Source of the DNA: Catenovulum agarivorans DS-2
GTDB lineage: Bacteria > Pseudomonadota > Gammaproteobacteria > Enterobacterales > Alteromonadaceae
Assembly: GCF_000568405.1 (NCBI RefSeq)
Contig: NZ_ARZY01000031.1
Coordinates: forward strand, 1 to 55,046
DNA: 55,046 nt
Direction: 5' to 3'
Made by a program: the position numbers and the translations under genes. Position 1 is the first letter of the stretch; the number at the start of each line of letters is the position of its first letter. The notes beneath the pieces were generated by a model. It searched no databases. It saw only the letters and a list, made by a program, of their open reading frames with translations, and had not been told where the DNA came from. Shown one piece after another: positions 1 through 55,046 of the stretch.

Positions 1-1
1 T

Positions 2-628
2 TTGGCTGCGCAAGCCTCTGGGTTAATGCGTTTTGCTGATATTGGCAACATGAGCAAACGAGAGTTAGATCAACTATTTGATATCTTGTTAGAGCTTAAA
101 TTTGACGGACACTTTAATGGCTTTTGGAATTCAGTACCCGAGTCAGTTGAATTTATGGCCAATGGTCGCGTTGTAATAGAAAGCATGTTTTCACCGGCAG
201 TTTCTGCACTAAACGCCCGCAATATACCAGTTGTTTTTGCCGCGCCAAAAGAAGGCTATCGAGGCTGGCATGGGGTAATGTGTTTGTCTGCCGCCACACA
301 AGGGATAAACAAAGACGTCGCATATGAATATATGAATTGGTGGTTATCAGGTTGGCCAGGTGCATTTATTGCGCGTCAAGGATATTATATTTCCAATCCC
401 GAGCGCTCTAAACCATATTTAGCTCAAGACGAATGGGATTATTGGTATATGGGCAAACCAGCCGCAAAAGCTTTAACTGGACCGGATGGTCGATTGAGTG
501 TACCGCAAGGTGATATTCGAACTGGCGGAAGTTACACAAAACGCATGAGTAATGTGGTGGTTTGGAATACAGTAATGCCCACTTACGAGTATAGTTTACA
601 AAAATGGTACGAATTTATTAGTGCTTGA
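2..628 (+). CDS. Extracellular solute-binding protein, C-terminal part (5' end outside window)
   Basis: The frame is open from the window edge, so the gene starts upstream and the apparent TTG start is not real. About 208 residues remain. They read like the C-terminal lobe of a family 1 / PotD-type periplasmic binding protein: a helix-rich segment with WLSGWPG, a loop with aromatic residues, and a final stretch ending in KWYEFISA. Such proteins bind polyamines, sugars or similar solutes in the periplasm. No permease or ATPase follows. The stop codon lies 7 bases before the start of a hybrid histidine kinase, whose Shine-Dalgarno GAGGG overlaps the stop region, so the two are co-translated. 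This suggests a ligand-sensing partner for the kinase (TorT/LuxP style) rather than a transport subunit. The ligand cannot be told. Confidence 0.75.
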   Translation: MAAQASGLMRFADIGNMSKRELDQLFDILLELKFDGHFNGFWNSVPESVEFMANGRVVIESMFSPAVSALNARNIPVVFAAPKEGYRGWHGVMCLSAATQGINKDVAYEYMNWWLSGWPGAFIARQGYYISNPERSKPYLAQDEWDYWYMGKPAAKALTGPDGRLSVPQGDIRTGGSYTKRMSNVVVWNTVMPTYEYSLQKWYEFISA

Positions 629-635
629 GGGTTAA

Positions 636-3287
636 ATGGACATCATCAATTTAGCAATGCGCCATGCTAGAACTTTGTCTGTGCAAATTATTGTTGCCGG
701 TCTAGTGTTCGCGTTATTACTAATTGGTGTTGCCTCTATCTTATTTCGCACGCAGGATGCGTTATCTACTAGCCTTAAACAAAACCAAGCGTCGATAGAT
801 GAAATTAACGCGGTTCGGTTGATCGAACGTGATGTAATTGATTTACAGCGCAATGTGCTCATATACAAAAGTACTGCGAGCAAATCAGCCCTCAAGCGTT
901 TTACTATGTTGTATCAAGACATCCAAGAAAACTTAGCGGCGCTCACTTCTTTAAAGCGCAATGATAAATTTTCAGATTATAGTCGGCGTATGCAATCGCA
1001 TTTAAAAGACTATCGAGATAATTTTAATACGGTAATAGACAACCGTTCGTTAAGGACAGAAATTGTACAAACTGAAATAACGACCATCTATACCGCTTTA
1101 CACCAACTGATTGAGCAAGCGATTATCGATCAACAATCTGCGCAAGAATTATTACAAGCTATAAAAATAGAGTTGCAAAACACAGAAGTCGCTTTGCTGC
1201 GCTATTTAGAACAACCAGACTCAACCCATACACAAGCTTTTGCCCAAGCTCATAGCGCTATAGTGGCACTAGTAACCCAACTACCAGAGCAAATTTCACA
1301 ACCTTTTAGCGAGTCTTTAACTGAGTTACACGAGCATTTTTACAACGTAGCTAATGTGACTCGAGGGTATAGCTTTTTGGTCAACGTAGTGATGGCTGGT
1401 ACCGCCAATGAGATTCTATTTCTCTCTAAGCAACTGAGTGCGATAGAAAGAGCGCAGATTACACGCAAAAACGAGCAAATTGTCAGTGCTGTTGAAGCGC
1501 AACGTCAGCAAGCATTGTTTATTTCCATGTTTGGATTACTCTTTGCTGTGGTGCTAGGTATTTACTTTGTGTTACGAATTTCGCGGCCGATTATTGACAT
1601 CACAAATGTTTTTCGTGCTTTATCACGAGACAAGCCCGTTGGGGTGATAACCCACAAACATAGAACGGATGAGGTTGGTGATTTAGCGAGGGCTGCTGAT
1701 ATCTTCCAACAAAAGATTATTCAAACTAAAGAGTTGTTATTGCAATCCCAAAGTTTAAATTTAGCTTTGTCTGAATCTAAACGGGAAGCCGAAGAGGCAA
1801 CTATCGCTAAAAGTCAGTTTCTAGCTAATATGAGTCATGAAATACGCACACCGATTAATGGTATTTTGGGTCTAGTACATTTGGTATTAGAAACTGATTT
1901 AGACTCAAAGCAGCGTGAGTATTTAGAAAAAGCTGATTATTCTAGTAAATTACTACTGAGTATTATCAGTGATGTATTGGATTTTTCAAAAATTGAGGCG
2001 GGCAAGCTTGATGTCGATTATTTGCCTTTCTCGACCCATGACTTTATTGATGGTTTGTTGGCTAATATTCATACCATAGAGCAGGCGAGCAAGGTGCAAG
2101 TTGTCTTAGAAGCAGAGCCAACAATCCCTGTTAGTTTGGTGGGTGATAGCATGCGCTTAACCCAAGTGGTCATGAATTTAACCAATAATGCATTAAAGTT
2201 TACCGAGCATGGCCAGGTTAAAATTCGCATGTGGGGTGAACACCTGGCTGGTAGCAATTATCGCTTATATGTGCAAGTCAAAGACACAGGTATAGGTATG
2301 GGAGCCGATCAACTTGAGCGTATTTTTGACTCTTTTTGCCAAGCGGACGCGTCTTCTCGACGCAAATATGGCGGCACTGGACTGGGGTTAACTATCGTTA
2401 GAGAGTTGTGTAATCTTATGGGAGGCGATGTTACGGCAAAATCTGTGTTAGATGAAGGCTCTGAGTTTAACTTAAATGTGATGCTTGAGGCCGATAGTGA
2501 CAACCAGATTATTGAAAGCCACCTCGCAAACCATGCAACTATACAAATATTTGGCAATGAGCCATGTTTTGAACGTTACTTAAAAGCCAGCCTAGCTGTT
2601 TACCAAAAACGTCGGCTTAGTACGTCGGCAAAATTTGAACCTGTTGATGGGCCTTTTGTCCTCATCTTGTCGCAGCGACTGTATGCGGATAATTATTTAT
2701 CCAATTTGGACACACAGCAACACGCGTTTTTAATTGTTGCCGATATTTGCCATAAAAGCTGGTTAGAGCAATTGGCAAAAGTGCCTAAGCGCAATATTTT
2801 GTACCGGCCTTATGGACCTAGAGAGTGGTCAGATAAAATCTCAAGTATGTTGGCCAGCTCTGACAATCAAGAGCAAGAACAATTACAGGTGGCTGAAGAT
2901 GAAGTGCCTAGCTTTGCTGAAGCAAAAGTATTATTGGTTGAAGACAATGAGATAAACCAACTTGTTGCACGGGCGATGTTAGAGAAATATCAAGTCGTGG
3001 TTGATGTTGCCGAAAATGGCCAAGTCGCGTTAGATAAAATCTCTGATGAAAATAGCTTTGAGCTGGTGTTTATGGATATTCAGATGCCAGTGATGGACGG
3101 TTATCAAGCAACCCGAGGGTTAAGAGAGAAAGGCTTTGCTAATTTACCTATTGTTGGCTTGTCTGCCAATGCTCTGCAGCAAGACTTTGAAGCGGCCAAA
3201 AAGGTAGGCATGGATGACTATCTAACAAAGCCGATTGATGAGCACAAGCTACTTGGAGTGCTTAGTCAATACTTAACCATAAAGTAG
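636..3287 (+). CDS. Hybrid sensor histidine kinase (TorS-like)
   Basis: An 883-residue inner-membrane kinase. Visible order: membrane helix at about 16-37, periplasmic helical sensor region to about 290, second membrane helix at about 291-313, HAMP to about 365, HisKA with the H-box [12 protein letters not shown] (phospho-acceptor His401), HATPase_c with N, G1 (DTGIGM) and G2 (GGTGLGL) boxes, a degenerate receiver-like stretch at about 625-735 with no acceptor Asp, and a C-terminal receiver with LLVEDNEIN and [11 protein letters not shown] (Asp814). There is no C-terminal Hpt domain, so a separate phosphotransfer protein or response regulator elsewhere is expected. The upstream binding-protein gene is 7 bases away and likely provides the sensed ligand complex. 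The family call is firm; the signal is unknown. Confidence 0.9.
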
Positions 3288-3630
3288 CAAGCTGCGCCAT
3301 TTTGGTGAATTGAGTTTGTTGTAGTTGGTGAATGCACAAGCTTGATTATTTATTTCATTTATACTAAATATTATTTAAAGTTTATTGTTTGTTTGAATAT
3401 GGATTGATTTTCATTTTGACTGTGCTTTTTTATATGTGAATTTTGGTTTTGTGTGTTTGATACCTTGTATTGTTGTTATAAAGTTGTTGGTATAAGGATC
3501 TGTTGGTTGTTACTCTTCGACGAGAATTCATCTAGTCTCAATGCCTGTGCCTTGCTGTCATAATTTCGGCATGTAATTTGATTATCATATTCAAATGTAA
3601 AACCTCAAGTCGGGCGGGGCGTCAACGAAG
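3288..3630 (+). other. Intergenic region, no gene seen
   Basis: 343 bases between the kinase and the EAL gene. It is AT-rich and no frame has credible coding character. I looked for a c-di-GMP riboswitch and for a clear terminator and saw neither. A promoter for the EAL gene must lie here, but no confident -35/-10 pair stands out. Confidence 0.5.
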
Positions 3631-4995
3631 ATGGTAGATCTTGAACTGGGCATTTTGAATCGCAGTGCATTTTTTACGGAGTTAAAAACTGAATATCAAA
3701 ATGGCGTTAAAAATAATCAGCAAGCATTATTTATTGCACTAGAGTACGACTGTGTGTGTAAATTGCGCAGTGTTATATGTACCGAGCATATTAGTTTCTT
3801 GTTGGCGAATCTGGTTGAGGTTTTTAAAGCGCACTTGCCCGAACGTGCGATATTAGGCAGAAGTTTGAAAGAAATTAATGCCTATATTCCAAATGTTGAG
3901 TTGTCCGACTTAAATCAAATCATTCAGCGCTTACAAAACGCCTTCGAAATGCCGATCTACTTGCCTAACGGCCGCATGGTTGAAGTTAAACCCAAACTTT
4001 TATCTGCATTTTTACCCGGGATTTTACAAACGCCGAATGATCCTGATGCGGTGATTAATCAGCTTGCGATGTTTCTAGGACACGTTGACCAAATGGATCA
4101 AGTCAAAACGCATTTCCATTTAAATGAGCAAACTTTATCGTACCTAAATCAACGCATTCAGATTGATAAGCTAATTTTAGGGGCTCAAGCGAATGATGAG
4201 CTGTATGTACTTTATCAGCCAAAAGTTACTATGGGCAATCAAGGTATAATTGGGGCAGAAGCTCTAATTCGTTGGTCATCACCTCAGCTAGGTTTAGTGT
4301 CACCAGAGCAATTTATCCAACGTGCTGAATTTACAGGTATGATACAAGCCTTATCTCTATATGTTTTACAGGATGCCATTGTTTTATTAGATAGAGCTCG
4401 GGTACACAACGAACAATTTACCGTCAGCATTAACTTAACTGCTACTTGTATTGAGTCAGGTTATTTTATTGCTGAGCTTGAGCACTGTGTCAAGCATTCA
4501 GGACACCCAGCATCAGCCTTTGAGTTTGAAGTGACCGAAACCGTGGCCATACAGCACTATGAAACAGCCATAAAAGGATTGGAGCGCATTCATGCCTTGG
4601 GCTGTAAAATCGCCTTAGATGACTTTGGTACCGGATACTCTAGTTTATCTTGGTTGTCTAAGTTGCCGCTAGACACACTTAAAATTGATCGAACCTTTGT
4701 CAGCAATATGTTTAACTCAAATGCCGACGTACAAATAATCAAAGCTGTAATCGCGTTGGCTAAAGCATGTGAGCTAAATGTGATTGCAGAAGGTATTGAA
4801 ACGGAAGAGCAAGCCGAAGTTTTAGAGTCTTTAGGCTGTGAGCAGGGTCAAGGGTTTTATTTTGAGCGACCAATACACCCAGTTAAGTTATTACCGTTAA
4901 TTCAAGCGCAAAGCCACCAAAATGCGAAATATAAAGCCAAAGCACAACGGGCAAGTCGTCGGCTATGGCCAAATATTTTGAATAAGATGAATTAA
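3631..4995 (+). CDS. Degenerate GGDEF + EAL cyclic-di-GMP phosphodiesterase
   Basis: A 454-residue protein without membrane helices. Residues 1-165 align loosely with a GGDEF domain (it begins LGILNRSAFFTEL, like the usual D-x-LTGLPNR start) but lack a GGDEF signature, so this part is probably regulatory. Residues about 175-435 form an EAL domain with the expected catalytic and metal ligands: EALIRW (Glu210), a conserved Asn in SINLTA, VTETVA, DDFGTGYSS, LKIDRTF, AEGIETEEQ and EQGQGFYF. It should hydrolyse c-di-GMP to pGpG in the cytoplasm. It is transcribed alone, convergent with the ATP-grasp gene one base downstream. The start is supported only by a weak GAAG; no in-frame alternative is better. 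Confidence 0.9.
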   Translation: MVDLELGILNRSAFFTELKTEYQNGVKNNQQALFIALEYDCVCKLRSVICTEHISFLLANLVEVFKAHLPERAILGRSLKEINAYIPNVELSDLNQIIQRLQNAFEMPIYLPNGRMVEVKPKLLSAFLPGILQTPNDPDAVINQLAMFLGHVDQMDQVKTHFHLNEQTLSYLNQRIQIDKLILGAQANDELYVLYQPKVTMGNQGIIGAEALIRWSSPQLGLVSPEQFIQRAEFTGMIQALSLYVLQDAIVLLDRARVHNEQFTVSINLTATCIESGYFIAELEHCVKHSGHPASAFEFEVTETVAIQHYETAIKGLERIHALGCKIALDDFGTGYSSLSWLSKLPLDTLKIDRTFVSNMFNSNADVQIIKAVIALAKACELNVIAEGIETEEQAEVLESLGCEQGQGFYFERPIHPVKLLPLIQAQSHQNAKYKAKAQRASRRLWPNILNKMN

Positions 4996-4996
4996 T

Positions 4997-5938
4997 TTAC
5001 AATAAACTAAAAGCTTGTTGGCTGAACAAAACCCGCTCTATTGCGGTGCGGGTTTGTTGCTGTTTTTCGATCATTTTTAATCTTGGTTTCAAACCACAGC
5101 CGTTAGCGATTTGAATAGACAACCCAGGTCTTGCATTTAACTCAAGCAGTAGTGGGCCTTTTTCTACATCTAATACGATATCCGCACCTAGATAACCTAA
5201 CTGAGTTTTTTCATAACACTTAGCGGCGAGTTCAAGCATGTCTGTCCAATTGGGTACTTTGAGTTCGCTAAGCTTTTGTTGGGTGTCAGGGTGATACTCA
5301 ACTGGTTTGCCAAATTGCACCGCATGTAATGCCTGACCATTGGCTATATCTAGTCCAACGCCGACCGCGCCTTGGTGTAAATTTGCTTTGCCATCAGAAG
5401 CTTCGGTAGATAGGCGCATCATAGCCATCACTGGATAGCCTTTGAATATGATAATTCGAATATCAGGCACCCCTTCATAACTATAATCGCTAAACAGTTG
5501 ATCAAAGTTAATTAAGCGCTCAATAATGGCTTTGTCAACTTTGCCGCCTAAACTATACAAGCCTGCCAGAATGTTACTGCAGTGGTGTTGCAAATGTTCG
5601 ATATTCAGTTCACTGCCATTGGGTTTAGCAAAATTAGGGTTGGCATTGTTTTGAATTACTAATATACCTTTTCCACCACTACCTTGCGCTGGTTTAATGA
5701 CAAACCCGCCTGTGCTGGGTAATAAAGTCATCAAGTTATTGATCTGTGATTGGTGCTCTATTGTTGCGATTAATTCAGGTACATGGATATCAGAATTTTC
5801 CAATAAACGTTTAGTTGCCAGTTTATTGTCGACTAGTGGGTAGAGCTTACGCTCGTTGTAACGCGCAATATATTTTATATTGCGCTCATTCATACCTAAT
5901 ATGCCAAGGCTGGCTAATTTAAACGGATTTACCAGCAT
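4997..5938 (-). CDS. RimK-type ATP-grasp ligase (alpha-L-glutamate ligase-like)
   Basis: 313 residues with an ATP-grasp fold: a nucleotide-binding loop GFVIKPAQGSGGKGILV, a central beta segment with PDIRIIIFKG, the MMRLST stretch, and the metal-binding end LLELNARPGLSIQIANG. This matches the RimK-related 'alpha-L-glutamate ligase-like' family that always travels with a 7TM inactive-transglutaminase protein. The reaction is expected to be ATP-dependent carboxylate-amine ligation, but the substrate is not known from sequence. The start codon lies 20 bases inside the end of the upstream 7TM gene, so the two are translationally coupled. With the retropepsin-like lipoprotein it forms a three-gene operon. 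Confidence 0.85.
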   Translation of the reverse strand: MLVNPFKLASLGILGMNERNIKYIARYNERKLYPLVDNKLATKRLLENSDIHVPELIATIEHQSQINNLMTLLPSTGGFVIKPAQGSGGKGILVIQNNANPNFAKPNGSELNIEHLQHHCSNILAGLYSLGGKVDKAIIERLINFDQLFSDYSYEGVPDIRIIIFKGYPVMAMMRLSTEASDGKANLHQGAVGVGLDIANGQALHAVQFGKPVEYHPDTQQKLSELKVPNWTDMLELAAKCYEKTQLGYLGADIVLDVEKGPLLLELNARPGLSIQIANGCGLKPRLKMIEKQQQTRTAIERVLFSQQAFSLL

Positions 5939-7448
5939 ATCTCTCTACCAATGATTTAAAGCGAGCAAGTTCAAACAATCGATAACCTGTATAGTTGCCG
6001 AGTGCTAAAATGGCCGCGAGCAAAATTAATTGCACACCCAAAAAGTTAAAAGTGAGATGACGAATAAATTCATTGGTCATAGCTAAATAGGCAATTACAG
6101 CAGTTAATAAGCTGCCACCGCCTTGAATCACCACTTCTTTTGCACCTTCTTCTTCCCATAACACAGACATACGCTCAATTGTCCATGACAAGATAATCAT
6201 CGGGAAAAAGGTTACTTTGAGCCCTTCACTTAAACCAATTTGGTAACTCAATAAACTAAATAGCGTGATAATGGCGATAACACTGATGATTACTGCTGAT
6301 ATTCGCGCGACCAATAGTAAGTTTAAATGAGATAGGTAACTGCGTAGTAATAAGCCGGTAAAGACAATTAAAGTAAAGCCAACTAACCCGGTAACTAAAG
6401 AAGTTTGAATAAATGCGAGTGCGATCAACACTGGCATAAAGGTACCTGATGTACGTAAGCCGACGAGTATGCGCAACATACACACAATTAGCGCGCCGAC
6501 CGGCAGTAGTAAAATAGTTTTGAATAGCGCTTGCTCTTCTAGCGGCAAGCTATGGATTGAGAAGTTGACTAAACTTTGTTGGACATTTTGTTGTGCTTTA
6601 ATTGCGGAAGCTATGGTTTCTTGGTGTTTGATGATTGAGAAGCTGACTTTCGAATCAAAGCCGCCCATCACCTCTAACATTGGCATATCTTGTTGTTGCC
6701 ATAACAACATATCTTGCGGTTTACCACGTTTGCCCGTTGCAGGGTCGAATATTACCGAGTTTTGGCCACTCTGCCACACTTTCACCAATGGAACTAAAGG
6801 TTGACGACGTCGGCCATCCTCTAGCTTCACCGCATGGATAACACTGGCGGCAATCCCAGCGTGATTTAGCAGTTTAACCGCAAGTTTAGCTGGCTCAGAC
6901 TCTTCATCTCGCAACAAGGCTAAGTTCTGCTGGTTTTGCTGTGTGGTTAAGAGTTGAAATAGTTGTTGTGCATAACTGATCGAGTCTGCTGAAATTGATA
7001 ATAACTGCTGATTGATTTGTTCAGCAGCGGTTAAATAGGGTTCTGCTAGGCTTACTGGTGGAATGGCGGGTGGTGTTGACTCGATATCGTTTTGCAACTG
7101 GTCATGTAAAAAATCAACCCGATAAAATAGAGTTTGTTCACCCTGAGCTTGGCGAATGCTCCATTCCAAAATGTTTTCATTGTCTAAATATGCAACACCA
7201 TACCCGGAAGATGCGCTAGATTCTGATAAAACAGCGTAACCTTGCTGACTACTTGGACGCGCCAGTTTAATTTTTACTGGCCCATTGTCGGCAGTAAACT
7301 CCACTCGAGCTTCTATCGACCAAGTTGTTAAAGTTTCACCGGGCAAAAATGGCACTTGAAAGGTTAGGTGGCGGTATATCGACATCACCAAACCTGTTAC
7401 AAATAATACGCCAATCAAAGCATAAAAAGGCCATCGGGCATACTGCAT
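5919..7448 (-). CDS. Inactive transglutaminase fused to 7TM region
   Basis: 509 residues. An N-terminal anchor helix lies at about 8-25. A periplasmic domain of about 26-300 resembles a transglutaminase fold whose catalytic Cys-His-Asp triad is not visible, and a C-terminal block of about seven membrane helices lies at about 310-500. This is the architecture of the 'inactive transglutaminase, 7TM' family. The likely role is a membrane scaffold linking the periplasmic protease to the cytoplasmic ATP-grasp enzyme (inference). The start has a good AAGGA 8 bases upstream. The gene sits 10 bases after the retropepsin-like gene and overlaps the next gene by 20 bases. Confidence 0.85.
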   Translation of the reverse strand: MQYARWPFYALIGVLFVTGLVMSIYRHLTFQVPFLPGETLTTWSIEARVEFTADNGPVKIKLARPSSQQGYAVLSESSASSGYGVAYLDNENILEWSIRQAQGEQTLFYRVDFLHDQLQNDIESTPPAIPPVSLAEPYLTAAEQINQQLLSISADSISYAQQLFQLLTTQQNQQNLALLRDEESEPAKLAVKLLNHAGIAASVIHAVKLEDGRRRQPLVPLVKVWQSGQNSVIFDPATGKRGKPQDMLLWQQQDMPMLEVMGGFDSKVSFSIIKHQETIASAIKAQQNVQQSLVNFSIHSLPLEEQALFKTILLLPVGALIVCMLRILVGLRTSGTFMPVLIALAFIQTSLVTGLVGFTLIVFTGLLLRSYLSHLNLLLVARISAVIISVIAIITLFSLLSYQIGLSEGLKVTFFPMIILSWTIERMSVLWEEEGAKEVVIQGGGSLLTAVIAYLAMTNEFIRHLTFNFLGVQLILLAAILALGNYTGYRLFELARFKSLVERYAGKSV

Positions 7449-7458
7449 GGAGATTTCC

Positions 7459-8184
7459 TTATGATTTTACTTTAGGGTGGATAAATGACTTACCCACTTC
7501 GATTAAAGTGATGTCTTGTAAAAACTCGCGGCCGAGCAATACTGGGTAATCCATATCAGTTCTATCTGCCAAGGTAAATTCAGCCTCTTGCTGGAGGTCG
7601 TTACCCAGTTTTACGACCAGTTTGATGACGGTTCTACGCTCCAGTTTATCAGATGAAGCTTGGCGTATTCGTGCGGTCCTAACCACTTTGGCTTCCATAT
7701 CATAGTCTAATTTAGCTTCTGTATGCGTTAAGGTGAATTTAACCCAGTCTTCCCCATCTCGTTCAAAACGCATGATATTTTTAGCGCTGATAGAGGAGGT
7801 GGTTGCACCTGAGTCGACACGAGCTTGGATATGTCTTTGTACAGAAGGCACAAAAATCCATTCAACCTCGCCTACAACTGTTTTGCCATTTAATTTATTA
7901 GATGTTTCGGCACATTGTTGGTTTTCTTGTTGTGAGGTCTGATTAAGCTGTTTATATATTTTATCGAGCTTTTTACTGGTTTGTTGCTGCTGTTTATCGA
8001 GTTTATTTAAACTTTGCTGTTGGTTTGAACATACCTGAGCAAAGGTTTTTTTCAGCTCTACTAGATTCTCTTGCTTGGATGTATCAGATGCATTAGGTGT
8101 CATCGAACAAGCCGGTAATAGTGCACATAACACAAATATTGGTAGGCTTGTTCTATTTGGGTGAGTAAATAGAGTATTTAACAT
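7459..8184 (-). CDS. Retropepsin-like protease, putative lipoprotein (RimK/LysX-associated family)
   Basis: 241 residues. The N-terminus has a signal sequence ending in a lipobox-like LLPAC (Cys26), followed by a Q/K-rich coiled coil at about 35-90. The C-terminal domain carries VDSGATTSSISA, which is the D-S-G-A active-site signature of retropepsin-like aspartic proteases, and a late VLLGREFL strand. The family has been labelled 'ATP-dependent zinc protease', but the visible motif favours an aspartic protease. It is first in an operon with the 7TM and ATP-grasp genes. AGGA upstream of the ATG supports the start. The substrate is unknown. Confidence 0.8.
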   Translation of the reverse strand: MLNTLFTHPNRTSLPIFVLCALLPACSMTPNASDTSKQENLVELKKTFAQVCSNQQQSLNKLDKQQQQTSKKLDKIYKQLNQTSQQENQQCAETSNKLNGKTVVGEVEWIFVPSVQRHIQARVDSGATTSSISAKNIMRFERDGEDWVKFTLTHTEAKLDYDMEAKVVRTARIRQASSDKLERRTVIKLVVKLGNDLQQEAEFTLADRTDMDYPVLLGREFLQDITLIEVGKSFIHPKVKS

Positions 8185-8286
8185 ACGTCCTAGTCTAGCG
8201 TTAAATAAAATCTATCTTCTCACCACTTAATTGTTTCCCGCAAGGGGTTGAAGGTAAAAAATTGCACTAATGCTATTTTTTACTAT

Positions 8287-9996
8287 TTATTTTGCTAAAT
8301 AGCGGGCTTTTTTATTGGCTTTTAGTTTAGTTATATCGACCAAGACTAAGCCGTCTATGCAGTCGGCAAAATCAGGGTCAACCCCAAAATCTAAAAATTT
8401 AACGCCATCTTCTTCACACAGTTCGCTGTATTGTTTATACAGTGTTGGCACACTGGTTCCCATGTTGGCGAGCATAGATTTCAGTTTAGCAAAATCCGTT
8501 TTGTAGTTATCGCCGGTGAACTCAGTTTTCAGAACCGAAATAACATCATTGGGTATTTTATACGGTTGTTTCGAGCTGGCGATAACTTCTTGGTGTTGAA
8601 AATACAATTTGTAAAAATATACCATTAAATCTTTTGCTGGTTTAGGCATGCTATTACTCATGCTTACAGGGCCAAAAAGATAACGAATGTTAGGATGTTT
8701 TTTTAGAAACGCTCCAATACCGTACCAGAGGTAATCAAGGCTGCGCATTCCCCAATATTTTGGTTGAACAAAGCTGCGGCCAAGTTCGAGACCATGCTCG
8801 AAGTATTTTTGCATTTGTTGGTCATAAATGAACAAAGAGTCTGTGTATAAACCGTGTTGCCCATGTGCTTGAATGATCTCAAGTGTTTGGCCTAGGCGAT
8901 AAGCACCAACAATTTCTTGTTCTTGTTTATCCCATAAGATCAAGTGCTCATAATAAGCGTCGTATTTATCTATGTCGCGCTTTTTGCCACTGCCTTCGCC
9001 AACCGCTCTGAAAGATAACTCTCTTAAGCGGCCAATTTCTCGCATAATTGGCGAGCTGTCTTCAAACTTGTATAGATAGATATCTTTGTTGTCGGCGGTT
9101 TGACCTAACAACTCACAATTATAAATGGCTTTGGCCAATTCTTGACGATGTTCTGGACGTGCTATGGCCGATTCGGTAACAAAGCAGCCTTTTTTTTGTT
9201 TACCAATACGGTACAAATGGCGCTGGAAAAGTCTTATTTTTTCTTTATTGGTGAGTTGGCTGCCTTTAAAGCTGTCGTATGGTATGAGCTCACCAACTCG
9301 TACGGGCATATTTTTATCTTGTTGTTTAAACATTTCGTTGACCAAAAATAAGGTCGAAAGTGGTTTGTACAACATAGATAACAGATAAAAAGAGTTGGAG
9401 TTTTTCCCTTGAACATGAATTGGCAATATAGGCGATTGAGTTGCTTGGGCCAATTTAAGGAAGCCACCATTCCAGCGACTGTCGCGAATACCTGCTGGTT
9501 TTAACCGCGAGACTTCGCCTGCTGGAAATATAATGACGGCGCCGTTGTTATTGAGATAATCTTGGATCCCTCGGATATTTTCTCTTGCGGTGCGTCCTGC
9601 CATATTATTGACTGGCAATAACATTGGACGGAGTGGCTCAATTGCCATCAATAATTCATTGGCAACAACTTTAAAATCTTTACGAACTTCGCTGACTAAT
9701 TTAATTAATGCTAGCCCATCCAATGAACCGATAGGGTGGTTGGCAATAATCACACAGCGCCCTTGGCTGGGGATCCGCTCTAAGTCTCTGGCTGAAATGG
9801 TGTAGCTGAAATCAAAATATTCGAGTGACTGTTCAACAAAATCTAAACCACGTAAATGTGGGTAATGATCGGCGAACTCGATGAACTCTTGTTCATGTAA
9901 AAGTCTTTTGAGAACTTTACGCGTAAGCGTGCTCAAAATAGGGTGTTTTTGTAGTTGAGGTAGATTTTTCTCTATAACTTCTTCAACAGTAAACAT
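8287..9996 (-). CDS. olsF: Bifunctional ornithine-lipid synthase, OlsF type (acyltransferase + GNAT-like N-acyltransferase)
   Basis: 569 residues with two fused acyltransferase domains. Residues about 60-260 are PlsC/LPLAT-like with NHPIGSLD (His87-x5-Asp93, the spacing used in the hemolysin-like branch) and FPAGEVSR. Residues about 290-500 resemble the OlsB/hemolysin N-acyltransferase with REIGRLRELSFRAVGEGSG, YRLG and ELGRSFV. In OlsF proteins the C-terminal domain makes lyso-ornithine lipid from ornithine and acyl-ACP, and the N-terminal domain adds the second acyl chain. This gives phosphorus-free membrane lipids, often used when phosphate is scarce. AGGAG 8 bases before the ATG fixes the start. 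I saw no Pho box upstream. The symbol rests on the domain fusion and length. Confidence 0.75.
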   Translation of the reverse strand: MFTVEEVIEKNLPQLQKHPILSTLTRKVLKRLLHEQEFIEFADHYPHLRGLDFVEQSLEYFDFSYTISARDLERIPSQGRCVIIANHPIGSLDGLALIKLVSEVRKDFKVVANELLMAIEPLRPMLLPVNNMAGRTARENIRGIQDYLNNNGAVIIFPAGEVSRLKPAGIRDSRWNGGFLKLAQATQSPILPIHVQGKNSNSFYLLSMLYKPLSTLFLVNEMFKQQDKNMPVRVGELIPYDSFKGSQLTNKEKIRLFQRHLYRIGKQKKGCFVTESAIARPEHRQELAKAIYNCELLGQTADNKDIYLYKFEDSSPIMREIGRLRELSFRAVGEGSGKKRDIDKYDAYYEHLILWDKQEQEIVGAYRLGQTLEIIQAHGQHGLYTDSLFIYDQQMQKYFEHGLELGRSFVQPKYWGMRSLDYLWYGIGAFLKKHPNIRYLFGPVSMSNSMPKPAKDLMVYFYKLYFQHQEVIASSKQPYKIPNDVISVLKTEFTGDNYKTDFAKLKSMLANMGTSVPTLYKQYSELCEEDGVKFLDFGVDPDFADCIDGLVLVDITKLKANKKARYLAK

Positions 9997-10057
9997 GGTT
10001 CAGCTCCTAATAAATAACAGCTGAACTCTAACGAGATAGTGTGAACAGTGGATGCAA

Positions 10058-10104
10058 CTTTTATTGCATTTTTGTTGCTGATAATTTGCTCAATGCAATA
10101 AAAG
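10058..10104. repeat. 12-bp inverted repeat upstream of olsF
   Basis: CTTTTATTGCAT at 10058-10069 is matched by its exact complement at 10093-10104, with a 23-base loop. It lies between the end of the LpxH-like gene and the olsF start. It could be a terminator stem for the former or an operator for the latter; there is no T tract after the stem on the minus strand, which makes the operator reading a little more likely. Confidence 0.45.
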
Positions 10105-10121
10105 CTGTTCGGCCAACTGAG

Positions 10122-10928
10122 TTAGGCTGCATGGCTAGCAGGTGTTGTGACCTTAGCCGATTTAAGCTGAGTTAAACTTTGTACGGTTTCGGTCCAATAT
10201 ATCAGTTCTAATTGCCCATCTAAGTGCTCCGTGAGCACAGTGCAGTTTTCAATCCAATCACCGTCGTTGCAATACAAAATACCGTTTTTATATTGCATAT
10301 CTGGCTGGTGGATATGACCACAGACAATACCATCAACACCTTTGCTTTTGGCATGTGCAATTGCAGCATCTTTATAGCGTTCTATCGCCGCGGCTGCACC
10401 TTTAACTCTGCTTTTAATATAACCTGCTAATGACCAGTATCCCCAACCCATTTGTTTACGGAAGCCGTTGCAGCACCGATTTAAGAAGAGTAAAAAGTCG
10501 TATAGAACATCACCTAGTTTTGATTGCCATTCACCTAAGCAAACTTGACCATCAAATTCGTCGCCGTGCGTTACAATTAATTTTTGCCCAGTACCTGTGG
10601 TATGGATGATATCTTGGTGAATTTCTATGTCAGCAAAGGTCATTCCGATATATTGGCGTACTTTTTCGTCATGGTTGCCTGGTATGTAGACAACCCGTGT
10701 CCCTTTGTGGGCTTTATCAATTAAACTATCGATAACTTGATTGTGTGCCGCGGGCCAATGTACGCGTTTTTCTAGCGCCCAGATATCAATTATATCACCG
10801 ACCAGGTAAATTGTTTTGGTGCTCACTTGTTCAAGCAGGTCGAGTAGAAAATGTGCTTTGCAGTCTTTGCTGCCCAAATGGATATCTGACAGCCAAATCG
10901 CTTGGTACTGCGTTTTCTTGTGTTTCAT
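10122..10928 (-). CDS. LpxH-like metallophosphoesterase (UDP-2,3-diacylglucosamine diphosphatase family)
   Basis: 268 residues from the ATG at 10928. That start is chosen because AGAGGG lies just upstream and the phosphoesterase domain begins at once; a longer frame to 11000 adds a tail with no family match. The five calcineurin-like motifs are present: LSDIHLGS, GDIIDIW, PGNHDE, THGDEFD and GHIHQPD. Members hydrolyse UDP-2,3-diacylglucosamine in lipid A synthesis or related phosphoesters at the inner membrane. It is longer than E. coli LpxH (about 240) and may be the second, LpxH2-like paralogue. It lies upstream of olsF on the same strand. Confidence 0.8.
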   Translation of the reverse strand: MKHKKTQYQAIWLSDIHLGSKDCKAHFLLDLLEQVSTKTIYLVGDIIDIWALEKRVHWPAAHNQVIDSLIDKAHKGTRVVYIPGNHDEKVRQYIGMTFADIEIHQDIIHTTGTGQKLIVTHGDEFDGQVCLGEWQSKLGDVLYDFLLFLNRCCNGFRKQMGWGYWSLAGYIKSRVKGAAAAIERYKDAAIAHAKSKGVDGIVCGHIHQPDMQYKNGILYCNDGDWIENCTVLTEHLDGQLELIYWTETVQSLTQLKSAKVTTPASHAA

Positions 10929-11049
10929 ATTTGCATCCCTCTTGGTTGAGTTCCCAACGATATAGAAATGACCTTTCTGATTTGTTAGGGATAGATGCAA
11001 ATATGCAGAGATGAGATTAAATTACGTTGACTATTTAATGAACATTCTA

Positions 11050-11514
11050 TTACTGCTCTAAGTACTTTCCAACCGCAGCGAAAAAGCCTTGAGTGTCAAC
11101 AATATCATATCGATTACAATGGCGTTGACCCTGTAAAGTATTGCACAAGTATAACCATCTATTCTGGCCATCTACTTGAACTTCGGCATTGGTATCTAAT
11201 AAAAATGCTTTGCTGCCAAATCGACTTGGTATGTATATACTCTCAGCTACAACACCTAGCTTTTCGTAAGTGATAATTTTAGGGTAAGGCAAAAGCGCTG
11301 CAACAAGCGCCAATAAAGCCAAAAAATACCACTTTGCTTTGCTTGGTTTTTTAGCAACCACAGGTGCTTGAGCGGCCTGAGCCGCTTGTATTTGCGCCAT
11401 TTTTTGTTTAATCAGCGCTTGCTGTTTGTCAATAGCTGCTTTTTGTTGCTTTTGTCTGAGCTGCTTTTGAAACTCTTCTTTATTGAGTAACTGTTGTTTC
11501 TGTGGGCTGTTCAT
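11050..11514 (-). CDS. Hypothetical single-pass membrane protein with charged coiled-coil N-terminus
   Basis: 154 residues; I do not recognise a family. Residues 1-65 are rich in Q, K and A and look like a cytoplasmic coiled coil. Residues about 67-87 form one membrane helix, and about 88-154 form a small probably periplasmic domain with two Cys in CNTLQGQRHC that could form a disulphide. The start lies 35 bases inside the end of the upstream M28-family gene, so the two are likely co-expressed. Confidence 0.6.
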   Translation of the reverse strand: MNSPQKQQLLNKEEFQKQLRQKQQKAAIDKQQALIKQKMAQIQAAQAAQAPVVAKKPSKAKWYFLALLALVAALLPYPKIITYEKLGVVAESIYIPSRFGSKAFLLDTNAEVQVDGQNRWLYLCNTLQGQRHCNRYDIVDTQGFFAAVGKYLEQ

Positions 11515-12913
11515 GCTCTGTCACTTTATTACTGAAGATCAGGCCTTCATTGGCAACACTAAATAAAAAGATACTATAAGTTGCAACATTTTGCTGAATA
11601 GATTCTAAACTGATCTTGTCAAAAGTATCATTTGCAGAGTGTAAGTACTTAAAATAATTATCAGTTTTTTGCACCCAATTAAATATTGGAATATCCAGTG
11701 CAAGCATATGTTGTGTGTTAGTCGCACCACCAGATGCATTATGGCCACGCTCAATCGCCAAATCAGTTGTTAATGTGTGTATCTTATCTGCAAGCTTGAG
11801 CGCCGACTCATCAATATTGGTGTCTAGCCTGAAAATAGACTCGCCACCTAAATCAGCTTCAGTTGCAACAACTATGTGTTTGTCATTTAAGTGTTTAATA
11901 TAGGTTTTTATACCTAGTTGATTAAACTGTGCCGCGGTTACAAAGACAATTTCGATGTCATGTTTTAGTTTATCTTGAAATTGGATTAATTGTTTAATTA
12001 TACCTAAACCAATGCCAATGCCGGCTGCATTATCTAACGCGCCCGTGCCTAAATCCCAAGAATCAATATGTGCGATAAAAACAACTTTGTTTGGATTGTT
12101 TTGACTGTGATCAGCGCTCAGCGTTGCAATAAGGTTGTAGGTATCTACCCAACGGCTTTCGCTATTTTGTAAATTGATGAGTAATGCAACGGGCAGGTTT
12201 CGTGCAAAGAGTCTGTCGAGTAAGTCAGCATCGGCTGGTGAAATCGCTGCTGCCGGAATTTGGGGGGAATTACTGTGATACCTGACTGCGCCTGTATGAG
12301 CCGTTCGGCTTTTGTCAGTAGTTTGTGAACGGATAATGAGTGCCTTAGCCCCTTTATTTGCAGCGATAATCGCTCCTTTTTGGCGGATTCTCTGCATGTT
12401 TAAATAATCTTCTGCTGGACTATGTTCATCTAACTTTCGTGAGATATAAACAATTTTATCTTTTAATTTGTCGGCTTCTACAGAATTTAAATGGTCGAAG
12501 TTATTTATTTTAATTACTTCGGCTTCTAGGCCCTCTGCAGGGGTTGCAACACTGCCACCCAATGATTCAATGACCAATTCATGTTTATACGGAGAAATGA
12601 CCTGTGCCGAGGCGGATATACGCTGCCAATTGCGGACTTTTAGTGGTTGTTTGCTCAAGTGACCAACCGACAGTTCAGTTAGTTGCTGCTCTAACCATTT
12701 CAGTGCGTTTAATTCTTTTGCGCTGCCTAAAGGGCGAGCGCCAATTTCTGTGGTGATGGCTTCAATTTGGTGATACGCATAGTCATCTGATAAAGCTTGG
12801 TTCTTTATCTTTTCAATCATTTGCAGTGACTCGGCTGCAAAACTTACTTTTACTAAAGAAATGATTGATATTAAACTTAACCACGCAGTTTTGGTTTTCA
12901 ACAATTTTTGCAT
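11480..12913 (-). CDS. M28-family (carboxypeptidase Q-like) protein, catalytic Glu pair missing
   Basis: 477 residues with a signal peptide (about 1-27, ending VSFAAES), an inserted PA-like domain at about 130-245, and an M28 peptidase fold. The first metal motif, HIDSWDLGTGALDNAAG, is intact, as are EADLGG and the late LHSANDT. The usual TAEExG signature, which supplies the general base and a zinc ligand, reads TAAQFNQLG (Ala328-Gln329). If this alignment is right the protein is exported but probably inactive as an aminopeptidase. The reading was checked on the minus strand. It overlaps the downstream small membrane-protein gene by 35 bases. Confidence 0.8.
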   Translation of the reverse strand: MQKLLKTKTAWLSLISIISLVKVSFAAESLQMIEKIKNQALSDDYAYHQIEAITTEIGARPLGSAKELNALKWLEQQLTELSVGHLSKQPLKVRNWQRISASAQVISPYKHELVIESLGGSVATPAEGLEAEVIKINNFDHLNSVEADKLKDKIVYISRKLDEHSPAEDYLNMQRIRQKGAIIAANKGAKALIIRSQTTDKSRTAHTGAVRYHSNSPQIPAAAISPADADLLDRLFARNLPVALLINLQNSESRWVDTYNLIATLSADHSQNNPNKVVFIAHIDSWDLGTGALDNAAGIGIGLGIIKQLIQFQDKLKHDIEIVFVTAAQFNQLGIKTYIKHLNDKHIVVATEADLGGESIFRLDTNIDESALKLADKIHTLTTDLAIERGHNASGGATNTQHMLALDIPIFNWVQKTDNYFKYLHSANDTFDKISLESIQQNVATYSIFLFSVANEGLIFSNKVTEHEQPTETTVTQ

Positions 12914-13051
12914 TGAAATAATACTAATTATTTATAATTCAACTAAGCTCAATATTATTGCATTAAAAAGGCCAAGAATCAGCGTACAACTGAAAATATT
13001 AATATCTGAGGTGTGTTGGACCCTTTTGTTTAACTAATTTAGGCAGTTTGC

Positions 13052-15952
13052 ATGGAATTATTACATCAAGCGTATTACTTCTCTGTTGGTGTTAGTACGT
13101 TAGTAGCACTGGTGTTATTTGCACTTGCTGTGGTGAGCTATCACAAAGGTCGGATGATCTCTTTGGGCATTATTTGTATCATGGTGTCTGTTTTTCAGTA
13201 TATTTCAGCGCAACTCATTCTAGAACCTGAGCTACTAGCACAACTCGAATTACGCAGGCTACGCAATATTTGTGTTGTGACCTTTCCAGCAGTTCTGCTT
13301 TATTTCCTCAATACATACTCAAAATTCAAATGGAGCTCGGCAGTTTTTTATCTCGCGTTGACTGTCGGTCTAACGTTTGTTTATGCAAATTTTGCCTTGC
13401 CTTACACAACTCGGTTTAGTTCACTGCCAACAATGCAAACGGTGACTTTGGGCCAACAACAATATTATCTAGCCGTAGGAGAAGCTAGTTGGTGGAGCCA
13501 TGCATGGTTTATTTATTATTTTGTTGTGATGGGGATTGCGCTATACATTGCTAAACGCTTGTTCGAATTAGGCTACAAGGCTATTTCGCTAGCGCTTAGC
13601 AGCTATTTTTTCGTGCAAGTGTCAATGGTCTTTTACGTCTACTTAGCAAATTGGGGGATCCACAAAGATTTTCCGGTTACAGGCTTTGGCTTTTTAATTT
13701 TCATAGCGTTGATGTGTGTGGCGCTAATATACGAATTTAAATTAGCTGACGCTAAGCTCAGACATAAAACGAAAGCCTTGCGCGAAGAAGCGTTTAAACG
13801 TGGGCAACTGGAAAAGGAGCGTGATAAACTCATTCAGTTAGTCCAGGAAGATCCCATTGCAACTCATGTGGTTAACTTAAAAGGTGAAGTTGAACAAACA
13901 AATGCGGCAAGTGTTCGTTTTTGGAAAAGTGATTTGGCGCAGCAAAAGTTTAATTTGGTGGCGTTTTTGCGCCATTGTTTCGAGAGCCATCAGTATGTGC
14001 TTAACATGCACAAAAATACCAAGTTACCTGAGTTTCAATTAAATAATGTTGATTTGTCTGCTTGGCCACAAGCACAGGCGATTAATCATAACGCTTGGCT
14101 CAAAATATATATCTTTCCATTGCATAATCGACAAAAGGAAATTACTCATTTTTGTGTTCGGATTAAGGATGTCTCACAAGAGAAATATGTAGAGCAAGCC
14201 ATAAACAAAATTGCCCAGGGTGTGGTTGGTGAAAGAGGAGACACCTTTTATCAATCTATGGTTCAGAGTTTAAGTCAAATATTCCCTGTTGATTATGTGT
14301 TTATCGCACAAATCTCGCAACAACAGGCAAGTGCTCGCACACTCGCTGTTGCGTATAAAGGTGCAATTGTCGACAACTTTGAATATGCTCTAGAAAATAC
14401 CCCGTGTGATAAAGCGCGCCTAAATGGTTTATGTTGGTATCCGCAAGGGGTACAAGAGGCGTTTCCGCAAGATTTATTGCTGACCGAAATGGGCATTCAG
14501 GGTTATTTAGGGATTGCTTTGCAAGACAGTGAAGGTAATGGCATCGGCATATTAACCCTACTGAGCGCAAGCGAGTTAGATGTTGGCTACCAAGGGCAAG
14601 AAATTTTAAATATCTTTGCGGTGCGTGCAAGTTCTGAATTGCAAATGGAGCGAGCTGAATTAGAAATTAGAAATTTAGCTTATTATGATTATTTGACTCA
14701 GTTGCCGAATCGAGCAAACTTGTTGAATAAACTAGCGACGTTTTTACAGAGCAAAAACCAGCATTTTGCGCTGTTATTGGTTGACTTGGATAACTTTAAA
14801 TTTGTTAACGATGCTTTAGGTAACGATGTAGCGGATGAGTTGTTGCGTAAGGTCGGCCAACGCCTTGCATCCTTCAATGAGTCGCTAGCTGCTCGGTACG
14901 GTGGCGATGAGTTTATTATTATTTGTCAGCCTCAATCGGCTGAAGATATTAGGCTCTATGCAGAGAAGCTCGCCCATTCAGTTATTCAGCGCTTATCCCA
15001 GCCGATTCAAGTTGGCGAGCGAATTGTCAATATTGCCGCGAGTGTTGGTATTTGCCTATTTCCACAGCATAGTACTGATAGGCTTGAAGTTTTACGATTT
15101 GCCGAAACTGCCTTGATGCAGGCTAAAGAGTTGGGGCGAGGGCAATTTTATTTATTTGATCCTGAAATTCAAAAGCGCGTTGAACAACGGATATCGTTAG
15201 AGCATGATTTAAAAAGGGCGATTGCTCAGAATGAGTTTTCTTTATTATATCAACCTCAATTTAATGCTCAGCAGCAAATTTATGGCGCAGAGGTGTTAAT
15301 TCGTTGGATCAGTGAACAAAATGGGTTTGTCTCTCCTGCTGAGTTTATACCTTTAGCTGAAGAAACGGGGTTAATTCATGCTATCGGTGATTGGGTGATT
15401 GAAAGTGCATTGTTGCAAATGACTGTCCTCAATCAATATGCTTCATTTAAACGTTTGTCGATCAATGTGTCGGCATGGCAATTTGCCGATCATAATTTTG
15501 TGAAAAAATTATTAGCGCAGACGGATAAATTTAATATTGATGTTTCAAAAATCACGCTAGAACTGACAGAAACTGGGTTATTGCAAAATGTAGAAGAAGC
15601 TAAAGCTAAGTTGTCAGAGTTACGTGCAGTCGGCTTTAAAATAGCATTAGATGACTTTGGTACAGGTTATTCTTCATTGTCTTACTTGCGGGAATTACCG
15701 TTAGATGAATTAAAAATCGACAAAGCATTTGTTGATGAAGTTGATGGGATAAAACCCGCACCTTTGGTTGAATCTATGGTGTCTATCGCCAAACATCTAA
15801 AATTGTGGGTGGTTGCTGAAGGGGTGGAAACTAAAGCGCAATATCTAGCGTTAGAAAATATGGGGTGTGATCACTACCAAGGTTATTACTTCTCTAAACC
15901 TATTACAGCTGACAAGCTGATTGAGCAGTTAGTGCAGGAGCAACAGGCATAA
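13052..15952 (+). CDS. 7TM-PAS-GAF-GGDEF-EAL c-di-GMP turnover protein
   Basis: 966 residues. About seven membrane helices occupy 1-230, like the N-terminal 7TM sensor of some histidine kinases. A short coiled coil leads to a PAS-like region (about 265-385), a GAF-like region (about 390-545), a GGDEF domain with intact RYGGDEF (617-621) and an EAL domain. The EAL motif reads EVLIRW (Glu747), with Val replacing Ala, a tolerated variant. DDFGTGYSS, LKIDKAF and AEGVETKAQ are intact. Both c-di-GMP synthesis and breakdown are possible; one domain may be regulatory. It is divergent from the M28-family gene. Its stop codon abuts the rpsT terminator from the opposite strand. Confidence 0.9.
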   Translation: MELLHQAYYFSVGVSTLVALVLFALAVVSYHKGRMISLGIICIMVSVFQYISAQLILEPELLAQLELRRLRNICVVTFPAVLLYFLNTYSKFKWSSAVFYLALTVGLTFVYANFALPYTTRFSSLPTMQTVTLGQQQYYLAVGEASWWSHAWFIYYFVVMGIALYIAKRLFELGYKAISLALSSYFFVQVSMVFYVYLANWGIHKDFPVTGFGFLIFIALMCVALIYEFKLADAKLRHKTKALREEAFKRGQLEKERDKLIQLVQEDPIATHVVNLKGEVEQTNAASVRFWKSDLAQQKFNLVAFLRHCFESHQYVLNMHKNTKLPEFQLNNVDLSAWPQAQAINHNAWLKIYIFPLHNRQKEITHFCVRIKDVSQEKYVEQAINKIAQGVVGERGDTFYQSMVQSLSQIFPVDYVFIAQISQQQASARTLAVAYKGAIVDNFEYALENTPCDKARLNGLCWYPQGVQEAFPQDLLLTEMGIQGYLGIALQDSEGNGIGILTLLSASELDVGYQGQEILNIFAVRASSELQMERAELEIRNLAYYDYLTQLPNRANLLNKLATFLQSKNQHFALLLVDLDNFKFVNDALGNDVADELLRKVGQRLASFNESLAARYGGDEFIIICQPQSAEDIRLYAEKLAHSVIQRLSQPIQVGERIVNIAASVGICLFPQHSTDRLEVLRFAETALMQAKELGRGQFYLFDPEIQKRVEQRISLEHDLKRAIAQNEFSLLYQPQFNAQQQIYGAEVLIRWISEQNGFVSPAEFIPLAEETGLIHAIGDWVIESALLQMTVLNQYASFKRLSINVSAWQFADHNFVKKLLAQTDKFNIDVSKITLELTETGLLQNVEEAKAKLSELRAVGFKIALDDFGTGYSSLSYLRELPLDELKIDKAFVDEVDGIKPAPLVESMVSIAKHLKLWVVAEGVETKAQYLALENMGCDHYQGYYFSKPITADKLIEQLVQEQQA

Positions 15953-15986
15953 AAAAACCAGAACCGGTGTTAGCCGTATTCTGGTT
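15951..15986 (-). terminator. Rho-independent terminator of rpsT, shared with the GGDEF-EAL gene
   Basis: AACCAGAA (15956-15963) pairs with TTCTGGTT (15979-15986), with an inner CGG/CCG. Read on the minus strand it is followed by seven T (15951-15957), so it ends rpsT. On the plus strand it follows the GGDEF-EAL stop codon directly but has only three T after the stem. Confidence 0.8.
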
Positions 15987-16009
15987 TCCTGCAATTGTGT
16001 AATTGCGAA

Positions 16010-16270
16010 TTATAAAGCTTTAATCTGAGCAGCTAGGCGGCTCTTATGACGTGCAGCTTTATTTTTGTGGATCAAACCACGAGATGCAAAACGATCCAAA
16101 ATCGGTTGAACGGTTTGGAAAGCAGCAGTTGCGCCTTCTTTGTCACCAGCTGCAATAGCGGCAACAACTTTTTTCAAATACGTACGCATCATTGAGCGGC
16201 GGCTTGCATTATGCTGGCGACTTTTCTCGGCTTGAACCGCGCGCTTCTTAGCAGACTTGATGTTAGCCAA
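16010..16270 (-). CDS. rpsT: 30S ribosomal protein S20
   Basis: 86 residues, the usual S20 length, beginning [18 protein letters not shown] and rich in Lys, Arg and Ala. The conserved segment [18 protein letters not shown] is present near the C-terminus. S20 binds 16S rRNA in the small subunit. It is transcribed alone from a strong promoter at 16322-16350 and ends at the hairpin at 15951-15986. It is divergent from murJ-ribF-ileS, the arrangement common in gammaproteobacteria. Confidence 0.98.
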
Positions 16271-16321
16271 AACTAAACTCCTAAAAATCGAAAACAGGGA
16301 TACCCTTTCTAAAGGCGCGGA

Positions 16322-16350
16322 AATATGCCTGTAAAAAGGGAAAATGTCAA
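16322..16350 (-). promoter_or_regulatory. Sigma-70 promoter of rpsT
   Basis: On the minus strand TTGACA (16345-16350), a 17-base spacer and CATATT (16322-16327) are followed by a GC-rich discriminator (CCGCGCC). That is typical of growth-rate and stringently controlled ribosomal promoters. Confidence 0.8.
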
Positions 16351-16528
16351 TCTATTTCGGACAAAAAATGCACTTTTCTTCTAGTAAACCAGCTTACTTA
16401 TTTGCTAATAGATACTAGGGCGTAAATTATCATTCGATTTAATGAAATCAAAGCGAAAAATATGCCACAAAGATCAACTGGCTTTAGTATACTGCAACGC
16501 CTGCTCAATATGAAACTGGATAACACTT

Positions 16529-18085
16529 TTGGCGAAAGGTTTATTAAAATCAGGCATAATTTTTAGTGCAATGACTTTAGTTTCTCGTGTACTTGGATTG
16601 GTACGCGATGTGGTAATCGCAAATCTACTGGGAGCGAGCGCTGCCGCTGACGTTTTTTTTCTGACCAACAAAATTCCCAACTTCTTGCGACGATTGTTTG
16701 CTGAAGGGGCATTTGCACAAGCTTTTGTGCCAGTTCTAACTGAATACAAAGAAAGTCGCAGTTTAGATGAAACTAAATTATTAATTGCCCGTGTTGCAGG
16801 TACCTTGGGTACAATTGTGATGATCACCACCATTTTGGGCGTGATAGGCTCGCCCGTGGTGATTGCGTTATTTGGTACAGGTTGGTTTTTAGATTATTTA
16901 AACGGAGGCCCAGGTACCGCAAACTATCTACTCGCGAGCCTGATGCTCAAAATTACCTTTCCATATTTAATGTTTATCGCAATTACCGCTTTGGCAGGAG
17001 CGGTACTAAATACTTGGGGGAGGTTTGGCGCAGCTGCATTTACACCTGTATTACTCAACATTAGCATGATTAGTGCTGCAATATTTTTTGCTGATTATTT
17101 TGAACAGCCAGCGTTTGCCCTTGCTTGGGGGGTGTTTTTTGGCGGTATTGTCCAGTTTATCTTTCAGTTGCCATTTTTACACAAGGCTGGGTTGATTTGT
17201 CGACCACGTTGGGGTTGGAATGATCCTGGCGTTAAAAAAATTCGCTTGTTAATGTTGCCGGCTTTGTTCGGCGTTTCTGTCAGTCAAATAAACTTGCTGT
17301 TAGATACTGTGTTAGCAAGTTTTTTGCAATTTGGTTCAATTAGTTGGTTGTATTATTCAGACAGGCTATTAGAGTTCCCGCTTGGTTTATTTGGCATTGC
17401 TATCGCTACTGTTATATTGCCTCAGTTATCTAAAGAGCATGTTAATGCTGGCAAACAAGATTTTGCCAACACCATGGATTGGGGTATTCGTATGGTTTGT
17501 ATTTTGGGTATTCCTTCAAGCTTCGGCTTAATGCTGTTGGCTGAGCCTATGCTGATGGTGTTATTTATGCGCGGTGAGTTTAGTGCTTTTGATGCAGCTC
17601 AAAGCCGAATGAGTTTGATGGCGTATGCAGCAGGGTTAATTTGTTTTATGTGGATTAAAGTGCTCGCCAGTGGGTTTTTCTCACGCCAAGACACTAAAAC
17701 ACCTGTTAAAGTTGGTATTTATGCCATGGTACTGAATATGGTGTTTAATCTACTGTTAATTGTTCCGTTTAAGCATGTCGGACTTGCTATGGCTACCAGT
17801 TTATCAGCATTGTTTAACGCTGGGTGCTTATATTACTTTTTACATAAACAAGGCGTATATCGCTTGTCTACTGTTGGAGTAATGACACTAGTTCGGGTTA
17901 TTGCTGCAAGTTGTGTGATGATTGCCACGATCTATTATCTAATGCCCACTCGCATTGAATGGATTGACATGGAGCTAGTAATGCGTGCCTTTTGGCTGGC
18001 TGGATTAATCGGGGTTGGTGCTGCTGTGTATTTATTGTCATTATTTGCAATTGGTTTAAGACTTTGTCATTTGAAAGCTGCATAG
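16529..18085 (+). CDS. murJ: Lipid II flippase MurJ
   Basis: 518 residues with about 14 membrane helices of the MATE/MOP fold. The N-terminus (AKGLLKSGIIFSAMTLVSRV, then LGLVRD) and the ADVFFLTNKIPNFLRRLFAEGAF loop are typical of MurJ/MviN. It flips lipid-linked peptidoglycan precursor across the inner membrane and is essential. The family start point falls on a TTG codon; the nearby ATG at 16510 is in another frame, so TTG is the likely start. It is followed after 51 bases by ribF. Confidence 0.95.
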   Translation: MAKGLLKSGIIFSAMTLVSRVLGLVRDVVIANLLGASAAADVFFLTNKIPNFLRRLFAEGAFAQAFVPVLTEYKESRSLDETKLLIARVAGTLGTIVMITTILGVIGSPVVIALFGTGWFLDYLNGGPGTANYLLASLMLKITFPYLMFIAITALAGAVLNTWGRFGAAAFTPVLLNISMISAAIFFADYFEQPAFALAWGVFFGGIVQFIFQLPFLHKAGLICRPRWGWNDPGVKKIRLLMLPALFGVSVSQINLLLDTVLASFLQFGSISWLYYSDRLLEFPLGLFGIAIATVILPQLSKEHVNAGKQDFANTMDWGIRMVCILGIPSSFGLMLLAEPMLMVLFMRGEFSAFDAAQSRMSLMAYAAGLICFMWIKVLASGFFSRQDTKTPVKVGIYAMVLNMVFNLLLIVPFKHVGLAMATSLSALFNAGCLYYFLHKQGVYRLSTVGVMTLVRVIAASCVMIATIYYLMPTRIEWIDMELVMRAFWLAGLIGVGAAVYLLSLFAIGLRLCHLKAA

Positions 18086-18136
18086 TTTTGTTAGCTAAGT
18101 TATAATCGCGCCGAATTTTTTAGTTAGTGGGCTAGC

Positions 18137-19069
18137 ATGGAGTTAATCCGAGGTATACATAACATCAAACCACAGCACAAAGGCTGTGTTTTGACCATAG
18201 GTAATTTTGATGGTGTTCATTTGGGCCATATGTCAGTTTTGGCACAGCTCAAAGCGAGCAGTGTTCAGCATCAATTGCCTTCTGTTGTGATGACATTTGA
18301 ACCTCAACCCGTTGAAGTATTTAACCCTGCAGCGGCTCCAGCTCGGCTGATACGTTGGCGCGATAAATACCAATTATTGCAACCGCATGTTGACCGGCTT
18401 TTATGCGTGCGCTTTAACCGAGCGTTTGCAAACTTGCCCGCAGATGAATTTGTGAGCGAATTATTGGTCAATAAATTAGGCGTTAAACACTTGGTTATCG
18501 GTGATGACTTTAAGTTTGGTTATAAGCGTCAAGGTGATTTTCATCTGCTACAAGTTTTGGGTGAGCGCTACAACTTTAGTGTAGAAGACACTCAAAGTTG
18601 TATTCTTGGCTCTGAGCGAGTGAGCAGCACGGCTATTCGACAAAGAGTGGCGAATAGTGATTTTACCGGCGCAGAGAAGTTGTTAGGACGGCCATATAGT
18701 GTTTGGGGAACGGTTGTACATGGCGCTAAAAATGGTCGTACAATTGGTTTTCCTACCGCTAATATTTTAATGCATCGTAAAGTTTCCCCTGTGTCTGGTG
18801 TGTTTGCGGTGCAGGTCAAGCTTGATGGCGTTTTATACGATGCCGTGGCGAATGTCGGTTATCGGCCAACTTTAAATGGCACACGGAATCAACTAGAAGT
18901 ACATATTTTCGACTTTAATGGCGATTTATACCAAAAGCGCTTGCAGGTCATATTTAAGCACAAAATTCGTGCTGAACAGAAGTTTCAATCTTTAGCGGCA
19001 TTGCAGCAGCAAATTGCATTAGACTGTGAATCTGCCAAACAATTTTTTGCGCTTGAAAGAGCAGAATAA
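18137..19069 (+). CDS. ribF: Bifunctional riboflavin kinase / FAD synthetase
   Basis: 310 residues. The N-terminal FMN adenylyltransferase domain shows [10 protein letters not shown] and [13 protein letters not shown]; the C-terminal riboflavin kinase domain (from about 185) shows [11 protein letters not shown] and VANVGYRPT. It converts riboflavin to FMN and FAD in the cytoplasm. Its place between murJ and ileS is the conserved gammaproteobacterial order. Confidence 0.97.
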
Positions 19070-19092
19070 CTATCAGGAATACGGCGAAAAAA

Positions 19093-21918
19093 ATGAGTGA
19101 TTATAAAAGTACCTTAAATCTACCTGAAACTGGCTTTCCAATGCGAGGCGATTTAGCTAAGCGAGAGCCTGGTATGCTTAAAGCTTGGCAACAAAAAGGT
19201 TTGTACCAAGCGATTAGAAAAGCTCGCCAAGGTTGTGAGCAATTCGTTTTGCATGATGGCCCTCCATACGCCAATGGCAACATTCATTTGGGTCATGCAG
19301 TTAACAAGGTACTTAAAGATATTATTATCAAGTCTAAAACCTTATCCGGATTTGATGCGCCGTATGTACCAGGTTGGGACTGTCATGGTTTGCCAATAGA
19401 ACTTCAGGTAGAGAAAAAAGTTGGTAAACCAGGTCGAAAGGTCACAGCGGCTGAATTCCGTGAAAAATGCCGGGCTTATGCGGCAAAACAGGTCGATGGG
19501 CAAAAAGAAGATTTTATTCGTTTAGGTGTGTTGGGTGAGTGGGACAAGCCATACCTAACCATGGACTTTGAGTTTGAAGCCAATATTATTCGCTCGTTAG
19601 GCAAAATTGTTGAAAATGGCCACTTGGAAAAAGGTTTTAAACCGGTTCATTGGTGTACTGATTGTGGGTCTGCTTTGGCTGAAGCTGAAGTTGAATACAA
19701 AGATAAAGAATCGCCAGCGATAGATGTTCGCTTTAAATTAATTGATGAAGCGATTGCTGATAAGTTTGATCATCCAGAAGGGCATAGTGGTCAAGGTGAT
19801 ATTTCGGTGGTTATCTGGACGACTACCCCTTGGACCTTACCAGCGAACCGCGCGGTTGCCGTGCATCCAGAACTAGACTACACCTTAGTTCAAGTAGAAG
19901 GTGACCAACCTGAGCGTTTGATTGTTGCGTCTGATTTAGTTAAATCAGCAATGGATCGTTTTGGTTTTGAAAAATATCATGCACTTGGGTATTGCAAGGG
20001 GGCCGCATTAGAACTGGCGCAAGCACAACATCCTTTCTACGATTTTACTGTGCCTATTATTTTAGGTGAGCATGTAACTACTGAGTCAGGTACAGGTTGT
20101 GTACATACAGCACCGGGCCATGGGCAAGACGACTTTGTGGTTGGTGCAAAATACAATCTAGAAGTAGCGAACCCAGTTGGCGCCAATGGTGTTTATTTAC
20201 CTGGTACACCTTTATTTGAAGGCCAGCACGTTAGCAAAGCGAATACGCCTATAGTGGATTTGTTACGTGAAAATGGTGCATTGGTCCATCACCATAATTA
20301 TCCGCACAGCTATCCACATTGCTGGCGGCACAAAACGCCGATTATTTTCCGTGCCACACCACAATGGTTTATCTCTATGGATAAAGCTGGTTTACGTGAA
20401 AAATCATTGGCTGAAATTAAACAGACTAAATGGATCCCAGCTTGGGGTGAAGGCCGTATTTCCAACATGGTTGAAGGCCGTCCAGATTGGTGTATTTCAC
20501 GTCAGCGCACTTGGGGTGTGCCAATTGCTCTATTTGTACATAGTGAAACAGGTGAATTGCACCCTGATTCACCCGCTTTGATTGAGCAGGTTGCGCAACA
20601 AGTTGAAGAAAAAGGCATTCAAGCTTGGTTTGATATTGAGCCAACTGATTTGCTTAGTGCTGAAGATGCAAAAGTTTACGTAAAAGTACCAGACACCTTA
20701 GATGTATGGTTTGACTCAGGTGTAACACATGCATGCGTGCTTGATGCGCGTGACACTTATACCAAGAAACAAGCAGATTTATACTTAGAAGGTTCTGACC
20801 AGCATCGTGGTTGGTTTATGTCATCATTAATGACAGGCATTGCTTTAAAAGGTGCAGCACCGTATCAGCAAGTATTAACCCATGGTTTTACTGTTGATAA
20901 AGATGGCCGCAAGATGTCTAAATCAATTGGCAACACGGTTAGTCCACAAGAAATAATCAAAAAATTTGGTGCAGATATTTTACGTTTATGGATAGCATCG
21001 GCGAACTATACTGCAGATATTACAGTCTCTGATGAAATCTTTAAGCGCTCTGCTGATGCTTATCGTCGTATTCGCAACACTGCACGCTTCTTATTGTCAA
21101 ATTTAAATGGCTTTGATCCGACCAAAGATATGGTCGAATTGGATGAGATGGTTGAATTGGACCGTTGGGCAGTTGCAAAAGCATATGAAGTACAACAAGA
21201 CATTACTCAAGCTTACGACGAATATCAAATTTTACAGGTAGTGCAAAAACTAATGCACTTCTGTTCAATTGATATGGGAAGCTTCTATCTTGACGTGATT
21301 AAAGATAGACAATACACAGCGAAAGCAGATGGTCATGCGCGTCGCTCTTGCCAAACTGCATTGTATTTAATCGCTGAAGCAATGACACGTTGGATGGCGC
21401 CAGTATTAAGCTTTACCGCACAAGAAATTTGGACTGCACTGCCGGGCAAGCGTGATGAGTTTATCTTTACCCAAACTTGGTATGACAAGTTAGCGCCATT
21501 GCCTGAAAGTGCCAAATTATCGGATGCTGACTGGCAGCAAGTGATGGCAGTTAAAGATGAGGTGAATCGTTTGATTGAAGTGGCTCGTCGTGAAGAGGTG
21601 ATAGGTGCTTCGCTGCAAGCAGAAGTTTCAATTTTTGCCGATGAAAGTTTATATGCATTGTTGGCGAAATTAGAAGATGAATTGCGTTTTGTGTTAATTA
21701 CATCAAAAGCGGACATTCAACCGTTAGCACAAGCAACTGACGCGGCAGACACTGAAATCGCTGGATTAAAAATCACTATTGAACCAAGTAAAGGTAAAAA
21801 GTGTGACCGTTGTTGGCACTATCGTGAAACTGTTGGGCAAATAGCTGAACATCCAACTTTATGTGATCGCTGCGTGACCAATATTGATGGAGCAGGCGAA
21901 AGCCGACAATTTGCCTAA
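19093..21918 (+). CDS. ileS: Isoleucyl-tRNA synthetase
   Basis: 941 residues, class I synthetase, normal length. HIGH-type motif in [21 protein letters not shown] in [11 protein letters not shown], the CP1 editing domain including [14 protein letters not shown], and a C-terminal zinc finger CDRCWHYRE...CDRC. It charges tRNA-Ile. Its stop codon overlaps the lspA start by one base (TAATG), so the two are translationally coupled. Confidence 0.98.
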
Positions 21919-22430
21919 TGATTGCACAATATAAACAAACAGGTTTAGCTTGGATTTGGTTGGCGTTGTTGGTGTTAATTGCCGACCAAGTGAGCAAAAT
22001 AGCTGTATTGCAAAGTTTTCAATTGTACGACAGTGTAAAAATTACCGAATTTTTTAACCTAACTTATGTACGAAACTACGGTGCGGCTTTTAGTTTTCTA
22101 GCCGACAGTGGTGGTTGGCAGCGATGGTTTTTTACCTTGATCGCTGTAGTCGCTGTTGTTTTGTTGTCGTATTGGTTAGCTAAAACGCCGAAAAAACAAA
22201 TTTGGTTAGTGATTGGTTTTAACTTAATTTTAGGAGGCGCAGCCGGTAACTTGTACGATCGAGTTGCTTACGGTTATGTGGTCGATTTCCTTGACTTTAC
22301 TATTCCGTTATATGGCCGATGGCCAGCATTTAATATTGCAGATATGGGAATTGTGATTGGGGCGGCTTGTGTATTAATTGATGCGTTTATTCATCAAAAC
22401 AAGCAACAAGCGAACGAAAATAAAACATAG
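21918..22430 (+). CDS. lspA: Lipoprotein signal peptidase (signal peptidase II)
   Basis: 170 residues with four membrane helices. The conserved blocks are LIADQVSKI, RNYGAAFSFL, GGAAGNLYDRV and VVDFLDF...FNIADMGI; the two catalytic Asp lie in the last segments (YDR/VVDF and NIAD). It cleaves prolipoproteins at the lipid-modified Cys in the inner membrane. Coupled to ileS upstream and 12 bases before fkpB. Confidence 0.97.
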   Translation: MIAQYKQTGLAWIWLALLVLIADQVSKIAVLQSFQLYDSVKITEFFNLTYVRNYGAAFSFLADSGGWQRWFFTLIAVVAVVLLSYWLAKTPKKQIWLVIGFNLILGGAAGNLYDRVAYGYVVDFLDFTIPLYGRWPAFNIADMGIVIGAACVLIDAFIHQNKQQANENKT

Positions 22431-22442
22431 TAGTGATTTATC

Positions 22443-22889
22443 ATGAGCACAGTTATTCAACAAAATAGCCAAGTAACATTCCATTTCGCAATTATTTTAG
22501 AAGATGGTTCTGCAGCAGAGAGCACAAAAGTTCACAACAAACCTGCTCAGCTAACCATTGGCGATGGTTCATTAACGCCTAGCTTTGAACAATGTTTATT
22601 AGGGTTAAAAGCAGGTGATAAAAACAAATTTAAACTGGCACCTGAAGATGCATTTGGTCAAGCAAACCCTGACAATGTGTATCACTTGGATCGCGATAAA
22701 TTTTCTGCAGATTCACCAGCAGAAGTCGGCAATATCATCGCTTTTACTCAACCTGATGGCAGTGAGTTACCGGGTATTATCCGTGAAGTAGAAGGTCAGT
22801 CAGTGACAGTTGACTTTAATCATCCTTTAGCGGGATTAACCGTTGAGTTTGACGTTGAGATAATCGACGTAGTCAACCCTGAAGCTTAA
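22443..22889 (+). CDS. fkpB: FKBP-type peptidyl-prolyl isomerase, SlpA/FkpB type
   Basis: 148 residues of the SlyD-like FKBP fold: LEDGSAAEST, LTIGDGSLTPSFEQCLLGLKAGD (an FKBP core with inserted flap) and DFNHPLAGLTVEFDVEI. It lacks the His-rich tail of SlyD. It accelerates proline isomerisation in the cytoplasm. Its place between lspA and ispH is the normal one. Confidence 0.95.
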   Translation: MSTVIQQNSQVTFHFAIILEDGSAAESTKVHNKPAQLTIGDGSLTPSFEQCLLGLKAGDKNKFKLAPEDAFGQANPDNVYHLDRDKFSADSPAEVGNIIAFTQPDGSELPGIIREVEGQSVTVDFNHPLAGLTVEFDVEIIDVVNPEA

Positions 22890-22907
22890 CAACAGGTAAT
22901 CAGAATT

Positions 22908-23837
22908 ATGCAAATACAATTAGCAAACCCAAGAGGCTTTTGCGCGGGCGTCGATAGAGCAATTAGCATAGTCGAACGTGCGTTAGAACTGTTTGAAAAA
23001 CCAATTTATGTCCGCCATGAGGTTGTTCATAACAAATACGTTGTAGACGGTTTGCGTGAGCGTGGTGCGGTATTTGTAGATGAATTAGAAGAGATACCTG
23101 ACGACAGTATTGTGATTTTTAGTGCGCATGGCGTATCTCAAGCCGTTAGGCAAGAAGCTAAAGACCGTGGTTTAAAAATATTTGATGCGACCTGCCCACT
23201 TGTCACAAAAGTTCATATGGAAGTCACTCGAGCCAGTCGAAAAGGCATCGAATGTATATTGATAGGTCACCAAGGTCACCCAGAAGTTGAAGGCACTATG
23301 GGGCAATACTCAAACCCAGCAGGTGGCATTTATTTGGTCGAATCGGCAGAAGATGTTGCCAAGCTTGAAGTAAAAGACCCGACCAATTTATATTATTGTT
23401 CTCAAACAACTTTATCAGTGGATGATACTGCAGATGTCATTGATGCGTTACGCGCTAAATTCCCAGAAATCGGTGGACCACGCAAAGACGATATCTGTTA
23501 TGCCACACAAAATCGCCAAGATGCTGTGCGTCAATTAGCCGCTGATAACGATGTTGTATTTGTGGTTGGAGCTAAAAATAGTTCGAACTCAAATCGCTTG
23601 CGAGAATTAGCTGAAAAAGTTGGTAGTCAAGCTTACTTGATTGATACTGCAGATGATATTCAACCACAACTTCTCGAAAATGTGAACTCGGTTGGGGTGA
23701 CTGCTGGCGCTTCTGCTCCTGAAGTTTTAGTCAAACAAGTAATTGAAAAGCTTAATCAATTGGGTGGCGTATCCGTTAATGAAAAACCAGGCATTGAAGA
23801 AAATGTGGTCTTTTCATTGCCTGCCGAGTTAAGGTAG
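22908..23837 (+). CDS. ispH: 4-hydroxy-3-methylbut-2-enyl diphosphate reductase
   Basis: 309 residues. Three conserved Cys for the [4Fe-4S] cluster are visible in GFCAGV (Cys12), DATCPLV and CYATQNRQ. Other family blocks are [15 protein letters not shown] and [11 protein letters not shown]. It performs the last step of the MEP isoprenoid pathway, giving IPP and DMAPP. It is the last gene of the murJ/ribF-ispH block. Confidence 0.97.
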
Positions 23838-24013
23838 TTTATTTTTCTATTCGCAATCTCTCGAATTTGATCTATAGTTATTTGTGATAGATTAAAAATT
23901 GTACGGTTATTTCGATGGCCATTTTGCAAAAGGACGAGAGATTGTGTTGTACTCAAGGTTTTTGCTGCTTCAGCGAGCTGATTATAGATTAGCCCCTTCT
24001 GATTATGCTGTTG

Positions 24014-24040
24014 CGATTAAGTTTTTTTTAAACTTAATCG
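24014..24040. terminator. Strong stem-loop, probable terminator after ispH
   Basis: CGATTAAGTTT (24014-24024) is perfectly complementary to AAACTTAATCG (24030-24040) across a five-T loop. There is no long T run after the stem, so a terminator role is probable but not certain. It lies about 180 bases after the ispH stop. Confidence 0.5.
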
Positions 24041-24113
24041 TGATAACAACAAAATTTGTGAGCTTGTTAAATGTTACAGGCTTGTCTTTTGTGTTAAATT
24101 CTTGCATTCTTCC

Positions 24114-24134
24114 GTGCTGTAAAAAGCACTTTTT
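24114..24134 (+). terminator. Small hairpin with T5 tail upstream of pilV
   Basis: GTGCT (24114-24118) pairs with AGCAC (24125-24129) and is followed by TTTTT. The stem is only 5 bp. It could be a weak terminator or a leader structure of the pilus transcript, as pilV starts 23 bases later. Confidence 0.35.
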
Positions 24135-24157
24135 CACCAGTTATCAATAGGGATATT

Positions 24158-24712
24158 ATGCGTAACGTAAAAGGCCAATCTGGCTTTTCTTTAGTTGAAC
24201 TTATTGTAGCCATGTCGGTTATGGCTATTGGTATTGTTGGTGCAGTCGCGACACAGGCTACAGCTAAGCGCTCAGGCGTGGACGCAAGCCAGCGCTCGTT
24301 GGCGGTATTTTTTGCGCACGATATGTTGGAGCGCATGCGCCTAAACAAGACTCAATTAAATGCATATCAAGGCACAAGTTACGGTACTGGCAGTTTTTCT
24401 GTCAGCAATCAGGTGAATTGTTCGGCCAATAACTATTGCACGCCTCAGCAGTTAGCACTTTACGATACTTTCCAATGGCACCTAAATTTGGCTGGGCGCA
24501 CTGTAATCAACAGTGAAGGCTCTAGAGTGGGTGGACTGCTCAAACCAACCGGCTGTGTTGAAAACAATAATGGCTACATAACAATAGTGGTTAGTTGGTT
24601 GGGCAGGCAAGCAACACAAGATGCTGCTGACGACGGTTCGACATTTGAGAAAAATTGCGGCACCGTCAGTGATAAGCGTCGGCAAGTTACGCTGACCGCT
24701 CACATATATTAA
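24158..24712 (+). CDS. pilV: Type IV pilus minor pilin / modification protein PilV
   Basis: 184 residues. Prepilin leader MRNVKGQSG then FSLVELIVAMSVMAIGIVG, with cleavage after Gly and Glu at +5. The segment ATQATAKRSGVDASQRSLA and ERMRLN match PilV. It is a minor pilin that helps prime pilus assembly at the inner membrane. First gene of pilV-pilW-pilX-pilY1-pilE; 12 bases before pilW. Confidence 0.9.
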   Translation: MRNVKGQSGFSLVELIVAMSVMAIGIVGAVATQATAKRSGVDASQRSLAVFFAHDMLERMRLNKTQLNAYQGTSYGTGSFSVSNQVNCSANNYCTPQQLALYDTFQWHLNLAGRTVINSEGSRVGGLLKPTGCVENNNGYITIVVSWLGRQATQDAADDGSTFEKNCGTVSDKRRQVTLTAHIY

Positions 24713-24724
24713 GGACAATTTTAG

Positions 24725-25765
24725 ATGCACAGAATTAAAAGTGGTCATAGAGGTTTTTCATTAGCCGAATTATTAGTCGCAATGGCGGTTGGTTTAATCG
24801 TTTTTAGTGGTGTTATTGGACTATTGATAGCGTCTGACGAAACCGTTTCCGATACAGTTCAAAGAGGCGAAATGCAAGAAAATGGGCGTCTTGCAATGGC
24901 TTTATTGTCTAAAGATGTAATGATGGCGGGTTATTGGGGAAACTTTACCGGAATGGATATTCACGAAGCTGCAGGTGCTGATATTAGAGCAATTCGATTG
25001 AACCAAGTGAATGGTAACAAAGTGGCAGTGCAGGGTGCAGACTGTTTGGGGGAAGGTGAAAACAATGGCTCATTTTTTGTCGAAAATAGTGACTTTTTCT
25101 TCCGCTTTTTATGGGGAACACATACAACATTTAACCAAATTTTTAACGGGTGTATTGTTGATGCTGTTGTTGGCTCGGATGTATTGCAAGTCAAGCGCGT
25201 ATTGGGCAGTACTACAGAACAAGGTAATGAAAAAGACACCCGCTATTATTTAATTTCAACTGATAACCAGGGCATTATTTATGCAGGGTCGGATGCTACT
25301 CCTGATATTGAAAGTGCGGATATTAACGAATATCTACATCATATATATTACATCGCAGAAGAAATGAGAGGTGGGCTGTTAGTTCCTGTCCTTAAGCGTA
25401 AGTATTTGTATAAAACAGCCAACAGCACAGGTAATCAAGGGCAGCTTAAAACCTATAACCTAGTTGAAGGGGTAGAAAAACTCGGTTTTTTATACGGCAT
25501 AGATACCGATGGTGATGCTACAGTTAATTATTATGCAAAAGCCAACGAATTAGATCGTGAAGATTGGGAGCAAGAAAGGTCGACTATTATGTCAGTTCGT
25601 ATTCATATATTAGTGCGCGCTTTGGAGCAAGATTTGTCTATAGACAATACCAATATATATGACTTGGGCAGTTATACCTATCAAGCGAATGACAACTATC
25701 GTCGAACCTTATTTACCACAACAGTTAAAATTGTAAATGCAGGGAAAGAAGTATGGCGAAATTAA
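24725..25765 (+). CDS. pilW: Type IV pilus minor pilin PilW
   Basis: 346 residues. Prepilin motif GFSLAELLVAMAVGLIVFSG after a short basic leader, followed by QENGRLAMALLSKDVMMAGYWG, the PilW signature region. The C-terminal half carries FTTTVKIVN near the end, as in other PilW proteins. It overlaps pilX by 13 bases. Confidence 0.9.
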   Translation: MHRIKSGHRGFSLAELLVAMAVGLIVFSGVIGLLIASDETVSDTVQRGEMQENGRLAMALLSKDVMMAGYWGNFTGMDIHEAAGADIRAIRLNQVNGNKVAVQGADCLGEGENNGSFFVENSDFFFRFLWGTHTTFNQIFNGCIVDAVVGSDVLQVKRVLGSTTEQGNEKDTRYYLISTDNQGIIYAGSDATPDIESADINEYLHHIYYIAEEMRGGLLVPVLKRKYLYKTANSTGNQGQLKTYNLVEGVEKLGFLYGIDTDGDATVNYYAKANELDREDWEQERSTIMSVRIHILVRALEQDLSIDNTNIYDLGSYTYQANDNYRRTLFTTTVKIVNAGKEVWRN

Positions 25766-26238
25766 TTTGTAGGCCGACATATGCAAAACAGAAAGGTGCA
25801 GCACTTGCAGTCGCTTTAGTCTTAATGCTCGTATTAACAACCTTATCTGTTACTTTAATGTATAATACCTCATTAGACACAAAAATGGCTCATGCAACTG
25901 TTGTTAAAAAGGCTTCGTTAAATGCATCTCTGGGTGGTAGTGATGAATTTATCCAAAAGGCACATACTCAAGATGCTGTATTTGCTGGTTCAAACCCATT
26001 AACAGGTAACACCGATGTTGCAAGTGTCAATTTAACTGGTACGGACTTAACTGGTGAAGCAGAAGCATTGACGGATTTTCCAACCAATTGCCCACATTTT
26101 AGTCGTTCTGAAGCCAGTGATTCATATATCCGCTGTACTAGATTCGAAATTAAAGTAACGCATGAATTTGGACAGAACAACCAAGGTAATACCGAGGTGG
26201 TGACGGCGGTAGCTAGTCAGATCCCGGGGGAGAGTTAA
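25753..26238 (+). CDS. pilX: Type IV pilus assembly protein PilX
   Basis: 161 residues. The N-terminus KQKGAALAVALVLMLVLTTL is the PilX_N hydrophobic segment, which lacks the classical GFTLxE form, as is usual for PilX. The rest is poorly conserved. It interacts with PilY1 in the pilus tip priming complex. Its start is inside pilW and it ends 2 bases before pilY1. Confidence 0.85.
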   Translation: MAKLICRPTYAKQKGAALAVALVLMLVLTTLSVTLMYNTSLDTKMAHATVVKKASLNASLGGSDEFIQKAHTQDAVFAGSNPLTGNTDVASVNLTGTDLTGEAEALTDFPTNCPHFSRSEASDSYIRCTRFEIKVTHEFGQNNQGNTEVVTAVASQIPGES

Positions 26239-26240
26239 GG

Positions 26241-29200
26241 ATGAATATTTCGAAGTTAGCCGCTTATTTAAGCGTTAGCGCAGCTGTACTAACTAGTTTT
26301 TATTCTGGTGCGGAAGATATAGAGCTTTACGTAAGGAATATAGCTGATCGTGTCGGCACGGCTCCTCAAGTCATGATTATATTTGATAACTCGGGCAGTA
26401 TGCGGCGCAGTGAAAGTGTTCGCTCGAGTTATGATCCAACCGCATCCTACCCTGGTCGTTATACCAATGGGGCAAATGATAGGGCTGTGTTTTTTACCAT
26501 AGGTGCTGCAGGTGTTGCAGAGCTACCAGATCCTGTAGACGACGAGCGTCGATTTAACGAAGCAATCAATGCTTGTAATCAATCTTTTATTCCGCTTTAT
26601 GGACTTTGGAAGCACAAATCCACTGGCGCTGAAATAAATGGTTATGAATTAGAACAACAAGGTTTAAATTACGCTGACTACAATTTAATCGAAGGCGGTC
26701 AAGGTTATTACGTAGACCGTGTGGCAGAGTACTATTCGTCAGGGCAAAATAAGAATACTTGGCGTAGTCTGCGCGAAAACAATGGTATGAATGCAACAGA
26801 TGTTATGGATTGTCTTAAAGATATTTTGGAAATTGACCAAAATAACCCAGGCGAATTTGGCGCACAAAATGGTAATGGTACGCCAATATCCGCTGGTTTA
26901 CCAGTGAACGGTATGGTGACTGGTAACGGAAATAATCGGGTTGTGCATACTCATTACTTTGTATCAGATCCAAATAACATTGAGAATGATGCAACTTATC
27001 AAAGTGCTAAAGCGACATTTGCTGATGTAAATGTGGTGACCTTATATACCGGGAATTATTTAAACTGGAAGACAGCTGCAGATGAAGATGTTGGTACCAC
27101 CAATAGAAGTCGACTAGACATTGCAAAAGATGCGATTACATCGGTTATTAATGCCACTTCGACTGTCGATTTTGGTTTAAGCTTGTTTAATATTAACTAC
27201 CCAAACGAAAATAATAACGACGGAGGTCGAATAGTTTCGGCTATAAAAAATAGAACCAGTGCTGAAACTCAAACTTTACTAAATACAGTTAATAACATTC
27301 GAGCTGAAACTAACACGCCATTATGTGAAACCATGTATGAGGTTTATCGATATTATGCTGGATTGTCCGTGCAATACGGAAACGAGAATGGTAGTGATGT
27401 ACCATATTGGTTAGATCATTCGGATGTTTATATCCAACCAGGTAAAGATACAAGTGCAGAAAGTGGTGGAAACTATATTTCTCCATACGGTAATAACTGT
27501 AGAAACGAAGCTTATGTTGTTTTGATTACCGACGGTTACCCAACGGTTGATAGAAACGCTGATAATGCAGTAGCTGGTTTGCCCGGCGCAATCTCTAGCT
27601 CAAGAGTTGATGGTAATTATTTACCTGTGCTGTCCGAATGGATGTATAACCACGACGTAAATACCAACCTTGATGGGGTGCAAAATGTAGTCAGCTACAC
27701 GATTGGATTTGGTAGCGACGCGTTAAGTGCAGAACCTATATTAAGAGCCGCAGCGCAAAAAGGTGGTGGTGAGTATTATGCCGCAACTGACCCTGATGAA
27801 TTAGCTTCAGCCTTGCAACAGGCGTTAATTAGCATTCTAGAGCAAAGTGCGTCTTTTACTTCACCATCGGTCGCATCTAACAATTTTGACCGCACAAGAA
27901 GTTTAGACAATGTATATTATTCAATGTTTTTTCCAGAGGACGGCCCTAGATGGCCTGGAAATTTGAAAAAGTTAGTTGTTACAAACAATGTGATCGTCGA
28001 TTCAAATGGTCTGCCTGCGATTGATTCAAATGGCAATATAGCCAACACCGCATTTACGTTTTGGGGGGCGACCAGCAATTGTGAATCTGGTAATGTCTGT
28101 GCCGATGGCAACGATGTTAACAGGGGGGGGGTTGCAGAATACCTAGCTAATAAGTCGCCAGCTGATCGTGATATCTACTCTAATGTTGGACCCGGTGGCG
28201 CATTGCAAAATTTTACGCCTGCAAATGTATCTAGCGGAGTAGGTAATTTAGCCAATGTACTAGGCGTAGCTAATGGCGAAGAAGCAGAATTAATAAACTG
28301 GGCAAGAGGCCAAGATGTTCACGATGAAGATAATGATGGCAATACCAGTGAAATGAGACTCGATGTATTTGGTGATCCACTGCATTCTAAACCACTTGTA
28401 ATCAATTATGGTGGCAGTGCTGAAAATCAAGATTTACGTGTGGTTGTTGGCACGAATGCTGGTTTTCTCCATATGTTTGATGATAACGGCTCAAATTTAA
28501 CGGAATCTTGGTCATTTATTCCAAACAGTCTATTTCCCAATCTTGATCCTCTGCGTGATAACTTAACCAATGACGCGAAAGTATATGGTATGGATGGTTC
28601 TCCGGTTGCATATGTTAAGGACGTAGACGGAACGGTTAACGCAGGAGATGGCGATAAAGTTTGGTTATTTGCAGGTATGCGCCGCGGCGGCAATCAATAT
28701 TTTGCTTTTGATGTTACATCGCCTGACTCTCCGTCAATGAAGTGGAGTATTACAGGTGGTTCAAGCGATTTTCCAACCTTAGGGCAAACGTGGTCACAGC
28801 CAATAGTCGGTTTTATTAAAGCATCGCAAATCGATGCTAGTACACCAGTGCTGATTTTTGGTGCTGGTTATGCGAGTGATTCAGACTCAACAGGTGCCAC
28901 AGACACAGGGAGGGGGATATATATTGTAAATGCAGACACTGGGCAAAGAATCTGGAGTTTTACCCCAGATACAAATTTAGCTAACAATACTCTAGTGAAT
29001 ATTCAGGATGCGATCCCCGCGAAAGTTGGTGCACTAGACTCTGATTTTGACGGCTATATCGATAGAATTTATGCTGGCGACTTAGGCGGTAATATTTGGC
29101 GAATGGACTTATTTGGCAGCGACCCAACCAAATGGACAGCTTATCAGCTTGCAGCTTTATCAGGCTCTGATGCAGCAGACAAACGTAAGTTTTTTAACGA

Positions 29201-29966
29201 GCCAACGATCGTCCGTACATTTATTAATGTGAAAAAGCGTGTCAGCGTGCAAAGCAATGAAAATTCAACCATTATCGTTTCTAAAGAAGTACCCTATGAA
29301 GGTATAGTGATAGGAAGTGGTGACCGAGCGCACCCTAACTCTTCGACAGTTAATGACAAACTATATGTAATTCAAGATCGAAACATTATTACAGACTCAT
29401 ATACAAGTACACCATCTTGGTCAGGTATTAGCGAAAGTGACTTGTTTGATATGACCGGTGACCCAGTCCAGCAATCAATTGCGGATGATGATTTAGACTC
29501 ATTATTAATAGACGGATTATCTACCAAAAAAGGTTGGTATATAGATTTACCAAGAATGGGTGAAAAATCATTATCTGCCGCCCGAGTGATAGGTGGGGTT
29601 GCCTATTTCACCTCGTATACGCCACCAGATTCAGGAGTGCTCGCCAATAGTTGCACAATCAAAGCTGGAACTGGGCGTTTGTATGCAATGGATTTAAGTT
29701 ATGGCACCCAAATATATGATTGGGGAACGGAGATGGTGGTGGGTAATCGTATTCCAGATACACCGGTCACCTTTGCTGGAGAGAACGAATCAGGTAAAAG
29801 CTTGTTGTCTTTTATAGGTGTTGGTCAAGGTGAAAATAATACTGGCGTTATAGAAGCCAAAGGTTCGACTGGTGAACCAGGGCAGTCGTGCGCCGATTCT
29901 AACACTTGTGATGTTGACTTTGGTTTAAAAACTTACAAACTACATACAAAAGTAGAAGAGAAGTGA
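26241..29966 (+). CDS. pilY1: PilY1/PilC pilus tip adhesin
   Basis: 1241 residues with a signal peptide at about 1-24. An N-terminal von Willebrand A-like region has a MIDAS-type DNSGS (Asp49, Ser51, Ser53). The C-terminal half is the PilC/PilY1 beta-propeller, with LHSKPLVINYGG, VVVGTNAGFLHMFDD and a calcium loop D-S-D-F-D-G-Y-I-D at 933-941 followed by GDLGGNIWRMD. It sits at the pilus tip, controls extension and retraction, and can act as adhesin or mechanosensor. It is the largest gene of the pilus operon; the stop overlaps an alternative GTG start of pilE. Confidence 0.93.
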   Translation: MNISKLAAYLSVSAAVLTSFYSGAEDIELYVRNIADRVGTAPQVMIIFDNSGSMRRSESVRSSYDPTASYPGRYTNGANDRAVFFTIGAAGVAELPDPVDDERRFNEAINACNQSFIPLYGLWKHKSTGAEINGYELEQQGLNYADYNLIEGGQGYYVDRVAEYYSSGQNKNTWRSLRENNGMNATDVMDCLKDILEIDQNNPGEFGAQNGNGTPISAGLPVNGMVTGNGNNRVVHTHYFVSDPNNIENDATYQSAKATFADVNVVTLYTGNYLNWKTAADEDVGTTNRSRLDIAKDAITSVINATSTVDFGLSLFNINYPNENNNDGGRIVSAIKNRTSAETQTLLNTVNNIRAETNTPLCETMYEVYRYYAGLSVQYGNENGSDVPYWLDHSDVYIQPGKDTSAESGGNYISPYGNNCRNEAYVVLITDGYPTVDRNADNAVAGLPGAISSSRVDGNYLPVLSEWMYNHDVNTNLDGVQNVVSYTIGFGSDALSAEPILRAAAQKGGGEYYAATDPDELASALQQALISILEQSASFTSPSVASNNFDRTRSLDNVYYSMFFPEDGPRWPGNLKKLVVTNNVIVDSNGLPAIDSNGNIANTAFTFWGATSNCESGNVCADGNDVNRGGVAEYLANKSPADRDIYSNVGPGGALQNFTPANVSSGVGNLANVLGVANGEEAELINWARGQDVHDEDNDGNTSEMRLDVFGDPLHSKPLVINYGGSAENQDLRVVVGTNAGFLHMFDDNGSNLTESWSFIPNSLFPNLDPLRDNLTNDAKVYGMDGSPVAYVKDVDGTVNAGDGDKVWLFAGMRRGGNQYFAFDVTSPDSPSMKWSITGGSSDFPTLGQTWSQPIVGFIKASQIDASTPVLIFGAGYASDSDSTGATDTGRGIYIVNADTGQRIWSFTPDTNLANNTLVNIQDAIPAKVGALDSDFDGYIDRIYAGDLGGNIWRMDLFGSDPTKWTAYQLAALSGSDAADKRKFFNEPTIVRTFINVKKRVSVQSNENSTIIVSKEVPYEGIVIGSGDRAHPNSSTVNDKLYVIQDRNIITDSYTSTPSWSGISESDLFDMTGDPVQQSIADDDLDSLLIDGLSTKKGWYIDLPRMGEKSLSAARVIGGVAYFTSYTPPDSGVLANSCTIKAGTGRLYAMDLSYGTQIYDWGTEMVVGNRIPDTPVTFAGENESGKSLLSFIGVGQGENNTGVIEAKGSTGEPGQSCADSNTCDVDFGLKTYKLHTKVEEK

Positions 29967-29971
29967 TTGAA

Positions 29972-30409
29972 ATGAAAGCTAAAAAGCTAGGCTTAACGCT
30001 TGTTGAACTTATGGTTTCGGTGGCGATTGTAGGGATTTTAGCTGCTGTGGCTTACCCTGCGTATGTTGATTATTATGCTCAAAGCTACCGAAGTGATGTG
30101 ATGCGTGAATTAGTCAAAGCGGTTAATCGGCAAGAAGCCTATTATTCAGATCAAATGACCTATACTGCAGATATGACTAACTTGGGTTATGCTGCTGATC
30201 CCTACGTGGTTGAAAATTCTATGTATTCGATTGATGTTGTGACTTTTGAAGGTATGGATTTAACCCAAGAATTTGAATTACGGGCGACGGCAGTGGTAAC
30301 TCAAAAAAATAATGATCCTAATTGTGCAAGCTTAAGCATTAATCACCTAGGTGAGAAATCAGCGCTCGATTCAAATGGAAATGATTCTACTTCGACATGT
30401 TGGTATTAA
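29972..30409 (+). CDS. pilE: Type IV minor pilin PilE
   Basis: 145 residues from the ATG at 29972, with AGAGAAG about 8 bases upstream. A GTG at 29963 would add three residues but leaves the ribosome-binding site too close. The prepilin motif is KKLG then LTLVELMVSVAIVGILA, so mature residue 1 is Leu instead of the usual Phe; Glu at +5 is kept. The remainder (YYAQSYRSDVMRELVKAVNRQEAYY and paired Cys near the end) matches PilE minor pilins. Confidence 0.9.
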   Translation: MKAKKLGLTLVELMVSVAIVGILAAVAYPAYVDYYAQSYRSDVMRELVKAVNRQEAYYSDQMTYTADMTNLGYAADPYVVENSMYSIDVVTFEGMDLTQEFELRATAVVTQKNNDPNCASLSINHLGEKSALDSNGNDSTSTCWY

Positions 30410-30410
30410 G

Positions 30411-30716
30411 ATGATGAAATTCAGATATATTGCAGGTGTTATCGCTATACTGTGCAATCCAATTCAAGTGTTCGCTTCAACTGAAGACTTTAAGTGTTAC
30501 GTGCAATTGCATAATAAAACCCATCAAATAGCGTTTGTTGATGGCTCTCAAGTGAGTTCAACAGCTCAAGCTGCAAAAACTTTGTTAAACCAAGGCTTTT
30601 ACGCAGAAGACGGTAAAAGCATTATCAAAATCAAAAAAGTGATAGAATGCCAAAAAATGTATACGTCGTTTGTTGATGTTAATGCGAATATTGCGGACGA
30701 AAGAACACCTAGATAA
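30411..30716 (+). CDS. Small secreted protein, TapY2-like
   Basis: 101 residues from the ATG one base after the pilE stop. A second ATG follows directly and cannot be excluded; the longer frame from 30351 overlaps pilE and is not needed. A signal peptide (FRYIAGVIAILCNPIQVFAS) is followed by a small domain with two Cys (FKCYVQL and IECQKM). Position and shape fit the TapY2 family of Alteromonadales pilus loci, the counterpart of pilY2. The call is by context and pattern only. Confidence 0.55.
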   Translation: MMKFRYIAGVIAILCNPIQVFASTEDFKCYVQLHNKTHQIAFVDGSQVSSTAQAAKTLLNQGFYAEDGKSIIKIKKVIECQKMYTSFVDVNANIADERTPR

Positions 30717-30717
30717 T

Positions 30718-31281
30718 TTAGCTACAGCTGATGTGACTTGAGTTATTGTTTAGTTCGTCTTTCCCGTCGTTGTCAATATCACGAGACATACGAGGTCTGC
30801 CACCTAGGCTAATAATCAGCGCGCGTGCATAGTGCTCGCTGTTGGTTACGTTTGGACAATACCTGAAAGTTCCAGCAAGTCCTTTCAAATTACCAGTTTC
30901 GGCAAAGCGCAGGTAGCGCCCTCCAGAAAATATAAGTTGGTCATTAGTCGTCAGCGCTTGGCGAATTCGAATGGTTTTATCTAAGTTTAGATCAAACTGA
31001 GCATTGTTATTTTTGTCAATAAAAACTCGATAGCCTATTTTCCATTGGTCAACACAGTTTCCCTGACTGTCGGTGGGGCATATTACGACAGGGTAATTAT
31101 ATTGAATTGCATGATTTCGCGATAACAACACATCTTGATTTAGTTGATATAAGTGGTTGTCTACCCTAGATTCTATCAAGGTTTCTTTCAGGCTGGGTAT
31201 ACCAAGCAATAAAACGATAGCAGCAATAGACAGTGAGATTAATAGCTCTAATAAAGTAAAGCCTAAGTTTAGTTTGGGCAT
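30718..31281 (-). CDS. GspH/FimT-family pseudopilin (copy 1)
   Basis: 187 residues. Prepilin motif LGFTLLELLISLSIAAIVLLLGIPSL, then a SRNHAIQYNYPVVICP segment and GYRVFIDKNNN, typical of FimT/FimU (GspH family). The C-terminus has SRDIDNDGKDE, a Ca-loop-like run of Asp. It is a paralogue of the gene at 31387-31983. AAGGAT supports the start. It is convergent with the pilE/TapY2 end (1 base gap) and probably supplies the FimU/FimT function missing from the plus-strand pil operon. Confidence 0.88.
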   Translation of the reverse strand: MPKLNLGFTLLELLISLSIAAIVLLLGIPSLKETLIESRVDNHLYQLNQDVLLSRNHAIQYNYPVVICPTDSQGNCVDQWKIGYRVFIDKNNNAQFDLNLDKTIRIRQALTTNDQLIFSGGRYLRFAETGNLKGLAGTFRYCPNVTNSEHYARALIISLGGRPRMSRDIDNDGKDELNNNSSHISCS

Positions 31282-31386
31282 TCTGTTATCCTTAACAGTC
31301 TTATTAATTCCGTTGAGCTTGATTCCTGGGTTCTTAATCCATACGATTAAAGTTTAAGCATATAACATAGAATTGGCAACGACTTT

Positions 31387-31983
31387 TTAAGAGCAAACAA
31401 TATGGTCGCTGGCATCATTTATTTCGTCTTTGCCATCACCATCTATATCTGATGATGTCCTAGGCCTACCACTTAACCCGATGATTAATGCTTTTGAATA
31501 TAACTCGGCATCACTCACACTTGGGCAATATTTAAAGGTGGCCTGGGCGTTATTGGTGAATGTAGTAATAGGAGTGCCATCAAATTGAAATTGCAGTGAG
31601 CTCCCATCTGAAAATACCAGACTGTCACCTGATGTTATCTTGTCTCGAATAAATAACTTTTTTTCGGTGTTCGAGCTAAAGCTCTCATTACCATCTCTGT
31701 CGATAAACACCGTGTAGCCCAAATGCCAGTTTGTGTCACATTCATTATTGGTATTTAAATGACAAATGGTAATCGTTGTTTCATAGTTAACGGCATAGCT
31801 GCGTGCAGACACAATATCTTTGTTTAGATTCATGACAACCGTATTGACGCGATTTTCTACAATAGCTTCTAGTAAGCTTGGCACGCCTATTGTCAAAGCA
31901 ACGCCTGCAATAGCCAAAGTAATCATCAGCTCCAATAAAGTAAAGCCACGTTGGAAAGATTGATGTAAAGTAAATAAGGACAT
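31387..31983 (-). CDS. GspH/FimT-family pseudopilin (copy 2)
   Basis: 198 residues, a clear paralogue of copy 1: RGFTLLELMITLAIAGVALTIG, SARSYAVNYETTITICH, GYTVFIDRDGN and a C-terminal SSDIDGDGKDEI followed by a final Cys. AGGAG lies 5 bases before the ATG. It is transcribed first, with copy 1 105 bases downstream. These are minor pilins that form the priming complex with PilV, PilW, PilX and PilE. Confidence 0.88.
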   Translation of the reverse strand: MSLFTLHQSFQRGFTLLELMITLAIAGVALTIGVPSLLEAIVENRVNTVVMNLNKDIVSARSYAVNYETTITICHLNTNNECDTNWHLGYTVFIDRDGNESFSSNTEKKLFIRDKITSGDSLVFSDGSSLQFQFDGTPITTFTNNAQATFKYCPSVSDAELYSKALIIGLSGRPRTSSDIDGDGKDEINDASDHIVCS

Positions 31984-32108
31984 CCGTACTCCTGCTTAAA
32001 TGCACCGATGGTAACAGGATCAATTATGGCAAATTTTTACCGAAAAGCGAAAAGATATAATGAAAACGTGAATTATATTCAACAATGATTGGTAATTGAC
32101 TGAGGATA

Positions 32109-32184
32109 TGGCGTCCCATAGGGGATTCGAACCCCTGTTACCGCCGTGAAAGGGCGGTGTCCTAGGCCTCTAGACGAATGGGAC
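32109..32184 (-). tRNA. tRNA-Glu(UUC), copy 5 of the array
   Basis: 76 bases including encoded CCA. Minus strand begins GTCCCATTCGTCTAGAGG, has anticodon loop CTTTCAC (anticodon UUC) and TTCGAAT T-loop. Last of five copies in transcription order. Confidence 0.97.
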
Positions 32185-32217
32185 GCATAGGAACTTGCGT
32201 GATTTATAAATTGTAAA

Positions 32218-32293
32218 TGGCGTCCCATAGGGGATTCGAACCCCTGTTACCGCCGTGAAAGGGCGGTGTCCTAGGCCTCTAGACGAATGGGAC
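32218..32293 (-). tRNA. tRNA-Glu(UUC), copy 4 of the array
   Basis: Same 76-base sequence as the neighbouring copy. The 33-base spacer after it is identical to the spacer between copies 3 and 4 (repeat unit 109 bases). Confidence 0.97.
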
Positions 32294-32326
32294 GCATAGG
32301 AACTTGCGTGATTTATAAATTGTAAA

Positions 32327-32402
32327 TGGCGTCCCATAGGGGATTCGAACCCCTGTTACCGCCGTGAAAGGGCGGTGTCCTAGGCCTCTAGACGAATGGG
32401 AC
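32327..32402 (-). tRNA. tRNA-Glu(UUC), copy 3 of the array
   Basis: Same 76-base tRNA. The upstream side changes to the second spacer type (27 bases), which marks the border between two duplication blocks. Confidence 0.97.
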
Positions 32403-32429
32403 ACTTAGGAACTTACAAATCAAAAATAT

Positions 32430-32505
32430 TGGCGTCCCATAGGGGATTCGAACCCCTGTTACCGCCGTGAAAGGGCGGTGTCCTAGGCCTCTAGACGAAT
32501 GGGAC
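32430..32505 (-). tRNA. tRNA-Glu(UUC), copy 2 of the array
   Basis: Same 76-base tRNA; repeat unit 103 bases with the shorter spacer type on both sides. Confidence 0.97.
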
Positions 32506-32532
32506 ACTTAGGAACTTACAAATCAAAAATAT

Positions 32533-32608
32533 TGGCGTCCCATAGGGGATTCGAACCCCTGTTACCGCCGTGAAAGGGCGGTGTCCTAGGCCTCTAGACG
32601 AATGGGAC
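32533..32608 (-). tRNA. tRNA-Glu(UUC), copy 1 of the array
   Basis: Same 76-base tRNA, nearest to the promoter after tRNA-Ala. Confidence 0.97.
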
Positions 32609-32669
32609 GCTGAGTATTTCAGAACAACTAAAAGTTGTTAGGCCATTACATTGAAGTTAAGCAAAAACT

Positions 32670-32745
32670 TGGTGGAGCTAAGCGGGATCGAACCGCTGAC
32701 CTCAACACTGCCAGTGTTGCGCTCTCCCAGCTGAGCTATAGCCCC
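32670..32745 (-). tRNA. tRNA-Ala(GGC)
   Basis: 76 bases with encoded CCA. Minus strand starts GGGGCTATAGCTCAGCTGGG; the anticodon stem-loop ACTGGCAGT gives anticodon GGC. It is first in the operon and followed by five tRNA-Glu. In E. coli two tRNA-Ala(GGC) genes also neighbour gltX. Confidence 0.97.
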
Positions 32746-32796
32746 TCTTGCTTAGGTAATCCTTTGTAGAAAGGCTTTCCCTTCAACGCGGGGCGC

Positions 32797-32825
32797 ATTC
32801 TATGCACCCCGACCTATCATGTCAA
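32797..32825 (-). promoter_or_regulatory. Promoter of the tRNA-Ala/Glu operon
   Basis: On the minus strand TTGACA (32820-32825), 17-base spacer, TAGAAT (32797-32802), then a GC-rich discriminator GCGCCCC, as in stringently controlled stable-RNA promoters. It lies just after the gltX stop codon. Confidence 0.85.
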
Positions 32826-32832
32826 CAAAAAA

Positions 32833-34242
32833 TTATGACTTTTCTCGATTATTTATAAACTCAAAGGCTAAGTCGATTCGATTGATTATTTTTTGTCTAT
32901 CTATTAACGCTAAAGTAACATCTAGTGAAGGTGAGTTACCACCACCTGTTGACGCCACTCGCAGTGGCATACCTACTTTGCCCATGCCGACAGATAATTC
33001 TTCGGCAGTTTGGTTGATTGCTGCTTGAATTGCTTCTGGTGTCCAATCAGCCAAGTCAGCTAATTTTTGTTGAACTAACTTTAATGGCTCTTTGGCAACT
33101 GGACGTAAGTGTTTTTTCGCCGCATTTGCATCAAACTCGGTAAAGTCTTCAAAGAAGTAACGCGAAATTTCAACCAATTCTTTTAAGGTTTTCACTCGAT
33201 CGGCTTGAATTTTTATCACCTCAGCTAACGATGGGCCATTCGACACATCTAATTTTTGTTCTGCAAGATGCCATTGCAAATGATCAATGACCTCTTCAAC
33301 AGGAGAGCTTTTTATGTAATGCTGATTTAACCAAATTAATTTTTCTGTATTGAATGCTGAAGCCGCTTTATTAATTGCTTCTAACGAAAATAACTCGATC
33401 ATCTCTTCTAAACTAAAAATTTCTTGGTCGCCATGTGACCATCCCAATCGAACCAAGTAGTTTAATAGTGCTTGCGGTAAAAAACCGTCGTCACGATATT
33501 GCATTACGCTTACTGCGCCATGGCGTTTAGAGAGTTTTTTGCCATCGTCACCTAATATCATCGAAACATGGGCATAAGTTGGAATAGGTGCACCTAAGGC
33601 TTGCAAGATATTAATTTGGCGTGGAGTATTGTTAATATGGTCTTCGCCACGAACAACATGGCTGATACCCATGTCCCAATCATCAACAACCACACAGAAG
33701 TTATATGTTGGTGAGCCATCTGAACGTTGAATGATTAAATCATCGAGTTCGCTGTTGGCCACTTCAATACGGCCGCGGATTTTATCGTCAAAAACAACGC
33801 TGCCAGTTTGTGGGTTTTTAAAACGGATGACAAAAGGTTGATCACTTGGATGATCGTCTCTATCACGCCATAAACCGTTGTATCTTGGTTTTTCACCCGC
33901 AGCCATTTGTTTTTCGCGCATCTCTTCCAATTCTTCAGGTGTGCAAAAACATTTGTAAGCTTTGCCTTCGTCTAATAACTGCTGAATTAAACTTTTGTAA
34001 CGATCAAAACGTTTAGTTTGATAATAAGGGCCTTCATTCCATTCTAAGCCTAACCAGTTCATTCCATCCATAATCGCGTCTATCGCTTGCTGAGTAGAAC
34101 GTTCTAAATCAGTATCTTCGATGCGTAATACAAATTCACCCTGATTTGCTTTTGCAAATAACCAAGAATAAAGGGCAGTTCGAGCGCCACCTACATGGAG
34201 GTAGCCAGTTGGGCTAGGTGCAAAACGTGTTTTAATCGTCAT
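32833..34242 (-). CDS. gltX: Glutamyl-tRNA synthetase
   Basis: 469 residues from the ATG at 34242, which has GGAAG upstream and begins [13 protein letters not shown] as in other GltX proteins; the frame extends further upstream but without homology. HIGH-type motif in [19 protein letters not shown] as the KMSKS equivalent, and a Cys pair in KCFCTPEE near residue 100. It charges tRNA-Glu, five copies of which lie immediately downstream under a separate promoter. Confidence 0.97.
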
Positions 34243-34425
34243 TTTTGTCTTCCACAAACTTGAAGTTAATGTAATGAATAAAGAGAAAGCAGGCATTTTA
34301 GCAATGCTAAAGGCACTTGCCTAATTAGATTTGCGCTTCAGTGCATTTTATTTGGCTATATTTTGGCGCTTTCGCTGGTTTTTTGTTCGTTTGATATAAA
34401 AGCGCAATTTTTTTTAGATTTAGTG

Positions 34426-34453
34426 TTGACAGAATAGCGCGCATCCCTATAAT
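34426..34453 (+). promoter_or_regulatory. Promoter of the tRNA-Val operon
   Basis: TTGACA (34426-34431), 16-base spacer, TATAAT (34448-34453) and GC-rich discriminator GCGCACC. Both hexamers match consensus. The first tRNA-Val starts 44 bases later. Confidence 0.9.
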
Positions 34454-34497
34454 GCGCACCACACACAGCGACATGGTGTAGCCATGAAGCAAAAGAT

Positions 34498-34573
34498 GGA
34501 CGTTTAGCTCAGTTGGGAGAGCATCGCCCTTACAAGGCGAGGGTCACTGGTTCAAGTCCAGTAACGTCCACCA
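34498..34573 (+). tRNA. tRNA-Val(UAC), copy 1
   Basis: 76 bases with encoded CCA. Starts GGACGTTTAGCTCAGTTGGG; anticodon loop CTTACAA gives UAC. Confidence 0.97.
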
Positions 34574-34603
34574 TCTCTTTCTTGTGTGTTCTGTCTTTAA
34601 GAT

Positions 34604-34679
34604 GGACGTTTAGCTCAGTTGGGAGAGCATCGCCCTTACAAGGCGAGGGTCACTGGTTCAAGTCCAGTAACGTCCACCA
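34604..34679 (+). tRNA. tRNA-Val(UAC), copy 2
   Basis: Identical to copy 1; repeat unit 106 bases, and the 30-base spacers between the three copies are identical. Confidence 0.97.
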
Positions 34680-34709
34680 TCTCTTTCTTGTGTGTTCTGT
34701 CTTTAAGAT

Positions 34710-34785
34710 GGACGTTTAGCTCAGTTGGGAGAGCATCGCCCTTACAAGGCGAGGGTCACTGGTTCAAGTCCAGTAACGTCCACCA
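34710..34785 (+). tRNA. tRNA-Val(UAC), copy 3
   Basis: Identical to copies 1 and 2. In E. coli three tRNA-Val(UAC) genes (valU, valX, valY) lie beside gltX in the same divergent arrangement. Confidence 0.97.
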
Positions 34786-34786
34786 C

Positions 34787-34901
34787 TTATTCATACCTAT
34801 CCTAAATAATTCAACTGATTATTCACAAACCTATCCACAGTATTGGTATTGTCCCTTAATTATCCAGAAATTATTCAAACCTTTTCCACTGGTTATTCAC
34901 A
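34787..34901 (+). promoter_or_regulatory. Cluster of DnaA-box-like 9-mers
   Basis: Two exact matches to TTATNCACA (TTATTCACA at 34819-34827 and 34893-34901) and several 9-mers one base off: CTATCCACA (34831), TTATCCAGA (34860), TTATTCAAA (34871), TTATTCATA (34787), with weaker TTTTCCACT (34882) and CTATCCTAA (34797). All point the same way, and the starts at 34860, 34871, 34882 and 34893 are exactly 11 bases apart. The region is between the convergent tRNA-Val operon and the RDD gene and holds no gene. Confidence 0.55.
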
Positions 34902-34924
34902 GAATTGTTTTATATTTGGAAAGG

Positions 34925-35440
34925 CTACATATAACCTTTCCAATTCACGTGTTTGTTTTGATCTTTTGAAAGCACCACTACTTCGGTTTTGGATATTATA
35001 TCATGCAGTGCGCGCTTACCGCTCCAAGGAAAAATCACCCAAAGGTTGCTTAAACCACCAAATGAACATGCTAAACGAATTAAACATTGTGCATGAGTGA
35101 GTTGTTTACCATTTAAACTGCGCAGCTGCAGTCGCCACGTTTTCATTCCTGCGGTTTGGCCACCGCGACGCCAAAACCAAACGTAAAAGCCGATAAAACA
35201 GCACGCTAAATAAACTTGATAAATTAGATTGTTGCGGGCGTATTCAGAAATGTCTCCATGAATGCCAAGCTCAATCAATCCTGCTGATTTTAGACCGTTA
35301 ATCACGGCTAAACCAACAGATGATGCTAACAACATTATTGCGATAATAATGAGTCCATCATAAACCCAAGCTCCGATGCGACGAATCAGTCCAGCGCGTT
35401 TTATGAGTGGTTGAGGATTTACACTTGTTTGTTCTGACAT
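34925..35440 (-). CDS. RDD-family membrane protein
   Basis: 171 residues. The RDD signature is present as GLIRRIGAWVYDGLIIIAIM in the first helix, GGQTAGMKTWRLQL after a middle helix, and RALHDIISKTEVV at the end. Two to three membrane helices. The function of the family is poorly defined (some members are ion transporters). Monocistronic, convergent with the tRNA-Val operon. Confidence 0.85.
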   Translation of the reverse strand: MSEQTSVNPQPLIKRAGLIRRIGAWVYDGLIIIAIMLLASSVGLAVINGLKSAGLIELGIHGDISEYARNNLIYQVYLACCFIGFYVWFWRRGGQTAGMKTWRLQLRSLNGKQLTHAQCLIRLACSFGGLSNLWVIFPWSGKRALHDIISKTEVVVLSKDQNKHVNWKGYM

Positions 35441-35582
35441 AATCTCTTTTTTGGCTACTAAATTACGTCGCTATTGTACCTACTAAGTTTGATTAGTGGC
35501 TAGATAATTATTGTTTTGTCAGCGCCTGACGCTCTGTTGGTGGTTATTTAAGCACTTAAACCATCAATTTCAAAAAAATACT

Positions 35583-35609
35583 TGCTTGAATACATTGGCT
35601 TTGTATAAT
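35583..35609 (+). promoter_or_regulatory. Likely promoter of tRNA-Leu
   Basis: TATAAT at 35604-35609 followed by a GC-rich GCGCGTC discriminator; the best -35 is TTGCTT at 35583-35588 with a 15-base spacer. The -10 is convincing, the -35 less so. The tRNA starts 33 bases later. Confidence 0.6.
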
Positions 35610-35641
35610 GCGCGTCACTCTTTAAGAGTTTCCCCCTAAGT

Positions 35642-35728
35642 GCCTGGGTGGCGAAATTGGTAGACGCAGCGGATTCAAAATCCGCCGGGGTTAAACCCGT
35701 GACGGTTCGAGTCCGTCCCTAGGCACCA
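35642..35728 (+). tRNA. tRNA-Leu(CAA)
   Basis: 87 bases with encoded CCA. Starts GCCTGGGTGGCGAAATTGG, anticodon loop TTCAAAA gives CAA, long variable arm as expected for leucine. Its 3' end is the junction with the accessory region that fills the rest of the window, so it is a candidate island attachment site. I found no second copy of its 3' end inside the window. Confidence 0.96.
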
Positions 35729-35753
35729 TAATTTTAAATTTTTCTGTTATTTT

Positions 35754-35987
35754 TCAAATATTTATCCTTGATGCTCTTTTGGTTGCCCCCCAATATACCC
35801 ACCAATTGGTTTTCTTTAATCTATTCTCATAGTTGGTCATTTTAAGGTGCTCTAGCTTTAATAGACCTTCGGCGTTTTTGGGGACATACCCTGCTAAATA
35901 CCCTTGTTTTGTTTGAACAGAGTTGATCCTACACCACCCGCATACACAACAATACTTACTTCTTTTTGATTCTTTTGTGTGCTGTGT
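35754..35987 (-). pseudogene. Open frame without start codon, zinc-ribbon-like Cys cluster
   Basis: A 77-codon open stretch in the +1 frame relative to the end of the 35956-36408 gene. It contains KYCCVCGWCRI (four Cys) and a basic, aromatic C-terminus (NWWVYWG, KRASRI) and ends in TGA. No ATG, GTG or TTG lies in a usable place near its 5' end. It looks like coding sequence, so it may be a frameshifted extension of the upstream gene or a remnant. No family recognised. Confidence 0.35.
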
Positions 35988-36408
35988 TTACAAGTTCTGA
36001 TATGACCATTGAGTAGGTGCTATTTGGGATTTTTGCATTTCGGCATAGTTCTATCAAATTACTGTAAGTAGACTGGTCTAGAGAAATATTGATGCTTTGC
36101 TTATTATTTTTAAATTTTTCTATGCGCCACTCACTTTTCATTGTGGTTAGTAGGTTTTTAACCCATTCTTCTCCACCCCCTACAATGGCCTTGTTTACAT
36201 ATTGTAATAGAGCTTCGTTTATGTAGGGACTTTTCGCACCTAAGTCAATTTGATTATAGCTTAAAAAATTTATAATAAATTGCTGTTGCTCTTGAGTTGC
36301 ATCTTCCAACCAAGTTTCGAGGCGTTTAATTGTCGGATTTTTCTTATACATTAATATAACGTTCTTGATTGTTTTCCTTATGTTATAATTATGTTTGATG
36401 TCATTCAA
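35956..36408 (-). CDS. Hypothetical protein with possible ribbon-helix-helix end
   Basis: 150 residues, very AT-rich, no recognised family. The C-terminal 45 residues (SINISLDQSTYSNLIELC, then a second helix TYSMVISELV) have the strand-helix-helix pattern of ribbon-helix-helix DNA-binding proteins. It is divergent from the 460-residue gene, with about 100 bases between them, so it could be its regulator. This is inference from pattern. Confidence 0.5.
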   Translation of the reverse strand: MNDIKHNYNIRKTIKNVILMYKKNPTIKRLETWLEDATQEQQQFIINFLSYNQIDLGAKSPYINEALLQYVNKAIVGGGEEWVKNLLTTMKSEWRIEKFKNNKQSINISLDQSTYSNLIELCRNAKIPNSTYSMVISELVNTAHKRIKKK

Positions 36409-36508
36409 TAAATATTATCTGGTGTTATGTTTGATTATAAATCATTATCTATCATTATAGACTGGAAAGTTATATACGGGGGTTTAAATTAAAACTTCTG
36501 GGGGGTAT

Positions 36509-37891
36509 ATGAAAGTTTCAAATATTCTATTAGATGAAAGTTTGAATGCAAACGAAAAATTAAATTTGATTAAAGTTGTTTCTCTGAATATAGAATCAGA
36601 TGAGGATTGCAATTCTATTCGGGAGCTGTCGTGCAGATATTCTATTCAGCGAGATGCGCTTGCTAGCATATTAAAAAAAATTAAACTTGAAACTACGGCG
36701 AGCCAAAGCGCATTTTATAAACTGGTTGGCTGTGTGAATCATTTCTCCCAACCCAAAGAGTTGCTGAATAGAATAGGCTCTTCCGATAAAGCACAGCATT
36801 ATTGCAGTGGTGATTGGGATAGCCATGCTCACATAACTATTCTACAAGATTTGTTGGTAAGTGATTTTCCGTATAGCCACAAAGCAAAGAAATATCCATT
36901 AAACAAAAATGAAAGAGTTTTGCTGGCTATTTTATATGTGCTTTCTAGCAACTACTTTGTTGTTCGCGACATCCCAAATAAATACCTCGCATTATTATTG
37001 GGATGTAAAATTGGATCAATTCGGCCTTTGGTAAATCGTTTGATTAGGAAAGGGTTTATTCGATGTCTTATTGCGGGTGGATCTTCAAAAAGTTTGGGGT
37101 TAGTGGCTTCCACGTATTTATTGCAAAGCGATGTGTTTGGCATTAAAAACAGTCGCGTTTTTCAATGCAGGAACTCATTTTCTTACTTGAACTTGATGTC
37201 CGCACTAGGCTTAATGCATGAAAATAAGTGGGCGTCTCCTGAAGGCGCTTCCTATGAGGAAATGGTAAACACTTTAATGGATAAAAAATCTCATAAACTT
37301 TTTGGTGATGGGTTTAAACTAGACTGCAAAGAGCCAACTGATTTTGCTTATAGCACAAGTGAGCTCCGTCCTATACTATCGACTGTTGCGAAATTAAACA
37401 CGGTAATTTTACAAGAGTATGTTAGAGCTTTTGATAAAATCAAACCTAAGACTGAATTAGCTAAGGGGGTATTTGATTGCGTCTTACAGAGAGTGTTTGG
37501 TTCTGAAACTATTAGACCATTTCAATATTTGCTAGCGCTGTGTTGTTTGCATCATTTGTTAAAACATAATGGGTGGGTGGACATGGTCCGCGCAAATGTT
37601 TTAGAGAATATAATTCCCTCCAAAGATTGTGATTCAGCTGGGGATGATAGCAAGCCCAATAAAGACGCAGATTCAAGCAATGGTGGTAGTGACAAGGATG
37701 CAGAATTGGCCAATACCAAAAAAGGTGATAAGCAAACTAACAATAAACCTTTAGCAATTCCTGATGCGAAGCTGTGGCCTCGAATTCAGCACATAGAATA
37801 TTTTATGAGTGTAGCGGATTTGCGTGTCCAGACCAAATGTGAAGAAACAATCTTGTTTTCTCTGACTTCTGAGCAAACTTTATCGGAGTGA
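36509..37891 (+). CDS. Hypothetical protein with winged-helix-like segment
   Basis: 460 residues. Residues about 130-205 (LLAILYVLSSNYFVV...LALLLGCKIGSIRPLVNRLIRKGFIRCL) look like a winged helix-turn-helix. Residues about 370-410 are a low-complexity Asp/Ser/Lys-rich linker. The N-terminal 60 residues could form another helical DNA-binding unit. No family recognised. It has a G-rich ribosome-binding site (GGGGGG) 4 bases before the ATG. It precedes the Gp2-like gene and may belong to the same small replicon. Confidence 0.6.
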   Translation: MKVSNILLDESLNANEKLNLIKVVSLNIESDEDCNSIRELSCRYSIQRDALASILKKIKLETTASQSAFYKLVGCVNHFSQPKELLNRIGSSDKAQHYCSGDWDSHAHITILQDLLVSDFPYSHKAKKYPLNKNERVLLAILYVLSSNYFVVRDIPNKYLALLLGCKIGSIRPLVNRLIRKGFIRCLIAGGSSKSLGLVASTYLLQSDVFGIKNSRVFQCRNSFSYLNLMSALGLMHENKWASPEGASYEEMVNTLMDKKSHKLFGDGFKLDCKEPTDFAYSTSELRPILSTVAKLNTVILQEYVRAFDKIKPKTELAKGVFDCVLQRVFGSETIRPFQYLLALCCLHHLLKHNGWVDMVRANVLENIIPSKDCDSAGDDSKPNKDADSSNGGSDKDAELANTKKGDKQTNNKPLAIPDAKLWPRIQHIEYFMSVADLRVQTKCEETILFSLTSEQTLSE

Positions 37892-38083
37892 CTAATAATT
37901 AAAAAACCAAGGCCTGTCTTGGCGGCTAAATCAAAAAAGCCTTTATCTCCTTGGTCGGTTAGATGAGTAGTATGTCGGATTGGTATTATAGAAATAGAAT
38001 AGAAATTCACTAACTGAAAAAGACTGAGTAAAACTATACGTGCAACAACCTTGATATGTGTTTAACCAATTAGGATATAAATC

Positions 38084-38758
38084 ATGTCAAGACAATATCG
38101 AGCAATAACAGAATCACACGTAACAGAGTTTAACGGTTTTCCTCTTCCTAAAGGTGGGGGTCCATACTACACCAATCACTTGGATAAAATTGATAAAACA
38201 ATTCAGTGTGCATTAAGAGAACATCCTCGTACTATGGCCGTTAGATTAGATTTACACATACCCAGCTACCATAGGGATGATTATTGTGCGCCAGCGTATA
38301 CCGGCTCCAGCATAATTACCCGCTTTTTTGAATCATTGAATGCTAAGTTGACTGCCGATGAAATGCAACGCAGAAGAAACAATACCAGAGTACACCCATG
38401 TCGATTGAGATATATATGGTGCAAAGAAAAGGTGAGCTCATTGCACCCACATTACCACCTTGTGTTATTTGTGAATAAAGACAGGTTCCACACTGTAGGC
38501 AGTATCGATATGCAAAGTGGTGAGCGTGGGTTGTTCAATATGGTAGTCGAAGCATGGGCGAGTGCAATTGGGATACTGTCACCAAATCCAACAATCGTAC
38601 ATATGCCGGTTAAAGCAGTGTATTGGCTTACGCAGTCAGACCTTGCTCAGAAGAGCCCGAAAATATGTGATTTTTTTCAAAGAGCCGCTTATTTAGCCAA
38701 AGTGGATTCAAAGCATGCCGAGAAAGGCGAGCACTTCTTTGGTAGTAGCCGAGGGTAA
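38084..38758 (+). CDS. Inovirus Gp2 / YagK-YfjJ-like protein
   Basis: 224 residues. The pattern DKIDKTIQCALREHPRTMAVRLDLHIP, then YIWCKEKVSSLHPHYHLVLFVNKD (HPHYH at 121-125) and a C-terminal AVYWLTQSDLA...RAAYLAK, fits the inovirus-type Gp2 family (YagK_YfjJ C-terminal domain). This family resembles HUH replication initiators and occurs in filamentous phages, satellites and prophage remnants. AGGAT 7 bases upstream supports the start. No phage coat or zot genes are visible nearby, so this is a remnant or a minimal satellite. Confidence 0.75.
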   Translation: MSRQYRAITESHVTEFNGFPLPKGGGPYYTNHLDKIDKTIQCALREHPRTMAVRLDLHIPSYHRDDYCAPAYTGSSIITRFFESLNAKLTADEMQRRRNNTRVHPCRLRYIWCKEKVSSLHPHYHLVLFVNKDRFHTVGSIDMQSGERGLFNMVVEAWASAIGILSPNPTIVHMPVKAVYWLTQSDLAQKSPKICDFFQRAAYLAKVDSKHAEKGEHFFGSSRG

Positions 38759-38784
38759 GGTGTCGCCATTAGATGTGCTGCAGG

Positions 38785-40266
38785 TTATGAGGCAAGTAGT
38801 GACAGTGCAATATTCGGTTGCTGCTGTGCCTGTATTAGCAAGGTTTCGGCGGATTGTTTGAGAATTTGGTGTTTTACAAGGCTTGCCGTTTCCGCAGCAT
38901 AATCTGCATCATGAATGCGACTTTTGGCGTTAGTCACATTCTCAGCAACGTTAGATAAGTTTCTGATGGCAGATTCAAATCTATTGCCTGTTGCGCCCAT
39001 ACTGCTGCGTTGATTGTTCACCTGGTACTGTGCAATATCCAGTATGCGAATGGCCTGCTCATATCCATCTTGAGTATTAATATCGAGTACGTCTATTGTG
39101 GCTTTGATTTTATCTACAGCGTATAAGCCTAGCTCTGGAATATTTTCAGGCAACACATCTAGGTTTGAAAGTTTTTCGCCAAATGACGTGAGTCTGAACC
39201 TTGGGATATAAAGTCCATCATCGGTACCGGGAAACGCATTCGCCATATCATCCAATTTAACCCCATTTGAAGCAACAAACGTAATACCGGTAGAGTTTGG
39301 ATTTGATGGGTGAAAAATACCTGACACATGAACACCAGAACCACTTAAAGCGGATCTTATTTGGCCTAAAGCTTCAGAAACATAATAACCATTTTCACTG
39401 GTTACTGATGGGTTTGCAGGGTCATAATGTATGGCTGGGTCATAAGTAGGTATATTGATTGCGACATTAATGTCATTCACTTTAAAGGTGGTAGGTTGCA
39501 TAGATGGATCAAAATAAGAATGTACAACGGTGCTGTAATTATCGATTCGTTCCACTTTAACTGGAGAATTATTAACTGGGAAATCAGCATTATTGATCTC
39601 ATCAAAAAACTCCTGAGCAGTATTGTATGGACCTGAAAATTCAACGCCGTTTAAGTTTAGCGCCTGTGAATCTAGTGCTTTAGTTAAGTTGGTATTCCAT
39701 GTATATGAGTTGTAACCACCGGAAGATTGATATGTTCTACGACTTTCCCACTCATAAGCACCTAGCTGGCTTGAACGTGCATCTAAGTCAGACACTTCAA
39801 TATTGTTACCAGCATTGGCATCTACTAAAAAGCGCCCAACATATTCACCGGTTAGCATGGGCTCGCCGTTGAATTCGGTTGTTTGCGCCACCCGCTCTAA
39901 TTCGGCTTTAAGCTGCTGAAATTCAGTATTGAGCGCGTGTTTGTCTGCATCAGAATAAATGCCATTACCAGATTGCACGGCTAATTGTCGCATTCGTTGA
40001 ATGAGGCTAGCGGTTTCAGATAATGCGCCATCGGCTACTTGAGTGGCTGATATACCATCACTGCTGTTTCTAATGCTCTGGTTTAATCCACCAATTTGTG
40101 ACGTCATTCTGTCGGAAATTTGCATACCCGCTGCATCATCTGCAGCACGATTAATTCGAAAACCTGAAGATAAACGTTCAAACGCCTTATCCAACTCCGT
40201 GTTGTGTCCACGTAGTTGGTTATTCAAATTAATGACACTTGTTTGATTTTGAATGGACAGACTCAC
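38785..40266 (-). CDS. Flagellin
   Basis: 493 residues from the GTG at 40266, chosen because AAGGA lies 8 bases upstream and the flagellin N-terminus (SLSIQNQTSVINLNNQL) starts there; a frame to 40350 adds a tail without homology. The N-terminal D0/D1 region has AFERLSSGFRINRAADDAAG and QRMRQLAVQSGNG; the C-terminal region has GATGNRFESAIRNLSNV and SRIHDADYAAE. About 250 residues of variable outer domain lie between. It forms the flagellar filament. No other flagellar gene lies in the window and the gene is among mobile-element genes. Confidence 0.92.
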   Translation of the reverse strand: MSLSIQNQTSVINLNNQLRGHNTELDKAFERLSSGFRINRAADDAAGMQISDRMTSQIGGLNQSIRNSSDGISATQVADGALSETASLIQRMRQLAVQSGNGIYSDADKHALNTEFQQLKAELERVAQTTEFNGEPMLTGEYVGRFLVDANAGNNIEVSDLDARSSQLGAYEWESRRTYQSSGGYNSYTWNTNLTKALDSQALNLNGVEFSGPYNTAQEFFDEINNADFPVNNSPVKVERIDNYSTVVHSYFDPSMQPTTFKVNDINVAINIPTYDPAIHYDPANPSVTSENGYYVSEALGQIRSALSGSGVHVSGIFHPSNPNSTGITFVASNGVKLDDMANAFPGTDDGLYIPRFRLTSFGEKLSNLDVLPENIPELGLYAVDKIKATIDVLDINTQDGYEQAIRILDIAQYQVNNQRSSMGATGNRFESAIRNLSNVAENVTNAKSRIHDADYAAETASLVKHQILKQSAETLLIQAQQQPNIALSLLAS

Positions 40267-40315
40267 CGATAATTTCCTTAAACCCTTTCCAGTGTTACGA
40301 CACCTTGCACACTTG

Positions 40316-40323
40316 TTATCGGA
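40316..40323 (-). promoter_or_regulatory. Candidate FliA (sigma-28) -10 element upstream of flagellin
   Basis: TCCGATAA on the minus strand, one base off the GCCGATAA consensus, about 50 bases before the GTG. A TAAC at about 40340 could serve as -35, but the spacing is 1-2 bases short, so the match is partial. Confidence 0.4.
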
Positions 40324-40334
40324 TTTATAAATGA

Positions 40335-40562
40335 GTGTTAGATAATCCATATGCCTATTTGGCTAGGTATATTGCTTACAGTCGCGCCATCCAAGAACAA
40401 GGGATGTCGGTTAAAGAAGCGATAGCGCATAAACGCAATGTATGTGTACCCAATGCAAAAGCAGAAAAAATGGCTGGGTTAAAAGCAGATCTTGAAACAG
40501 TCCAACAAAAGTTAAAGCAATCGAAAATGGCTTTGGAGGCGGTAAAGCAAAAACGCGTGTAG
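40335..40562 (+). CDS. Small hypothetical protein
   Basis: Up to 75 residues from a GTG, or 52 from the ATG at 40404. Begins LDNPYAYLARYIAYSRAIQEQG and ends in a Lys/Gln-rich coiled coil. Neither start has a good ribosome-binding site. It may be a small gene or the tail of a larger lost one. No family recognised. Confidence 0.35.
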   Translation: MLDNPYAYLARYIAYSRAIQEQGMSVKEAIAHKRNVCVPNAKAEKMAGLKADLETVQQKLKQSKMALEAVKQKRV

Positions 40563-40706
40563 CGAGATATTGATGCTACCTAAATTTAGCTAAGTATCCT
40601 TACCACAACCGCCACTCATAGCGCATTTTAGAAGCACGCAACCTTGGCGGTTGTTCTTTATAACAAACGATGTACACTCGCAGAAAGATTTAATTTAGGC
40701 TACCTG

Positions 40707-41276
40707 ATGATTGAATTATTCTGCACTCAAAAGTTAATTGCTAAGCTGCCAGTGAGCCAAGGCTTATTGCCCGAAGGGATTGCGTTAAATGAAAGTTTGA
40801 CGGAAAAAATATTAAATAATCCTTTATCGGGCTGGCATGCCAATTTATTAACAATCCAACGGCGAAACTGTATTTTAATGGTACACAACCAAACTCGCTT
40901 CCCACTATTATTGATTGGCTTGACCAAAAAAGATTTTGCAGTGTTGGATTACCATTTCGCTGACGCGCTCATGAATACATTGTTGAAATTGGGCGCAGAT
41001 GAAGAGCAGATGCAAGCTGCGCAAGATTTGTTAGCACCAGTTAGTATTGCAAAAGCGTTTGATCGCTCAGTACAAGGCACAATGAATCAAATGAAAGGTG
41101 ATCTTGAGCATTTCATTTGGTTTGACGATTTAAATATAATGGATTGTTCGGCATATAAACTTTCAGTTTGGTTGGCAAAACGACCTTGTACAGTTAAAGG
41201 GCAAAAAGACTGTGTCTGGCCAGATAAAGCCATGTTGCAGCTTTTAACTAGCAATGCCAGTTTGTTCCAAAACTAA
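40707..41276 (+). CDS. DUF6933-like protein
   Basis: 189 residues from the ATG at 40707 (the family begins MIELFCTQKLIAKL, and a TTG-initiated extension to 40644 has no match). The segment WHANLLTIQRRNCILMVHNQTRFPLLL fits the DUF6933 pattern. These proteins are found widely near mobile and stress genes; no activity is known to me. Confidence 0.6.
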   Translation: MIELFCTQKLIAKLPVSQGLLPEGIALNESLTEKILNNPLSGWHANLLTIQRRNCILMVHNQTRFPLLLIGLTKKDFAVLDYHFADALMNTLLKLGADEEQMQAAQDLLAPVSIAKAFDRSVQGTMNQMKGDLEHFIWFDDLNIMDCSAYKLSVWLAKRPCTVKGQKDCVWPDKAMLQLLTSNASLFQN

Positions 41277-41355
41277 GCTCAAACTCAATATGCCCAATTT
41301 ACTCACAAGGCTGAACTAATAAAATTGTGTAATAGTTATTCGCAGGTGGGGAGAT

Positions 41356-41676
41356 ATGATTCATTACAAACAAGGTAATATATTGCACGAGCAAACCCAA
41401 GCTATCGTTAATGCTGTGAATACGGTTGGCGTAATGGGAAAGGGCTTAGCTTTACAATTCAAAAAAGCATTTCCAGATAATTTTAAAGTGTACAAAAAAG
41501 CTTGTGATGAAAAATTGCTAACAACTGGGCAGGTATTGTCTGTCGAACTAAACAGTATTAATCCCCCGCATTATATTATTAACTTTCCAACTAAAGCACA
41601 TTGGAAATCGCCATCCCAAATTGGTTATATTACATCTGGATTAGAAGCTTTAAAGCAGGAAGTTAAGCGGCTTTGA
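41356..41676 (+). CDS. Truncated macrodomain protein (DarG N-terminus-like)
   Basis: 106 residues that follow the DarG/macro pattern: YKQGNILHEQTQAIVNAVN, NTVGVMGKGLALQFKKAFP, INFPTKAHWKSPSQI. DarG macrodomains remove ADP-ribose that the toxin DarT places on DNA. A full macrodomain is about 150 residues; this one stops after LEALKQEVKRL, before the segment with the usual second ligand-binding loop. No DarT toxin is next to it. The last bases TTGA overlap the start of the XRE gene, so the two are coupled. Confidence 0.7.
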   Translation: MIHYKQGNILHEQTQAIVNAVNTVGVMGKGLALQFKKAFPDNFKVYKKACDEKLLTTGQVLSVELNSINPPHYIINFPTKAHWKSPSQIGYITSGLEALKQEVKRL

Positions 41677-42074
41677 AAAATGGATTTACTGTTGAAGAAA
41701 TTGACGGTGAAGAATATAGCAGTATAGGTGACATCAATGGTTTGCATAAAACTATAGCTGCTGTGAATGTTGATAGTAGAATGCCATTAACCGGTGAAGA
41801 GTTTAAATTTTTACGAGTTGAATTGAATGCTTCGCAAAAATTACTTGGTAGCCGTTTTGGGGTTTCAGAGCAAACTATTGCCCGCTACGAAAAAGGTCAA
41901 TCAGAAATTCCTAGAACGACTGATGCTGCACTACGATCTCTATACATGGAAAGCTTGGATAAAAACAATCCAGTGAGTTATTTTCTAGATTTATTGTCTG
42001 ATGCAGAAGCGCAAGACGCAGCTAAAGATATTTTACTAGAAGAGATTCATGAGCATTGGGAAATTGCGGTTTGA
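41673..42074 (+). CDS. XRE-type helix-turn-helix protein (antitoxin-like)
   Basis: 133 residues from a TTG start that overlaps the macrodomain stop (TTGA). The HTH is at about 45-100: EEFKFLRVELNASQKLLGSRF, then VSEQTIARYEKGQSEIP. The N-terminal 35 residues resemble the leader seen in MqsA/HigA-like antitoxins but have no zinc finger. It is a likely autoregulatory DNA-binding protein. The next ATG would cut into the HTH domain, so TTG is preferred. Confidence 0.7.
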   Translation: MKNGFTVEEIDGEEYSSIGDINGLHKTIAAVNVDSRMPLTGEEFKFLRVELNASQKLLGSRFGVSEQTIARYEKGQSEIPRTTDAALRSLYMESLDKNNPVSYFLDLLSDAEAQDAAKDILLEEIHEHWEIAV

Positions 42075-42385
42075 TATTAAAAATTGCTTATTGAGCCCCA
42101 ACATTTTTGTCGGCTCTTTAATTTGTGCTGTGATGTATCTGGCTAATACAGACCCCACTGAATAACGCGGCCTTAACTCATCTCTGATTTTTTAGTTCGA
42201 ATGGCCACTTTTATCTGCTGACAAAGATTTAGTTGATGTGATTTTTACACTTCGTTTATTGAATTAATTTTTATTGATGTTTTTCTTTGCGTCGCAACAT
42301 TTCAAGTGATTTGATGTCGTATTTTGGGTGTTGATGTATGTCGTATTTTTGCGTACATTTTATACGGTGAACATAGGGGCTATTG
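42075..42385 (+). other. Intergenic region with 12-bp direct repeat
   Basis: About 310 bases with no credible gene. Near its right end ATGTCGTATTTT occurs twice (42314-42325 and 42338-42349, 24 bases apart). CGTAT at 42343 is also complementary to ATACG at 42362-42366. These lie just upstream of the AbiEi-type gene and are candidate operator sites for it. Confidence 0.45.
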
Positions 42386-42802
42386 ATGACTATTCAAAGC
42401 AGAATTCAAATGAGAGTTAAGCGCTCGAAGCGTTCTGTTTTCCTGCGTTCTGATTTTGAGGACATTGCTGGTTATGATCAAGTGGGCCGGGTGCTGAGAA
42501 AGCTTGCTCTTGATGGCTTACTGATGAAGATTGGTTATGGCTTGTATGTTCGAGCTAGAAAAAATCGAATTACCGGAAAGTTGATGCCTGATAATGATGG
42601 TGGCGCAGATGGCGTATTGATTGAAGCCATGGAGCGATTAGGTGTCGATTATAAATTTGATGATCTATCAAACATGAACTTAACAGGTCAAAGCACACAA
42701 ATTCCAGCAAGCGTTAAAATCACCCCAAAAGATCCTCGCTTCACTCGTAAAATTACTGTAGGCAAGCAGTGTGTCAATACTGACATGCCTGAAGTCGATT
42801 GA
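42386..42802 (+). CDS. AbiEi-type antitoxin / DUF6088 protein without partner
   Basis: 138 residues from the ATG at 42386 (AGGGG 7 bases upstream; a TTG one codon earlier is not needed). The N-terminal 60 residues (RVKRSKRSVFLRSDFEDI, GRVLRKLALDGLLMKIGYGLYVRA) form the winged helix of AbiEi/DUF6088 proteins, which repress their own operon and counter the nucleotidyltransferase toxin AbiEii. No AbiEii gene follows: 42803-42934 is empty. It is an orphan. Confidence 0.65.
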   Translation: MTIQSRIQMRVKRSKRSVFLRSDFEDIAGYDQVGRVLRKLALDGLLMKIGYGLYVRARKNRITGKLMPDNDGGADGVLIEAMERLGVDYKFDDLSNMNLTGQSTQIPASVKITPKDPRFTRKITVGKQCVNTDMPEVD

Positions 42803-42934
42803 GTAATATTTAATCCTAACCAGATTCGTTGCTGCCATTTTAAATAAAAAGAACACTAAAATATTTGCCTTGGTGTATCTTTGTGGATACACTTTGTTAT
42901 AGTTATAGATGATGCAACGTAAATATTTTGGTAT

Positions 42935-43234
42935 ATGGAATACATTGTTAAGAGACTGGACGAGTTTAACGACTGGCTGAACGATATAAAAGACAGTAAA
43001 ACTCGGCTGCGTTTAGCTCGCCGATTAGACAAAGCAGGCCGAGGGTTATTGGGCGATGTTAAGCCTGTTGGTGATGATGTTTGGGAAATGCGCGAATTTT
43101 TCGGCCCAGGTTGGCGTATGTATTATGTGATTAGGGGCGAGTATATTGTAATTATGCTGGGCGGTGGTGATAAATCGAGCCAGACTAAAGATATTGAAAT
43201 TGCTCTGAAAAGAGCGGAAAGCCTTGGGGATTAG
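42935..43234 (+). CDS. RelE/ParE-family toxin, HI1419 type
   Basis: 99 residues: DEFNDWLNDIKDSKTRLRLARRLDKAGRG, VWEMREFFGPGWRMYYVIRG, IVIMLGGGDKSSQTKDIE. This is the HI1419/HigB-like addiction-module toxin, normal length. It probably cleaves mRNA at the ribosome. Toxin-first order; the antitoxin begins at the base after its stop codon. Confidence 0.88.
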   Translation: MEYIVKRLDEFNDWLNDIKDSKTRLRLARRLDKAGRGLLGDVKPVGDDVWEMREFFGPGWRMYYVIRGEYIVIMLGGGDKSSQTKDIEIALKRAESLGD

Positions 43235-43549
43235 ATGATGACTCAAAAAATTAATGTAAGTAGTTTGCCAGAGTTTGATTTGTCTGAGCAGTTGAGAACC
43301 GATGACGATATTGCTGAATATTTGACTATGGTATTGGAAGAGGGGGATACGGACGAATTGATTCGTGCCATTGGTTATATTGCTAAAGCGCGTGGTATGT
43401 CGCAAATTGCTCAACAAACTGGTTTAGGGCGTGAAAGCTTATATAAAAGCTTTAGAGCTGGAGCTAAACCGCAGGCGGAAACTATTTTTAAAGTGCTCAA
43501 AGCAATTAATATTGACTTGCGTGCCGTAAGCCATGGCAGTATTGCGTAG
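43235..43549 (+). CDS. Addiction-module antidote, HI1420 type
   Basis: 104 residues with a HigA-like helix-turn-helix: DIAEYLTMVLEEGD, AKARGMSQIAQQTGLGRESLYKSF, FKVLKAINIDLR. It neutralises the toxin at 42935-43234 and usually represses the operon. The start is ATG-ATG directly after the toxin stop. Confidence 0.88.
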   Translation: MMTQKINVSSLPEFDLSEQLRTDDDIAEYLTMVLEEGDTDELIRAIGYIAKARGMSQIAQQTGLGRESLYKSFRAGAKPQAETIFKVLKAINIDLRAVSHGSIA

Positions 43550-43639
43550 AGCGATCATTCTACTTGGATACTAGCTCTAATAGTTGAATTAGAATCTCCT
43601 CCGGTAGCTGATATACAGCTGGATATTCAAAGTAAGTGT

Positions 43640-43665
43640 GGCTGAAAGTTAATTAACTTTCAGCC
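43640..43665. terminator. 26-bp perfect palindrome between convergent genes
   Basis: GGCTGAAAG at 43640-43648 and CTTTCAGCC at 43657-43665 with TTAATTAA between them, perfectly symmetrical. It includes the stop codon of the LuxR-type gene and lies 91 bases after the antitoxin. There is no T tract on either side, so it could be a bidirectional Rho-independent-like stem or a protein-binding site. Confidence 0.5.
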
Positions 43666-44097
43666 TTCAAACTCCACTAACTCGGCCGCTTTCACAAATC
43701 CCGCTTTTAGCGCCTGCCTTAATAATGCTATTGGTGAGCTAACGCCAATTTTGCGATAAATGTTAGATCTGTGCACCGATACAGTTTTTGGCATCATATC
43801 TAATGTACTAGCGATATGTTTTGGGTGGATGCCAAAACAAATCAGCCGACAAACCTCAATTTCTCGGTTGGTTAAGCCACCAAAGTCTTCGACTAATTTT
43901 CTGTCAGTCTGTTTGATTGGCGTAGATATATTCGAATCCACTTCGACTAACTCAAATATAAACCCCATACGTTGGAAAACAGATTTTAATAGTTCAGCTT
44001 CTTTAATCTCAAGCGTTTCAATATCACTCGGAAAATCCAAGGCGGTTGTGTTTTTCAGTGGCAAATCATGCCCTTTATAGACTAAGTAATATTTCAT
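43660..44097 (-). CDS. LuxR-type transcriptional regulator
   Basis: 145 residues from the ATG at 44097 (AGGTG 6 bases upstream; a longer frame to 44145 lacks homology). The C-terminal HTH reads LTNREIEVCRLICFGIHPKHIA, then KTVSVHRSNIYRKIGV, complete LuxR/FixJ type. The N-terminal 75 residues are short and unlike a receiver or autoinducer domain, so the input is unknown. It stands alone on the minus strand between a toxin-antitoxin pair and the recombinase. Confidence 0.8.
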   Translation of the reverse strand: MKYYLVYKGHDLPLKNTTALDFPSDIETLEIKEAELLKSVFQRMGFIFELVEVDSNISTPIKQTDRKLVEDFGGLTNREIEVCRLICFGIHPKHIASTLDMMPKTVSVHRSNIYRKIGVSSPIALLRQALKAGFVKAAELVEFEG

Positions 44098-44276
44098 GGC
44101 ACACCTATACAACTGGTTTAAGTCCCTATAAAAGCCGCACAACATCCTTGTTCACAAACAGGGGGCTGACGAGGATGATACTCTAACTAATATTGTATAC
44201 AAGAAGGGATAGTCAAATTGCTTATAAGGCTAAGTTATTTGCTTAGTTTTGTTGATTAAATAAACAAAATGGCTTT

Positions 44277-44837
44277 CTATAACTCAAGCTCTTTAAAGTC
44301 ACAATCTATTTCATCTTGCGTTATACCGATATAACGTAAAGTCGCAGACTCCTGACTATGCCTAAGCATTTTCATCACCCGGCCTAAATCTTGGGTTTTT
44401 TGGTACAACATATAACCACGGGTTTTGCGCATTGAGTGAGTACCTAAATTGAGGTTGAGCTCTTCACCTACCAGCCTAAATGCATCGCAAACAGCGCGCC
44501 GCGTTAATGGCTTAGGTTTACGGTATTTGGTTTGTCGACTACGATACGACTGAAATAGGTAAACATGGTTAGGATGGCGGAGCTTAATGTCGTTAATTAA
44601 TATTTGCGCCTTGGCATTTAGTTGGATATTGGCAACTTTACCGGTTTTACTTTCGCGTAGAATTAACCTGTCTCCCTGAATGTCGGAAAACTGAATGGAT
44701 AATAAATCGGATATGCGTAGCGCTAAATTAATACCAATGTTCCACACGTCTGACATTTGTTTACTGACGCGAATAGAGAGCAGGTGGCTAATTAAACGAA
44801 TGGTGTCTGCATCTTTAATTGCATGGACTTCACACAT
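44277..44837 (-). CDS. Short tyrosine recombinase
   Basis: 186 residues from the ATG at 44837, which has GAGGAAG 6 bases upstream; earlier in-frame ATGs at 44852 and 44894 lack that site. It is essentially the catalytic domain only: Arg in NLALRISDLLSIQF, Lys in ESKTGK, HSMRKT, LRHSQESATLRYIGI with the terminal Tyr. The N-terminal DNA-clamping domain of typical integrases is absent. It should make or help make site-specific exchanges, perhaps with another recombinase. It follows DUF2787 and radC on the same strand. Confidence 0.8.
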   Translation of the reverse strand: MCEVHAIKDADTIRLISHLLSIRVSKQMSDVWNIGINLALRISDLLSIQFSDIQGDRLILRESKTGKVANIQLNAKAQILINDIKLRHPNHVYLFQSYRSRQTKYRKPKPLTRRAVCDAFRLVGEELNLNLGTHSMRKTRGYMLYQKTQDLGRVMKMLRHSQESATLRYIGITQDEIDCDFKELEL

Positions 44838-44927
44838 GGTTAACTTCCTCATTTTTTCTATAAAGGGTAAAAAGGGAACCAAGGGCGCTTTCAAATACCG
44901 AAGGCCCCATGGGACGGGGGATGCAAT

Positions 44928-44952
44928 CTTCCCGTTTTACCAATACGGGAAG
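44928..44952. repeat. 8-bp inverted repeat between DUF2787 and recombinase genes
   Basis: CTTCCCGT (44928-44935) and ACGGGAAG (44945-44952) are exact complements with a 9-base loop. No T run follows on the minus strand. It could be an attenuator-like stem or recombinase-related site. Confidence 0.35.
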
Positions 44953-44966
44953 CTAGAATAGAACTG

Positions 44967-45386
44967 CTAATTTTCACAACTTACTTCAACTTCAAACACA
45001 CCAAGCTGGTGGTAGCTTAAAAAATTGCGGATAAAGTCACGAATGTATTGCCCTGCAAAAAAGTCGTTGATTGCTCTATCCATCACACGCACAGTTTTGC
45101 TGGCAAAACAAATATCCACCTCTTTCACCAGTTCGGGTTGGTAAAAATCAAGGTAACAAAAATCTGTAATGTAAATAAACTTCCAACCGCTAGCGCGTTT
45201 TTCTAATCGCACTTCTAGCGGGTGGTATCCACCTTGTTCGGCACTATAGTTTGGGTCCCTAAAGTTAAGCGTGATTGCTTGGGTTGCTTCGGAAAGTTGT
45301 GCGCTACTCGCTACACATTTATTAATCACGGTTTTAAACCTTGCTGGTAACTCAAAACCTTGTGTTGGGCTGAATAATAAACTCAT
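44967..45386 (-). CDS. DUF2787-family protein
   Basis: 139 residues. The segment LNFRDPNYSAEQGGYHPLEVRLEK and WKFIYITDFCYLD match the DUF2787 pattern known from Vibrio and Shewanella islands. No activity is known. AGGAGA 8 bases upstream supports the start. It lies 10 bases after radC in the same direction, so they form one operon. Confidence 0.75.
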   Translation of the reverse strand: MSLLFSPTQGFELPARFKTVINKCVASSAQLSEATQAITLNFRDPNYSAEQGGYHPLEVRLEKRASGWKFIYITDFCYLDFYQPELVKEVDICFASKTVRVMDRAINDFFAGQYIRDFIRNFLSYHQLGVFEVEVSCEN

Positions 45387-45396
45387 ATGGTATCTC

Positions 45397-45873
45397 CTAT
45401 ATCAAACCGGCTTCGGCAAACGAATAGGTCGATTCACCAACAATGATATGGTCAAGCACTCTTACATCTATCAGTGCTAAAGCTTGTTTTAAACGCTCAG
45501 TAATTTGTTTGTCTGAGTGAGATGGGTCGGGCACGCCAGATGGATGGTTGTGCGCAAAAATTACTGCCGCCGCATTGTATTGCAGAACCAACTTAACCAC
45601 CTCACGCGGGTAAACTGAAGCACCGTCGATGGTGCCATAAAACAGCTCTTTGTACTGAATGAGCCTGTGCTGGTTATCCAACATTAATACTGAAAATACC
45701 TCACTGTCGTGCTGATTAAGCTTGCACGACAAATAAGCTTTAGTCGCATCTACGTTATAAAACGCTTGTTCTCGTACATAGCGCGCTTCAAGAATAGATG
45801 CCGCCTGATTCAAAATTGCCTTGTCTTCGTCTTTCAAACTAGTTAAGTAATCTGTGGTTTTAGTGCTGTGCAT
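45397..45873 (-). CDS. radC: RadC-family JAB/MPN protein
   Basis: 158 residues from the ATG at 45873 (GGAGG upstream). The JAMM zinc motif is complete: [14 protein letters not shown]. Earlier [10 protein letters not shown] and [12 protein letters not shown] match RadC. It is shorter than chromosomal RadC (about 220), lacking the N-terminal helix-hairpin-helix region, as is normal for the island form. The family is common in defence and integrative islands; its reaction is unclear. Confidence 0.88.
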
Positions 45874-45910
45874 AATGGCCTCCAGGGTGATTAAAATATT
45901 TATGCACAAA

Positions 45911-45937
45911 GGTAATATAGGTTTGAATTTTGTTGGA
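45911..45937 (-). promoter_or_regulatory. Shared upstream element, copy A (before radC)
   Basis: 27 bases starting GGTAATATAGGTTTG on the plus strand; 24 of 27 positions equal copy B at 46997-47023. It lies 38 bases before the radC start and, read on the minus strand, contains a TATATT that could be a -10. Likely a common promoter or operator for the island genes. Confidence 0.5.
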
Positions 45938-46019
45938 TTTAACGTCCAAATAAATCCAATGCCGTGTAACAGAATACGGGCACTGCTTATTGAATGAAAC
46001 GAACAGTAGGAGTAATTCA

Positions 46020-46202
46020 ATGACTAGATTAATTAAGTTAAAAACCGTACTCAATGTAACTGGCCTAGGGCGCTCAACTTTATACGAATATGTGAAGAAT
46101 GGACAATTTCCAAAACCAGTTGACCTAGGCATCAGAAATGTAGCTTGGGTAGAATCAGAAGTAGAAGAATGGATTCAACAGCGTATAGCCGCACGAAAAT
46201 AA
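46020..46202 (+). CDS. AlpA-family phage regulator (copy 1)
   Basis: 60 residues from the ATG at 46020 (AGGAG 7 bases upstream). [29 protein letters not shown] and [14 protein letters not shown] are the AlpA/excisionase-like winged HTH. AlpA proteins activate integrase or excision genes of cryptic prophages. It is divergent from radC and close to a shared promoter element. Confidence 0.88.
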
Positions 46203-46260
46203 ATCGAAAAAATTTCACACATACATCATGTCTATTGAAGCAATTAATGAGGACTTAACC

Positions 46261-46518
46261 ATGGTTATCAATAGATTAATGAAACTAACAGAAGTTTTAC
46301 ACACAACAGGATTAGGCCGTTCAACACTCTATGTGCTGATATCAGAAAACAAATTTCCGAAACAAGTGCAACTCACTCAACGCTCAGTCGCGTGGCCACA
46401 AGACGAAGTGCAAAACTGGGTATTAGAGCGCATAGAAGAGCGTGACAAAAGTAATACTCAAGCAAATTACAACCAATCGCAAACACCAAGGTTATCACCA
46501 GGTTTTAAGCTCAACTAA
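46261..46518 (+). CDS. AlpA-family phage regulator (copy 2)
   Basis: 85 residues from the ATG at 46261 (GAGG upstream; an ATG at 46228 is less well placed). [28 protein letters not shown] and WPQDEVQNWVLERI show the same winged HTH as copy 1, with a longer polar tail. The pair looks like a tandem duplication that has diverged. Confidence 0.85.
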   Translation: MVINRLMKLTEVLHTTGLGRSTLYVLISENKFPKQVQLTQRSVAWPQDEVQNWVLERIEERDKSNTQANYNQSQTPRLSPGFKLN

Positions 46519-46569
46519 ATTACACGAATAAATAGATAGGCATCACAGGCTTTAACGCTGTGAGCTTAA

Positions 46570-46613
46570 GTGTATCCAACCATGCAGGCTTGCGCTTGCA
46601 TGGTTGGATACAC
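46570..46613. repeat. 17-bp perfect inverted repeat with 10-base loop
   Basis: The left arm 46570-46586 (starts GTGTATCCAACC) is perfectly complementary to the right arm 46597-46613 (ends GGTTGGATACAC). It sits between the AlpA pair and the convergent zinc-ribbon gene. No T run follows either side. It may be a bidirectional terminator or a folded recombination site. Confidence 0.6.
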
Positions 46614-46624
46614 ACATGACAGTT

Positions 46625-46948
46625 TTAGTTTTTGTTTTCAGTACAACTGAACTTGTAACCACAAGCTAAACACTGGCAATTATCCAGTATGTTTTGGTCT
46701 ATTACCTCACCAAACTTAGCCCCCAGTTTATAACCAGCTAAACCTCCAGCAATAGCGCCAATAACTGCACCTGTTGGCACACCAACAGGCCCTGCAATAA
46801 AACCCACCCGCATGCCAACCTGCGCACCCGTAAAGGCTGTGCGCAAGCTAGCAACAAAACTAGACGCCATACAAATACCACCGGCAACACGCTTGGCATA
46901 ATTTAATTCAACAGTATTTTTTGATTTACATTTTGGACATTCAAACAT
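46625..46948 (-). CDS. Zinc-ribbon protein with glycine-zipper region
   Basis: 107 residues. CPKC near the N-terminus and CQCLACGYKF near the C-terminus form a split zinc ribbon. Between them, residues about 35-85 are Gly/Ala-rich with GxxxG repeats (GFIAGPVGVPTGAVIG), resembling a glycine-zipper membrane hairpin. No named family recognised. AGAGG upstream supports the start. Confidence 0.65.
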   Translation of the reverse strand: MFECPKCKSKNTVELNYAKRVAGGICMASSFVASLRTAFTGAQVGMRVGFIAGPVGVPTGAVIGAIAGGLAGYKLGAKFGEVIDQNILDNCQCLACGYKFSCTENKN

Positions 46949-46996
46949 AGTGATTACCTCTTTAATAAAAATTTACTATCGGGTTGATAGCAAAGA

Positions 46997-47023
46997 GGTA
47001 ATGTAGGTTTGGGTTTTGTTGGA
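46997..47023 (-). promoter_or_regulatory. Shared upstream element, copy B (before zinc-ribbon gene)
   Basis: 24 of 27 positions match copy A at 45911-45937, in the same orientation and 49 bases before the gene start. See copy A. Confidence 0.5.
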
Positions 47024-47144
47024 GTTTGGTTATTAAATTAATGGGGGTAATTAGCTAAATGCGTCACAAAACTTTTTGCGCAAATAATATGTTGAGTTCT
47101 GCATTCAATTGTACTAGTTTGTCATATTGGCTATGTAATTGACG

Positions 47145-47158
47145 CACTTTTCAAAGTG
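47145..47158. promoter_or_regulatory. Inverted repeat before the defence operon
   Basis: CACTTT and AAAGTG separated by two bases, 11 bases before the ATG of the HTH gene. A plausible operator for that small DNA-binding protein. Confidence 0.35.
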
Positions 47159-47169
47159 GCCGAGTGAAA

Positions 47170-47370
47170 ATGACTGATACCGTTCTGACTATTAAAGAAG
47201 TAGCTGAGTATTTGAAGGTAAATGAGAGAACTGTTTACCGGCTAGCAGCGGCACATAAAATTCCTGCTTTTAAAGTTGGAAATGCTTGGCGCTTTAAACA
47301 ATCCGATCTCGAAGAATGGATCAGTACGCAAGCAGCTCAAGGAAAAGGGGGGTTGGATGGTAATAACTGA
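47170..47370 (+). CDS. Excisionase-family helix-turn-helix protein
   Basis: 66 residues from the ATG at 47170 (a GTG two codons earlier is possible). LTIKEVAEYLKVNERTVYRLAAAHKIPAFKVGNAWRFKQSDLEEWI is the MerR-like excisionase (DNA_bind helix-turn-helix) domain. It leads the defence operon and overlaps the helicase start by 14 bases, so it is probably its transcriptional controller. Confidence 0.88.
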   Translation: MTDTVLTIKEVAEYLKVNERTVYRLAAAHKIPAFKVGNAWRFKQSDLEEWISTQAAQGKGGLDGNN

Positions 47371-50251
47371 TTATCAAGCAAAATACTTTGCGCAGGAATT
47401 GACCATTCGCCACGCTGAAAATGGCGTTGATAAATTATCTCAATCCCTTTTTGATGCCAGTGTTGACCTCAATCCGCACCAAATCCATGCGGCACTTTTT
47501 GCGCTCAACAATCCGTTAAGTAAAGGTGTTGTACTCGCTGATGAAGTGGGCTTAGGGAAAACCATTGAAGCAGGCTTAGTACTGTCACAGTATTGGGCAG
47601 AGCGTAAACGCCGCATATTAATCATCTGCCCAGCGTCACTTCGACGCCAGTGGGCACAGGAATTGGGCGATAAGTTTAACTTACCGACGCAAGTGCTTGA
47701 TGCAAAAACGTGGCGCAATAGTGTTAACAATGGTCAAACTAACCCGCTAGCGAATCACTGCGTTTCTATTATGTCCTATCACTATGCTGCGCGAATGGAA
47801 ACACAGCTAATGCTGGAGCCATGGGATATAGTCGTCATCGACGAAGCGCACAAACTACGTAATGCGCACCGTAGCAGCAACAAAATGGGTCAAACGCTAC
47901 GCCGAGCATTAGATGGCAGTAAAAAGCTATTACTTACTGCAACGCCCTTACAAAATTCGCTTATGGAATTGTATGGACTTTCAACCATCATCGACGATCA
48001 AATCTTCGGCGATGAGCGAAGCTTCAAACAACACTTTGTCAATAACGAAAGTGCACTAGGGCATCTAAAGAAACGACTTACCGGGTTTATTCAGCGAACC
48101 TTGCGAAAAGATGTACTCGAATACGTCCGCTATACCCAACGTCAAACACTCACCGTACCGTTTACACCCTCTAGTGCTGAAATGGCGCTTTACGAAGGTA
48201 TTAGTGCCTTACTGGAAAAGGACGAGAGCTATGCACTACCAAAGAGCCAACGTCATTTAACCGGCCTTATACTGAGAAAGCTATTAGCATCTAGTTCGCA
48301 CGCAGTGCTTAACACACTCGAAACCATAAAGCGCCGATTGGTTGACTTGAAAGTACAGGCTAAATCGGATCTCGATATTATCGGTGAGCTTGTTGAGAGT
48401 GATGATTTAGGAGAAGAGTACAGCGAGTATGTAGAAGAAACACAAAGCAATACCCCTGAGAGTGATATTGACTTTGAGTTACTCAATGCTGAAATAGCCG
48501 AGCTTGAGCATTATATCGAGCAGGCTAAATCCATTACCACCGACAGTAAAACCCAAGCCTTGCTAACGGCGCTTAATCAAGGGTTTGCCAAAATGGAGGA
48601 AATGGGGGCGCCACGTAAAGTCATTATTTTTACCGAATCGAAGCGCACGCAAGAATACCTAGCTCGTTTCCTCGAGGCTAATGGCTTTGCTGATAAATTA
48701 GTCACCTTTAGTGGCAGCAATAACCATCCAGAAGCAACCAAAGTTTATCAGCAGTGGTTAGCTGAAAACCAAGGTAGTGATAAGGTGAGTGGTTCACCGC
48801 AAATTGACCGCCGTACTGCCCTAATTGATTACTTCCGCCATCATGCCGAAGTTATGATCGCAACCGAAGCGGCTGCAGAAGGGGTTAACTTACAGTTCTG
48901 TTCGTTACTGATTAACTATGACTTACCATGGAACCCACAACGGGTAGAGCAACGTATTGGCCGTTGTCACCGCTATGGACAGCAATTTGATGTTGTGGTG
49001 ATCAACTTCCTCAACGAAGCCAACAAAGCCGATCAGCGTGTTTTAGAGTTACTGACTGAAAAATTCCATCTGTTCGATGGCGTGTTTGGTGCATCGGACG
49101 ATGTGCTAGGCAGCATTGAATCTGGTATTGATTTTGAAAAACGCATCCAAAATATATACGAGACTTGTCGGCAACCGGCGGAAATAGAAGCAGCTTTTGA
49201 TCAATTGCAAAAAGAGCTAGAAGCCGACATCAACCAAAAAATGCGCGAGACCCAGCAACTGCTGCTGGAAAATTTCGATGAAGATATTCATGACTTGCTG
49301 AAAATTCAGCTTGATGCCGCGCAGCAACGCCTCGATAAAGTAGGTCGTTGGTTTTGGCAACTCAGTACGCATGAGCTTGCAGCTATCGCAGATATCGACC
49401 CAAGCAATCATAGTTTTACGCTTAATCAGAACATAAATCAGGCTCCTGCTGGTATCTACCAACTTGTACGCCGAGGACAGCAAAGCGGCAGTATTGAAAC
49501 CGGTAAACTAGCCAATGCCCATGTGTATCGTATCACCCACCCGCTTGGTGAATGGGTGATCAGCAACGCGCTTCAACGTGAATTGCCTACTGCTAGCGTA
49601 ATTTTTGATTACAGCAACCACCAAACAAAAATCAGTATGCTAGAACCCTTAGTTGGTTCGTCAGGTGTACTAAGCCTACAAAAATTCAGTGTCGAATCAT
49701 TAGAACGTAGCGAAGACCATTTACTGTTCGCCGCGCAAGACGACCATGGCAACCTGCTACCAAGTGAAGTCGTGCAAAAGCTGATGCAGCTTAATGCCTG
49801 TGTGCAAAGTGAAGTAAGTGAGCAAGAACTTGCCGCCTTATATCCTGGCTATCAAAATGCGCTGCAGCATGCGTTACAGCAGTCGAGACTAGGCATCGAA
49901 AAGCAAGTTAACGATCGTAATCTCAGCTTCTTCGAGCAAGAGGTAAACAAGTTAGATTCTTGGGCAGACGACTTAAAAGAAGGGCTTGAACAATCTATAA
50001 AAGAGCTTGATAAGCAAATCAAGCAAGTACGCCGCGAAGCCAAAATAGCCCCAACCCTGGAAGAGAAACTTGCCCTGCAAAAACAGCAGCGCCAGTTAGA
50101 AAGTCAGCGCAATAAAAGCCGCCGTGAACTGTTTGATAAACAAGATGAAGTGGACGAAAAGCGCGAACAGCTGATTGAAAGCTTAGAAGGCAAACTGAAT
50201 AAAAAAACCAGCCAAGAGACCCTATTTACCATTGGGTGGACGGTTCAATGA
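47357..50251 (+). CDS. SNF2-type DEAD/DEAH helicase
   Basis: 964 residues from the ATG at 47357 (G-rich AAAGGGGGG upstream; a longer frame to 47276 runs inside the HTH gene). Walker A DEVGLGKTIEAG (GLGKT 65-69), DEAH at 162-165 in VVIDEAHKLRN, motif III LLLTATPLQN, and motifs V/VI in ATEAAAEGVNLQ and QRIGRCHRYGQ. The C-terminal 130 residues are a charged coiled coil. This is a Swi2/Snf2 translocase of the kind found with type III-like methylases in defence operons and distantly like DISARM DrmD. It probably moves along DNA. Confidence 0.9.
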   Translation: MVITDYQAKYFAQELTIRHAENGVDKLSQSLFDASVDLNPHQIHAALFALNNPLSKGVVLADEVGLGKTIEAGLVLSQYWAERKRRILIICPASLRRQWAQELGDKFNLPTQVLDAKTWRNSVNNGQTNPLANHCVSIMSYHYAARMETQLMLEPWDIVVIDEAHKLRNAHRSSNKMGQTLRRALDGSKKLLLTATPLQNSLMELYGLSTIIDDQIFGDERSFKQHFVNNESALGHLKKRLTGFIQRTLRKDVLEYVRYTQRQTLTVPFTPSSAEMALYEGISALLEKDESYALPKSQRHLTGLILRKLLASSSHAVLNTLETIKRRLVDLKVQAKSDLDIIGELVESDDLGEEYSEYVEETQSNTPESDIDFELLNAEIAELEHYIEQAKSITTDSKTQALLTALNQGFAKMEEMGAPRKVIIFTESKRTQEYLARFLEANGFADKLVTFSGSNNHPEATKVYQQWLAENQGSDKVSGSPQIDRRTALIDYFRHHAEVMIATEAAAEGVNLQFCSLLINYDLPWNPQRVEQRIGRCHRYGQQFDVVVINFLNEANKADQRVLELLTEKFHLFDGVFGASDDVLGSIESGIDFEKRIQNIYETCRQPAEIEAAFDQLQKELEADINQKMRETQQLLLENFDEDIHDLLKIQLDAAQQRLDKVGRWFWQLSTHELAAIADIDPSNHSFTLNQNINQAPAGIYQLVRRGQQSGSIETGKLANAHVYRITHPLGEWVISNALQRELPTASVIFDYSNHQTKISMLEPLVGSSGVLSLQKFSVESLERSEDHLLFAAQDDHGNLLPSEVVQKLMQLNACVQSEVSEQELAALYPGYQNALQHALQQSRLGIEKQVNDRNLSFFEQEVNKLDSWADDLKEGLEQSIKELDKQIKQVRREAKIAPTLEEKLALQKQQRQLESQRNKSRRELFDKQDEVDEKREQLIESLEGKLNKKTSQETLFTIGWTVQ

Positions 50252-50275
50252 TGACAATCAATTTCAACGCCAGCA

Positions 50276-50303
50276 TTGACTTTTTTCAGTTTGGGGCTAT
50301 GAT
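50276..50303 (+). promoter_or_regulatory. Promoter inside the defence operon, before abi_2
   Basis: TTGACT (50276-50281), 16-base spacer, TATGAT (50298-50303). It begins 24 bases after the helicase stop and would start a leader of about 100 bases before the Abi_2 gene. Confidence 0.65.
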
Positions 50304-50309
50304 CACTGC

Positions 50310-50408
50310 AACAACACCCCTCCCGCTACCCGTCAGATCAGCGCCCTGTGAGGGGTTACTCGTTTCTGGGGCCCGCAAAATTCGATCTTCTGTTACATGG
50401 GAGGTCAA
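50310..50408 (+). ncRNA. Candidate structured leader RNA (abiF-type)
   Basis: The roughly 100-base leader before the Abi_2 gene has no reading frame but can fold. ACCCCTC (50316-50322) pairs with GAGGGGT (50350-50356), and AGATC (50335-50339), inside that loop, pairs with GATCT (50384-50388), which would give an H-type pseudoknot. An 'abiF RNA' motif upstream of Abi_2 genes is known; I cannot test whether this fits its covariance model. Confidence 0.4.
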
Positions 50409-51338
50409 ATGAGCCGCAAAACAGCCCCTAAAGTCGCCTTTACCAAGCCCCCTACAAGCTTTAGCGATCAAGTACGCTTGTTGCAACAACGTGGCCTAGT
50501 GATCAGTGATGTCCCCAAAGCCGAGTTTTATCTGGCACAGCTCAACTACTATCGTTTTGCGGCTTATTGTTTGCCCTATGAGCAAGATCACGCCAGTCAT
50601 GCGTTTATCGCAGGCACCCAGTTTGAACAAATCCTAAACCTATATGTGTTCGATCGTGAACTACGTTTGTTAGTGCTAGATGCCATCGAGCGTTTTGAGG
50701 TGTCATTGCGCACACAAATTGCGTATCAGTTGAGCCAAAAATACCAAACGGCGCACCCTCATTTAAAACCAGAGCTTTTTGGTGACTTATTAGAATACGC
50801 CAGCAGCCTTGGCAAACTCACGGGTGAGGTAAAGCGCAGTCGCGAAGAGTTTATTAAACACCTTACGCAAAAATACCAAGAGCCACTACCGCCTATTTGG
50901 GCCTGTGTTGAGCTGTTAACCATGGGGCAACTTTCCCGTTGGTACAGCAATATCAAGCTGCGTGCCGACCGCCAAGTAATAAGTAAAAGCTACGGCCTAG
51001 ATGAAAAAACCCTGACCTCCTTCTGTGAACATTTGTCGCTAGTACGCAATTTAAGCGCCCATCATTCTAGGCTATGGAACCGTGATTTTATCAAAACCAC
51101 CGTACTACCACGCCATGGTGAATCGGCACTGATCCAAAGCTTGCAAAACCTGCCCGATAGTGACCGGCGTTTACGAAAAATTTATAACACCTTGGTGATG
51201 CTGGGCTACCTCATGGATGTGATCAGTGGTGAACATCACTGGAAGCAACGACTCACCCAATTGATTAACCATCACCAAATAGACAATAGCCGCATGGGCT
51301 TTCCAGCCGACTGGCAAGCGCGGCCAATTTGGCAATAA
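50409..51338 (+). CDS. Abi_2 (AbiD/AbiF-like) abortive-infection protein, HEPN type
   Basis: 309 residues from the ATG at 50409, which has GGAGGT directly upstream; an ATG at 50397 has none. [19 protein letters not shown], then [13 protein letters not shown] and [24 protein letters not shown] are the Abi_2 signature. [13 protein letters not shown] near 213-225 contains R213-x4-H218, the HEPN RNase motif. The protein probably cleaves RNA on phage infection. It has its own promoter and leader inside the operon; AIPR begins 17 bases after its stop. Confidence 0.88.
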
Positions 51339-51355
51339 AAATAAGGACAACTCAC

Positions 51356-53191
51356 TTGGCAGCATTACAACCACAATTTCTTGCACCCTTAAAAGAACTG
51401 CTTCAGCAGCGGTTTGTGCCGCATTTACCGCCATTGCTTGGGCAAGGTGGACGAGAAGACTTACCTGAAAAACAAATTGCACGTGCGTTCAGCGCTTATG
51501 TACTGCAAACACATTTTGGCATTGATGCAAAATTAGCGGCACAGTCAGTGTTAGACGACTACAACGATCAAGGCATAGATGCAATTTACTTTGATGAAAA
51601 CACACGCATCTTATTTATTGTGCAATCAAAGTTTAAATCACGTGAGCAATTTCTCCTGCCTGAAGCGCAGTCCCTGATGACAGGGGTTGAGTTATTGTTA
51701 GATAAGAACTTTCAAGCCTTCAACCAAAACTTCAATAATCGCCGTGACTATATAGAAAACGCGCTAGATGAGTGCAATAGCATACAAGTGCTGATTGCAT
51801 ACACTGGGAGTGGTATAGCGGGTACAGCAAACAACGAAATGCAACGCAAGCTTGCTGCATTAGTTGAGCGCGGTGAAGCGCAATTAAAAGTGCAGGTTGA
51901 AGAGTTTTCAGCACAGGATGTTGAAGAAGCTTTGCGTGCAGAGCAAGCTATCTCCGAAGTAAATGAAAAAGTAGCTGTTTATAAATGCACAACGACCAAT
52001 GAGCCCAGAAATGCTGTATTTGGTGTAGTCAAAGTGAATGATCTAGTCAGTTTACACAATAAGCATGGCAAAGCACTTTACGAGAAAAATATTCGCTATT
52101 TCATTGGTGCTGGGCGTCGTGGGGTCAACAGCGCAATCAAGCAAACACTACTGGCTAACCCGCAAGATTTTTTCTTTTTAAACAATGGAATCACAATGGT
52201 GGGAAACCATGTAGAACCCAAGCGCCTGCAGAACAAAGGTGGCCCACGAAACATTCAGGTACTAGGCCTATCCGTCGTTAACGGTGCGCAAACCATCGCT
52301 AGTGCTGCGCAGTTTATGCGTGAAAATCCAGATGCCGATATCAGCCAAGCCCAAGTGATGGTGACGATTATCAACACGGGTAACGATGCATTCCACAAAC
52401 AAGTAACCAAAGCGCGTAACCTGCAAAACCCAGTAGATTTAGCCAACTTTGCCGCACTGGACGATACCCAAGAACGCTTGCGCCAAGAGATGAAAATGTT
52501 TGGTGTGGAATATCTCTACCGCCCACAACAAATCGCAGCAGTGGGTATTCGTAGCATTACTATCGACACATTGGCAAAGGCATTGGCCTGTATGCAAGGT
52601 GATGTACGTGTGCCTTATCAGCTAAAGGCAGAGCCTGGCAAATTTACTAACCAAGAAAGTACCGAATACCAAGCCATTTTTAGTGCAGATTTACAAGGTG
52701 CCGTCGCCATTAACGCGGTGAACTGCTATTTGGCGATACAAGGCTTATGCACTGCCGCAGAGCGCAGTAACCCAAGCCCAGAAAAACTGGTCTATCGCCA
52801 TTTTACCTACTGCATAACTACGCTAGTAATGGCGCAGTTTAAAGGCGCTATTACTGCCCCAGAAATTACCGAGCAAGCTGAATTTGAAGGCTTAATCAGC
52901 CGCACCTTTGATGAACTGCGACAGCAATTTTTTGATAGTTTTACGGCATTAGCATTGGGCAGTGCGCCACACGCGTATTTTAAGCGCTTGGGCGATACCG
53001 CACGTTTAATGCAAACGGTGTGGATCAGCCATTTAAACTTGGCAGAAAGTCCGGCAGTTGTTGCAAAACAAGAACGCCTTCAGGCTAACGACCCACATAA
53101 CCAGAATTTATTTAGTTACTTAGCCGAGCAAGCACAACGCCGACAAGGGCAAAACGCTCAAGCGGCCAATCGGCAAGCACAGCCAGCCTAG
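51356..53191 (+). CDS. AIPR-family protein with nuclease-like N-terminus
   Basis: 611 residues from the TTG at 51356 (AAGGA upstream; a TTG at 51329 overlaps the Abi_2 end and adds a tail without homology). The AIPR core is seen in FFFLNNGITMVGN and VLGLSVVNGAQTIASA. The N-terminal part has GIDAIYFD (Asp75) followed by IVQSKFK (Gln90-Ser-Lys92), the D...QxK form of PD-(D/E)xK nucleases as in Mrr proteins. AIPR proteins occur in phage-resistance loci. It likely cuts DNA, but activity is inferred. Confidence 0.85.
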   Translation: MAALQPQFLAPLKELLQQRFVPHLPPLLGQGGREDLPEKQIARAFSAYVLQTHFGIDAKLAAQSVLDDYNDQGIDAIYFDENTRILFIVQSKFKSREQFLLPEAQSLMTGVELLLDKNFQAFNQNFNNRRDYIENALDECNSIQVLIAYTGSGIAGTANNEMQRKLAALVERGEAQLKVQVEEFSAQDVEEALRAEQAISEVNEKVAVYKCTTTNEPRNAVFGVVKVNDLVSLHNKHGKALYEKNIRYFIGAGRRGVNSAIKQTLLANPQDFFFLNNGITMVGNHVEPKRLQNKGGPRNIQVLGLSVVNGAQTIASAAQFMRENPDADISQAQVMVTIINTGNDAFHKQVTKARNLQNPVDLANFAALDDTQERLRQEMKMFGVEYLYRPQQIAAVGIRSITIDTLAKALACMQGDVRVPYQLKAEPGKFTNQESTEYQAIFSADLQGAVAINAVNCYLAIQGLCTAAERSNPSPEKLVYRHFTYCITTLVMAQFKGAITAPEITEQAEFEGLISRTFDELRQQFFDSFTALALGSAPHAYFKRLGDTARLMQTVWISHLNLAESPAVVAKQERLQANDPHNQNLFSYLAEQAQRRQGQNAQAANRQAQPA

Positions 53192-53245
53192 CTATTGCGG
53201 TGGGACAAAGACGCCAAGTAACGAACACAATATAAGAGCACAGAA

Positions 53246-54952
53246 ATGATGAGCAAAACCAAATTAGAACTGACCTGGATAGGCAAAAACGAGCGCAAAA
53301 AGTTAGAGCCGCGCATTTTGTTAGAAGACCCGAGCAAGTCTTATCACGCCAGCCAAAAAGTCACGGACAACGACATTTTTGATAATAAGCTGATTTTTGG
53401 CGATAACCTGTTAGCGTTGAAGGCGTTAGAGCAAGAATATGCGGGCAAAGTGAAGTGTGTTTACATAGACCCACCATTCAATACCGGAAGTGCTTTTGAG
53501 CACTATGATGATGGTCTGGAGCATTCCATTTGGCTGGGCTTAATGAGGGATAGGTTAGAAATAATTCGTAATCTACTAAGTGATGATGGAGTAATATTCG
53601 TTCACTTAGATGACTGCGAAATGGCTTATTTAAAAGTTTTGATGGACGAGATTTTTGGTCGTGCAAATCAGTTAAATACCATATCGATGACCACAAATGA
53701 CCCTTCGGGCTTTAAGGCAACAGGAGCCACAGTTTTCTCCACAGTAAACTTTTTGCTTGTATACGCAAAAGATCGCACCCAGAAACCGCTTAACAAAATC
53801 TATATACCTAAAGGATATGATACGGGATATAACAAATATCTATTAAACCCGGATGACCATTATAAAAGTTGGACGTGGTGCGGTATTGCCGATGCGTTTG
53901 CAAAGGCCAATGGCTATAAAGATACAAAAGAAGCCAAGAAAAAACTGCCTGATACATTTGATGATGAATTAGCACAATTCGCAATTGATAATGCAGAACG
54001 TGTATTTCAATCCGTTGCAATTGGTGGTGGTGCTAAAATAAAGAGAAAAGAAACTATCGAGAAGTCAAAGACAGATAGGGATAAGGTTTATGTACATCCA
54101 AATGAGGATGTCGAAGGCTTTTATATCGCAAATGGTAGGCAAATGGTCTTTTACTCCAATAGGCTTTTGGAAATTGACGGTGAGATGCAACCTGCTGAAC
54201 TAATAACTGATGTTTGGACCGACATTAGTTGGAATGGAATAGCAAATGAAGGTGGCGTTAGTTTCAAAAATGGAAAAAAACCCGAAGCGCTTTTGAAGCG
54301 GATTTTCGAAATGTGTACGCGAGAAGGCGATTTAGTCTTTGATTCATTCGGTGGTTCGGGAACTACTGCTGCTGTAGCTCACAAGATGAAAAGACGTTGG
54401 ATCTCGGTCGAGCTAGGTGAACATTGTCATACCCATATTATCCCGCGCTTACAAAAAGTGATTGATGGTAACGATCAAGGCGGCATTTCTAAAGCTGTAA
54501 ACTGGCAAGGCGGAGGCGGTTTCCGTTATTACAAACTTGCGCCGTCATTAATTGTTAAAGATAAGTTCGGCTTGGAAGTGATCAACAAAGAATACAACCC
54601 AGAAATGCTTGCTGAAGCCGTTTGCAAGCTAGAAGGCTTTACCTATGCGCCATCAGAAGTGGATTGGTGGGATCATGGCTACTCAACTGAGACTGACCAT
54701 ATTTACGTGACCACACAAAGCCTGTCTGTTGAAAAGTTAGAAGCACTGTCAGAAGATGTGGGCAGTGATCGAACCCTATTGGTGATGTGTGGCGCATTTC
54801 GCTGCGAAGCAGGCCGCTTTGCCAATTTAACCTTGAAAAAACTGCCAAAAGCCATTTTAGATAAGTGCCAATTTGGTCAGGACGATTATTCGTTAAATGT
54901 GGCTAATTTAACAGACGATGCGTCTGTCGATGACGATGCAGTGCAAGATTAA
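53246..54952 (+). CDS. Type III-like DNA adenine methyltransferase
   Basis: 568 residues, beta-class order: motif IV DPPFNTG (Asp75-Phe78) before motif I FDSFGGSGTTAAVA (Phe368-Gly372). The N-terminal KLIFGDNLLALKALE and the final AdoMet-site segment RRWISVELGEHC fit Mod subunits (N6-adenine). It modifies host DNA and would protect it from the operon's nuclease activity. It follows AIPR by 54 bases and precedes another gene by 21. Confidence 0.9.
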   Translation: MMSKTKLELTWIGKNERKKLEPRILLEDPSKSYHASQKVTDNDIFDNKLIFGDNLLALKALEQEYAGKVKCVYIDPPFNTGSAFEHYDDGLEHSIWLGLMRDRLEIIRNLLSDDGVIFVHLDDCEMAYLKVLMDEIFGRANQLNTISMTTNDPSGFKATGATVFSTVNFLLVYAKDRTQKPLNKIYIPKGYDTGYNKYLLNPDDHYKSWTWCGIADAFAKANGYKDTKEAKKKLPDTFDDELAQFAIDNAERVFQSVAIGGGAKIKRKETIEKSKTDRDKVYVHPNEDVEGFYIANGRQMVFYSNRLLEIDGEMQPAELITDVWTDISWNGIANEGGVSFKNGKKPEALLKRIFEMCTREGDLVFDSFGGSGTTAAVAHKMKRRWISVELGEHCHTHIIPRLQKVIDGNDQGGISKAVNWQGGGGFRYYKLAPSLIVKDKFGLEVINKEYNPEMLAEAVCKLEGFTYAPSEVDWWDHGYSTETDHIYVTTQSLSVEKLEALSEDVGSDRTLLVMCGAFRCEAGRFANLTLKKLPKAILDKCQFGQDDYSLNVANLTDDASVDDDAVQD

Positions 54953-54973
54953 CGGTTAATAAGGATAATTATA

Positions 54974-55046
54974 ATGACCATGGATTTATCAAGCTTAAAA
55001 CCCGAGCAATTACGTGCCATTAACAACGTTATCGGCCGGGTAAGTT
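54974..55046 (+). CDS. Start of next defence-operon gene (cut by window end)
   Basis: ATG at 54974 with AAGGAT about 8 bases upstream. Only 24 residues are visible (LKPEQLRAINNVIG...). The position after a Mod-type methylase is that of a restriction or accessory subunit; the visible part is too short to name. Confidence 0.6.
   Translation, partial: MTMDLSSLKPEQLRAINNVIGRVS

What the first reader, a model, noticed from the sequence alone, without database searches (positions are those of the whole stretch)
47170..55046. Composite defence operon: HTH, SNF2 helicase, Abi_2, AIPR, type III-like methylase
The order HTH-SNF2-[Abi_2]-[AIPR]-Mod-(next gene) combines a methylase/helicase backbone with two proteins usually found in separate abortive-infection or AIPR loci. 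I do not recognise this set as BREX, DISARM or a plain type III system. All genes are on one strand and tightly spaced except a promoter-bearing gap before Abi_2. This suggests layered defence: methylation-based self marking, a DNA translocase, a DNA nuclease-like AIPR and an RNA-targeting HEPN fallback.
Basis: partly seen in the sequence, partly recalled or inferred. Interest (0 to 1): 0.85.

Follow-up and report, generated by a model that had tools for sequence, protein, structure and literature searches.

The report
Restriction island with embedded RNA-guarded toxin
A mobile bacterial anti-virus island carries, inside its DNA-cutting system, what looks like a self-contained toxin held in check by a small RNA, plus a second suspected DNA cutter; each part is of a known kind, but the small RNA hidden in this place is a useful new clue to how such islands combine defences.

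Summary
The five genes are real and in the order stated. A sixth, the restriction subunit Res, is cut by the contig end and resumes on contig C15 of the same genome. HTH–SNF2–Mod–Res is a type III-like restriction-modification backbone; 45 of 73 such loci carry extra ORFs between SNF2 and Mod, several from known defence or toxin families. The order SNF2–Abi_2–AIPR–Mod–Res recurs in Nitrincola tapanii, a Methyloprofundus MAG contig and, by annotation names, 19 of 5,426 E. coli genomes: not a private insertion. The "gap" before Abi_2 holds a conserved promoter and a structured RNA (50310-50364), a diverged relative of the abiF RNA, the RNA antitoxin of AbiF HEPN toxins. A model trained without backbone loci finds it in the window and in 11 of 11 other held-out Abi_2 loci, 9 of them backbone loci; in 50 loci without Abi_2 the only match is one at 18.1 bits. 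Abi_2 is thus most likely an RNA-restrained toxin cassette embedded in the operon. AIPR as DNA nuclease rests on a motif only. Cooperation between cargo and restriction is untested. New variant of a known kind.

The parts
47170..47370 (+). HTH_17 / MAD1-like small DNA-binding protein, probable operon regulator; overlaps the next gene by 14 bases
   Evidence: Pfam HTH_17 75 bits; NCBIfam NF047737 83.4 bits, cut-off 80; start by analogy with the E. coli annotation
47357..50251 (+). SNF2-type helicase, DrmD_b-like
   Evidence: GLGKT, DEAH, TATP and RIGR motifs present
50276..50303 (+). promoter-like site of the RNA-Abi_2 cassette (TTGACT-16-TATGAT)
   Evidence: a -10 box at the same distance before the RNA in 27 of 31 Abi_2 loci, shuffled mean 7.2, maximum 14
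50310..50364 (+). abiF-like structured RNA, putative RNA antitoxin; outer stem 50316-50322 with 50351-50357, inner CGC/GCG stem
   Evidence: covariance model R1, 33.3 bits, E 3.8e-6; held-out loci; covariation; not found by Rfam RF03085 itself
50409..51338 (+). Abi_2 / AbiD/F HEPN RNase-type toxin (alternative start 50397)
   Evidence: Pfam Abi_2 180 bits; 8vz6 Abi family protein E 4.3e-51, R213/H218 of the protein from 50409 aligned to R210/H215
51329..53191 (+). AIPR protein with a D...QxK nuclease-like N-terminal motif (start uncertain, 51329-51356)
   Evidence: Pfam AIPR 132 bits; D84, Q99 and K101 invariant in 7 of 7 relatives
53246..54952 (+). type III-like DNA methylase Mod
   Evidence: N6_N4_Mtase 139.5 bits, MTase_III 935 bits; DPPF and FGGSG motifs
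54974..55046 (+). start of Res (DEAD/DEAH helicase-nuclease), cut by the contig end; resumes at G000:C15:3
   Evidence: E. coli homologue ResIII 73.7 bits, REase_III 634 bits

Best explanation
A mobile type III-like restriction-modification island (HTH–SNF2–Mod–Res) whose SNF2–Mod slot has received two cargo items. The first is an abiF-type toxin-antitoxin cassette: own promoter, structured RNA antitoxin, Abi_2 HEPN RNase. The second is an AIPR protein, a probable DNA nuclease. Proposed working: Mod marks self DNA, and Res with the SNF2 translocase attacks unmarked DNA. The RNA binds and silences Abi_2; when infection shuts off or degrades host RNA, the RNA falls and freed Abi_2 cleaves RNA and stops the cell. 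Shown: gene order, intact motifs (Res read on the E. coli homologue), recurrence, variable slot cargo, the conserved RNA and promoter, and that the RNA goes with Abi_2. Inferred from studied AbiF systems: RNA binding, neutralisation and RNase action. Guesses: the trigger, the role of AIPR, and any cooperation between cargo and restriction enzyme.
For: Slot: of 105 loci annotated 91 have a strong SNF2, 73 also Mod, 60 Mod and Res; 45 of the 73 carry at least one same-strand ORF of 140 aa or more between SNF2 and Mod; cargo examined matches AAA+DUF4276 (HEC-01), IetAS, Fic, AbiEi, AAA_13 and AlbA_2. RNA: 7 of 10 pairs change on both sides, slid controls 0-3; held-out detection; -10 box in 27 of 31. 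Toxin homology. RNA antitoxin function in a relative: PMC12373285 (abstract and passages). Cargo comes and goes: the AIPR label needs at least 5 changes on the SNF2 tree and 6 on the Res tree. Mobility: SNF2 gene at 97% DNA identity in 29 E. coli genomes, on Salmonella plasmids, with integrase genes or remnants near by in three E. coli loci.
Against: No experiment. Rfam's own model does not detect the RNA, and the gap folds no better than shuffles (z +1.39). In the outer stem the 5' arm was picked by eye and the 3' arm by pairing, so its pairing percentage is biased; the inner stem was not chosen that way. Model R1 also gives 30.6 bits to a terminator-like hairpin at 40601 whose inner stem is broken, so score alone does not prove identity. 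AIPR has no significant fold match. Loss or splitting of AIPR and Abi_2 on a kept backbone speaks against an obligate joint mechanism.
Confidence: 0.62

Rival explanations
1. One integrated machine: SNF2, Abi_2, AIPR, Mod and Res form a single system in which the cargo is activated by the restriction apparatus (for example when it is blocked), as a guard.
For: Fixed position between SNF2 and Mod; in 369 genomes of the class only two have a close AIPR, the window itself and G334, both in the slot; same order kept in Nitrincola at 57-75% protein identity; precedent for suicide genes linked to type I and III systems in PMC3506569 (passages).
Against: Most backbone loci carry other cargo or none; AIPR comes and goes on the SNF2 and Res trees; Abi_2 brings its own promoter and RNA; AIPR or Abi_2 seems broken or lost in 10 of 29 E. 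coli matches (by names; three of the ten read).
Confidence: 0.2
2. Passive hitch-hiking: the RNA-toxin cassette is an addiction element that only stabilises the mobile island and has no antiviral role.
For: Toxin-antitoxin layout; mobile setting on plasmids and islands; in L025, L181 and L182 the RNA is kept while Abi_2 is split into two frames, as expected when a toxin decays and its antitoxin stays.
Against: AbiD/F relatives are phage-resistance genes (PMC12373285 passages); slot neighbours in other loci belong to known or candidate antiviral families.
Confidence: 0.17
3. The gap RNA is only a leader or terminator hairpin of the Abi_2 mRNA.
For: The outer stem is a GC-rich hairpin followed by T-rich bases; model R1 also picks up a terminator-like hairpin at 40601.
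Against: Inner stem and flanking letters conserved and covarying in 29 sequences; -10 box at a fixed distance; no match at E <= 1 in 49 of 50 loci without Abi_2, the other 18.1 bits.
Confidence: 0.1

Closest known systems
AbiF toxin with abiF RNA (RF03085; RCd22-AbiF of Clostridioides difficile; PbAbiF, 8vz6)
   Same: Same protein family with the catalytic R and H aligned; RNA just upstream with its own promoter and the same two-stem plan
   Different: RNA has diverged beyond Rfam's model; one motif, where RCd22 has two; sits inside a restriction operon, where RCd22-AbiF sits in a prophage lysis module (passages)
Type III restriction-modification (Mod–Res)
   Same: Adjacent Mod and Res with intact motifs
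   Different: Preceded by HTH and a DrmD-like SNF2 helicase, with variable cargo between SNF2 and Mod and between Mod and Res
DISARM (DrmD)
   Same: SNF2 protein resembles DrmD_b
   Different: Below the DrmD cut-off; no DrmB or DrmC, and DrmA only as a helicase cross-match
Embedded defences (Hma-embedded and PDC candidates of Payne et al. 2024, seen only as cited in PMC12988326)
   Same: Cargo genes placed inside a larger immune operon; some of the same families (HEC-01, PDC-S02, PDC-S05) occur in relatives of this locus
   Different: Host operon is an SNF2–type III system; cargo here includes an RNA-bearing cassette
AIPR proteins of RM operons
   Same: AIPR in RM operons in print since 2008 (PMC2292703 legend) and linked to type III RM (PMC3506569 passages)
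   Different: N-terminus carries a D...QxK motif; the HEPN domain ascribed to AIPR in PMC3506569 is not seen in these 7 sequences (by eye)

Membership tests
Type III restriction-modification | amino-methylase Mod with DPPY-like and FxGxG motifs | tested here: met
   DPPF at 75, FGGSG at 368; MTase_III 935 bits
Type III restriction-modification | adjacent Res with helicase and PD-(D/E)XK nuclease | tested here: met
   Res starts at 54974, 21 bases after Mod, and continues on C15; motifs read on the E. coli homologue: GVGKT, DESH, PDF...ETK
Type III restriction-modification | methylation and restriction activity | not testable with these tools
   needs methylome and plating
DISARM | DrmA, DrmB and DrmC present | tested here: not met
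   None among 8 proteins scanned with PADLOC apart from a helicase cross-match to DrmA (best 25 rows shown); SNF2 697 bits against the DrmD_b cut-off of 950
BREX | PglZ and BrxC present | tested here: not met
   Not among the matches shown for the proteins scanned (10, 8); only helicase cross-matches to BrxH
MADS | Mad1 plus Mad2-Mad8 | tested here: not met
   Only the HTH passes (83.4 bits, cut-off 80); no Mad2-8 among the matches shown for the 8 proteins scanned
AbiF/Abi_2 toxin | Abi_2 domain with HEPN Rx4-6H | tested here: met
   180 bits; RNLSAH aligned to R210...H215 of 8vz6
abiF RNA RF03085 | Rfam gathering score | tested here: not met
   No match at gathering or at E <= 10
abiF RNA RF03085 | homology by place, structure and covariation | tested here: met
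   Rfam's model hits 7 of 29 other Abi_2 loci
AIPR | PF10592 domain | tested here: met
   132.4 bits, cut-off 25

The most novel reading that the evidence does not exclude
The SNF2–type III island is a general defence chassis with a recombination slot. In this lineage the slot has captured a Cas13-ancestor-type RNA-plus-HEPN unit that acts as a tripwire for the restriction enzyme: failure of restriction or loss of island transcription lowers the RNA and releases the RNase, with AIPR as a second nuclease arm.
Probability: 0.15. Interest if true: 0.8.

Novelty: new variant of a known kind. Interest (0 to 1): 0.52.

Why it matters
It shows that the abiF RNA family reaches further than Rfam's model sees, and that RNA–HEPN units of the kind held to be ancestral to Cas13 (PMC12373285) travel as cargo inside DNA restriction operons. 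It offers natural comparisons (same backbone with and without the cassette, with whole or split Abi_2) for the open question whether suicide genes embedded in restriction systems are functionally coupled to them or merely travel with them.

Tried and rejected
BREX, DISARM and MADS as names for the whole: rejected on missing defining genes. A private random insertion: rejected. Rfam on the gap: no abiF match. Folding the gap alone: no better than shuffles; only comparison between loci showed the RNA. AIPR against solved sequences: no match. AlphaFold model of AIPR (mean pLDDT 79.6, pTM 0.43): no PDB match at E <= 0.001; FokI (rank 3) and an arenavirus L N-terminal domain (rank 4) were too weak to use. 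HEPN in AIPR, as PMC3506569 says: not seen in 7 sequences (by eye). AIPR variants following the Mod specificity region: not seen; window and L024 share Mod (98%) but differ in AIPR (76%), and L024 and L105 are alike in AIPR but differ in Mod. One dedicated AIPR clade: the 8 slot AIPRs other than L068 formed one clade (95/99), but when two viral rows were added they fell into two groups at an open fork (87/86 and 80/84), so I withdraw that claim; all members of both groups lie in the slot, while slot member L068 pairs with L199, which shows no SNF2, Mod or Res in its 10.7 kb. The hit at 40601: taken as a terminator-like chance match.

Rows dropped: of 36 loci put to, 35 gave an upstream stretch (L042 lost) and 31 got an RNA candidate (L055, L057, L058 showed none; L091 repeats L039); L053 (weak stem) and L024 (repeats L029) were left out of the 29-row alignment; training kept 22. 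In one search the row L192, labelled non-slot, is the window itself; of the 11 other loci, L194 and L197 gave no AIPR ORF and were not in the trees; the 15 plasmid AIPR records were not put in the trees.
Full report
WHAT IS THERE. The window is one whole contig. From 47170 it carries, on one strand, a small HTH protein, a DrmD-like SNF2 helicase, an Abi_2 protein, an AIPR protein and a type III-like methylase. HTH and SNF2 overlap by 14 bases. The sixth gene begins at 54974 and is cut by the contig end; it is Res, and the rest of it opens contig C15 of the same genome, 92% identical to the E. coli homologue. Motifs of SNF2, Mod and the E. coli Res homologue are intact.

THE LOCUS RECURS. Of 369 genomes of the class, 22 have a strong SNF2 match, the window's own included; I fetched 20 of the 21 others. 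With four loci from E. coli and plasmids (L024-L027) and the window, 105 loci were annotated: 91 have a strong SNF2, 73 of these also Mod or a larger Mod type downstream, 60 Mod and Res. Hosts include Pseudomonadota, Bacteroidota, Bacillota, Planctomycetota and Actinomycetota. The order SNF2–Abi_2–AIPR–Mod–Res is in two E. coli loci (L024, L028), Nitrincola tapanii (L100) and a Methyloprofundus MAG contig (L105, SNF2 cut by the contig end), besides the window with its Res on C15. In E. coli, 29 of 5,426 genomes match the five-gene stretch and 24 cover at least 80% of it; by annotation names 19 carry both Abi and AIPR, 5 list no AIPR, 4 list an IS1 transposase, and 1 matches only HTH and SNF2. 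One of each of the last three kinds was read: L180 keeps only a 206-aa C-terminal piece of AIPR; L181 and L182 have IS1 behind SNF2, Abi_2 split into two frames and no AIPR; L182 also lacks Mod and Res. The one Salmonella plasmid locus read (L025; 15 Salmonella records hold a match to the SNF2 gene) has an IS256 transposase behind SNF2, a split Abi_2 and no AIPR, with Mod and Res kept.

A CARGO SLOT. Between SNF2 and Mod, 45 of 73 loci hold at least one same-strand ORF of 140 aa or more (in two of them, L079 and L102, only ORFs under 200 aa; in L025 one is the transposase), 17 of 73 hold one between Mod and Res, and 22 hold none in either place. Of 19 cargo proteins put to Pfam one (L069) had no match; the rest, with ten PADLOC scans, include AAA ATPase with DUF4276 (HEC-01), IetA and IetS, Fic, AbiEi, AAA_13, AlbA_2, RhuM (PDC-S05), YhcG (PDC-S02), zeta toxin-like, Bro-N and GmrSD-like proteins. 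AIPR lies between SNF2 and Mod without Abi_2 in L068, L110, L113, L118 (behind a 1,032-aa ATPase) and L121 and in viral contig L200. On the SNF2 tree (quick method) the AIPR label needs at least 5 changes, on the Res tree 6: AIPR is gained, lost or exchanged in place. Whether slot AIPRs are one clade is open: 95/99 for 8 of 9, not upheld with two viral rows added. The window's SNF2 falls in a group (99) whose other members, apart from its four close kin, have the larger Mod type, whereas its Res pairs with L065 of the Mod type (100/99): the locus looks like a recombinant with its junction in or near the slot.

THE HIDDEN RNA. PMC12373285 (abstract and passages) reports that an AbiF toxin is neutralised by an RNA encoded just upstream and carrying a conserved abiF motif, RF03085. 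Rfam's model finds that motif in 7 of 29 other Abi_2 loci but not in the window, L100 or L105. Yet the gap of the window and of other Abi_2 loci shows one plan: -10 box, AAC, a 7-pair stem, an inner 3-pair stem, a variable loop. In 29 sequences (28 distinct) 98.6% of cells pair and 7 of 10 pairs change on both sides; slid controls give 39-51% and 0-3. Caveat: the outer stem's arms were picked by eye and by pairing, the inner stem's were not. A covariance model from 22 sequences, with all SNF2-linked loci and two look-alikes (L030, L038) left out, finds the window RNA at 33.3 bits, E 3.8e-6, followed by a terminator-like hairpin at 40601 (30.6 bits, inner stem broken) and an 18.1-bit match at 5025. 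It hits 8 of 8 held-out Abi_2 loci (six backbone loci and two stand-alone ones) and 0 of 7 backbone loci without Abi_2. In 46 further loci (894 kb) it hits the three with Abi_2 (L180-L182), plus 18.1 bits in L126; 43 of the 46 lack Abi_2, 41 of those with SNF2. A -10 box lies at the same distance in 27 of 31 loci, against a shuffled mean of 7.2 and maximum of 14. The RNA is kept where Abi_2 is split (L025, L181, L182).

ABI_2 AND AIPR. Abi_2 matches the solved Abi family protein 8vz6 (E 4.3e-51), its R213 and H218 on R210 and H215; the paper aligns these two with R202 and H207 of its own AbiF, whose change abolished toxicity (passages). AIPR has D84, Q99 and K101 invariant in 7 relatives, a PD-(D/E)XK-like pattern (resemblance recalled), but no sequence or fold match to solved structures. 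Between window and E. coli L024, SNF2, Abi_2 and Mod are 96-98% identical, Res 92%, AIPR 76%, the difference lying in residues 41-320.

MECHANISM. Most likely a mobile type III-like RM island with an embedded RNA-restrained HEPN toxin and an AIPR. RNA control and RNase action are inferred from relatives. The trigger (loss of a labile RNA when infection stops transcription) is inferred from type III toxin-antitoxin systems in general (recalled). Cooperation with restriction is open: recurrence in one slot speaks for it, variable cargo and decay of cargo on a kept backbone speak against an obligate link.

NOVELTY. AIPR in RM operons is in print since 2008 (PMC2292703 legend; PMC3506569 passages), Abi2 embedded in R-M operons since 2013 (PMC3710099 table passage), a toxin-antitoxin inside a type I RM (PMC12255303 abstract), recurrent cargo gain by unrelated immune systems (PMC12799240 listing and passages), embedding as a discovery principle (Payne et al. 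2024, seen only as cited). I met no paper on this order or on an abiF RNA inside a restriction operon in the searches; I judged them by listings and a few passages, the library lacks most subscription papers and holds no bioRxiv section, and Zilberzwige-Tal et al. 2025 was seen only as cited. Hence a new variant of a known kind.

WHAT THE CHECK CHANGED.

Noticed in passing
window 41356-43549: A run of small ORFs left of the island: a Macro-domain protein (41356-41676), a DUF6088 protein (42383-42802) and two short ORFs (42935-43234, 43235-43549) that look like a toxin-antitoxin pair (recalled resemblance only).
   Followed up: partly
window 40601-40660: Terminator-like hairpin that model R1 scores at 30.6 bits although its inner stem is broken; the model partly sees GC-rich hairpins.
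   Followed up: partly
L198 2795-14465 (contig C15, right of Res): Further genes: four proteins without a Pfam match, an FtsZ/tubulin-like GTPase, a WYL regulator and a 1,504-aa protein with an HSP90-like ATPase domain; possibly another defence or plasmid-like module.
   Followed up: partly
Mod of the window (53246-54952) against L025 and L105: Mod is 90-100% identical near both ends but 20-58% identical in residues 121-360, although SNF2 is 97% identical in these loci: the specificity region is swapped.
   Followed up: partly
window 51449-52288 (AIPR residues 41-320): AIPR is a mosaic: 35-70% identical to the E. coli L024 copy in this part, 88-100% in the rest.
   Followed up: partly
L091 1313-6425: An Abi_2 with an abiF-type RNA sits directly before a Mod- and Res-like pair, with no SNF2 match in the 13 kb held: the cassette beside a methylase in another setting.
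   Followed up: no
window 32112-34782: Clusters of tRNA genes with identical scores on both strands, five on the minus and three on the plus strand.
   Followed up: no
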